Of a stretch of DNA of 39,671 nucleotides, positions 1-39,671 are shown piece by piece; the stretch's first letter is position 1; the number at the start of each line of letters is the position of its first letter. The notes under the pieces are model-generated. The model was not told the DNA's origin and made no database searches. It saw nothing but the letters and a program-made list of their open reading frames with translations. The stretch lies in contig JAITNX010000003.1 of assembly GCA_031290235.1 (NCBI GenBank), forward strand, positions 1 to 39,671, in the 5' to 3' direction. Source of the stretch: Synergistaceae bacterium (lineage in GTDB: Bacteria > Synergistota > Synergistia > Synergistales > Synergistaceae). The translations under genes and the position numbers were made by a program.

Positions 1-2
1 TC

Positions 3-1649
3 GCTTACGAAAACTATTCGTCGCAGGCCACTGATATGGCTGTTGTTCGCGCGAACCTCCAGGCAAACTACAAAAACATTTTAAAAACGGTAGTCTTCCA
101 CGACAACGAGTATTTGAAAACAGTGAATCAGGACTACGCGGACAGGACAAAGCTGAATGACGATATTTTAGCGGCGTATGTCAAGAATGGGTTGGATGAT
201 CAGGAGAAAATCCTCTATGCCAAGTTCGAGGTCCTGTATAAAAAGCTGCAAGACGTAGAAGACGAAACCATCAAATTGGGGCTGGACAACCAGGATGACG
301 AGGCTACGGAACATTACTCGAACATTCTCGAACCATTAGGACTCGAGGTCAACGATGCCTTGGTGAGTCTTTCGAGTTACCTGATCGAGATGGCGGACAA
401 GTCTCAGAATAACGCTGTCGCCCTGTCGAACGATTCCCTCAGGGCGACTTTGATAACCGCGTTGGTCGCCACGATCATCACCATCGTGATGAGCTTGTTG
501 ATCTCGCGGATGATAACGAATCCGATAAACTTGATGAAGGAGAAGATCGCCCTGTTCGCGACCGGCGACCTTGCGCTCGACTTCAAGGACGCGGGGCGGG
601 ACGCGATCGCCCAGATGAGCAATGGGCTGGAGGACATGGTCCAGACCTTACGAGGCGTCGTTACGTCCATCCAGGGGGCCGGCGGCCAGATATCAAACTC
701 GTCGCAGGACTTCTCGGCTATGGCCCAGGAGACTAACGCCTCTGTCGAGGAATTCCGCTCGAACGTCGACGAAATGAGCGCAAACCTGGCCGCTCTCGCC
801 TCTACAAGCGAGGAGGTCAACGCATCCGTCGAGGAGGTCGCCGCCGGCGCTCAGACGACGGCGGAGAAGGGCACTGACATCGCGCGCAAAGTAGACGACG
901 CCATGAACGCCGGCGACACTGGAATGAGCGCCGTCCGCAGCGTCGTCGACGGCATAGGCAGAGTCGCCGAGAGTTCGGCCGCCTCGACATCTGCCGTGCT
1001 GGAACTTGGCAACAGGGCTCGCCAGATACAGAGCTTTGTCTCGCAAATAGGAAGCATCGCCGACCAGACAAACCTGCTCGCCCTGAACGCCGCAATAGAG
1101 GCGGCGCGCGCCGGCGACGCAGGCAGAGGATTTGCGGTCGTCGCGGAGGAGGTCCGCAAACTCGCCGAGGACAGCAACGTGGCGGCGAAGAACATCGCTG
1201 ACCTCGCGTCGACGATAACGTCCGACCTCGACAAGATCGTCGGACACGTTCAGGAGAACGCGGCCGACTCCAACAAGGCGAGGGAACTGTCGACAGAGAC
1301 GGAGTCCGCCATATCGAACATGATCAACTATCTGCGCGACATCGCAAGCGCCACACAGGATCTGGCGGCCGTCGCGGAGGAGCAGGCGGCGTCCAGCGAG
1401 GAGATAGCCGAGGCGGTGCAGAGCATGTCGACGAAGATAAACAACACGGCGACCGCCGGCGAGAACATCCGCACAGGCGTCACGGAGGTGGCGTCCGCGT
1501 CGGAGAAGGTGGCGGAGGGGGCGGAAAACCTCTCTGGCCTCGCGGGAGATCTGCATACCCAGCTCGAGTATTTCAAGCTGGAATCCGAGCCGAACAAACC
1601 TCACAGCATCCAGGAAAAGAGCAGACTGAGGGCCCTTCCGGCAAGATAA
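3..1649 (+). CDS. Methyl-accepting chemotaxis protein, 5'-truncated by the window edge
   Basis: Transmembrane chemoreceptor that would signal to CheA/CheW. The frame is open to the left edge, so the true start lies outside; the first in-window ATG at 36 is probably internal. Counting from that ATG, residues 1-135 are a helical extracytoplasmic segment (end of a four-helix-bundle-like sensor). Residues about 137-158 are a membrane helix ([20 protein letters not shown]), and a HAMP domain follows at about 159-212. The rest is the coiled-coil signalling domain, with the highly conserved hairpin tip ([20 protein letters not shown]) in the second half. The tail ends in a basic extension (SRLRALPAR) with no NWETF-type CheR/CheB tether. 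It stands alone on the plus strand and ends in a terminator. The family is certain; the ligand cannot be inferred. Confidence 0.95.
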
Positions 1650-1683
1650 AAGACAAGATAGGAAAACATACGTTTAAAAAAAA

Positions 1684-1720
1684 CGAGGCCTCTGTCAAAC
1701 CACCAGGGGCCTCGTTGTTT
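1684..1720. terminator. Bidirectional rho-independent terminator between convergent genes
   Basis: An 11-bp stem with one G-T wobble (arms 1684-1694 and 1704-1714, CGAGGCCTCTG / CAGGGGCCTCG) has a 9-nt loop. On the plus strand it is followed by TTGTTTTGTGTTTT, and on the minus strand the left flank reads as a T-rich run. It sits between the chemoreceptor (+) and the end of the lpt cluster (-), so it can serve both. The second chemoreceptor in the window ends in a similar GGCCTC-armed hairpin. Confidence 0.85.
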
Positions 1721-1738
1721 TGTGTTTTGGGCTTGGTA

Positions 1739-1957
1739 TTATCTTTCGCGCTTGACGTTGTTCCTATAGTGGTAAATCAGGCAGACGGAAAGCGCTGTCA
1801 GCATGAGGATGGCAAGAACGGCGATGAAATACACCGTCATATAGGCGTCGCTCTCAGTGCCGGCTGCGTTCTTGAACGACTCGTTGACGACGACCAGGAT
1901 GTCCTTGACCTCCGAGAAATCGAACAAGCCGCCCTTATAGGTCGGGGACCAAGCCAT
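1739..1957 (-). CDS. Small single-pass membrane protein, unknown
   Basis: A 72-aa product with a soluble N-terminal half, one hydrophobic helix at about residues 42-63 (VYFIAVLAILMLTALSVCLI) and a basic tail (YRNNVKRER). This suggests an N-out, C-in or tail-anchored topology. The start ATG lies inside the last codons of the lptD-like gene (23-bp overlap in another frame). A modest AAGG lies about 7 nt upstream, so translational coupling is plausible. It is the last gene before the terminator. No family was recognised. The tail loosely resembles cell-wall sorting signals (hydrophobic helix plus Arg/Lys), but there is no LPXTG motif. It could be a lineage-specific envelope peptide or a chance frame; the terminator placed just beyond it favours a real gene. 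Confidence 0.5.
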   Translation of the reverse strand: MAWSPTYKGGLFDFSEVKDILVVVNESFKNAAGTESDAYMTVYFIAVLAILMLTALSVCLIYHYRNNVKRER

Positions 1958-3626
1958 CGGGGGCCTTTGCGGGGTCGAAGACGTCGTTTCCGGAGAGCCG
2001 GACTCCTGATTCAGGGTATGCCTTTATAATCAGCTTGAGGCCGAACCAATCGTCGTCCCCTCTCCTGTCATCCCTGTAAACGGCCTCCCAGAGCATACAA
2101 TGCATATCGTAATCCACCTTGTAGATCATCTCGGCGAGTTCCTCATCGATGATGCTGTATGCTCCTCTAACGCCTATTTTCCATGATGTGTCCGGCTTCT
2201 TGGTCGGTATCCTGTAGCCTACCTCGTGATAAATTTCCTCACGATCATCGTAATCGTCCCACGCCATTGGTGAGCTGCCCCACGACCATCTGCGCAGATA
2301 GGCCGATTCCATCTCAAACACGCCCAGCTTCCACCTCGCGCCAATTACGGCGTCGAGCAGGCGCTGTTCATCCCCTGACGCGCCATCGTATTTGTAGTGC
2401 CAGTACAGTGCGTTGTAGAAGGGCTGAAAATTTTCATTTGGGGATGCAAACTCCCCATACGTCTGGATTCCGGCGCCGGTCCTCTCCACGGTCGGAGCCG
2501 CGCCGAACGTGGCGTCCTCATATCTCCCCCACGTGGCCATGAGCCTATAGTAGCCGCCGGCTGCCGGGTCGTTGAACCATGGACTCAGGATGTTGACCTC
2601 CGGCTTCCTCCACAGGATGTAGCGATGATCCAAGCCGGCCTGTTTTTCAACAGTCAGCAGCTCCTTCTGCCTCCAGCCAGCCTCGACGTGCCAGCCGCCT
2701 CGCTCCAGCTCCAAACCCCAGGAAGGACGCCACTCTGTGGAATCCCGATCCTTGTCGTATTCCCTCCGCAATCCTCCATAGACCGACATCCCGTTCCATA
2801 TATCCTGGGTGAGGAACGCCTCCCCCTCCCATATCTCCTCGCTCCAGCCAATAGCGCCAACGTCGAGCGTACCTGTCTCCCAACCCCATCCTCCCGAGAA
2901 GCCAAGGCCAACCCCCTTGTCGGATTCATAGCCAACCCTTGGAAAGAGCGACTGTCTGCCGCGCTTGGCGTGTTCGTCAAGCCTGACCACGTAGTCGAAC
3001 GGATAGGAGAAGAGCATCGTGTCGCCCAGGTAGACACTCGGCTTTCTTATGACGACTCTTTTTCCAGGGATGACCGTGACCTCCCTGGCCTCCAGCCTGT
3101 AGTGAGGGTGCTGAGCGCCGCAAGTTGTGAGGGACGCTCGGCTCCAGTGAGCCTCGAGCTCCTCCAGCTCTCCGTCCCGCGAGGTGTCAGATCCGGCGCT
3201 CTTGCCATCCCGGGCTGGCATGACCTCTATCGACTCTCCCCTAACGTAGAAGGATTCGACCTTGCCATAAGGCCTCGTCAGCACGCCGCTTCGTGTCGCG
3301 ACATTATAGTCCAGCCTCTCACCGCTCAATCTGTTCCCGCCGGACACAAACGTCACAGAGCCTTCGGGCGAGGAGAAAGCCCTGACCTGCTGGCCGTCGC
3401 TGTCGTATTCGACGTAAGGCGCGAAAAGACGAATTTCACCGTTGCTGATGCGCACGTTGCCCTCGGCGGTGGCGATGCCATTGGACTCCTCGAACGATAT
3501 GCTGTCAGCGTCGAGCTGAATGCGCCCGGCCTCGTCAGCGGCCTGGGAGGAAATCGGCGCCGCACAGAAGAGCGCCGCGAGTATAACGACAAGGAGCCAG
3601 CCTCTTGCTAATCCCTTAACTTCCAA
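1935..3626 (-). CDS. lptD: LptD/OstA-like LPS-assembly outer-membrane protein
   Basis: Predicted outer-membrane component that inserts lipopolysaccharide delivered by the Lpt bridge. An N-terminal signal peptide (GWLLVVILAALFCAAPISSQ, ending ...AQAA-like) is followed by an OstA/LptA-like jellyroll at about residues 35-135 (LDADSISFEESNGIATAEG, then LSGERLDYNVATRSG). A stretch typical of the LptD barrel start comes next (YRLEAREVTVIPGKRVVIRK, then GDTMLFSYPFDYVV), and then alternating aromatic beta-strand sequence. At 563 aa it is much shorter than the enterobacterial protein (about 780), as often in non-proteobacterial diderms. Few cysteines remain, so the enteric disulfide pattern is absent. 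The chosen start is a TTG at 3626, with GAGG 4-5 nt upstream, inside the end of lptC. No ATG lies before the signal peptide. Confidence 0.82.
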   Translation of the reverse strand: MEVKGLARGWLLVVILAALFCAAPISSQAADEAGRIQLDADSISFEESNGIATAEGNVRISNGEIRLFAPYVEYDSDGQQVRAFSSPEGSVTFVSGGNRLSGERLDYNVATRSGVLTRPYGKVESFYVRGESIEVMPARDGKSAGSDTSRDGELEELEAHWSRASLTTCGAQHPHYRLEAREVTVIPGKRVVIRKPSVYLGDTMLFSYPFDYVVRLDEHAKRGRQSLFPRVGYESDKGVGLGFSGGWGWETGTLDVGAIGWSEEIWEGEAFLTQDIWNGMSVYGGLRREYDKDRDSTEWRPSWGLELERGGWHVEAGWRQKELLTVEKQAGLDHRYILWRKPEVNILSPWFNDPAAGGYYRLMATWGRYEDATFGAAPTVERTGAGIQTYGEFASPNENFQPFYNALYWHYKYDGASGDEQRLLDAVIGARWKLGVFEMESAYLRRWSWGSSPMAWDDYDDREEIYHEVGYRIPTKKPDTSWKIGVRGAYSIIDEELAEMIYKVDYDMHCMLWEAVYRDDRRGDDDWFGLKLIIKAYPESGVRLSGNDVFDPAKAPDGLVPDL

Positions 3627-4171
3627 TGCGCCTCGACCCCTTTCTCCAGAATGAAAATTCCTCCAGGTTCTATCCTTGCCGAGCGCCCGCTCAGATACGC
3701 GTCTCCGTCAGCAGCCTCCACGCCCTCGCCGAACGTCCATACATCCTCATTCCCGTCATATCCAACCAGTGGAGCGCGAAGGCTCACGCTCCTGCCCTCC
3801 GTTTCGAGGAAACCATTTATCGAGTATAATACCATGTTCGAACTTTCCTGCACCAATTCGCCGCTCACGGCGTTCAGCCTGACCGCCCTTTCTGCCTTGG
3901 ACTCCTCTATCGAGATATCCATGCTGGCGGCTCTTATCGTCCCGGAGTCATGCTCTGCCGAGATAGCCTGTACGCTCCACTCCCGGGCGCCTATCGTGCG
4001 TTTGAAGCTGATGTTTTCAACGATGACGTCGGGCAGATTGCGAATTTCAATCCTTCCAGGCAGCGTGAGATCCCGCCAAAGGTATATGCCGAGAATAAAG
4101 AGCGCCAGAAGAAAGGCAGCCGCCGCAAGCCAGCCCGGCAGGACCGCGCCGTTTCTCCTACCAGATGACAC
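3608..4171 (-). CDS. lptC: LptC-like LPS export periplasmic protein
   Basis: Bitopic inner-membrane protein that passes LPS from the LptBFG transporter to LptA/LptD. The sequence shows one N-terminal membrane anchor (LPGWLAAAAFLLALFILGIY), then a beta-rich periplasmic domain with the usual order of short strands. Examples are the RTIGAREWSVQAISAEHDSG strand pair and the C-terminal DAYLSGRSARIEPGGIFILE, which matches the 'unlocked / mapping to OstA' repeats of the family. Its length, 187 aa, equals the usual LptC length (about 190). The start is a GTG overlapping the 3' end of the upstream gene by 14 bp, and the 3' end overlaps lptD by 19 bp, so the three are translationally coupled. Neither lptA nor the ABC subunits are in the window. 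Confidence 0.8.
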   Translation of the reverse strand: MSSGRRNGAVLPGWLAAAAFLLALFILGIYLWRDLTLPGRIEIRNLPDVIVENISFKRTIGAREWSVQAISAEHDSGTIRAASMDISIEESKAERAVRLNAVSGELVQESSNMVLYSINGFLETEGRSVSLRAPLVGYDGNEDVWTFGEGVEAADGDAYLSGRSARIEPGGIFILEKGVEAHWKLRD

Positions 4172-5297
4172 GGGCTGAACCGTTCTCCTCCGCGAAATTT
4201 ATCTGCTTCGTCTCCATGGTCCGCATGAAGATAACTTTCTTCGCCACGGTGACCCTAGCGGAATCTCCCACCCAGTTGATCTTGTACCCCGACTTGAGTC
4301 CGTTTCTGAAACCCCCGGACATCACGTCCCTCTCGAAGAGGTCGCGCGATATTTTTTCCTTCGATTCGGCGGAGAGCAGCGAATACATGCGCTCCACGTC
4401 GCCAGCCACCCAGGCCCTCAGAAAGATATCGATGACCTGCCTGGAACCGAGGTGCTGCTGGGCCGGCTCGATCTGCCGTATCGGAGCGGGCTCCGCGGCC
4501 TTCTCGGGCGGTGGAAGGTCGGCAGTGCTTATTACCGGCATCTCTTCCCTCGCCGGGGGTTCCGGGGTTCGGGGCGCGGTCGGCGGATATACCTGGGCAT
4601 CGGTTGAGAACTCCGGCTCATCCTCCTTCCGCGTGGCGTTTTTGGGCTGTTCCTTCTTTGTGGTTGGAATCTTGACGACAACCTCGTTCTTCTGTTCCTC
4701 CGGCTGTGGGGGCGCTGACGCTGACTGGATGGTGTTTATGCCGACGCCGCCGAAGGAAAATATAGTCTCATGATTGGGGATGAGTCCCTTGAGAGCTATG
4801 CTGAAATTGCCCTCGTCCTGCTTTGGGAAAAATACAAAGCCCTGCACCAAACCTGTGAGCGGACTGTCCAGCTTCTTCTCTACGACAATTGGAGACACCC
4901 TCCTGCCGGATGAGTCTATGAGGGCTATGTTGTTGGACAGGGGCGATAGGTTTATCGGCGTCTTGGCGTAAGACTGCACGGAGAGCATAACAGCGGTGGC
5001 AGAGCCTATCCTGAGTTCGTCAACGAACGACTGCCTGAAAGCCTCCGCCTGATCCGGACCCATTCGCCGCTTCTGTGCCTCGGCTCTTACCCACGGTTCC
5101 ACCAATTCGTCCGGATAATGGACTACCCATGCCAGGCTGTCAACGCCCCAGCGTATCGAAGTCCACCTGTCGAGTATCTCTATGGCGGCCTCCTGGTCGC
5201 CAGCCCCTGCCCGCGTGAGACCGACAAAAAAACCGGATGCCGCCAGAAAAGCAACAGCCCACGCAATCAAAACTAATCTTTTTTTGAAGCGCATCAT
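4158..5297 (-). CDS. Exported protein with proline-rich linker; domain shared with the 13561-14316 product
   Basis: A 379-aa product with an N-terminal hydrophobic helix (MMRFKKRLVLIAWAVAFLAA) acting as signal anchor. The first folded part (to about residue 185) contains AEAQKRRMGPDQAEAFRQSF and GFVFFPKQDE. It can be aligned by eye to the exported protein encoded at 13561-14316. A long low-complexity Pro/Glu/Lys linker follows. The C-terminal domain of about 100 residues (VIDIFLRAWVAGDVERMYSL) looks NTF2-like. The start at 5297 is chosen over an ATG 24 nt further upstream because GGGAG lies 8 nt before it. It sits between another exported unknown and lptC, so an envelope role is likely. No catalytic motif was seen and the function is unknown. 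Confidence 0.85.
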   Translation of the reverse strand: MMRFKKRLVLIAWAVAFLAASGFFVGLTRAGAGDQEAAIEILDRWTSIRWGVDSLAWVVHYPDELVEPWVRAEAQKRRMGPDQAEAFRQSFVDELRIGSATAVMLSVQSYAKTPINLSPLSNNIALIDSSGRRVSPIVVEKKLDSPLTGLVQGFVFFPKQDEGNFSIALKGLIPNHETIFSFGGVGINTIQSASAPPQPEEQKNEVVVKIPTTKKEQPKNATRKEDEPEFSTDAQVYPPTAPRTPEPPAREEMPVISTADLPPPEKAAEPAPIRQIEPAQQHLGSRQVIDIFLRAWVAGDVERMYSLLSAESKEKISRDLFERDVMSGGFRNGLKSGYKINWVGDSARVTVAKKVIFMRTMETKQINFAEENGSARVIW

Positions 5298-5351
5298 ATT
5301 TGGTTCTCCCAGGCCGCCCATATAGAAAAAAACGCCGCCAAACCGGAGACG

Positions 5352-6380
5352 CTAATAATCCAGCGGCTCCAGAACATCCGACGGAGGAGCGTCGTCCTGC
5401 GCGGGAGGCGCCGGATCGGACTCCGACGTCGGATTCTCATCCGAATAGCTTGCGCTGGGGTAGCCCGCGAACTCCTTAAACTCGGCGGTCTCGACATAGA
5501 CAGTGGCGCCTGCCGGTATTTGCTTGTCGCTTCCCCTCACCAAAAATCCGCCTACGAGCCCGACAGGACCTAGAAGGGCCAGTCCGGCGATGCTAGCCCC
5601 TGCCGCTCCAATGGCGCCTTTATCGATCTTCATTGCCTTCTCGGACTCCGGCCCTATGAGCACTGGGGCGCGAGCGCCGCCGATGAACTCCACATCCGTG
5701 AACTCGACGCCGATCTCCGCCTGCCGCCCAAAGCTCCTCGGCAGCCTGACCCTCGTCACCGACGCGAAGACACGGTTGCCCTTGGCTGCCGCCAGCGTCC
5801 CGTCGATGACGTAGTCCTCATCCAGCTCCAGCTGGATGACATCTCCCTGCGCCACATTGCGAACCGTGAGCGTCTCGATGAATTTTGCCCTGAACACGGT
5901 CCCGGCCGACGCTTGTACCGGAACAGCGAAGACACCGCTCGGCAATAGCTTCGTAAGAATGCGCTCAAGCCTTGCGGAGAGCGCCCCGCTCTGTTGTTCG
6001 CCCTCCAGTGTGGTCTCCAGGTTTACGATGCGATCCTCGAAGGAATTTGATGGGTTAACCCTTCGCAGTGTCACCCACTCCGCCACTCCGACCTTGAAGA
6101 TGAAGGATGGCTGATTCGAGTTCCCCTCCTCCACAAAATTTTGCAGCGCCTGCTGCCTCTCCGTAAGGCTCCCCGGCAATTCCATTCCAAACAGGTCACG
6201 CTCTACTTTGGAAAGGCGGAGCAATAGCCCTCCGTTCTGAGGGACCCCGTATACAAAGCTCTCCACCCTGTCCAGACCGTAGAGCGGGGTGCCCTCATCC
6301 TGAGTCGCGACCTCGGCGGCGGAGACTACGGACGCCGCCATCACAGCCAGCGCCATTACCATATACAATGCTCTCTTCAT
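5352..6380 (-). CDS. Exported protein of unknown function with glycine-rich hydrophobic hairpin
   Basis: A 342-aa product with a clear Sec signal peptide (MKRALYMVMALAVMAASVVS, cleavage near SAA). The middle contains beta-rich sequence (GDVIQLELDEDYVIDGTLAA, then GNRVFASVTRVRLPRSFGRQ). A Gly/Ala-rich hydrophobic stretch follows near residues 255-285 (GAIGAAGASIAGLALLGPVG), like glycine-zipper segments of envelope proteins. The last 40 residues are acidic and proline-rich. GAGGAGG lies 11 nt before the ATG. It lies 55 bp upstream of the next exported unknown and in line with the lpt genes, which suggests an outer-membrane or periplasmic function. No enzyme motif is visible. It is a real gene by codon use, signal peptide and ribosome binding site, but no family was recognised. 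Confidence 0.85.
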   Translation of the reverse strand: MKRALYMVMALAVMAASVVSAAEVATQDEGTPLYGLDRVESFVYGVPQNGGLLLRLSKVERDLFGMELPGSLTERQQALQNFVEEGNSNQPSFIFKVGVAEWVTLRRVNPSNSFEDRIVNLETTLEGEQQSGALSARLERILTKLLPSGVFAVPVQASAGTVFRAKFIETLTVRNVAQGDVIQLELDEDYVIDGTLAAAKGNRVFASVTRVRLPRSFGRQAEIGVEFTDVEFIGGARAPVLIGPESEKAMKIDKGAIGAAGASIAGLALLGPVGLVGGFLVRGSDKQIPAGATVYVETAEFKEFAGYPSASYSDENPTSESDPAPPAQDDAPPSDVLEPLDY

Positions 6381-6454
6381 TAGATGAACAGCCTCCTCAA
6401 GAACTCAAAATCTATAATACCGTATGACTCCCTGCAAATATTATCACTTCCAGG

Positions 6455-8059
6455 TTACGGACGCACTGTTTTTTTCGCTGCCGCGATGAAATCCCTGAAC
6501 AGTGGATGGGGGCGCAACGGCCTCGAGAGAAACTCCGGATGGAACTGAACCCCAACGAACCACGGATGCGCCGGAAGTTCCACTATCTCGGCCAGGTCTT
6601 TCTCCACGTACAGGCCCGTTATGCTCATCCCGGCAGACACCAGTCTGTCCCTGTAGTCGTTATTGAGTTCGTAGCGATGCCTGTGCCGCTCCATAATCTC
6701 GTGGACGCCGCCATAAGCGGCGAAAGCCCTGCTCCCCTCCACCAGCCTGCATGGATACGCGCCGAGCCTCATTGTGCCACCGAGACGGTCGATGGCCTTC
6801 TGGTCATCCATTATGTGTATGACCGGGTTAGGCGTCCCAGTGTCCGCCTCCGAGCTATTGGCTGACGCTATCTGGGCTGCGTTGCGGGCAAACTCTATGA
6901 CTGCCGCCTGCAACCCGAGACAGAGGCCGAGGTATGGTATGCCCCTCTCCCTCGCGTATCCCGCCGCCGCAATCTTGCCCTCCATGCCCCGCGAGCCAAA
7001 ACCGCCGGGCACCACTATGCCGCTCATGCCTTTGAGAACGCTCTCGGCCGTGCTTTTCTCTATTTCTTCGGACTCTATGGGACGGATTATCACCTTGATA
7101 TGGTTGTGAATTCCGGCGTGGGTAAGCGCCTCGTTGACGCTCAGGTACGAGTCCTTGATGCCAGTATACTTGCCGATGAGGGCGACTTCCAGCTCCCCCT
7201 CGGGGTGCGCCCTCATGTCGAGGTAGTTCAGCCATTCGCCGAGATCTATATCGCCGTCCCGCTTCAAGGCGAGCCGGCTCATGACCAGCTTGTCAAATCC
7301 CTGCCTGTAGAGCGAGATCGGGACTTTGTAGATGGTCTCCTCGTCAAGCGCCTCGAAAATGCTGTCGCTCGACACGCTGCAGAAGAGGGCTATCTTATCC
7401 CTCATGTCGGGCTTCAAAGGAAGTTGGGAGCGGCAGACTATGATATCAGGCTGTATCCCTATCTTGCGCAGCTCGTTTACGCTGTGCTGTGTGGGCTTCG
7501 TCTTGAGTTCGGCCGCCGCCGCGATATACGGTATAAGGGTGACATGGCAGTACAGCACGTTGGCGCGGCCGATTCTGCTGGGCATCTGCCTTATCGCCTC
7601 GAGGAACGGAAGGCTCTCTATGTCGCCGACAGTTCCGCCTATCTCCGCGATGACCACGTCGTTATCCGAAGCGACGCGCAGGATGCCCTCCTGTATCTCG
7701 TTGGTCACGTGAGGTATTACCTGGACCGTGCCGCCATTGTAACGACCCGTTCGCTCTTTGTTTATCACCTCTGAATATATCTTTCCCGCCGTCAGGATGT
7801 TGTCGTCGCTCAGTCTCTCGTCGATGAAGCGCTCATAATGACCGAGGTCGAGGTCCGTCTCGGCGCCGTCGTCTGTCACGAACACCTCGCCATGCTGAAA
7901 AGGGTTCATTGTCCCGGCATCCACGTTGAGATAGGGGTCCATCTTGAGTATTGACACCTTGAAGCCTCGCCTCTTCAACAACACGCCAAGCGAAGCGGCG
8001 GTAATTCCCTTGCCCAATGAAGATACCACACCGCCAGTGACAAATATGAATTTAGTCAT
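6455..8059 (-). CDS. pyrG: CTP synthase
   Basis: Converts UTP, ATP and glutamine to CTP in the cytosol, the last step of de novo pyrimidine nucleotide synthesis. It is full length (534 aa). The N-terminal amidoligase domain has the P-loop GGVVSSLGKGITAASLG (9-25), DPYLNVDAGTMNPFQHGEVF (41-60) and GGTVGDIESLPFLEA (141-155). The C-terminal class I glutamine amidotransferase domain has the nucleophile Cys380 in PYLGLCLGLQ and the His/Glu pair in VQFHPEFLSRP. Oxyanion glycines are seen in PGGFGSRG. The ATG has GAGGGG 9 nt upstream. It lies 36 bp after the LysM/M23 gene and 74 bp before the exported unknown, so it is probably cotranscribed from the rho side. Confidence 0.98.
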   Translation of the reverse strand: MTKFIFVTGGVVSSLGKGITAASLGVLLKRRGFKVSILKMDPYLNVDAGTMNPFQHGEVFVTDDGAETDLDLGHYERFIDERLSDDNILTAGKIYSEVINKERTGRYNGGTVQVIPHVTNEIQEGILRVASDNDVVIAEIGGTVGDIESLPFLEAIRQMPSRIGRANVLYCHVTLIPYIAAAAELKTKPTQHSVNELRKIGIQPDIIVCRSQLPLKPDMRDKIALFCSVSSDSIFEALDEETIYKVPISLYRQGFDKLVMSRLALKRDGDIDLGEWLNYLDMRAHPEGELEVALIGKYTGIKDSYLSVNEALTHAGIHNHIKVIIRPIESEEIEKSTAESVLKGMSGIVVPGGFGSRGMEGKIAAAGYARERGIPYLGLCLGLQAAVIEFARNAAQIASANSSEADTGTPNPVIHIMDDQKAIDRLGGTMRLGAYPCRLVEGSRAFAAYGGVHEIMERHRHRYELNNDYRDRLVSAGMSITGLYVEKDLAEIVELPAHPWFVGVQFHPEFLSRPLRPHPLFRDFIAAAKKTVRP

Positions 8060-8095
8060 TCAAGAACACCCCTCAAAAAGCGCTGATAAATCAGC

Positions 8096-9409
8096 TTATC
8101 TTATATACTTGAGCGGGTTCATCGGGCTTCCGCTCTGACGAACCTCGAAATGCACATGGTTGCCTGTCGACCGCCCGGTACTTCCGACCAGGGCTATCCT
8201 CTGCCCCCTCTTTACGTTCGTCCCAACGTTCACCAAAAGTTTGCTGGAATGTCCATAGAGCGTCGTAGTGCCCCCGGGATGCGATATGACTATTGTACGC
8301 CCATAACCGCCCATCCAACCGGCGTGAACCACCTTGCCAGCCGCGGCCGCGACCACAGGCCTTCCCTTGGGCGCCTTGATGTCCAGCCCGGTGTGGAAGT
8401 CCCTTCCGCCTCGGACCGGGTCCCTGCGCCAACCGTAAGGACTGGAGATCTTCCCTACGACCGGCCACCCAAAGCCACGCTTCGTCGTGACCTTTTCCTT
8501 CACTTTTTTTGCGACCGCGCCTTTGGATCCAGCCGTCTCGACGAATACATTCACCTTCGCACCCGGCAGAAATATCTCGTTCCCCTGGGCTATTACAGCT
8601 TCGGGAGTCATTTCATTCGCGGACATTATGGCCTCGACGAATATGCCATACTCCCTGGCGAAGGATTCCACTGTCTGGCCCGACTTGACCGTCACGAATA
8701 TGCCGTCCTGATTGGGCACCCTGATAAGCGTCCCAACCTTTAGTTTGTCGATATCGGAGAGCTTGTTTGATCCGAAAAGGGAGTTGACGTCCAGGTCGAA
8801 CGCATTGGCAACGCTCCAGAGCGTATCGCCGTTCTTGATCTCGTACTCGGTCATTCGGACTGGTTCGGCCTTTTTCCGCTTCGCAAGTTCCTCGTCCTTG
8901 AGTCCCTTGACGTGTGCCAGGGTGTCCCCGACATAATCTGAGCTTCGCGGTATGAAGAGCGTTTGCCCCTCTCTCAGTTTATGCTGATCGGTGAGTTCGT
9001 TTGCCTGCGCTATCTCGTCCACCTTGATCCCGTACTTCTCTGAGATTCTGGAGAGAGTCCCGCCGGACTCAACGCTTATCTCGATCCACTCGTCACTGGA
9101 CACAGGGCGGGTGTCAAGCAATTCCGCGCCCTCATCCCCCTCCTCAAAAAAATCCACCTCGGGGTCGTTGAATGATGGGCCATTGCCCTTGAATGGCCCT
9201 ATGCCATCCAAGGCCAAGCTGCTGTTTCTGGCATCCTCCGCATCCACCACGACATAGCCTGACGCGATATTCCAATCGGAACCGTCCTGCGAGTCGAAAT
9301 CAGACCAGTAAGAGCCAGCGATTTTAGCGGCGTGACTCACGCAGCCGTAACTCAAAACCGTTACGACCGCAATTATCACCAAGAAAATCGGTCTTTTCAG
9401 TACGTTCAT
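8096..9409 (-). CDS. LysM-M23 family murein endopeptidase (NlpD/EnvC-like)
   Basis: Predicted periplasmic peptidoglycan hydrolase or hydrolase activator. After an N-terminal hydrophobic signal (LKRPIFLVIIAVVTVLSYGC) and an acidic spacer come three LysM-type repeats (VESGGTLSRISEKYGIKVDE, IKNGDTLWSVANAFDLDVNS, VKSGQTVESFAREYGIFVEA). A C-terminal M23 zinc metallopeptidase domain follows. The metal ligands appear intact: HTGLD (HxxxD) and HVHFE (HxH), plus LYGHSS, so it may be an active enzyme rather than a degenerate activator. The start is placed at 9409 (MNVLKRP), with GGAGG 13 nt upstream; the 15-codon open extension upstream is Gly/Ala/Arg-rich and lacks a site. The cysteine in LSYGC is not a good lipobox. 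It lies between rho and pyrG. Confidence 0.93.
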   Translation of the reverse strand: MNVLKRPIFLVIIAVVTVLSYGCVSHAAKIAGSYWSDFDSQDGSDWNIASGYVVVDAEDARNSSLALDGIGPFKGNGPSFNDPEVDFFEEGDEGAELLDTRPVSSDEWIEISVESGGTLSRISEKYGIKVDEIAQANELTDQHKLREGQTLFIPRSSDYVGDTLAHVKGLKDEELAKRKKAEPVRMTEYEIKNGDTLWSVANAFDLDVNSLFGSNKLSDIDKLKVGTLIRVPNQDGIFVTVKSGQTVESFAREYGIFVEAIMSANEMTPEAVIAQGNEIFLPGAKVNVFVETAGSKGAVAKKVKEKVTTKRGFGWPVVGKISSPYGWRRDPVRGGRDFHTGLDIKAPKGRPVVAAAAGKVVHAGWMGGYGRTIVISHPGGTTTLYGHSSKLLVNVGTNVKRGQRIALVGSTGRSTGNHVHFEVRQSGSPMNPLKYIR

Positions 9410-9465
9410 ACGCGCCGCAAAACCTCCTTCCTTTAGGGCGCCACGAGCGCCCAACCCATATTATA

Positions 9466-10821
9466 TTATACCTTGATTGTGCTGAGAAATTCCTTGTTCG
9501 TGGCTGTCGATTTAAGTTTCTCCATTATGAGGGTCAGGACCTCGGCCTCATCCATATTCGCTATCTTTCTCCGCAGCGACCACAGCCTCTGCAGCTCCTC
9601 CTCGCCCATGAGAAGATCCTCGCGCCTCGTCCCGGAGCGCGTTATGTCTATCGCCGGGAATATTCTCTGCTCGGATATCTTCCTGGAGAGGTGAATTTCC
9701 ATATTGCCGGTTCCCTTGAACTCCTCGTAGATGACGTCGTCCATCCTGCTGCCGGTCTCCACGAGGGATGTGCCGACTATTGTCAGGCTTCCGCCATTCT
9801 CGATGTTGCGGGCCGCCCCAAAGAACTTCTTGGGGAAATAAAGCGCGGCTGGGTCCATGCCTCCAGACAGCGTCCTGCCAGATGGCGGGACAATGAGGTT
9901 CGACGCGCGAGCGAGGCGAGTTATCGAGTCCAAGAGCAGCACCACGTCCTTGCCAACCTCCACCAGCCTCTTTGCCTTTTCCAGCGAGAGGGAGGCGACG
10001 CGCAGATGTTCCTCAGCCGGCCGGTCGAACGTAGAGGCTATTATCTCTCCGTCCACGGAACGGCTCATGTCCGTGACCTCCTCTGGCCGTTCGTCTATCA
10101 GGAGGACCATCATTATTACCTCGGGGTGATTTACGGTGATGGCATTTGCAAGGTGTTTCAGGAGGGTGGTCTTGCCCGCTTTTGGCGGCGATACAATTAG
10201 AGCGCGCTGTCCCTTCCCTATTGGCACGAACAGATCGACCAGTCTCGTGGACAGCCTTCGCTGCTCGGTCTCAAGCTCTATTTTTTGATCGGGGAAGATT
10301 GGAACGAGCGCCTCGAAGTGTGGCCTCTTCCTGGCCTCCTCCGGGTCTGAGAAATTGACTGTCTCGACCCTTATCAGAGCCTCGTAGTGTTCCGGGTCCC
10401 TTGGAGGTCGAACCATCCCCCACACGACGTCGCCGTTCCTGAGTCCGAAGCGCCGTATCTGCGACGCGGACACGTAAATATCGTTGTTGCTCGGAAGCAG
10501 CCCGGATGGACGCAGGAATCCGTATCCCTCCTGCAGGCACTCGAGCGTACCCCCGCCGAAGCGGAAACCCATCTGCGTCGCCTGAGCGCCCAAAACGCTG
10601 ATGACGAGGTCGTCCTTTCGCAGAGTGGTCGGGCTCGGCACAGCCAGCTCGCGCGCTACCTTGCGCAGCTCGGTTATCGGCATCGCCGCCAGTTTGTTGA
10701 AATCGATGCGCGGCGCCGGCGCCGGCTTTTGTTCCGCGGAGTCAGCCACTGCTTCCAGCGCCGCGTCTGCAGCGGCTGTATCCTGTATCGTGGCGACGTC
10801 CAGATCCTTAGTGTTATCCAT
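9466..10821 (-). CDS. rho: Transcription termination factor Rho
   Basis: Hexameric RNA-dependent ATPase that ends transcription at unstructured C-rich RNA. From the ATG at 10821 the product is 451 aa. It has an acidic Ala-rich N-terminal tail (1-38), the Rho N-terminal helical domain ([20 protein letters not shown]), a cold-shock RNA-binding fold with the RNP motif GYGFLR (99-104), Walker A PPKAGKTT (212-219), Walker B VVLLLDS (293-299), and the conserved [20 protein letters not shown] and [20 protein letters not shown] segments. The frame stays open 71 codons further upstream, but that stretch is Arg-rich, unlike any Rho, and lacks a good site. GGGAGG lies 12 nt before the chosen ATG. A 315-bp leader precedes it. 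Confidence 0.97.
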
Positions 10822-11136
10822 TCTTATGACAGGCCTCCCAATCGGCTGTAAAATACAAATTTTATCGTCCTTGAACCAGCGGGCAATCACCCGCGGACCC
10901 ACGCAAACCCGGCTCCGTCGAAACGCTCCCGGCCTGCGGGCATACAATCGTTCATTGCGCCGCTTCAAACTCGCGCCCAAACGCAAGACACGGCTTCTCC
11001 CAGCGTCGGACTTTACGCGCAAGAACTCCTCCATTATCCCGCTTTAGTCTGCAACGAAAAACTTTTCCCCCCTCGATTACACATTAAAAACCGTACCATT
11101 GTTCAGGCAAATTAAAAATAAACGTTTGACCGCTAC
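10822..11136 (-). promoter_or_regulatory. Long rho leader region
   Basis: 315 bp lie between the upstream gene's stop and the rho ATG. The distal part (about 11040-11136) is AT-rich and is the likely promoter zone. The proximal 210 bp are GC-rich and, by chance or not, stay open in the rho frame with many Arg codons. A small GCGGG/CCCGC hairpin lies near 10885. Rho is autoregulated through its leader in several bacteria, so a leader of this length may matter. No leader peptide or attenuator could be proved. Confidence 0.4.
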
Positions 11137-11143
11137 TTAGTAT
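11105..11143 (+). repeat. Dispersed intergenic repeat, copy 1
   Basis: A 39-nt stretch (core GGCAAATTAAAAATAAACG followed by TTTGACCGCTACTTAGTAT) matches the reverse complement of 31755-31793 at 33 of 39 positions. Related cores lie near 25130 and 27480. This copy reaches into the TAA stop codon of the 11137-11634 gene. Confidence 0.65.
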
Positions 11144-11634
11144 CCGTCGAAAAATTCATCCTGGTTTTCGGCTATGTCATCGCTTTCGGGCATTACAGAA
11201 AAAAACTCGACGAGTTTTTCCCTGCCATTACAGCAGATGGCCACGGAATATTGTCCAGCAGGCAGAGAAGAGCCGTCCTCCTTCAGCAAATAAAACGCTC
11301 TCACCCCATTTGGTCGGGCGACGCGCAGGATGTCTTTCTGTATAGTCTGATTTCCAAAATTCCAGGTGATCTCAAGGGAGTCTCCCTCTCTCGCGCGCGA
11401 GTAGCTGAACCACAAACAAATCTGCTTCGTGTCATCAGGCACGCTTCTTACGACGTTAAGCGGTTTCATATCCTCGTCAAGATCTTCACATATCTGGATA
11501 TCTTCTAACCGGAAGGAACCAGCGAACATATTATCGGCGCGAAAACTCCATGAGATAAATAGCATCAACAGAAAGATAAAAAGCCCAAGAAAAACCAGCG
11601 CGCCCGCCTGACTACGAGACGAACTTCCAGACAT
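11137..11634 (-). CDS. Membrane-anchored exported protein, unknown
   Basis: A 165-aa product with one N-terminal hydrophobic helix at about residues 12-30 (ALVFLGLFIFLLMLFISWSF), probably an uncleaved signal anchor. A small beta-rich extracytoplasmic domain follows. It reads as an Ig-like sandwich (VPDDTKQICLWFSYSRAREG, then LPAGQYSVAICCNGREKLVE) with paired cysteines (ICEDLD, ICLWF, AICCNG), and resembles DUF2914-type domains in pattern only. The C-terminus is acidic (ESDDIAENQDEFFDGY). AAAGGTGG lies about 6 nt before the ATG. Codon use is more AT-rich than its neighbours. It stands between the D-glutamate cyclase-like gene (89 bp away) and the rho leader. It is probably a real gene; no family was assigned. 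Confidence 0.75.
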   Translation of the reverse strand: MSGSSSRSQAGALVFLGLFIFLLMLFISWSFRADNMFAGSFRLEDIQICEDLDEDMKPLNVVRSVPDDTKQICLWFSYSRAREGDSLEITWNFGNQTIQKDILRVARPNGVRAFYLLKEDGSSLPAGQYSVAICCNGREKLVEFFSVMPESDDIAENQDEFFDGY

Positions 11635-11723
11635 TATAAACCACCTTTCAAAACTGACAAGCCCCCTTGTTCAGATCTGTACAAAAAATAATGACGAGGA
11701 GGAAAATTTATCCCGTTATCCCG

Positions 11724-12581
11724 TTATCCAGCAAAGACCAGTTTTTCCAACTCTGAGCGCACCTTTAGGTGTTCCTCCATATCCATGCCATCCACGGACA
11801 TCCCGCCCACCCTCGTCACGCCATCGACAGCTCCCGATTCAAGGAGGGCCTCCAGCATGAGCGCGTCCTCTTCCTCGCTCTGCCCCAGCCATTTGCCGAC
11901 AGATGAAGAAAGCGCCGCGACGAGCGCGTAGGCCCCCCAATTCGAGACGTCCACAGGTATACAGACGTCGGCTTCCACAGAACACAGACACATCGCATAG
12001 TCCCGCATTATCCCCGACAAAGGTCCGCGCAGGCTGCCCATCCCAACCTCGTTTCCGCCGTCACCCACGGCTATGACAGGCGTTCCGCCGACCGAGGCCA
12101 GGCCGTCCAACGGGGCAGTCCACCGCGTTACATCCTCGCCGCGCATATTGTAATAAACGCCGTCCGATGCCCGCCCGAGCCGCTCTACATATATCAACAG
12201 CTCCTCGGAAGGAACGGCGCCGGACGAAACATCCCTGACAATGGAGCGCGGCAGTCCCAATGAGTCCGCGCACGCTCTGAAGCAGTCCACACAAAGCGAG
12301 TCCGTCCAGACTTCCGCGTCATGGCCCAGGCTGCGGAGGGCCCGCGCCAGGACAAGCGCGCCGGGAGGACCGTCGGTCTCCGGCGCGGAGGCGGACGGAA
12401 CGTAGAAGCCAGATATAACGGCCACCCTCTCCCGCCCCCCGATCAGCGAGAGAGCGCGGGACCATACGTCATCGGCGCATAGGGAGGACGGTCCTCTGCC
12501 CGTCCTGCCGCCGGCCGTGATCTCCGTGAGACGGCGCGCGACCTCCTGGCGTATTCGATATTCCTTCATCGTGAGTGGCAC
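11724..12581 (-). CDS. D-glutamate cyclase-like protein (DUF4392)
   Basis: A member of the DUF4392 family, whose human member DGLUCY carries D-glutamate cyclase activity (D-glutamate to 5-oxo-D-proline). Family features seen are AVISGFYVPSASAPETDGPP near the N-terminus, GRASDGVYYNMRGEDVTRWT, and the strongly conserved AVGDGGNEVGMGSL, followed by NWGAYALVAALS. At 285 aa it is the size of a stand-alone bacterial domain. The reading starts at a GTG (12581), 7 nt after the pfkA stop; an ATG four codons later (MKEYRI) is an alternative. Ribosome binding is weak, so coupling to pfkA translation is likely. A role in clearing D-glutamate, a peptidoglycan precursor, is an inference from the family. 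Confidence 0.78.
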   Translation of the reverse strand: MPLTMKEYRIRQEVARRLTEITAGGRTGRGPSSLCADDVWSRALSLIGGRERVAVISGFYVPSASAPETDGPPGALVLARALRSLGHDAEVWTDSLCVDCFRACADSLGLPRSIVRDVSSGAVPSEELLIYVERLGRASDGVYYNMRGEDVTRWTAPLDGLASVGGTPVIAVGDGGNEVGMGSLRGPLSGIMRDYAMCLCSVEADVCIPVDVSNWGAYALVAALSSSVGKWLGQSEEEDALMLEALLESGAVDGVTRVGGMSVDGMDMEEHLKVRSELEKLVFAG

Positions 12582-12588
12582 TTAAATC

Positions 12589-13548
12589 TCAGATGCCAAG
12601 CGTCTCTATAAGGGACATCATATCGGCGTCGAGGCTCTTTTTCTCCTCCCACGCCACCTGAAGGGGACTCGTCACGATATTGCCATGAATTCTTCCGACC
12701 ATGACTCCGGACTCCCCGCGCTTCAGTGCCTCTACCGCGCCTCCGCCAAGGCGGGAGGCCAGAACGGCATCGAAGGAGGACGGGCTGCCGCCCCTCTGTA
12801 TATGCCCCAGGACCGTTATGCGCGCGTCGTAGCCACCGGTGTCCTTGAGCTGAACAGCCAGTTCGGACGCCGGCATGACGCCCTCCGCGACTATTATCAG
12901 GGAGTGGGTCTTGCCGCGATCATGGGCGTAACGAAGTTTTTTGCATAGAGTTTCAAGCTCGAACGGCACCTCCGGCAGCAGGACGTACTCAGCGCCCGCC
13001 GCGACAGCGGCCTCGAGCGCGAGGAAACCCGCGCCCCTGCCCATGACCTCCACCAGAAAGAGGCGTTCATGGCTCGACGCTGTGTCCCTCAGCTTCTCGA
13101 TACACTGCAGGGCGGTGTTGCAGGCCGTGTCAAAACCTATGGTACAGTCCGTGCCGGCCATGTCATTGTCGATAGTACCTGGGATCCCTATGACTGGAAA
13201 TCCAAGCTTGCACAGATCGTAAGCCCCGTGGAACGAGCCGTCCCCGCCAACAACTATCAGGGCGTCGATATCATAGTCCTTCAGCCGTCGGAGTCCCTCT
13301 CTCACGCCCTCCGGCTTGACGAAGCGAGGACATCTCGCCGTGCGCAGGATGGTACCCCCCCTGTGTATTATGCCTCCTACGGAGCTGACGGAAAGCGGAA
13401 CGACATCTCCCTCGATGAGTCCCTCATACCCCCTGCAAATCCCTATAACTTCCATGTCGTTGTAGATAGCAGTTCTGGTCACCGCTCGAATAGCGGCGTT
13501 CATCCCCGGAGCGTCTCCTCCGCTTGTAAGGACACCGATACGCTTCAC
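12589..13548 (-). CDS. pfkA: ATP-dependent 6-phosphofructokinase
   Basis: Phosphorylates fructose-6-phosphate to fructose-1,6-bisphosphate, the committed step of glycolysis. The 319-aa length equals the bacterial ATP-type enzyme. GGDG at 101-104 keeps the glycine that marks ATP use (the PPi enzymes have Asp there). PGTIDND at 123-129 contains the catalytic Asp127 in E. coli numbering, and MGRGAGFLALEAAVAAGAEY and HIQRGGSPSSFDAVLASRLG are the substrate and effector segments. The start is a GTG with AGGAGG 7 nt upstream. Its 5' end is 12 bp from the exported coiled-coil gene and its 3' end is 7 bp from the D-glutamate cyclase-like gene, so all are probably cotranscribed. Confidence 0.97.
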   Translation of the reverse strand: MKRIGVLTSGGDAPGMNAAIRAVTRTAIYNDMEVIGICRGYEGLIEGDVVPLSVSSVGGIIHRGGTILRTARCPRFVKPEGVREGLRRLKDYDIDALIVVGGDGSFHGAYDLCKLGFPVIGIPGTIDNDMAGTDCTIGFDTACNTALQCIEKLRDTASSHERLFLVEVMGRGAGFLALEAAVAAGAEYVLLPEVPFELETLCKKLRYAHDRGKTHSLIIVAEGVMPASELAVQLKDTGGYDARITVLGHIQRGGSPSSFDAVLASRLGGGAVEALKRGESGVMVGRIHGNIVTSPLQVAWEEKKSLDADMMSLIETLGI

Positions 13549-13560
13549 TGAAATTCCTCC

Positions 13561-14316
13561 TCAATTTTTCTGTAACTCCTCTATTCGAGAGTTTACTTCT
13601 AATATTTCACGATTTTTTGTCTCCAGCTGTTCCTCCAGGTCCGACTTTTCCTTCGCCAGCTTCTCAATCCTGCGTATCAGGCGGTCGACCTCCACTCTGT
13701 CGGCAGCTGTACCCGCCATTACGTCATCCTCAGCTTTCACGTCCCATATAAAACGAATTTCCTTGCTTCCCAGTACGGGACTCGCGGACCCCAGCATGAC
13801 AAAGCGGAGCGAGATATCCTTGTTGAGCAATGGCCGTCCTGTCTTTTCATCAAACCGAGGGAAGAACACCATGCCGTCCCTCTTGCCCTGCAGCGGGAGG
13901 TTGAACCTCGTGTCGTGATCCACGGGCGAGTACTTCTTATTGCCCACCCACAAATAGATCATCTCTCCGAACGGGGCCATGTGTGCCGTCGGCCCAAGTT
14001 CCTCCATCTCCAGGTGCATGGCTATGCGCTCCTCCAGGTTCAAACTCCTGAGAAAATTGTACTTGTAATCCTCCAGCTCGCTCGCCGTCCAGAGGTTCTT
14101 CTCGGCCTCGCTCTCCATAAGCGTCTGAATGTACTCCGCGGTGTATAGGGTGGCCTTGATCAGGAATTTTCCACCCATGTTGTCGCTGCTCTCCTCCGAC
14201 TTGCTCCACCTTGCCAGGGCCGCGTCATACTTGCTCGCCGCCTCGGAAACCTCAAAATGACAGCAAGCGAACACGGCCGCGATCGCCAGTATTATCGAAC
14301 ACGATATTCTTCTCAT
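13561..14316 (-). CDS. Exported protein with C-terminal coiled coil; paralogous domain to 4158-5297
   Basis: From the ATG at 14316 (GGAGG 11 nt upstream) the product is 251 aa with a signal peptide (MRRISCSIILAIAAVFACCH). The central domain (SEAEKNLWTASELEDYKYNF, then GMVFFPRFDEKTGRP) aligns with the folded N-terminal half of the product of 4158-5297. The two share a basic/acidic helix, an N-F/S-F pair, an SP motif, and the near-identical turn G-x-VFFP-[RK]-x-DE. The last 45 residues are a charged coiled coil (RLIRRIEKLAKEKSDLEEQL), suggesting oligomerisation. An open extension of 37 codons upstream looks non-coding. The gene lies between a binding-protein-like gene and pfkA. The function is unknown; it is probably a lineage-specific envelope protein. 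Confidence 0.85.
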   Translation of the reverse strand: MRRISCSIILAIAAVFACCHFEVSEAASKYDAALARWSKSEESSDNMGGKFLIKATLYTAEYIQTLMESEAEKNLWTASELEDYKYNFLRSLNLEERIAMHLEMEELGPTAHMAPFGEMIYLWVGNKKYSPVDHDTRFNLPLQGKRDGMVFFPRFDEKTGRPLLNKDISLRFVMLGSASPVLGSKEIRFIWDVKAEDDVMAGTAADRVEVDRLIRRIEKLAKEKSDLEEQLETKNREILEVNSRIEELQKN

Positions 14317-14471
14317 CTCAACGTTTACCTCCACAAAAGAATCGCGCCGTGCCACGCCTTCGTCAACGGGCATCCAACGCTCAGGATGTTTGCAGTTTAT
14401 CACATAACCTTCGGATTTTGGAACCATACCGACAATTAATTTTGCGGCTTACAGGCACTCCGCCTCCGCCA

Positions 14472-15320
14472 TTATCGAACAGCCCTGAAGGGGTTCATTC
14501 CGCCCAGTTTGAAGCCTTCGATCGCGCTCGAACCCTCGTCGCCCGCCAGCCAGTCAAAATATTTATCTGCCGTCTCAGAGCGCACTTTCCTGAAACCCAT
14601 GTTCGATATCAAGGCCACGTAACATCTGCGGCGGATACCAACCCTTGCCAGTACGCGCAGCATCGGCATCCCCCTCTGTGAATCCTGGTACTGAGCGAAA
14701 GACGCCTCCCCTACCAGCATGAAGGCATCCTCGTCTCCCGCTTGAATCAGGGCTCCAAGGTCGTCCTTGCTCGACTCCACATAATTTTTATTAAGGCCGG
14801 GGTTCTTGACTCCAGCCTCCGCAAGAAGACTCCTCTGCGAGGCGAGTACCCATCTATTTTTGACGAGGGAGAGGAACGTCCTATCCTCCGAAAAAATTTT
14901 TCGCAGGATAGCGTCGGTTTCGGCGCCGGATAATTCCTCGAAGGACACATCAGGGCCGACGAGTATCAGCTCCTCCTCGAGGATAGGGCGAGATTTCCTC
15001 AGAATCCCGCTCTCCTCCAGCCTCCGTTCATATTCCTCATCGCTTGTGAACACCATGTCGTAAACACCCACGACGCTTGCCATCGAGCTGTTCCGAATGT
15101 CATCCTCCGTCGCGGCCGGCAGCGTCTGCCATGCCGGAGGCTCCTCGCTCAAGCGCGCCAACGACTCGCCCAGCCTCAACAGAAACAGCTGAATCGGAGG
15201 AGGATTCGAGCATTCCGCAATCCTCACCCTGACGACCAGGGAGGAGTCGGCCGCTAGCGACTCTGAAGCGCATATAAGGAGCAGCGCCACCGCCAGAAGA
15301 ATCAGTCTAAAATTTTTCAT
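14472..15320 (-). CDS. Periplasmic substrate-binding-like protein (TupA/PBP-like family)
   Basis: A 282-aa exported protein (signal MKNFRLILLAVALLLICASE, cleavage near SLAA). The body resembles the phosphate/tungstate type II binding-protein fold. EEELILVGPDVSFEELSGAE matches the 'LVGPkdDPA' region of TupA/ModA-like proteins, and residues near SLVKNRWVLASQRS and QDSQRGMPMLRVLARVGIRR match later conserved strands. The classical N-terminal anion-binding Thr/Ser stretch is not obvious. No permease or ATPase gene lies nearby, so it may be an orphan receptor, or serve a transporter encoded elsewhere. GGGGGAA lies about 9 nt upstream of the ATG. It heads the run leading to pfkA. The family assignment is moderate and the ligand unknown. 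Confidence 0.65.
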   Translation of the reverse strand: MKNFRLILLAVALLLICASESLAADSSLVVRVRIAECSNPPPIQLFLLRLGESLARLSEEPPAWQTLPAATEDDIRNSSMASVVGVYDMVFTSDEEYERRLEESGILRKSRPILEEELILVGPDVSFEELSGAETDAILRKIFSEDRTFLSLVKNRWVLASQRSLLAEAGVKNPGLNKNYVESSKDDLGALIQAGDEDAFMLVGEASFAQYQDSQRGMPMLRVLARVGIRRRCYVALISNMGFRKVRSETADKYFDWLAGDEGSSAIEGFKLGGMNPFRAVR

Positions 15321-15372
15321 CGCGTTTATTCCCCCTGTCGATGCTATTATACTTCTTTAAAGAGTAACGAGG

Positions 15373-15891
15373 TTAAACGCGGATTATTCCCTTCTCAGTC
15401 GGCCGGCACTGGCGGCGGGCTTTGCCCCGAATCCTGCTGAGGGCATTGTCAGCTTTTTTCCTGTCGCAACGCAGCGCGACTGCCGCCTTCGATACCCCGC
15501 CGCACACAAGGTAGGCCCGCAGGACGCTGCGCTCGAACGGACTCAAGGCCTCCATCAAACCCAAGAGGGCGTCGCGCATCTCGATCTGTTCCAGCGGGAC
15601 CTCCGCATGATAAGCGGACGCGGAGTCGAGAGCTTCATCGTCAGCCGGCAGCTCGCGAGGAGTGCGCCTGAGATATGATATCATCCGGTTTCTGGCGCAA
15701 ACGCGCAAAAAACCCTCGGCGCTCCCCCTGTCAGGGTCGTAGGCGCCGTATGCTCCAAGGGCCGCAATCAACCCCTCCTGCACAAGGTCCTCCGCCGTGA
15801 AGGCATCCCCCCTCGACAGCTTCCTGGCCTCCTGGATCACCGCCGGCAGAAACGTAGTTATTTCTCGCGATCTCTCCTCGCTCTCACGCAT
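15373..15891 (-). CDS. Sigma-70 family RNA polymerase sigma factor (orphan)
   Basis: A 172-aa product with sigma region 2 at about 25-75. It includes the core-binding helix (FTAEDLVQEGLIAALGAYGA) and the -10 recognition and melting helix (GFLRVCARNRMISYLRR). Region 4 at about 112-160 is a helix-turn-helix (LSPFERSVLRAYLVCGGVSK, then RKKADNALSRIRGKARR). Region 3 is missing, as in ECF sigmas, but the sequence is closer to SigH-type factors of Firmicutes. No anti-sigma gene is adjacent. The ATG is 6 bp from the stop of the pyrimidine phosphorylase gene, with only a weak site, so its synthesis appears tied to that operon. Target promoters cannot be read here. Confidence 0.88.
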   Translation of the reverse strand: MRESEERSREITTFLPAVIQEARKLSRGDAFTAEDLVQEGLIAALGAYGAYDPDRGSAEGFLRVCARNRMISYLRRTPRELPADDEALDSASAYHAEVPLEQIEMRDALLGLMEALSPFERSVLRAYLVCGGVSKAAVALRCDRKKADNALSRIRGKARRQCRPTEKGIIRV

Positions 15892-15897
15892 GGCGGC

Positions 15898-17202
15898 CTA
15901 CGTCACCCTCCCTATTACAAGAGAGCGTCCGGGCGCGAAAGTTCCGACGCCGCACGCTCCTTCAAGGAGAGGCGCCGCCTCAGCCAATTTTGCGTCGTCG
16001 TTGTACAGAATCTCTATAATCGCCTCTCCGTCCGACACCCGGTCCCCGATCTTCCTGGCCAATCTGACGCCTACAGCCGGATCCACGGCATCGTCATGTT
16101 TCGCGCGGCCGCCGCCCAACGCCCTAACAGCTACCCCTACGGCCTTTGCGTCCAGGCGCTCGACGATCCCGCCATGAGGCGCCCTGACGACGGCAGCCTT
16201 TGCCGCCATTGGAAGCACGGTTCGGGGACTGCGGCAGACCGATTTGTCCCCTCCTTGCGCCGTTATGAGTTCTTCGAACTTCGCAAGCGCGGCGCCATCG
16301 TCAAGACGCCTCTCGGCAAGCCCCCTTGCCGAGTCGGCATCCTCGGAGACGCCGCCTAAAACGAGCATCTCGGCCGCCAGAACGATGGAGAGTTCCCTCG
16401 TGTCCGCCGGTCCGCTTCCCGAGAGGACCTCCACAGCCTCCACAACCTCCAGTGAGTTGCCGACCCACTCTCCAAGCGGCTGCTCCATGTCGGAGATTAT
16501 GCAGACACTGCTCCGGCCCAGCCTGCTCGACAGATCCACGAGGGCGCGGGCCAGCGCGAACGCGTCCTCTCTGTCGCGCATGAAAGCTCCGGATCCGCAC
16601 TTCACGTCGAACACAAAGGAGTCGGCGCCGCCCGCTATTTTCTTCGATACTATACTGCTCGCTATGAGCGGAAGGGACGGCACAGTTCCAGTCACGTCCC
16701 TCAGCGAGTAGAATCTGCCCTCTGCCGGAGCCAGAGCCAGCGAGTGCCCGGATAACGCTATGCCTATTCTGCTCACCTGATCTATGAAACTATCCGTACT
16801 GAGGTGGACGTCCATCCCGGGGATGGACTCCAGTTTATCCACCGTACCCCCGGTAAAGCCAAGCCCCCTGCCGCTCAGCTTCGCTACGCGCAGCCCGCAG
16901 GCCGCGGCGAGAGGCGCGACTATCAAGGTTGTCTTGTCGCCGACTCCGCCGGTGCTATGCTTGTCCACGACGCTCCCAACGGACGGTATTTTCACAATGT
17001 CACCAGAGCCGGCCAGCGCCTCCGTGAACCACGCGGTTTCGTCAACGCTGAGTCCATTCAGGTATGCGGCCATCAACCACGCCGAGATCTGGTAATCAGG
17101 CGTGGCGCCGTCACGGACGGACATTACGAATTTCTCGAACTCGTCCCGGGAATGCGCTCCGCCGTCACGTTTGCGCTCTATGAAGTCAAGCGCGCTCGAC
17201 AC
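15898..17202 (-). CDS. pdp: Pyrimidine-nucleoside (thymidine) phosphorylase
   Basis: Splits thymidine, deoxyuridine or uridine with phosphate into base and (deoxy)ribose-1-phosphate. It is full length (434 aa). The phosphate-binding loop KHSTGGVGDKT is at 81-91, followed by the family signature SGRGLGFTGGTVDKLESIPG at 110-129. IASSIVSKKIAGGADSFVFD and VKCGSGAFM form the substrate pocket. Lys, Ser and other pocket residues are intact, so it should be active; thymidine versus broad pyrimidine specificity cannot be settled by eye. It starts with GTG, with GAGGGGG 10 nt upstream, inside the end of the purine phosphorylase gene (17-bp overlap). Together they feed ribose phosphates into central metabolism. 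Confidence 0.95.
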   Translation of the reverse strand: MSSALDFIERKRDGGAHSRDEFEKFVMSVRDGATPDYQISAWLMAAYLNGLSVDETAWFTEALAGSGDIVKIPSVGSVVDKHSTGGVGDKTTLIVAPLAAACGLRVAKLSGRGLGFTGGTVDKLESIPGMDVHLSTDSFIDQVSRIGIALSGHSLALAPAEGRFYSLRDVTGTVPSLPLIASSIVSKKIAGGADSFVFDVKCGSGAFMRDREDAFALARALVDLSSRLGRSSVCIISDMEQPLGEWVGNSLEVVEAVEVLSGSGPADTRELSIVLAAEMLVLGGVSEDADSARGLAERRLDDGAALAKFEELITAQGGDKSVCRSPRTVLPMAAKAAVVRAPHGGIVERLDAKAVGVAVRALGGGRAKHDDAVDPAVGVRLARKIGDRVSDGEAIIEILYNDDAKLAEAAPLLEGACGVGTFAPGRSLVIGRVT

Positions 17203-18085
17203 TGCGCAGAAACCCCCTCACTAATCTCTCCAACGAGCCGGCCGCCTTTGCCATCCCATCCAGGACTTCCTGATGATGCAGCTTGCTGGCCGTGATCCCC
17301 GCGGCATAGTTCGATACGCAGGAGACCGCCAAGACCCTCATGCCCATGTGGTTTGCCACTATCACCTCCGGCACGGTCGACATCCCGACGACATCGGCGC
17401 CCATGACGCGGGCCATGCGAATTTCAGCCGGCGTCTCGTACGACGGGCCTGTAAAGGCGATGTAAACGCCTTTATGGAGCGTAATGCCGTCCTCTCTCGC
17501 GACACCGCACAGTTTCTCTATGTACTCCCTGTCATACGCGTAAGTCATGTCCGGGAAGCGCGGTCCCCATTTATCCTCGTTCGCGCCAATGAGAGGATTC
17601 GTCCCCATGTAGTTTATATGATCATATATCGCAACCAAGTCGCCGGGCGCGTAACTGAGGTTTATGCCGCCGGACGCGTTAGTGGCAAATAGCGTCTTTA
17701 CCCCAAGTTCCCCAAGGATGCGAACGGGGAATGTCACTTCGTCCATGGCGTACCCCTCGTAATAATGCACGCGCCCCTGCATAACGGCGACCGGCACATT
17801 TTCGAGGACTCCAATTATCAGGCGCCCAGCGTGACCTATCGCGGTGGTGCGCGGCCAGTATGGTATCTCCTCGTACGGTATCACGACCGGGTCCTCGATA
17901 GCATCCGCGACCCCTCCAAGCCCGGAGCCGAGTATTATGCCAAATCGAGGGCGCAGCGTGTTTTTGCGGTTTATGGCCGCCATTGCCTCGGCGGTCTTTT
18001 CCGCGTGCTGCATCATGTCTATCCCTTCTTCAGTGACCTCCTTGATGGTCTTGATGATTTCATGCGCGTGGGTGAAAACTGTCAT
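17186..18085 (-). CDS. punA: Purine nucleoside phosphorylase (trimeric class)
   Basis: Phosphorolysis of purine (deoxy)nucleosides, mainly inosine and guanosine in this class. The 299-aa reading contains ILGSGLGGVADAIED (51-65), the phosphate and purine site residues GRVHYYEG (104-111), TNASGGINLSYAPGDLV (135-151), GPSYETPAEIRM (213-224), GMSTVPE (234-240) and SNYAAG (258-263). Two starts are possible. The ATG at 18085 has GAGGGA and an overlap of 26 bp with the recombinase gene. A second ATG at 18016, also with a good site (GAAGGG), gives the family's usual distance to the glycine loop. The sequence between has coding-like codon use, so the longer form is listed. It is coupled to the downstream pyrimidine enzyme. 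Confidence 0.95.
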   Translation of the reverse strand: MTVFTHAHEIIKTIKEVTEEGIDMMQHAEKTAEAMAAINRKNTLRPRFGIILGSGLGGVADAIEDPVVIPYEEIPYWPRTTAIGHAGRLIIGVLENVPVAVMQGRVHYYEGYAMDEVTFPVRILGELGVKTLFATNASGGINLSYAPGDLVAIYDHINYMGTNPLIGANEDKWGPRFPDMTYAYDREYIEKLCGVAREDGITLHKGVYIAFTGPSYETPAEIRMARVMGADVVGMSTVPEVIVANHMGMRVLAVSCVSNYAAGITASKLHHQEVLDGMAKAAGSLERLVRGFLRSVERA

Positions 18086-19028
18086 ATATATCCCTCAGCT
18101 CTGTGTCAAGATGTGCGTACTTCTCCGTAGTGGCTATCGAGGAGTGCCCCAACAGCTCCTGGAGAGTCCGCAGGTCCATTCCTCTCCGCTGGAGGTGAGT
18201 CGCGAACGAGTGCCTCAGCACATGCGGGTGAAGCCTTGAAGGCGATATCCCCGCGGTCCGTCCCCTTCGTTGCAGTATCCGCCACAACTCTCCCCGGCTC
18301 ATCGAACTGCCGCGCGATGAGAGGAAGAGCTCGCCGGCGTCGTCCTTTGCGCCTCTTCCAAGGAGCAGAGGCCGAGCCTCCTCCAGATACCGTCTCACCA
18401 CCTGGCGCAAGGTTCCGACGTAAGGAACTATCCTCACTTTGCGCCCCTTGCCCTTGACATACATCTGCCCTCCGGTCTCGTCGATATCAGAGACGCGCAG
18501 CGAGCATAGCTCGCTGGCTCGGAGTCCGCAGTCGTAGGCCATCTCTATCATCGTCCTGTCTCTCAAACCAACCGCGGCCCTCCTGGCCTCGGCGCGGCCG
18601 CCATCCAGCCCCGGCTCGTCAACATGGCCGCAGCTGTCCAGAAGGCGCTCTATCTCGCCCTCCGTCATTATCTGCGGAAGTGTCCTCTCCCTCTTGGGGA
18701 TCTTTGGAAGTTCCCTGAGCGACTCAACTCTGCCATCGTAAAGCAGATACTTCGAGAAAGCCGAAAGTGTCGCGGCGCGCCGATTCCTGGTGCCGGATGA
18801 TCTGCCCTCGCCTTCGAGATGCCTCTGATAGCGCGACAGCATCGCGCTGCTGACTGGGTATAGAGGCGCGCCATGTCCGAGGCAGAAGCGGCTCCAGTCG
18901 GCCAGATCGGTCCTGTAGGCCCTGATGGTGTTAGGGCTGGCATCGCGCTCAAAAAGCATGTAGTCCAGAAAATCGGTTATGACCTCGTCGAGTCCTTTCG
19001 AGTCCTGGCGTCCAGCGCTTTTGTCCAT
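18060..19028 (-). CDS. xerD: XerD-type tyrosine recombinase
   Basis: Site-specific recombinase of the kind that resolves chromosome dimers at dif. The product is about 322 aa from the ATG at 19028, close to the usual 295-320. An N-terminal SAM-like core-binding domain (VITDFLDYMLFERDASPNTI) is followed by the catalytic domain. The catalytic residues are complete: Arg in CGLRASELCSLRVSDI, Lys in VKGKGRKVRIVPY, His-x-x-Arg in HPHVLRHSFATHL, His in LLGHSSIATTEKY, and the nucleophile Tyr in EKYAHL. ATGs at 19139 and 19055 are also open, but AGGA about 11 nt upstream favours 19028. It is embedded in a housekeeping operon with no attachment sites or phage genes nearby, which argues for Xer rather than an integrase. 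XerC versus XerD is not decided. Confidence 0.9.
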   Translation of the reverse strand: MDKSAGRQDSKGLDEVITDFLDYMLFERDASPNTIRAYRTDLADWSRFCLGHGAPLYPVSSAMLSRYQRHLEGEGRSSGTRNRRAATLSAFSKYLLYDGRVESLRELPKIPKRERTLPQIMTEGEIERLLDSCGHVDEPGLDGGRAEARRAAVGLRDRTMIEMAYDCGLRASELCSLRVSDIDETGGQMYVKGKGRKVRIVPYVGTLRQVVRRYLEEARPLLLGRGAKDDAGELFLSSRGSSMSRGELWRILQRRGRTAGISPSRLHPHVLRHSFATHLQRRGMDLRTLQELLGHSSIATTEKYAHLDTELRDIYDSFHPRA

Positions 19029-19074
19029 TTGCCGATTCGTCCTGTCACCCTCCATCGAGCTTACGCGGCCCGCC

Positions 19075-19677
19075 TCAACCAATTTTCCCCGTCTTCCTTC
19101 CGTGCAGCCACCAGTACAGGCCGAACAGTGTCTTGCCATCCCTTATCGCGCCCGCGCTGAGCAATTCCTCAACAGCGCTCTCGGACTCGAACCTCGGAAT
19201 TATCAGCTCATCCTCGTCCTCCGGGAGTTTGCTCGCCGACAGCCCACTCGCGTAAAAGAGAACGAGCAACTCGCTCGTGAAGCCTGGCGAGGAGAAAAAT
19301 TCAGCCACCTTTGTCACCGATCCGGGCCTCCATCCTGTCTCCTCCTGCAACTCACGGATAGCAGCAGCCTCGTACTCTTCTCCATCCTCCACTATACCGG
19401 CGGGAAGTTCTATAAGAACCTCGTTTGCCGGATATCTGAACTGGTCTATCAATAGAACCTCCCCGGCCTTGTTCTCGGCCAGGACCACTACCGCGGGCCT
19501 GTGCTCTATTACCTCCCTCGAGACGATCCTGCCGCCTGGCAGCCTCACCCTGTCAACTCTCAGCCTGATGATCCTGCCGTCGTAGAGTTGATTGCCATCG
19601 ACCCTCTCCTCCACAAGATCGCTCCGTCCACCGGATAACGCCAGTCCGGCGACGTTTGGTCCTGCAACGTCCGTCAA
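19075..19677 (-). CDS. nudF: Nudix hydrolase, ADP-ribose pyrophosphatase-like
   Basis: Hydrolyses ADP-ribose or related nucleoside diphosphate sugars. The Nudix box is intact (GIVEDGEEYEAAAIRELQEE followed by TGW, i.e. GX5EX7REUXEEXGU). The flanking family residues include the N-terminal strand pair YDGRIIRLRVDRVRLPGGR, EVIEHRPAVVVLAE, and SPGFTSELLVLFYASGL, typical of the ADPRase subgroup. The start is placed at a TTG (19677) whose TTGA overlaps the fmt stop codon, with GGGGAG 8 nt upstream. The first ATG in frame, 42 nt further up, lies inside fmt with no better site. The product is then about 200 aa, normal for NudF. It precedes the recombinase gene by 46 bp. Confidence 0.92.
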   Translation of the reverse strand: MTDVAGPNVAGLALSGGRSDLVEERVDGNQLYDGRIIRLRVDRVRLPGGRIVSREVIEHRPAVVVLAENKAGEVLLIDQFRYPANEVLIELPAGIVEDGEEYEAAAIRELQEETGWRPGSVTKVAEFFSSPGFTSELLVLFYASGLSASKLPEDEDELIIPRFESESAVEELLSAGAIRDGKTLFGLYWWLHGRKTGKIG

Positions 19678-20642
19678 ACGAGACACTCCCCTGCCGCCGC
19701 TCGAATACCATTCCACCAATCAGCGGCGCTCTGGATTTTTTTTCCCTCCATCTGTACCGTCTTCAGACAAATCGATCCGGCGCCGGACGCAACCAGCGGT
19801 CCCTCGCTCCCGGGCGTCAGTTCGCCAGCCAGTCCGACGGAAACGGCGCGGCACTCGCCTGCTTGCAGTATCCTGAGCCGCCTGCCCTTCGCTGTCGTCC
19901 ACGCCCCCGGCTTAGGCGAGAGGGCCCGAATTTTTCCCAGGATCTCGCGCGCTGACGCGGTCCAGTCTATTCGCTCCTCCTCCCTGGTTATCTTAGGCGC
20001 AGTCGTAGCGAGCGAGCCATCCTGGGGCGAAAAACGCCACTCCTCGGCGGAAACGCTGGAGACGTACTCGACGAAGGCCCTCACCCCCTCATAGGCCGCC
20101 CGATCCAACAGGGATCCAGCGTCGTCGCCGGGGCCTATCGCGAGCTTCCTTTGAAGCAGGATGGGACCGGAGTCCATTGCCCGCGCCAGCTTGAATATCG
20201 TGACGCCCGTCTCAGCGAGACCATCCATCAGAACTCTCTGTACCGGGGCGGCGCCTCTGTAGAGCGGCAACATGGACGGGTGTATATTGAGGCACCCAAT
20301 TCTATCCTCCCACGCCAGAAGCGGCTCTCTTACCAATTGGCCGAAGTCGGTCACGAACGTCACATCGACCGGAGAACCCTTCATCCTCTCAATCACGGCC
20401 GCGTCCCCAGACGCATCGGCCGCCGCAATCAACGGAACGCCGCTCAGCGCCCCGACCCCGCGCACGAATCTCTCCACAGGCGTCGGCGTACTGGCGCCGC
20501 CCCTGCCGGCCGGCTTGGCTGGCGAGGTAACTACCCACGATGGCAGGCGCCAACTCGAGAGCAGCTCCAAACATCTCGCGGCGAACTGCCCCGTCCCTAA
20601 AAAGGCATAAGATAGCCGCGGCTCGTCGCTCGTCTCCCTCAC
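19674..20642 (-). CDS. fmt: Methionyl-tRNA formyltransferase
   Basis: Formylates initiator Met-tRNA using 10-formyl-tetrahydrofolate. The 322-aa length fits. The N-terminal formyltransferase fold starts with FLGTGQFAARCLELL. The folate and catalytic region has Asn and His in CLNIHPSMLPLYRGAAPVQ and the catalytic Asp in RAMDSGPILLQ. A C-terminal OB-like tRNA-binding domain contains ALSPKPGAWTTAKGRRLRI. In the usual 'AYG' substrate loop this protein has TDFGQ. It begins with a GTG in a GTGA overlap with the def stop, with AAGGGGA directly before it, so it is translated by coupling to def. def-fmt pairing is the standard bacterial arrangement, and both act at the start and maturation of formylated proteins. 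Confidence 0.96.
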   Translation of the reverse strand: MRETSDEPRLSYAFLGTGQFAARCLELLSSWRLPSWVVTSPAKPAGRGGASTPTPVERFVRGVGALSGVPLIAAADASGDAAVIERMKGSPVDVTFVTDFGQLVREPLLAWEDRIGCLNIHPSMLPLYRGAAPVQRVLMDGLAETGVTIFKLARAMDSGPILLQRKLAIGPGDDAGSLLDRAAYEGVRAFVEYVSSVSAEEWRFSPQDGSLATTAPKITREEERIDWTASAREILGKIRALSPKPGAWTTAKGRRLRILQAGECRAVSVGLAGELTPGSEGPLVASGAGSICLKTVQMEGKKIQSAADWWNGIRAAAGECLV

Positions 20643-21133
20643 TCCCCTTCTCTGGCCGCTTTCTCCATCTTTTTTTTAAGAAAGCCACGTTTGAGCGGGG
20701 AGAGGTAATCAATCATGAGTCTGCCCCTCAGATGATCTATCTCATGAGAAAAGACCCTGGCCAGAAAGCCCTCTACAATAACGTCCCGGCGCTCTCCCTT
20801 TTCGCACGTGTAAAGGACGCGAACCCTCGTGGGCCTGGTCACATCCTCGTAAATACCCGGAAAGCTCAGGCACCCCTCATTGCTCCGCTCGGCCCCGTCC
20901 TCTTCTATTATCTCGGGATTTATAACTACATACCTGTCGCCCTCGTAGTCGATGACCACAAGTTTCATTGGAATTCCTACCTGAGGCGCCGCGAGTCCCA
21001 CGCCTTTTGACAAGTACATGGTCTCCCACATATCGGATATAAGTTTTTTGAGCTTGCCATCCCACTCGGTCACCTCGCTCGTCTCCTTTCGAAGCGCCGG
21101 GTTCGGGTATTTCAAAACTTCCAGCACAGCCAT
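20639..21133 (-). CDS. def: Peptide deformylase
   Basis: Removes the formyl group from new polypeptides, undoing the Fmt mark. It is 164 aa. All three family motifs are present: GVGLAAPQVG (44-53), EGCLSFPG (86-93) with the metal ligand Cys88, and HEIDHLRG (130-137) with His130, His134 and the catalytic Glu131. The ATG has GAGAGG 9 nt upstream. It is the first gene of the run def, fmt, Nudix, recombinase, punA, pdp, sigma factor, separated by 105 bp from the transglutaminase-like gene upstream. That gap should hold the operon promoter; a TAAAAT box lies near 21174 but no convincing -35 was found. Confidence 0.97.
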   Translation of the reverse strand: MAVLEVLKYPNPALRKETSEVTEWDGKLKKLISDMWETMYLSKGVGLAAPQVGIPMKLVVIDYEGDRYVVINPEIIEEDGAERSNEGCLSFPGIYEDVTRPTRVRVLYTCEKGERRDVIVEGFLARVFSHEIDHLRGRLMIDYLSPLKRGFLKKKMEKAAREGE

Positions 21134-21238
21134 CTCGCACAGCCTCTCACAAAACCGTTTTTACTCGATCCATTTTAACAGTTACAGTTGAACTCTTCCA
21201 GCAAAAAAGAGGGTTTTATACCAAATAAGAGAAACGCG

Positions 21239-23236
21239 TCAATCCCGGAAGGATTTGATCTTTGCTATAAGCCCCTTCAAAAGAACCTGGTCCTCGCGGC
21301 CAATCCCCACATCCCTGAAGTAAAAACCCTCGAACCGCTCCACAAATTCGCTGGCCAGGCGGAAGAGGCGGTCGTCACTCTCGCTGGCTCTCTTAATGGA
21401 GGATACGAACTCCTCGAGTCCGTCGCTCGGTTTCCTCTCGTAGCCTTGGCGCCTCATGGCACGGAGAAACCCGTGAAGCAAAGTCTCCTCGACCGTAATC
21501 CTCGATCTTTTTCTGTAATAGTACACAGCCACGGCCGCAGCCGCCACGAGCAATATGACCGCGACTTGGGCGCGCAGCCTTCCAACCGCGCCTGTCACAC
21601 CCCTGGCGAGACCTTCAGCCGACTGGCCAGGATTCGAGAGTATCTCCCGTATCCTGTACAGGGCTTCGCTCCTCGACTCGTTGTCATATTCCAGGAAAAT
21701 ACGTGAAATGCGATAATTCAAGAGGTCGAGATACATCGCCAGCTGGCTGTACCCCTCCTGTTCCGAACTCCCTGAGCCATCTCCGAAGCCCCTCGGGGTG
21801 GGGTCGCAGCGTCTCCAGACCCGTTCGCTCTCGTCCCACGCCTCCACCCACACGTGCGCGTTATTCTGGTTCACTATATAGTATCCGCCATCTTCGTTGT
21901 ACACCCCTCCGTGATAACCGGCTATCAGCCGGGCTGGGACTCCGGCCATCCGCAGCATGACGGCCATGGCGGCGGCGAAATATTCGCAGTTGCCGCGTTT
22001 GTCCGTGAAGATGAAATCCTCGAGGGCATTGCGGGACACAGGAAGTTCATCAAGCGTGTACTCAAATTCCGGCGGAGAAAGGTACGCGGCTATCGCGGCA
22101 ACGATTTCTTCGTGGCCCCTCCTGCTCCCAGTGAGGCCGGCTGTCAGAGATCTGAGACGCGGAAGGAAATTTTCCGGCATGGAGAGGTTCAGGTTCCGGT
22201 TTATACCGCCGCTGAGCGGCGATATAAAGGACCTCGGCTCCGAGTACGCGGTATATTCATAGCGCCGCGCGACCCGCTGGAGGCTGCGTTCGGACCGCCT
22301 GTAGATCCCGTCGCCAACAGATACGACTCCGTCCCCATTTACCTGCACCGGAGTGTCCAGGGTAAACAGCCAGCTGTTGAAGCTGCGCTCCATGAATATT
22401 TTCTGGGTGATTACGTCCCCATAGGCCGGGGACATCGGCTGGGGCGATCTCCTGCGCGAGGGCAGCCATGCGCCGCCAGTGAATATGTCCAGGACCAATC
22501 CCCTCCAGTATAATTGGCCTGGCGGGATCTCTGCCATCTCAGCCCTGAAAGCCAGCGCGTCGCTCTGCTGAATGCTCCTGACCAGACCTAAGGAGACGTG
22601 GTCCGAAAAACCGACGTAGCTTTCTCCCGCGTCGCCGCCGGACATCTGCATCATTGCGACTTTTGCCCTCGGCGTAAGGAAGAAGAGGGCGAAACACAGC
22701 GGCAGCATTAGCAGCCAGATGACGAGCGACCTTCCGACGAGGCATCTCGTCTCGCTTGGCGAAAAATCGGCATTGGGAACCTTGTCGAACCAGCTCGCTA
22801 GCAGAAGTTCAAGCCCCGACAGAAAGCTGTTGTGAAAGCAGTAATACAGAAACGACTCGCTCACCGCCACTATGGCCGCGCTGATTACGGCTATGACCGC
22901 CATGGACAGGATTTGAACGTAGTCCCTGGCGCGGCGGTCCTCGAACATCTTTACCGCTATCATCAGCATCACGGCCTCCGCAAACGTCTCGATTATCGTC
23001 TCGAATCGTATTTCCATGAAGGACAGGACAAGGATGGCGATGGACGCGATGTTCAGCATCAGCCTCGGCGGCCTGCCAACGTGCGAGACGTCCAGTATGA
23101 GAGCCGCTGAGAACGCGGCGAGAAACAGGATCTTCGTATATTGCGAGATAAGCGAGTCGCACGCCAGGTAGGCGACCAGGACGCACGCAGCCGTGTTCAG
23201 GGACAGGAGCGATTTAAGAGATATGCGGCCTGTCAT
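21239..23236 (-). CDS. TgpA-like membrane transglutaminase-family protein (DUF3488)
   Basis: A 665-aa polytopic protein. About five or six membrane helices occupy residues 10-190 (DUF3488). A periplasmic region follows, with a transglutaminase-like domain holding the Cys-His-Asp triad: Cys417 in KRGNCEYFAAAMA, His461 in NNAHVWVEAW, and Asp478 in RCDPTPRG. A further membrane helix near residues 552-570 (VAVILLVAAAAVAVYYY) leads to a cytoplasmic DUF4129-like tail. The order matches TgpA of Pseudomonas aeruginosa, which is essential there, but the natural substrate of the family is not established. The start overlaps the DUF58 gene by 23 bp and has GAGG 10 nt upstream. It is the last member of the moxR-DUF58-tgpA trio. 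Confidence 0.92.
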   Translation of the reverse strand: MTGRISLKSLLSLNTAACVLVAYLACDSLISQYTKILFLAAFSAALILDVSHVGRPPRLMLNIASIAILVLSFMEIRFETIIETFAEAVMLMIAVKMFEDRRARDYVQILSMAVIAVISAAIVAVSESFLYYCFHNSFLSGLELLLASWFDKVPNADFSPSETRCLVGRSLVIWLLMLPLCFALFFLTPRAKVAMMQMSGGDAGESYVGFSDHVSLGLVRSIQQSDALAFRAEMAEIPPGQLYWRGLVLDIFTGGAWLPSRRRSPQPMSPAYGDVITQKIFMERSFNSWLFTLDTPVQVNGDGVVSVGDGIYRRSERSLQRVARRYEYTAYSEPRSFISPLSGGINRNLNLSMPENFLPRLRSLTAGLTGSRRGHEEIVAAIAAYLSPPEFEYTLDELPVSRNALEDFIFTDKRGNCEYFAAAMAVMLRMAGVPARLIAGYHGGVYNEDGGYYIVNQNNAHVWVEAWDESERVWRRCDPTPRGFGDGSGSSEQEGYSQLAMYLDLLNYRISRIFLEYDNESRSEALYRIREILSNPGQSAEGLARGVTGAVGRLRAQVAVILLVAAAAVAVYYYRKRSRITVEETLLHGFLRAMRRQGYERKPSDGLEEFVSSIKRASESDDRLFRLASEFVERFEGFYFRDVGIGREDQVLLKGLIAKIKSFRD

Positions 23237-24104
23237 ATACAGCGAGCCTCGCCAGCATGGACAGCTTGTCCGCCCTGCGGGCGGATGCCGGGACGACTGT
23301 CCCGCCCGCCAGCATACCTATGGCCTCCCCGGATTCGAGGGCCCCGGATATCTCACGGCAGGCTATGGAAAGCCCCCGCTCGACCCCCATGCCTGTCATG
23401 CCGTCGAGGTCCAGGATCCTGCCAGATGAATCCGCCCCCCCGGGCGAATCGTCGTACACCCTCGTGTTGAGCCTTCCTGTTCTGGCGCTCGACTTCCAGT
23501 GTACACGCTTCATGGGGTCCCCCTCGACGTAAGGCCGTACGCCGACGATATCGGAGTCCAAACCCGCGCTTTTTGGCCTGATGCCTTCCCCCTCATCCCC
23601 ACTCACGGCGAAGAGGACGCCGGAGCCGTCATTCGCCGGCTTAGGAAATGCCAGGACCGAGTCCTCCTGCTCCATCTGTCTGTAGCGAATGAAGAAGTTG
23701 AAGGGATAGACCGACGACACCTCTATCTCGCCCGCATAGTTGACGCCCCTCTTCGAGAAAATAATTACGACCGCCCCGCTCCTGCGCTCCCCAGGCGGGA
23801 TAACCGGGAAAAACACGTTGGCGCCGCCCACCCTGACGTCTATCAGGAATACCGGCGTGAAACGCCTATTGTTCGTCGCTTCGATAGTCAGGAGGAACGG
23901 AGTGTCGGCGTATATCTCGTCCGGAAACGTCAGCGTAACGCCAACTCCAAACAGGTTGCTTCGCCCCACGATGCCGGAGGCCGACATATAACCCAGGAGT
24001 ACGGCAGTCGCCAGGTAATGGAGATTGTTGCCGCCGTTTATAGCGAGCACACCCATCACTATGGTAGAGGCTATGTATATCATGCCGGCCTTGCGGACCG
24101 TCAT
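23214..24104 (-). CDS. DUF58 family membrane protein
   Basis: The product is 296 aa from ATG 24104. Two N-terminal membrane helices (MIYIASTIVMGVLAINGG and LATAVLLGYMSASGIVG) are followed by a beta-rich region. The DUF58 signature follows: IRPKSAGLDSDIVGVRPYVE, then GDPMKRVHWKSSARTGRL, in which the 'R-x-Y-x-x-G-D-x-x-R-x-I-x-W' pattern is clear, and then a truncated vWA-like fold. The family accompanies MoxR ATPases and TgpA proteins and is thought to act in assembly or remodelling of envelope complexes. A TTG at 24119 forms a TTGA overlap with the moxR stop and is an equally good start. The long open extension further upstream lies inside moxR and is not coding. Confidence 0.9.
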   Translation of the reverse strand: MTVRKAGMIYIASTIVMGVLAINGGNNLHYLATAVLLGYMSASGIVGRSNLFGVGVTLTFPDEIYADTPFLLTIEATNNRRFTPVFLIDVRVGGANVFFPVIPPGERRSGAVVIIFSKRGVNYAGEIEVSSVYPFNFFIRYRQMEQEDSVLAFPKPANDGSGVLFAVSGDEGEGIRPKSAGLDSDIVGVRPYVEGDPMKRVHWKSSARTGRLNTRVYDDSPGGADSSGRILDLDGMTGMGVERGLSIACREISGALESGEAIGMLAGGTVVPASARRADKLSMLARLAVYDRPHIS

Positions 24105-24115
24105 TACCCGCTTCG

Positions 24116-25057
24116 TCAAGGGGCCGGGACCTCTTCGATTACGGAGCGGAACACCCCGGCGCCATCGTGCCTCGCCCCCTCCCGGAATTGTAATCTGTGC
24201 AGCAGGATGTCCTCCGCGAAAAGTTTGACGTCCTCCGGGATGACAAAGTCCCTTCCCTGCATCCAGGCGACGCACTTCGAGCATCGCAGGAGGACCATTG
24301 CCCCTCTCGTGGATACGCCGGCCGCTATCAACTGATGATTCCTCGTATGCTCGGAGATGGCCAGGATGTAGTCCAATATCCTGTCGCTTGCCGTGACGCC
24401 CCGATCTATCTCGCCCTGCAACCCAGTGACCGCGGAGGCGGTCAGTTTTGGCAGCAGACCGTCCATAGCGCGCCTGCCGGCGCCAATGCGCAGTATATCC
24501 CTCTCCGAATCCCTATTAGGATATCCTATAGAGATCCTCATCATGAAGCGGTCCATCTGGGACTCCGGCAGCGGAAACGTCCCTGAGTGCTCCACCGGGT
24601 TCTGAGTCGCTATCACTATAAATGGCTCGGCGAGCTTGTAGGTAATGCCGTCTATGGTGGCCTGCTCCTCCCCCATAGCCTCGAGCAGGGCGCTCTGCGT
24701 CTTAGGGGTGGCCCTGTTTATCTCGTCGACCAGAACTAGGTTGTTGAACACCGGCCCTGGGTGAAACACAAACTCGCCCCTGTCCGCCTTGAATATATTG
24801 AGACCAGTCACGTCGGTGGGCAGCAGGTCGTTCGTACACTGAACCCTGCCGAACGAAAGCCCCAGAACCCGGGCCGTGGCGACGGCGAGAGTCGTCTTGC
24901 CGAGTCCCGGGAGGTCCTCTATCAGCATGTGCCCGCCGGAGAATACGCAGACCATAACCCTTATAAGAGCGGATCTCTTTCCATGGAGGTATGGGGATAT
25001 ATGATCCAGTATTCCCTCCACCGTTTTATTCCTTATCTCTATTTCATTCACGCCCAT
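24116..25057 (-). CDS. MoxR-family AAA+ ATPase
   Basis: A 313-aa cytosolic ATPase, chaperone-like for membrane-associated partners. The AAA_3 core is complete: Walker A DLPGLGKTTLAVATARVLGL, Walker B LVLVDEINRA, sensor 1 IATQNP (in FIVIATQNPVEHSGTFPLPE), the arginine-finger region ESQMDRFMMRISIGYP, and a lid domain ending STRGAMVLLRCSKCVAWMQG. Family members work with DUF58 and vWA proteins encoded next to them, as here. GGAAAGG precedes the ATG. It is first in a three-gene run whose members overlap, so the three proteins should be made in step. A separate vWA (BatA-type) gene, often found in such loci, is absent. Confidence 0.95.
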   Translation of the reverse strand: MGVNEIEIRNKTVEGILDHISPYLHGKRSALIRVMVCVFSGGHMLIEDLPGLGKTTLAVATARVLGLSFGRVQCTNDLLPTDVTGLNIFKADRGEFVFHPGPVFNNLVLVDEINRATPKTQSALLEAMGEEQATIDGITYKLAEPFIVIATQNPVEHSGTFPLPESQMDRFMMRISIGYPNRDSERDILRIGAGRRAMDGLLPKLTASAVTGLQGEIDRGVTASDRILDYILAISEHTRNHQLIAAGVSTRGAMVLLRCSKCVAWMQGRDFVIPEDVKLFAEDILLHRLQFREGARHDGAGVFRSVIEEVPAP

Positions 25058-25128
25058 CGAGCCACACCTTTCCGCAAGAAGTCACCGTCATTTTACAATA
25101 ATCGAGTCACAACTATCAACATTCCAAA

Positions 25129-25190
25129 ATATCCGATCGCGGCTTGGCATCATACCAATTTGAATCGGAGGCATGAAGGGTAAAGCGTAA
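25129..25190 (+). repeat. Dispersed intergenic repeat, copy 2
   Basis: Contains GATCGCGGCTTGGCATCATA and then AATTTGAATCGGAGGCATGA followed by AGGGTAAAGCGTAA. The first block resembles 27485-27500 and the second is nearly identical to the reverse complement of 31815-31849. It lies in the 218-bp gap between moxR and the chemoreceptor terminator; no gene is seen there. Confidence 0.6.
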
Positions 25191-25210
25191 AAAACAGACC
25201 GCATTAGCGA

Positions 25211-25247
25211 AAAAACAACAAGGCCTCCGAGTCCAACCTCAGAGGCC
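25211..25247 (-). terminator. Rho-independent terminator of the second chemoreceptor gene
   Basis: On the minus strand, arm GGCCTCTGAG (25247-25238), loop, arm CTCGGAGGCC (25231-25222), then TTGTTGTTTTTT. It is a 10-bp stem with one wobble, about 30 nt after the stop codon. Confidence 0.88.
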
Positions 25248-25275
25248 CTCAAAGTAGCGCGTGGGCGATATGCGG

Positions 25276-27363
25276 CTAAACCTTGAAGTGACCAAGCACC
25301 GACTTCAGCTGCTCCGCGTTTTCAGCCATTTCTCTCGCGCAATCGGACACCCTTCTGGAGTCGGACGCGGTGGTCTCGGTGTCGTTCCTTATGACGGAGA
25401 TTGTGCTCTCTATCTCCATGGTCGACTGCGTCGCGTTATCGATGGCGCCGGTTATCTCCTTGCTCGACGCGGCCTGTTGCTGGGCTACTGCCGCGATGTT
25501 CTGGATGGAGTCGTTGGCCTTATCCATCTCATGCATGGCGGAACTCAGCTCTGTCTGAGCCTTGTCCGCCTCCTTTATAGTGCTCCGCAGAAGATCGCCG
25601 GACTCGGCCGTCGCCGAGATCGCCTGCTTGGAACTCTCCTGAAGCGTTTCTATCAGAGTATCGACACTCTGAGCGGCCTTGCTCGATTCCTCCGCGAGCT
25701 TGCGCACCTCCTCGGCGACTACCGCGAAACCGCGCCCCGCCTCTCCTGCCCTGGCCGCCTCTATTGCGGCGTTCAGGGCAAGCAGATTCGTCTGGTCCGC
25801 GATTCCGCTGATAACGGAGACAAACCCGCTGATGCTGTCGACCGACGTTACAAGCTCCCTTATTCTCGTCTCGACAGTGCCGGACTTATCGCTGACCGAG
25901 TTTATGTCGTCTATCAGCGCGTTGACCGATTTGACAGCTCCGCTCGCCACTCCTGTCATATTGAGGATGAGAGACGCGCTCTCCGTTGCCGAGTGGGCTG
26001 TGGAATCCGCCCCTGAGCTGACCTCCTCCGCGCTTGAATTACACTCCTGAAGGGACGTGCTATTGGACTCGATGAGCGATGTCACCTCCTCAACGGATCC
26101 CCTCACCCGCTCCATCGCCATGTTCGACTCGTCGGCTATGGAGGCGAGCTGTCCGGAGAGTTGAGTTACCCTGTTTGCGACGTCCACGACATCCAGCAGG
26201 ACTCCTCTTTGATCCGCTACCATCTCGCTGAGGGAGGAGACCAGGACGCCAAGTTCATCCCTGCCCTCGTAGCCAAAGTCCTCGATGCCGATCGTGAGGT
26301 CGCCGGCCTGCGCCTTCTTTGCGATGGACACTATGGATGAGAGAGGGTTCGTTATCATCCGGGCGATGACGACGGCGACCACAACGCCAAGGACGACTGC
26401 TATGCCTGCCGACGCCCACAGGACCCGTATGGATCCGACGAGGGATTTTTCGGTCTCCTCCGCGATAGCCTTTACCCGGTTCTGGGAGACAAGCGACGAG
26501 GCTGTCGATTCCTCATTGACTGTCGCCTTGTATGGGGCCCTCGACGAGTGGGCCTCCTGAAGGCGAATATAAGAGTCCACGAAGGCGCTTATCACGTCCC
26601 TGTACCCCTCGGCCTTTTCCAAGAGCTGCTGGAAATTTTCCTCGTCCTTGCTGTCGATCGCCAGCACCTTCAAGGACTTCATCTCCTCGACTATGCTGTT
26701 GACCAGCTCAACCACGTCCCTGACGCCGTCCGAATTCTGGGCGAACATCGACGAATAGAGCGAGAGGCGCATGTTCACGACCTTTGTGATAACGGACTCC
26801 CCGTCCTGGATTCTCTGGATGAGGATAATTTGGTCCATCCCGTCTGTCCCGGAGAAAGCGCGAAGTTTGCCGTAATCATCGCCAACCAGTTTACCCGAGA
26901 GGGCGTCCTGAAATTCCTGCCCTACTACGGCCGCCCTCGCGAGGTTGGCCTCCTTCTCCCGAACCAGGGCCTCGGCGTCGGCCACGAGTTTATCATAAGT
27001 TTCGTAGGCCGGTTTTAGTTTCTCCACAGTCTGCTTCAGCCCTATAAGCTCTGGGTAAACGGCAAACAGCTTGGCCGCGTTGTCAATATTCTCCACAATC
27101 GATTTGCGGCTCTTTTCTATAGCGGGGATGAGGTCGTCATTCTCGGTCAGCTTGAACTCATCGACGGCCGAGAACAGTTCTCTTGTCTCCCTCTCTATCT
27201 CGGAGTTCAACAACATGGAAGGAGCTATTCCCGTGGCCAGAAAATCACTCTCAAGCAGCACCGCTCTCATATCCCGCCAGCTCAGAAAAACGGAGGCAAC
27301 GAACACAACGAGTAACAGCCCGAATCCAAGCAGAAGTTTCTTGCCGATTTTGACGTTTCGCAT
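25276..27363 (-). CDS. Methyl-accepting chemotaxis protein with large helical sensor
   Basis: A full-length chemoreceptor (695 aa from the ATG at 27363, with GGAGAGG 8 nt upstream; an ATG 30 nt further up lacks a site). TM1 is at about 9-28 ([20 protein letters not shown]). A periplasmic domain of about 285 residues is all-helical and resembles the HBM type (two stacked helical bundles; inference). TM2 is at about 315-336 ([20 protein letters not shown]), followed by HAMP and the signalling coiled coil with the hairpin tip [20 protein letters not shown]. The signalling part is close to that of the receptor at the left edge, but the sensors differ. It ends at SVLGHFKV with no CheR tether. It is monocistronic: own promoter upstream, terminator downstream. 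Confidence 0.96.
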
Positions 27364-27424
27364 TGTGAAAACCTCTCCTTTCATAATATCCATTTATATA
27401 TCGGCCTTTATCTTAACACAAATA

Positions 27425-27452
27425 AATATACCCGATTATTTCCACAAATCAA
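27425..27452 (-). promoter_or_regulatory. Candidate sigma-70 promoter for the chemoreceptor gene
   Basis: Minus strand TTGATT (27452-27447), 16-nt spacer, TATATT (27430-27425), about 60 nt before the start codon. Four of six -35 and five of six -10 positions match consensus. No sigma-28-type box was seen. Confidence 0.5.
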
Positions 27453-27455
27453 AAA

Positions 27456-27500
27456 CATGAATGGTAAACCGTAAAAAACCGTTTGATCGCGGCGTGGTAT
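27456..27500 (+). repeat. Dispersed intergenic repeat, copy 3
   Basis: Contains ATGAATGGTAAACCGTAAAA and CGTTTGATCGCGGCGTGGTA. These are the two blocks of the repeat family seen at 11105, 25129 and 31754-31849, here directly adjacent. It abuts the hairpin cluster starting at 27502. Confidence 0.6.
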
Positions 27501-27501
27501 T

Positions 27502-27632
27502 ATTCCGATTTTGAGTCAAAGATGCGTTTATTTGACTCAAAATCGGAATGCGCGACACGATGTCGCGCCGCGCAATGCGCAGCATTGCGGCTTTTCCAAG
27601 TCAAGCGCGCAGGATGCGCGTTTGACTTGGAA
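27502..27632. repeat. Chain of four hairpins
   Basis: Four inverted repeats follow one another in 131 bp. (a) 27502-27549: 19-bp perfect arms ATTCCGATTTTGAGTCAAA with a 10-nt loop. (b) 27550-27568: GCGCGACA / TGTCGCGC with a 3-nt loop. (c) 27571-27589: CGCAATGC / GCATTGCG with a 3-nt loop. (d) 27594-27632: 18-bp arms with one G-T pair around a GGA loop (TTCCAAGTCAAGCGCGCA). There is no long coding frame. A 48-nt sister of (a) lies at 28601-28648. It may be a mobile repeat (MITE/BIME-like) or a structured RNA or DNA region. Confidence 0.85.
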
Positions 27633-27676
27633 TTAGAATTAGCCGGAGACGACCGGGTACGCAAACCAAACCCGTA

Positions 27677-27706
27677 TTGTGGGCCAAGAGGTTTTGTTGG
27701 TATAAT
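27677..27706 (+). promoter_or_regulatory. Extended -10 promoter for the PHP gene
   Basis: TGGTATAAT (TATAAT at 27701-27706) is an extended -10. A poor TTGTGG -35 lies 18 nt upstream. The start codon follows 42 nt after the -10. Confidence 0.6.
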
Positions 27707-27747
27707 CCCTCGTGTCGCGCGGAGCTTGCGCGGGGAAGGACGACGCC

Positions 27748-28560
27748 ATGACTGTTTATAAAAATTATTACGATAGCCACGTGCACTCGGAAAATTCTTC
27801 CGACGCAAGGGATTCGGTCGACGCCATTTGCGCCTCCGCTGAGAAGCGCGGCGTAAAGGGCATCTCTATAACGGACCACTGCGACATGGATAGGGGACGC
27901 GAGAGGTGCGAGAACACAAAGAGGAAGCTCCTGGCTGACATCAGGGAGGCAAGGGAGCTGTACGGCGGCACGCTTCGCATATCGGCTGGAATAGAGTTGG
28001 GCGAGGCCAATCATGATCAGGAATTATCCCGTTCCCTGGCGGGGGACGAGGAACTCGACTTCGTCATCGGATCGCTGCACAATCTGAGGGACGACGACGA
28101 CTTCTACTATACCGATTACGACAACATCGATATAGACTCCCTGATGCAGAGGTACTACGAGGAGCTGTACGAGATCGTGGAGGGCGGCTGCTTTGACGTA
28201 ATAGGTCACATAAACTATCAGCTGAGATACATGAGCGAGCGGGCGAGAAAGAGCGTCGATCTGTCGCGTCATTACGGCGATCTGTTCGGGATACTGCAAT
28301 CCGCGGCGCGAAAGGGCAAGGGGATAGAGATAAACACTTCCGGCTTGCAGCGCGGGCTGGGAGATGTCATTCCATCCCTCGAAGTCATAAAGCTGTTCAA
28401 GAAGGCCGGCGGAGAGATAGTGACAATAGGCTCGGACGCCCATGTCTCGCGCAACGTAGGGGCGGAGATATTCACGGCCATGGACACCCTGAAGGCCGCC
28501 GGATTCGATCAGTTCGCATACTTCGTGAAGCGGACCCCAGAGATGATAGATATAGAATGA
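27748..28560 (+). CDS. PHP-family histidinol-phosphatase-like phosphoesterase
   Basis: A 270-aa protein of the PHP superfamily, HisK/HisJ histidinol-phosphate phosphatase type. Metal-binding motifs are in order: DSHVHSENSSDA (first His pair), ITDHCDMD, GIELGEANH (Glu), DFVIGSLHNL, DVIGHINYQLRY, GKGIEINTSGLQRG, and the terminal IGSDAHVSRNVG. All expected His/Asp/Glu ligands appear present, so a trinuclear metal site is likely. The start at 27748 has AAGGA 7 nt upstream; 12 more codons are open but look like leader. No his genes are nearby, so the true substrate may not be histidinol phosphate. It is monocistronic, flanked by the two copies of the 48-nt hairpin element. Confidence 0.88.
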   Translation: MTVYKNYYDSHVHSENSSDARDSVDAICASAEKRGVKGISITDHCDMDRGRERCENTKRKLLADIREARELYGGTLRISAGIELGEANHDQELSRSLAGDEELDFVIGSLHNLRDDDDFYYTDYDNIDIDSLMQRYYEELYEIVEGGCFDVIGHINYQLRYMSERARKSVDLSRHYGDLFGILQSAARKGKGIEINTSGLQRGLGDVIPSLEVIKLFKKAGGEIVTIGSDAHVSRNVGAEIFTAMDTLKAAGFDQFAYFVKRTPEMIDIE

Positions 28561-28600
28561 TGCGCGGGCGGACGGGCCAGGATCTTGAATCGTACGCGTA

Positions 28601-28648
28601 ATTCCAAATTTGAGTCAAAGATACTTTTATCTGACTCAAATTTGGAAT
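28601..28648. repeat. 48-nt hairpin element, second copy
   Basis: Perfect 17-bp arms (ATTCCAAATTTGAGTCA / TGACTCAAATTTGGAAT). Aligned without gaps to 27502-27549 there are 7 differences in 48 nt. Four of these form two compensated base pairs (positions 6/43 G-C to A-T, 8/41 T-A to A-T). It lies between convergent genes, so it could also end transcription, though it lacks a U tract. Confidence 0.8.
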
Positions 28649-28655
28649 ATCCGCT

Positions 28656-29414
28656 TCAGGCTGGTTTTTCCGCGAGGAAACGCAGCCTCACGTAGTCGGC
28701 GACCCAGCCTAAGCGCTCGTTATACAACCTCGGCCGGCAGTATTCCTCCACATCGTCGTAAAATCCTTCCCGTTCCTCGTCTGAAAACCCTTCGGTATGC
28801 CGGTTCGAGAACACTCCCAGCCAGCCTCGCAAGCCATCCGGCAATGGCGTAGGGCGGTCGAAGCGGGCTATAAAGCTCACCCTAAAGCCTTGGTTCTCAA
28901 GTATCCTCGAAAATATGCCTACCTCCAGGAACTTCCACGGGTTGCGCGGCTTATAGTCTATTCCTCGTTTTGCAAGGGAGAGTTTCATTCCCTCGCGAAT
29001 TATCCGAACGCACCCCTCTCCCCCGCACTCGGCGGCAAATCGCCCATTTGGCGCCAGCGCCCTCCAGACGCTTCGCACCACCGCGTATTGGTCGCTCATC
29101 CAGTGAAGCGCGGCGTTGCTCACGACGGCGTCGAACTCCTTTCCTGGCCCAAACTCGAGGTTTTCGGCGTTCATGACGCGAACATCTAAACCGCGGGAGC
29201 GGGCCGCCTCCACCATCTCCGGACTGGAGTCCACTCCCGCGACATCGTACCCCTTGTCGGCCAGTATCTTCATCAGTTCCCCATCGCCGCAGCCAAGGTC
29301 GAGTATCCGTTCGCCAAACTGCGGCTTCAGCAAATCCAGCACCGGCCTGCCAAGCTCGGAAACAAATCCAGCCGACGCCGCGTATTTTTCGGGATTCCAT
29401 TCCTGATTGGACAT
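28656..29414 (-). CDS. Class I SAM-dependent methyltransferase (Tam-like)
   Basis: A 252-aa Rossmann-fold methyltransferase. Motif I is RILDLGCGDGELMKIL (about 36-51), the motif II acid is in VAGVDSSPEMVEAA, the AdoMet-adenine region is VMNAENLEF, and motif IV is FDAVVSNAALHWMSD. The NAALHWMSD form and the C-terminal half with NPWKFLEVGIFSRILENQGF and YCRPRLYNERLGWVADYVRL are typical of trans-aconitate 2-methyltransferase-like and ubiE-like small-molecule enzymes. The substrate is not defined. GGGAGG lies 10 nt before the ATG. It is transcribed divergently from the sirtuin gene and ends convergently with the PHP gene. Confidence 0.88.
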   Translation of the reverse strand: MSNQEWNPEKYAASAGFVSELGRPVLDLLKPQFGERILDLGCGDGELMKILADKGYDVAGVDSSPEMVEAARSRGLDVRVMNAENLEFGPGKEFDAVVSNAALHWMSDQYAVVRSVWRALAPNGRFAAECGGEGCVRIIREGMKLSLAKRGIDYKPRNPWKFLEVGIFSRILENQGFRVSFIARFDRPTPLPDGLRGWLGVFSNRHTEGFSDEEREGFYDDVEEYCRPRLYNERLGWVADYVRLRFLAEKPA

Positions 29415-29446
29415 TTAAACAACGCCTCCCAATTTCGTATGACTTC

Positions 29447-29486
29447 ATTATATTCGAGATATACTCATTTGTGAGTCTGATATAAT
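29447..29486. promoter_or_regulatory. Divergent promoters with central dyad
   Basis: Plus strand: extended -10 TGATATAAT (TATAAT at 29481-29486) for the sirtuin gene. Minus strand: TATAAT (29452-29447) for the methyltransferase gene. Between them lies the dyad ACTCA-TTTG-TGAGT (29463-29476), placed where a bound protein could affect both. Neither promoter has a clear -35. Confidence 0.5.
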
Positions 29487-29522
29487 CTGTTTTATAGATT
29501 TTTTAATCGGAGGTGTCTCAAT

Positions 29523-30263
29523 ATGGGCGCGGATCGCGAGAGGCTCAAAGTTTTAGCGGAACGAATGTCGGCGCCGGGCGCAAAGACAGCGGTGTTCACA
29601 GGAGCGGGAATGAGCACGGAGTCAGGGCTCTCGGACTTCAGGTCAAAGGACGGGCTCTGGGGTAAGCTGGACCCGATGGAACTCGCGACAGCCACTGCGA
29701 TGAGACACAATTACGGCGAGTTTCACAAGTTCTACTCCAATCGCTTCGTGCAGATGGAGCAAGCCCTTCCCAACGACGGACACAGGATACTCGCCGACTG
29801 GGAGTCGAGAGGACTGGTCAGCTGCATAATAACTCAGAACATCGACGGCCTCCACGCCGCGGCAGGATCCAGCGTGATTTACGAGCTTCACGGCTCTGTT
29901 GGCCGCGTGCGCTGCATGGATTGCGGGAATCCCGCCACCCGCGCGGATTTCATCGACCTCAAGCCGTGCAAATCATGCGGCGGAAGGCTGCGCCCAGGCG
30001 TGGTCCTGTTCGAGGAGGGACTGCCTTCGGACGCGCTCGACTCGTCGTGGAGCGCGTCCGAGGAGGCCGCGGTATTCATCGTGCTGGGGTCGTCGCTCCA
30101 GGTGTCGCCAGCGAATCAGATGCCCGCGATCGCGAAACGCGCGGGAGCGTTCCTCGCGATATGCAACCGCGACGTCACTCCTCTGGACGGAATGGCGGAC
30201 TACAGGACAAACGAGGGAATAGGCGAGTTCCTGAAGGAGCTGGACTCGGTAATCGGGGATTGA
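29523..30263 (+). CDS. cobB: SIR2-family NAD-dependent protein deacylase
   Basis: A 246-aa sirtuin that removes acyl groups from lysines at the cost of NAD. NAD-binding GAGMSTESGLSDFR is at 27-40, TQNIDGLH at 104-111, the catalytic His123 in ELHGS, and the zinc ribbon at Cys131, Cys134, Cys149 and Cys152 (CMDCG / CKSCG). LGSSLQVSPANQMP and AICNRDVTPLD-like segments follow. The Tyr and Arg that favour succinyl or malonyl substrates in E. coli CobB are not evident, so deacetylase activity is more likely (inference). GGAGG lies 9 nt upstream of the ATG. It is 6 bp from the convergent end of the transporter gene. Confidence 0.96.
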   Translation: MGADRERLKVLAERMSAPGAKTAVFTGAGMSTESGLSDFRSKDGLWGKLDPMELATATAMRHNYGEFHKFYSNRFVQMEQALPNDGHRILADWESRGLVSCIITQNIDGLHAAAGSSVIYELHGSVGRVRCMDCGNPATRADFIDLKPCKSCGGRLRPGVVLFEEGLPSDALDSSWSASEEAAVFIVLGSSLQVSPANQMPAIAKRAGAFLAICNRDVTPLDGMADYRTNEGIGEFLKELDSVIGD

Positions 30264-30269
30264 CCCGAC

Positions 30270-30866
30270 TCAACCCTTGACTATCGGCGAGATCCTCTTA
30301 TAGAGGGCAAACGTGATCAGAGATACGACGACGCCCTTGCACAAATTGAACGGCACTATGCTCATGAGGATGACCTTGCCAAGCGTATTGGCATACGGGT
30401 TTATCGCCATGTACGCGTTTATCATCGTGTCCAGTGGGATTATGCGGCTGTATAGCGGCACAAGGACTAAATAGTTCGCCACGGCCGCGACGACGGACAT
30501 CGCGATCACTCCCGAAGCCATGCCGATACAGGCGCCGCCTCGCGTCCGGCGTCTCTTGTATATGATGCCGGCCGGCACCGCGAATGAAATCCCGATCAAA
30601 AAGTTGGCCAGTTCCCCAATGCCGCCGGTATGAGTATATGCGATGTTGACCGCGTTTTTTATAAACTCGACGGCAATGGCCGCGCCCGGTCCTATGGCAA
30701 ACGCGGCCATTAGCGCTGGCACGTCGGACAAGTCCATCTTGAGAAACGTCGGAAAAATCGGCACCGCGAAATCCAAAAACATTAGTATTGCCGCTGCCGC
30801 CGACAAAAGTGCCGTTGTGGTTATTCCTCTCACGCCAAGCGACGTAATAGCGGTTCTGGTTGACAA
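30270..30866 (-). CDS. ribU: RibU-like ECF transporter substrate-binding (S) component
   Basis: A polytopic membrane protein, about 199 aa, with five to six hydrophobic helices. The N-terminal ALLSAAAAILMFLDFAVPIF, followed by PTFLKMDLSDVPALMAAFAIG and EFIKNAVNIAYTHTGGIGE, is the characteristic pattern of riboflavin-type S components (PF12822, RibU/YpaA). The start is placed at a TTG (30866) with GGAGG 9 nt upstream. An ATG at 30887 lies before that site and has none of its own, and the open frame beyond runs into repeat-derived sequence. The energising EcfA/EcfT genes are elsewhere, as in group II ECF systems. No FMN riboswitch is present: the candidate promoter lies only about 40 nt upstream. 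Confidence 0.85.
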   Translation of the reverse strand: MSTRTAITSLGVRGITTTALLSAAAAILMFLDFAVPIFPTFLKMDLSDVPALMAAFAIGPGAAIAVEFIKNAVNIAYTHTGGIGELANFLIGISFAVPAGIIYKRRRTRGGACIGMASGVIAMSVVAAVANYLVLVPLYSRIIPLDTMINAYMAINPYANTLGKVILMSIVPFNLCKGVVVSLITFALYKRISPIVKG

Positions 30867-30902
30867 TTTTCGCAACCTCCATGTCATATAAACTAAGATG
30901 TG

Positions 30903-30931
30903 ATTATAGCATATCGGCATCGTGTTCGAAA
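30903..30931 (-). promoter_or_regulatory. Candidate ribU promoter
   Basis: Minus strand TATAAT (30908-30903, perfect) with TTTCGA 17 nt upstream (30931-30926). It lies in the end of the transposase remnant, so the insertion may have supplied or replaced the promoter. Confidence 0.45.
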
Positions 30932-30944
30932 TTCCGCCTTCGAT

Positions 30945-30984
30945 GGCGGACCACACAGGTCTGGGCGGACACACAGGTCCGCCC
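30945..30984. repeat. REP-like palindrome pair
   Basis: GGCGGACC (30945-30952) pairs with GGTCCGCC (30976-30983), and within it GGGCGGAC-ACACAG-GTCCGCCC (30963-30984) forms a second 8-bp hairpin. The unit GCGGAC(C)ACACAGGTC is repeated directly. Such palindromes accompany RAYT genes. Confidence 0.7.
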
Positions 30985-31311
30985 CTACGTATTCGCCCCG
31001 TCCCGCATGTTCGCCCAATTCCATATATCCGTCCCATCCGGCAACGTTTGTGATTATTGCATGGAAATGGTTTGGCATGATAATAAATTGTTGCGGGTCA
31101 ATATCGGCGAATTTCAACGCTAATTCCGCATACCATTTTTCCACCATACATCCTGCGGCATTCAATACAAGATTGTTCGATTCAATACATCCAAACAAAC
31201 ACGCTTTATTCTGTACGCATACTGTCACAAAATATGAGCCCGGTTTTGAATAATCATACCCTTAGTTTATCGCCCTTCGATAACGTTGCCGCCAAGTCGT
31301 CTTTGACAGTT

Positions 31312-31692
31312 ATGTTTTCCCTCGCTTGTTTTTCACGAACAAAATTATATGCGGAAGACGTAATAACCGTAAAGCGGGATAGAGAGCAATGCCCCAGTCA
31401 CTTCCCAATATGGCGCGATTACTATCACCTCCACAAAGAAAAAATCAACGCGGAACAGGCCAAACGCGCCGAGGAAAAGAAAAACCTATACAACCTCGTA
31501 TCATTCCAGGGAGCGGCATATACGGACAACGCCGCGCTCCGCATAACTCCCGCGCCAGACAGCGCGCTGCGTGTCTTCATGGCGTTCAAGCCCTTATCGC
31601 GCCCCATTGCCGTTCCACCTCAGGAACTTGTTCCCTTCGAGAGAAAAGGCTTCACGGTAATTGAATGGGGCGGAAGCGAGGTCAGGTTTTAA
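31312..31692 (+). CDS. Small hypothetical protein, possibly 5'-damaged
   Basis: A 126-aa reading from ATG 31312. After a short weakly hydrophobic N-terminus (MFSLACFSRTKLYAEDV, like a worn signal peptide ending in AE) comes a charged helix (YHLHKEKINAEQAKRAEEKK). A compact C-terminal domain follows, with LRITPAPDSALRVFMAFKPL and PPQELVPFERKGFTVIEWGG. The C-terminal half has protein-like composition and coding-like codons. The 5' part lacks a ribosome binding site and abuts the transposase remnant. The upstream open frame (from 31234) overlaps that remnant. It may be a secreted protein whose promoter and signal were damaged by the insertion. No family was recognised. Confidence 0.5.
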   Translation: MFSLACFSRTKLYAEDVITVKRDREQCPSHFPIWRDYYHLHKEKINAEQAKRAEEKKNLYNLVSFQGAAYTDNAALRITPAPDSALRVFMAFKPLSRPIAVPPQELVPFERKGFTVIEWGGSEVRF

Positions 31693-31735
31693 GAAAAAGT
31701 CGAGGCCGGGAGACCTTGCGGGAAGGCTCCCGGCC
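31693..31735 (-). terminator. Terminator for the catabolic operon
   Basis: Perfect 9-bp stem GGCCGGGAG (31704-31712) / CTCCCGGCC (31727-31735) with a small internal hairpin. On the minus strand it is followed by TCGACTTTTTCTT. It lies about 130 nt past the alcohol dehydrogenase stop. On the plus strand it follows the small gene's TAA by 11 nt, but with a weak T tract. Confidence 0.6.
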
Positions 31736-31753
31736 ATCGTTATATCGCCTTTA

Positions 31754-31849
31754 ATACCAAGTTGCGATAAAACGTTTGTTTTTAATTTGCCAGAACAGTG
31801 GCATAGCCTGGTCTTTACGCTTTACCCTTCAGGCCTTTGATTTCAAATT
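31754..31849 (-). repeat. Dispersed intergenic repeat, copy 4 (two blocks)
   Basis: The reverse complement of 31755-31793 matches 11105-11143 at 33 of 39 positions. The reverse complement of 31815-31849 (AATTTGAAATCAAAGGCCTG, AAGGGTAAAGCGTAA) matches 25157-25190 closely. A TGCCA/TGGCA mini-hairpin lies between the blocks. No gene is seen here. Confidence 0.7.
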
Positions 31850-31861
31850 AGCATGAGTTTT

Positions 31862-33019
31862 TTACAGCGCTTTCACATACAGGGCCTCGATATCCTTTAT
31901 GGTGCTCTGTCTTGGATTGGCCAGTATGTTGCCGCTCTTCATCGCGTCCTCGGCCATGCTGTGGATCTTGGCCGGGTCGTTCGTGACTCCGACGTCCGTC
32001 AGGGTCTTTGGGATGCCGAGCGAGGCGCACAGATCCTTGATCTCATCGACGAGGACGTCCGGCGTGAAGTTCTCGCAGACCCTCTTTCCAGGGTGCTTGA
32101 TATAGTTGTAAATCTTCTCGTACCTTCCGTTGTCGGCCATTGCATTGTATTCGAGGATGGTCGGCAGGAGAACCGCGTTGGCGACGCCGTGGGGAACATT
32201 GAAGAAGCCGCCCAGCGGGTGGGCCATGGCGTGCGCGTTACCGAGGCGCGCCCAACTGAAGGCGATGCCGGCGAACGTGCTGCCCATCAGCATGGCGGAG
32301 GCAGCCTCCACGTTTGACCTGTTCGCGACGAAGAGCTTTATGTTCTTTCCGATCAGCTCCATGGCCTTTTCAGCCATGCTGTCCGAGAAGGGCGTCGCTC
32401 CTACGGATATGTAGGACTCGATCGCGTGTACGAGGGCGTCTATTCCGGTCGAGGCGGCGATGTGAGGAGGAAGGGAGGTAATCATGTCGGGATCGAGCAG
32501 GGCGTAATTCGGCATGACCTCGTAGCTGAACACAGTCAGCTTGTAGTTGCGGGTGCGATCCGTGATGACGGCGAACGCCGTCGTCTCGCTTCCTGTCCCA
32601 GCGGTGGTCGGGATGGCGATGAGCGGGACCGTTTTGCCCGGTACTTTCGCCGCGCCCTCGTACTCCGTGATCTTGCCGCCGTAGGTGGCGATGACTCCGA
32701 CCGCCTTCGCGACGTCCATCGGGCTGCCGCCGCCTAACGCTACGAGGCTCGTGGCGCCCTGCTCCTTGTACTCCTTCGTGGCAGCCTCGACAGTCTCTAC
32801 CGACGGATTCGCCTCGACGTCGAGGTACGTGCGGAAATCGATGCCGGCCGCTTTGAAGACGTCCGTCACCTTTGCGACGACCCCCAGCTTCTCCAGTCCG
32901 CGGTCTGAGACGAGAAGCACGTTCTTGGAGCCGCTTTTCTTCAACAAGTCAGGCAATTTTTTCAGACTGCCTACGCCGAACACTATCTCCTGAGGAACGA
33001 TGAACGAAAAATCTTTCAC
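31862..33019 (-). CDS. Iron-containing (group III) alcohol dehydrogenase
   Basis: NAD(P)-dependent interconversion of an alcohol and an aldehyde. The 385-aa product from GTG 33019 (GGAGG 11 nt upstream) has the family's usual length; a GTG four codons earlier touches the site. The nucleotide loop GGGSPMDVAKAVG (about 96-108) and PTTAGTGSETTAFAVITD are typical. The metal ligands fit the FucO pattern: Asp194 and His198 (in GIDALVHAIESY), His263 (NAHAMAHPLGG) and His277 (VPHG). It is the last gene of the run symporter, aldehyde dehydrogenase, CoA-transferase, permease, ADH. It is likely the partner of the acylating aldehyde dehydrogenase, reducing a semialdehyde to a hydroxy acid or running the reverse. 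The substrate is not known. Confidence 0.95.
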   Translation of the reverse strand: MKDFSFIVPQEIVFGVGSLKKLPDLLKKSGSKNVLLVSDRGLEKLGVVAKVTDVFKAAGIDFRTYLDVEANPSVETVEAATKEYKEQGATSLVALGGGSPMDVAKAVGVIATYGGKITEYEGAAKVPGKTVPLIAIPTTAGTGSETTAFAVITDRTRNYKLTVFSYEVMPNYALLDPDMITSLPPHIAASTGIDALVHAIESYISVGATPFSDSMAEKAMELIGKNIKLFVANRSNVEAASAMLMGSTFAGIAFSWARLGNAHAMAHPLGGFFNVPHGVANAVLLPTILEYNAMADNGRYEKIYNYIKHPGKRVCENFTPDVLVDEIKDLCASLGIPKTLTDVGVTNDPAKIHSMAEDAMKSGNILANPRQSTIKDIEALYVKAL

Positions 33020-33053
33020 TTCTAAAAACACCTCCTCTGATATAGTTGACTGC

Positions 33054-34457
33054 TTATGCCGCTTCGCTCAGCTTCTTTTTCTTTGCCGCAAGGTATTGGA
33101 CGACGATAGCTATTATAATTCCGGAGATCAGCCCGGTGGCAGGGCCCGCGATCGCCAGTATGCAACCGACCACGCCGGCGACTCCGCGCTCCTGGTTATC
33201 ATGAACCATGCCGAAAGCGACGTAGAAGCAGCCGAAGGCCTGAATCATGAGCGTCAGGGCCATCGACAGAGGCAGTATCGGCCTGACGAGAGCGATAAGC
33301 GGGAGTATCAGGCAGCAGAGGAACTTGGTGATGTTGAACGTGCAGGCGCCGCCCCAGATGGAGTACATGTTCTCCTTGCCTGTCTTGTAGCGCTCGGCCA
33401 CAGTGACCATCATCGCCGACCACAGAGGGCCGGAGAGGGTTACGGTGGGACAGAAGAACGACTGGAAGATGTTGCGCAATCCGCACATTACGTTTGTCCT
33501 GTTCGGATTTACGTCGATCTTCTCGTCCTGGCGCGCCGCGTCTGTATCCCTCAGGAACTCCGTGCCGGCTATGATGTCGCCGAACGCGATGACGTAGGCG
33601 ATGATCGCCATCGGAATGACGGATATCAAGGTCGAGATGGGAGGAATGCCCAGACCGATGATGGAAAATTGCTTCCACACCCAAGGCAGACCCTCAGTCG
33701 TATTCAGGGGGTTGAAGAAAAAACCAGCGCCATCGAAAGCCGGCAGCGACAATTCTCCCGTGACCGCGCCGACGAGGAACGCCAGCAGCAGCGCCGGCAC
33801 GAAGCCGGCCTTGGCCATGATGGCTATGAAGAAGTTTCCTTTATCCTCCTTCGCCTCCTTGAACCCTTTTGAAAAGAGCAGGAAGAACGACACGAGGATA
33901 CCGGTCGTGAAGGCGTATGGCGTCTTGTAGAATCCAAGGCCTCCGTTCGCCGCCGAGGCGAAGCCATACCTGCCTATGACGGCCGCCATTCCAGCTCCTA
34001 TGAGGATGCCCGACTTGACCGAATTAGGCGTCCACTTGACCAGCTTGCCGGCGATGCCCGACAAGCCCAGCACGAGGAACAGTATGCCTATGACGAGCTG
34101 CAGAGAAACCAGAGCTTCTACTCGCGCCACCCCCGTGTATGTGAGCAAAAACGCTGTCGTGAGTGGAATGGATGGAGTGATCCAGCCGCCCACGATCGGA
34201 TCCCCCAGCAAGTTCTGCATACAGTACAGCAGCTCGTGGACGCAGACTATAGCCAATGCCGTAGCGAATGGAAGCTCGAATAGATCTACCAGGTACGCCG
34301 TCGCCGACACTCCTGTGACGAAACACACGATTGCCTGGAACATCTCCGGGAACTCCCACTCGAAGTGGACGAACGGAATCCGCAGCTTGAAAATTCCAAG
34401 CGGAATATAAGGCTGTTCTCCGCCTTCCTGACGCTTAGCGCTTGGTAACATCAACAT
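33054..34457 (-). CDS. Multi-pass permease, NCS2/SLC23-like fold, unknown substrate
   Basis: A 467-aa membrane protein with about 12-14 hydrophobic helices. Spacing and features such as DPIVGGWITPSIPLTTAFLL (TM3-like re-entrant loop), VKSGILIGAGMAAVIGRYG and the charged AYVIAFGDIIAGTEFLRDTD on the eighth helix suggest the 7+7 inverted-repeat fold of NCS2 / SLC23 / SulP carriers. The usual xanthine and uracil signature (Q/E-H-x3-NxGxxxxT) is absent, so nucleobase transport is doubtful. GGGGGGA lies 8 nt before the ATG. It sits between the CoA-transferase and the alcohol dehydrogenase, so it probably moves the substrate or product of that pathway, in addition to the symporter that heads the operon. 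Confidence 0.75.
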   Translation of the reverse strand: MLMLPSAKRQEGGEQPYIPLGIFKLRIPFVHFEWEFPEMFQAIVCFVTGVSATAYLVDLFELPFATALAIVCVHELLYCMQNLLGDPIVGGWITPSIPLTTAFLLTYTGVARVEALVSLQLVIGILFLVLGLSGIAGKLVKWTPNSVKSGILIGAGMAAVIGRYGFASAANGGLGFYKTPYAFTTGILVSFFLLFSKGFKEAKEDKGNFFIAIMAKAGFVPALLLAFLVGAVTGELSLPAFDGAGFFFNPLNTTEGLPWVWKQFSIIGLGIPPISTLISVIPMAIIAYVIAFGDIIAGTEFLRDTDAARQDEKIDVNPNRTNVMCGLRNIFQSFFCPTVTLSGPLWSAMMVTVAERYKTGKENMYSIWGGACTFNITKFLCCLILPLIALVRPILPLSMALTLMIQAFGCFYVAFGMVHDNQERGVAGVVGCILAIAGPATGLISGIIIAIVVQYLAAKKKKLSEAA

Positions 34458-34580
34458 TAGAATTATCCCCCCTGTAGCGAATTTTATTGACGATTACTTT
34501 GCGGCTCTGCTAAAAACGGTCCTGCTCTCTTTACGCGAGCTGGAACTGCCATCCCCCTGACGATGGGGCGTCCTCTTGCG

Positions 34581-35342
34581 CTATGTCATGAGGCGCGCGG
34601 GGTCCACCTTTTTCGTGAGGACCTCGAGTACCTCCTCGCTCGGCGGCTCGGCCTCGACAGCGCGCGAGACGTCCAGCTCGAAGCCGGTGTTGTCGGCGAT
34701 CTGACGCGTCGTCACGCCAGGGAAATACTCGGCCAGGAACATCCGCTTATCGTCGCCGAATCGGAGGATGCCGAGTTCAGTTATCACTGCGCGCGGACCC
34801 TTGTCTGGATCCAGCCCTTTTTTCTTGCGCCCGTCGGGTCCGTCGCCCCACCCTGGACTCGTGATGTAGTCGATGTGCTCCGTGAACCGGCGTTTTTCGT
34901 GCTTCATCGTGATGATAGTGTCGCAGTAGGTGGCTATGCCATTGGCCCCGCCCGATCCTGTGAAACGTGTCTCGGGGCGAAAGTAATCCCCGATGCTCGT
35001 CGAGTTCAGGTTCCCGTAGGGGTCTATCTGGGCGCCGCCAAGAAATCCAGCGTCGATTCCACCCGAGCGGCCCAGCACGGCCTGAAAACCGAAGTACCGG
35101 TACTGCGGCCACAGCACGCTGGCGCCGTACGTTATGCGAAGGTCGCTGACGCTCGTGGGGACCTCCTGCGGATTGCCCTCGAAGAGCCCGCTCTCGAAGA
35201 CGAGGCGCGCCCCCGGCGCGTGCGTGTTCTTTGCGAGCGTGGCGCCTATCAGCGGGAGCCCAGTGCCTATGATGTAGGTCTTTTCGTCCTCGAGCTGGCG
35301 CGAAAGCGCCACCGCCATCATCTGTTTCGAGTTCCATTCCAT
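34581..35342 (-). CDS. CoA-transferase, beta subunit (glutaconate CoA-transferase type)
   Basis: Small subunit of a type I CoA-transferase that moves CoA between acetyl-CoA (or another acyl-CoA) and a carboxylate. The 253 aa are close to GctB of Acidaminococcus (266). The expected catalytic glutamate lies in ARLVFESGLFEGNP. GGIDAGFLGGAQIDPYGNLN and FRPETRFTGSGGANGIATYC are the CoA-site loops, and AVITELGILRFGDDKRMFLA is the C-terminal signature. AGGAGG lies 8 nt upstream of the ATG. It follows the alpha subunit by 23 bp. Glutaconate, 2-hydroxyglutarate, 3-oxoacids or other dicarboxylates are all possible; the operon argues for a substrate that is then reduced to an aldehyde. Confidence 0.9.
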   Translation of the reverse strand: MEWNSKQMMAVALSRQLEDEKTYIIGTGLPLIGATLAKNTHAPGARLVFESGLFEGNPQEVPTSVSDLRITYGASVLWPQYRYFGFQAVLGRSGGIDAGFLGGAQIDPYGNLNSTSIGDYFRPETRFTGSGGANGIATYCDTIITMKHEKRRFTEHIDYITSPGWGDGPDGRKKKGLDPDKGPRAVITELGILRFGDDKRMFLAEYFPGVTTRQIADNTGFELDVSRAVEAEPPSEEVLEVLTKKVDPARLMT

Positions 35343-35365
35343 GATCGAGTCCTCCTAAAAACCGT

Positions 35366-36337
35366 TCATTTGCGCGGGACTCCCGGCTTGTACCCGTAGC
35401 CCTCCACAACCTTCAGGTTCAGGAGGGATGCGGCGCCCCACTTGTCCAGGTAATCGCCGTGAGTCGGGCAGTCGCGGACGTATTTCTGTATGAACGCGTC
35501 GAAGTCCTTCTGTTTGCGGCTCGCCTGCTCATACTGAATGTAGAAGCGGCTGTCATAGTCGTAAAGCCCGAAGCACTGCGACGGATGAGCGCCGTAGGGC
35601 ATCCGCACGACCGCGTCCACGCACATGCCGGTAAGAGTGTTGCTCTCAGGGTGACGCCTCATCTCGGCATCCGGGAGCAGTTCGTCGCAGGAGATGATCG
35701 TATGTTTCGCCGCTATGCCTATGTCCATGTCCTGAAACTGCGGCCCCGCTATAGCGCACGTCCCGTCCGGGCTCGCCTTCTGCGCGTGTATGAGGGCCAC
35801 GTCTATTTTCGGCGTCGGCACGAGGCAGAGCTTGCTCCCGGGATTGAACGGATCGTCCTGGATTATGAATTTCTTCGAAGGCAGCTTCGGATGCTTCTTC
35901 CGCTCCTCCTCGCTGATACCCCATTTGTCGATCATGTCGGAGCCGAGCATGTTCTTGACCGGCACATAGCTGAGTCCCAGTGCGGCGCCGTGATACGCGA
36001 TCGTCTGCACGTCGAGGCTGAAATCCTCGAATAGGAGGCTGCCTGGGGCTTCCCCGCCGCGCTCTATGGCGCTGCGGAATCGGCGGCAGACCATGCTGTA
36101 GCCGGAATTGGCTATGTAGGATAGAAGAATTGCCGTGACACAGCCGGTCCCTATCAGCATGTCTATGTCCCCTCCGGCGGAACCGCTCTCGACGTACAGT
36201 CCTTTCTTGTTCTGGCGGATGACCTCGTTTACGAGCCCGTAGGGACGGCGGTTCGTCACAAATCCGCCAACCGCCAGGCAATCGCCGTCATTGACGAATG
36301 ACGACACCGCCTCTTGCGCGCTCATTACCTTGTTCAT
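35366..36337 (-). CDS. CoA-transferase, alpha subunit (glutaconate CoA-transferase type)
   Basis: A 323-aa subunit, as in GctA (320). The start is the ATG at 36337 (MNKVMSAQEAVSSF) with GGGGG 8 nt upstream; the open stretch further up is antisense-like and lies over the aldehyde dehydrogenase end. The N-terminal glycine loop NDGDCLAVGGFVTNRRPYGL and IGTGCVTAILLSYIANSGYS form the CoA-binding side. KIDVALIHAQKASPDGTCAI and KHTIISCDELLPDAEMRRHP are typical of the family. The C-terminal extension (FIQKYVRDCPTHGDYLDKWG) is GctA-like rather than the shorter AtoD/CtfA type. It pairs with the beta subunit immediately downstream to make the enzyme. Confidence 0.9.
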   Translation of the reverse strand: MNKVMSAQEAVSSFVNDGDCLAVGGFVTNRRPYGLVNEVIRQNKKGLYVESGSAGGDIDMLIGTGCVTAILLSYIANSGYSMVCRRFRSAIERGGEAPGSLLFEDFSLDVQTIAYHGAALGLSYVPVKNMLGSDMIDKWGISEEERKKHPKLPSKKFIIQDDPFNPGSKLCLVPTPKIDVALIHAQKASPDGTCAIAGPQFQDMDIGIAAKHTIISCDELLPDAEMRRHPESNTLTGMCVDAVVRMPYGAHPSQCFGLYDYDSRFYIQYEQASRKQKDFDAFIQKYVRDCPTHGDYLDKWGAASLLNLKVVEGYGYKPGVPRK

Positions 36338-36363
36338 AAATATTTCCCCCTGTCCATTCCTCG

Positions 36364-37740
36364 TCAGGACAGACTCCAGATCTCCTCGTCGGTCGGCGTT
36401 GGCGGATTCGGAATCGCGTAGGCGATGCGGCTGATGTTGACCAGGTGGTGGAACCAGAGGTTCTCGCTCGCGCCGTTGTTGCCCCACGTCCCGCAGCCCA
36501 GTGTGGCAGTCGGGTTGAGTCCGTTCGCTAGAGTGCCTCCGAGGCTGTTGGAGCCGATCTGGTTGATGGAGAAGCGGGAAACTGGGATTTTGTCCGCGGC
36601 GTATTCGATGTTTTTCTTGGTGAAGGAGTGAATGACTGCGCTGTGCCCGGTGCCTTCGTGGAGGATGTTTCGCATCGCCTTATCGACGGCCCCCTCCCAC
36701 GTGTCGTACACATAGAGGCTCAGGACTGGCAGGAGCTTTTCCTTCGCGAGGAGTTCGCCCTCGTCGCACGTCTTGTCTATCTTTACGACGATGAGCTTCG
36801 TGTCCGGGGACACGGTGATGCCGGCGGCTTTCGCGATATCGACGGGCTTGCCGCCGACCAGGTTCTTTGTGATGGTTCCGTCCGCGAATACGGCCTTGCG
36901 CAGGGCGTCTACTTCCTTGGGCTGATCGACGTAATAAGCGCCCTGCTCCTTGAAGAGCTTGACGATCTCCGCTTCCTTTTCCTTGGGAATGTGAACGGTC
37001 TGCTCGCATGTACAGAGAACGCCGTTGTCGTAGGTGCGCCCGATGATTATCTTAGGGACAGCGTCCTTTATGTCGGCGTCGCGGTCGATGAGACATTGCA
37101 CATTGCCCGGGCCCACGCCGAACGCCGGCTTGCCGCTGGAGTACGCGGCTTTTACCATTGCCGGGCCGCCCGTGGAGACGCAGTAGTCGGCCATCTTCAT
37201 TATCAGGCCGGAGATCTCGACCGACGCCTCGTCCACTATCTGAATGAGGTCCTCCGGCGTGCCGAGCTTCTTCAAAGCGGCGCGCATTACATTGACTGTC
37301 TCCTTGCCGGACTTTATGCCCTTGGGGTGGGGACACATGATGATGGCGTTTCCGCCCTTCAGCGCGACCATCGCGTTGTGAACTGGGGTCATGACGGGGT
37401 TAGTGACCGGCGTGACGGCGCCTATGACGCCCATTGGCTTCGCTACCTCAGCGATGCCGGTCTCCTCTATGTAGCGAATGACGCCGCGGCTCTTGAGGCC
37501 CTTCAGCTTATACCAGGTGAGCTTGGGTTTGCCCTTGTTTTTCATGACCTTGTCCTCGTATTTGCCCATGCCGGTCTCTTCGACGGCCAGCTTGGCGAGG
37601 CGTTCGGCATCGTCGTATACTGCCTTCCCTACCGCCTGAACAGCGGCGTCCACCTTCTCCTGTGAATATCCCTCAAATATTTTCTGCGCCACTCGCGCTT
37701 TCTGGATCAGTTGAGATACATGCTCGGTTGCATTCATCAT
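36364..37740 (-). CDS. CoA-acylating aldehyde dehydrogenase (SucD/EutE/SauS-like)
   Basis: Interconverts an acyl-CoA and an aldehyde with NAD(P)H. The 458 aa fit SucD of Clostridium kluyveri (472) better than classic ALDHs (about 490). The N-terminal Rossmann part includes [40 protein letters not shown] and [18 protein letters not shown]. The catalytic Cys243 is in [13 protein letters not shown], with a second Cys two residues on, where other members often have CASEQ. The non-acylating ALDH Glu general base is missing, as expected. C-terminal [20 protein letters not shown] is typical of succinate-semialdehyde or sulfoacetaldehyde (acylating) enzymes. GGAG lies just before the ATG. It neighbours the CoA-transferase, which would supply its acyl-CoA. 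Confidence 0.92.
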
Positions 37741-37852
37741 AACCTCTCCTTTCTTTCCCCTTTTGATGATTTTATGTAAATTTCACCTGAGCCGGGGTCT
37801 CGGGCAAAAGAAGTATGCGCGGCTTAACTCGCTCCGCTATTTTTTTCAGTTT

Positions 37853-39301
37853 TCAGGCCGGCTTGTTTTTCTTAGGAAATACGGCGCTGAAAACCATGGT
37901 CGACACGAACGCCGCCACCACGGCCGCATAGGTCTCTGAGATGTTGGGGTTAATGGGGAAGTGCCCGGTTGCACCGTTGTAGCCGACCCAGAACAGGCCG
38001 ACGATGGCCGTCACGATCATTCCCCAGATCGCGCCCTTTTCGGACGTCTTCTTGTAGTAGATGCCGAGCAGCACGACTATGAAGAGCGCTCCGCGCATGG
38101 AGTAGGCGAAGTAGACTATGTCGAGCACCCGAATCCCTGCCGTGTTGAAGAAGACAGCGAGGCCGGCGCACAGCACCCCCGATATCGCCGTCGTCACCCT
38201 GGACCAGAAGAGAACCTCCTTGTCAGTCGCGTTCGGCTTCAAAACGCCTTGGTAGATGTCCTTCGTCACCATCGTCCCAGACGCCAGGATTATGGGGGAC
38301 ACGGTCGAGAGGACCGCGGCCAGGATGGATGCCAGAACTATTCCTCCCGCAACGGGGGTGAGCTGCATCATCAGGGTCGGCAGAGCCAGTTTCCCGTTTG
38401 TGACGTTGACGCCGGCGCTGTCGAACAGCACGCCTTGATGGGACATGACCTTAGCGACCATGCCGAGAGCCGCCGTGAACAGGCCGAACGGAGCCGCGCA
38501 GACGGCGGTGATGAGGCAGGCCTTCTTCGCGTCGAACTCGTTTTTCGCCGCCAGCACTGGCTGAATGCCAGCCTGCGCCGTACACGCGCCCAAGAGGGAC
38601 GCGATGACCCACGACGACACCCTGGGGACGCCGATGGTGAACATGTTGAAATAGTTTCCTCCATCCGAGGCCTCGACCGCCGTTATTCCGTCGATGAAGC
38701 CGGAGACGCCGCCGATCTTCGTTATCGTAAGGAAGATCGCGAGCAGGATGCCGCCGTACATGCAAACCAGGTGCATTGTGTTCGTGTAGGCCACCGCGTT
38801 CATGCCTCCAGCGAGGGTGTACACGATGAACACCACAGCAAACACGACCACGGACACGTTAAAACTGACGCCGATGAGCGAGACGCCGAGGCTGCCGGCC
38901 GCGATCATCTGAGATATGCCGACCGCTATCATCACGAAGGTCAGAAAACAGCTCGACACCGTTCGGGCCTTCACTCCGAGAAAATTACCTATTATTCCTG
39001 GCACAGTTACAGTGTTGAGGCTGCGGTAAAGTTTCGCGAAGAGCATGGCGAGAAAGATGACGCCAATTCCATTGGCGATGGTGTACCATGCGCCGGACAG
39101 GCCAAAATCAAACCCGTATTCGGACACCCCAGTCGTAGCGGTGCCGCCGAGCCACTCCCCTGTCGAAGCTGCCACTATCATCAATATGCTCAAGTCTTTT
39201 CCTGTGAACGAGTCCGATGTGGACGATTTCTTTTGCGCGTATAGCCCTATGGCGATCGTGAGGCCAAAGTAAACTATTATAATCAGCAACTGCGTGGACA
39301 T
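37853..39301 (-). CDS. Sodium:solute symporter (SSS family)
   Basis: A 482-aa transporter with about 13 membrane helices in the LeuT-like 5+5 fold. SSS marks include ASTGEWLGGTATTGVSEYGF on TM1-2 (usual position of the unwound Na+ and substrate site), GISQMIAAGSLG, YTLAGGMNAVAYTNTMHLVC (TM4-5 'G-G-x-x-A-V-x-x-T-D' pattern, with Asn for Asp), ACTAQAGIQPVLAAKNEFDA, and ILAAVLSTVSPIILASGTMV (TM8, Ser/Thr of the Na2 site). It is the first gene of the operon, with AGGAGG 10 nt before the ATG and a strong promoter 180 nt upstream. A 112-bp gap separates it from the aldehyde dehydrogenase. The imported solute is probably the pathway's carboxylate (inference). Confidence 0.93.
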   Translation of the reverse strand: MSTQLLIIIVYFGLTIAIGLYAQKKSSTSDSFTGKDLSILMIVAASTGEWLGGTATTGVSEYGFDFGLSGAWYTIANGIGVIFLAMLFAKLYRSLNTVTVPGIIGNFLGVKARTVSSCFLTFVMIAVGISQMIAAGSLGVSLIGVSFNVSVVVFAVVFIVYTLAGGMNAVAYTNTMHLVCMYGGILLAIFLTITKIGGVSGFIDGITAVEASDGGNYFNMFTIGVPRVSSWVIASLLGACTAQAGIQPVLAAKNEFDAKKACLITAVCAAPFGLFTAALGMVAKVMSHQGVLFDSAGVNVTNGKLALPTLMMQLTPVAGGIVLASILAAVLSTVSPIILASGTMVTKDIYQGVLKPNATDKEVLFWSRVTTAISGVLCAGLAVFFNTAGIRVLDIVYFAYSMRGALFIVVLLGIYYKKTSEKGAIWGMIVTAIVGLFWVGYNGATGHFPINPNISETYAAVVAAFVSTMVFSAVFPKKNKPA

Positions 39302-39425
39302 ATCTTCAATTCCTCCTATGTGGCGGTCTGTTTCTAACCTGATAAGATCAACCGTTTATTGCCATGATTTTCAGCTCCCGCCCCCTTTCTGTATTTTTAT
39401 GAGACGGTAAGTACGCTTTTTTACA

Positions 39426-39444
39426 TAACCCATTATCTGGGTAA
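39426..39444. promoter_or_regulatory. Operator-like dyad in the operon leader
   Basis: TAACCCA-TTATC-TGGGTAA (7-bp arms, one mismatch) lies about 40 nt downstream of the -10, inside the long leader of the symporter gene. It is a possible repressor site, or a small RNA hairpin. Confidence 0.4.
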
Positions 39445-39479
39445 TTACGCTGCAAAGCTATAAGAAGGAATAGATTGTT

Positions 39480-39507
39480 ATTGTATATTGTCCTCACGTT
39501 TTGTCAA
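39480..39507 (-). promoter_or_regulatory. Sigma-70 promoter of the catabolic operon
   Basis: Minus strand TTGACA (39507-39502, perfect), 16-nt spacer, TACAAT (39485-39480, five of six). It implies a leader of about 170 nt before the symporter ATG. No known riboswitch was recognised in the leader. Confidence 0.7.
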
Positions 39508-39671
39508 GAACTATATTTCACGAACTACTAGCTCATATGTACAAATGCATGTCAAAGCCAGTCAACAAGTATTAAATCAGGCACCAACTCGAAATGTTTT
39601 TTCAAACATCTTGGAGCGGCGAGAGTTAATTCGGCTTGTTTTTTAAATCGCCAGAGAAAAAGTTGTATTTT
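39508..39671. other. AT-rich intergenic end, no gene seen
   Basis: The last 164 bp hold no convincing open frame or ribosome binding site on either strand. They are AT-rich and may carry upstream control sites of the catabolic operon or the promoter region of a gene outside the window. Confidence 0.4.

Follow-up and report, generated by a model that had tools for sequence, protein, structure and literature searches.

Paired hairpins beside a PHP-domain gene belong to a dispersed MITE family of Synergistaceae

The two 48-nt hairpins on either side of a PHP-domain gene are parts of a non-autonomous MITE family, here called MITE1. The window, which is the whole stretch of 39,671 nucleotides that was analysed, is contig C83 of a draft Synergistaceae genome of 2.48 Mb in 222 contigs. 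Our preferred explanation is that MITE1 is a Synergistaceae MITE inserting at TNA, that its compensatory changes arose mainly by template switching, and that the two copies near the PHP gene are independent of each other; we assign this explanation as a whole a probability of about 0.83.

A sequence-only reading of this DNA had reported that the two hairpins differ by compensatory base changes, and its description proved exact in every detail. Both hairpins are 48 nt long at the coordinates given in Table 1, align without gaps, and share 85% identity. The seven differences fall at positions 6, 8, 23, 25, 31, 41, and 43; two exchanged base pairs (6/43 and 8/41) account for four of them, position 31 breaks a pair, and positions 23 and 25 are loop positions. 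The left hairpin has a perfect stem of 19 bp and the right one a mismatch-free stem of 17 bp (19 bp with one mismatch), and they were the longest hairpins of the window. The right hairpin is preceded by TAA (28599-28601) and sits where the PHP and methyltransferase genes converge with their 3' ends. A pattern covering part of the palindrome found 22 copies in the whole genome and the reversed control found none, so the hairpin is not a chance structure. That reading had overlooked this genome-wide occurrence, as well as the larger element, 136 bp long, of which the left hairpin forms just the left third.

The edges of this element (TTCC...TTAGAA) were defined from an alignment of 35 intact copies drawn from several genomes. 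The TNA triplet was identical at both ends (TTA/TTA, TAA/TAA, or TGA/TGA) in 27 of the 35 copies, whereas shuffling the right ends gave an expectation of 12.6, and 27 was reached in 0 of 20,000 shuffles. The terminal inverted repeats (TIRs) are 18 bp long and imperfect, and can be written as TTCYAATTYYRAGTCAAA; left and right agree at 13 of 18 positions in the window copy and at 14 of 18 in the family consensus, whose ends read TTCCAATTTTGAGTCAAA and TTCTAATTCCAAGTCAAA. The edges, the 3-bp duplications, and the TIRs together indicated a transposon that is bounded by TIRs and targets 3-bp TNA sites, and the absence of a gene inside it identified the element as a MITE: it is short, lacks a transposase gene, and is present in dispersed, mostly intergenic copies.

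Table 1. Features around the PHP-domain gene (positions in the window).
Feature	Position	Strand	Basis
MITE2 (second MITE family), decayed copy, ends TACCAA...TTGGTA	27429..27499	+	directly abuts the left duplication of MITE1
Left target-site duplication, TTA	27500..27502	.	direct reading; TNA identity in the family
Hairpin 1 (first 48-nt element of the sequence-only reading)	27502..27549	.	direct reading
MITE1, complete gene-free copy of 136 bp with four hairpins	27503..27638	+	edges from 35 copies whose flanks are unrelated
Left terminal inverted repeat, TTCCGATTTTGAGTCAAA	27503..27520	+	aligned ends
Hairpin 2, GCGCGACA-CGA-TGTCGCGC	27550..27568	.	covaries in relatives
Hairpin 3, CGCAATGC-GCA-GCATTGCG	27571..27589	.	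covaries in relatives
Hairpin 4, TTCCAAGTCAAGCGCGC...TTGGAA	27594..27632	.	hairpin search; alignment of relatives
Right terminal inverted repeat, TTCTAATTCCAAGTCAAA on the minus strand	27621..27638	-	aligned ends
Right target-site duplication, TTA	27639..27641	.	direct reading; TNA identity in the family
PHP-domain gene between the two hairpins, ordinary resident gene	27742..28560	+	Pfam PHP, E=1.5e-23; hairpin-free orthologues
Solo hairpin 1, decayed left-end copy of MITE1	28601..28648	+	

BLAST with a 161-base query around the hairpin located MITE1 copies and fragments at about 38 separate places of the genome. At most of these, hairpins 2 to 4 followed hairpin 1; the right-hand copy of the window and a few others were solo hairpins 1 or truncated forms. 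Many contigs of the genome (e.g., C54, C78, C82, C157, C175, C195, and C196) end within MITE1 copies, indicating that assembly was interrupted at the repeat; C54 and C171 have a common flank with small differences, perhaps reflecting a mixture of strains. Among 60 related genomes, one of another genus carried MITE1 copies at 94% identity, one of a third genus carried full-length MITE1 at about 71-74%, and one more held a fragment. Outside the genome of the window, G014 and G033 were among the carriers, and the three genomes of the same genus had no copies. A scan of 84,980 species genomes with the variable hairpin positions left open returned 37 stretches, only in Synergistaceae MAGs (seven isolates). 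The sample codes of the matching MAGs look like those of termite or cockroach gut metagenomes, a source on which the records themselves are silent. A plasmid or phage origin was rejected, as no record in either collection matched MITE1.

The literature search found nothing published on MITEs of Synergistetes or of termite-gut bacteria, and we know of no described bacterial MITE that matches MITE1 in sequence. MITE1 is an ordinary kind of element that, as a family, is apparently undescribed. Bacterial MITEs, such as QMITE2 of Coxiella, are likewise short, non-coding, and intergenic, with TIRs, target duplication, stable stem-loops, and many copies (PMC10969869), whereas MITE1 differs from them in its 3-bp TNA duplication and in having four separate hairpins instead of one long foldback.

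The sequence-only reading had likened the hairpins to the ends of a cassette or to insulators and had suggested selection on folding, an interpretation that proved mostly wrong. The placement of the hairpins around a single gene in the same orientation would suit a mobile cassette, integron-like or composite, with the PHP gene as its cargo. Orthologues of the PHP gene with 66-71% identity were found in two genomes of the same genus, and neither has a hairpin: in one (G002), the orthologue is followed directly by the convergent methyltransferase gene known from the window, and in the other (G003), it adjoins the same SIR2 gene. These results indicated that the PHP gene is a resident and not a passenger, and that the hairpins arrived separately. 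Throughout the genome, moreover, the hairpins adjoin many unrelated genes, and the left one is part of an entire MITE1 copy that has duplications of its own. The cassette proposal is contradicted by these observations, and we consider it almost certainly wrong, even though two exact hairpin repeats bracket a toxin-antitoxin-like pair in G014. An integron attC site or gene cassette was likewise rejected, as the copies are dispersed and the PHP gene resides without hairpins elsewhere. The G014 locus (L191, G014:C46:6750-7900) is cassette-like, unlike the PHP case: its repeats, of about 85 nt, in direct orientation and related to hairpin 1, bracket an apparent AbrB-type antitoxin and PIN toxin pair. 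The two copies near the PHP gene are independent insertions or remnants that stand beside it by chance and have no common role for it.

MITE1 lies mostly outside genes. The TNA target coincided exactly with the stop codon of a neighbouring gene in about 10 of 31 copies, whereas stop codons made up about 9% of the noncoding TNA sites of the window in a rough, ORF-based estimate (rough p 4e-4). Together with the stable stems and the covariation described below, this excess would suit a hairpin under selection as an RNA structure that benefits the ends of genes, whether by stabilising 3' ends, by attenuation, or by termination. However, the excess can also be a survival bias, since a duplicated stop codon leaves the protein intact. 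At such stop codons, insertions with either end of the element towards the gene were observed; an orientation bias suggested by the copies of this genome was rejected, as both orientations occurred in other genomes. In addition, no Rfam match was obtained anywhere in the window, so no described structured RNA family was matched, and copies decay freely. The stem of both 48-nt hairpins is A+T-rich, and what comes next is GCGCGACA or ATCCGCTT, not a T-tract; hairpin 1 was not flagged by the terminator scan. An intrinsic terminator, which needs a G+C-rich stem and a T-run, was therefore rejected, and the suggestion of paired terminators is weak.

The compensatory changes themselves were analysed in 31 aligned MITE1 copies. 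In this alignment, 95.9% of cells paired and 15 of 52 pairs changed on both sides, whereas slid controls gave only 1 to 3 pairs with two-sided change; all four hairpins were kept in the relatives, with changed letters. Covariation was thus found among genomic and related copies, where the sequence-only reading had proposed to look for it, and the changes are not random. Two causes were weighed, namely selection on folding, which that reading had favoured, and DNA-level homogenisation of the palindrome arms. In an RNA, G-U pairs are tolerated and A-C pairs are not. Within MITE1 lineages, one-sided changes comprised 18 G-U and 19 A-C types, a count that left out pairs fixed as non-Watson-Crick in a lineage and that would shift towards G-U if G-U pairs that are fixed in one lineage were counted by cells. 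The SRP RNA of the same bacterial family (22 sequences, RNAalifold structure) gave 14 versus 6 types and 83 versus 7 cells. As types, the contrast between MITE1 and SRP RNA (18:19 against 14:6) is suggestive and not decisive.

Hairpin 1 was further compared among 39 copies of its own lineage; changes were single in 10 cases, and double and complementary in 5. Each double change was private to one copy, and independent mutation predicts 0.012 of them. Three of the five were swaps from T-A to A-T, which cannot pass through G-U. Furthermore, in one otherwise intact MITE1 copy (L082), the 10-nt loop is exactly inverted; this is the sole counted case, as the apparent loop inversion at L106 was explained by the opposite strand of that element and was rejected. 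Template switching between inverted repeats is reported to homogenise the arms and to invert the spacer (PMC8604942), and it has been proposed for instantaneous compensatory changes and loop inversions in RNA hairpins (PMC8794818). Double compensatory changes and inverted loops are thus common to MITE1 and to the hairpins of those studies, which lie in RNA genes and yeast coding sequence, whereas here they belong to a mobile element. Based on the private double changes, the T-A to A-T swaps, the inverted loop, and these published marks, template-switch repair of the palindromes fits the changes better than selection on RNA. Selection on folding was not supported, with A-C mismatches as frequent as G-U, and an RNA-structure role of the hairpin at gene ends appears unlikely to us. 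It is also rather unlikely that the palindromes, at about 27% divergence, are kept by selection at the DNA level, with a folded strand or cruciform recognised in transposition or by a host protein and with insertion aimed at stop codons. A single hairpin could nevertheless serve as a host RNA or protein site.

The search for the enzyme that moves MITE1 covered transposase families as well as end sequences, and it found neither a transposase nor a full-length relative with MITE1 ends. In up to five genomes, all fragmented drafts, none of the PF01609, PF13586, and PF13612 transposases carried MITE1 ends, and no pair of MITE1 TIRs 0.7-2.5 kb apart was present among the matches listed for these fragmented draft genomes; end sequences lacking a partner were decayed MITE1 copies. 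Multi-copy insertion sequences are often missing from short-read bins. As no transposase was found, we infer the mobilisation of MITE1 from its duplications and copy pattern. Insertion sequences of the IS1031 type (IS5 family) use TNA targets with a 3-bp duplication, as MITE1 does, but their known ends start with a G-rich triplet, whereas those of MITE1 start with TTC. Transposases of the IS4/IS5 type do occur in these genomes, but with ends other than those of MITE1.

MITE1 also resembles REP, REPIN, and BIME sequences, which are palindromes scattered outside genes, in mosaics and close to the ends of genes. A REP/REPIN-type hairpin would be moved by a RAYT (Y1/HUH) enzyme through a single-stranded intermediate, with selection for folding of single-stranded DNA, and a symmetrical, DNA-level covariation would suit such folding. 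Two short Y1_Tnp fragments were found in the genome, on contigs C63 and C18, the former about 80 bp from a MITE1 copy; no intact RAYT gene was found in this draft genome. However, Y1/HUH transposition makes no target duplication, whereas MITE1 is a 136-bp unit with TIRs and exact 3-bp duplications at both ends. A RAYT-moved hairpin was therefore rejected as very unlikely. A short ORF on the minus strand of the window (30893-31228) appears to be a gene remnant; it has no Pfam hit and contains an MPNHFHAII motif, as is typical for RAYT/Y1 transposases.

Two further MITEs were observed close to or within MITE1. MITE2 is about 99 bp long, has the ends given in Table 1, and has at least 40 matches in the genome; one copy lies in the window at 31755-31849, and partial copies at 11096-11142 and 25153-25197, besides the one that abuts MITE1. 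On contig C97 (L116), a MITE2 copy interrupts a MITE1 hairpin and is flanked by a duplicated TGA, so MITE2, too, uses TNA targets. At two loci (L172 and L173; G033:C101 and C57), hairpin 1 of MITE1 is interrupted at the same place by a third MITE, which has IS5-like ends (GGAAGCGCTGATTAA) and a duplication of TTAG.

For MITE1, the following course of events is proposed. A transposase supplied in trans, for which our searches gave no candidate, would cut the outer TTC...GAA ends. The element would then insert at TNA, often at the stop codon of a gene, which would be duplicated so that the gene survives. Deletion of the rest of an element would leave solo hairpins such as the right-hand one of the window. 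DNA polymerase would switch template between the palindrome arms, so that one arm is repaired from the other, and this would be the main source of the compensatory changes; occasionally, the switch would invert a hairpin loop.

In summary, MITE1 accounts for the paired hairpins around the PHP gene. Compensatory changes in dispersed palindromes are, alone, no evidence of a functional RNA. With its many copies, subfamilies, private double changes, and inverted loop, MITE1 offers a natural data set in which to measure template switching in bacteria. The findings also suggest that the element spread recently between genera of the Synergistaceae.
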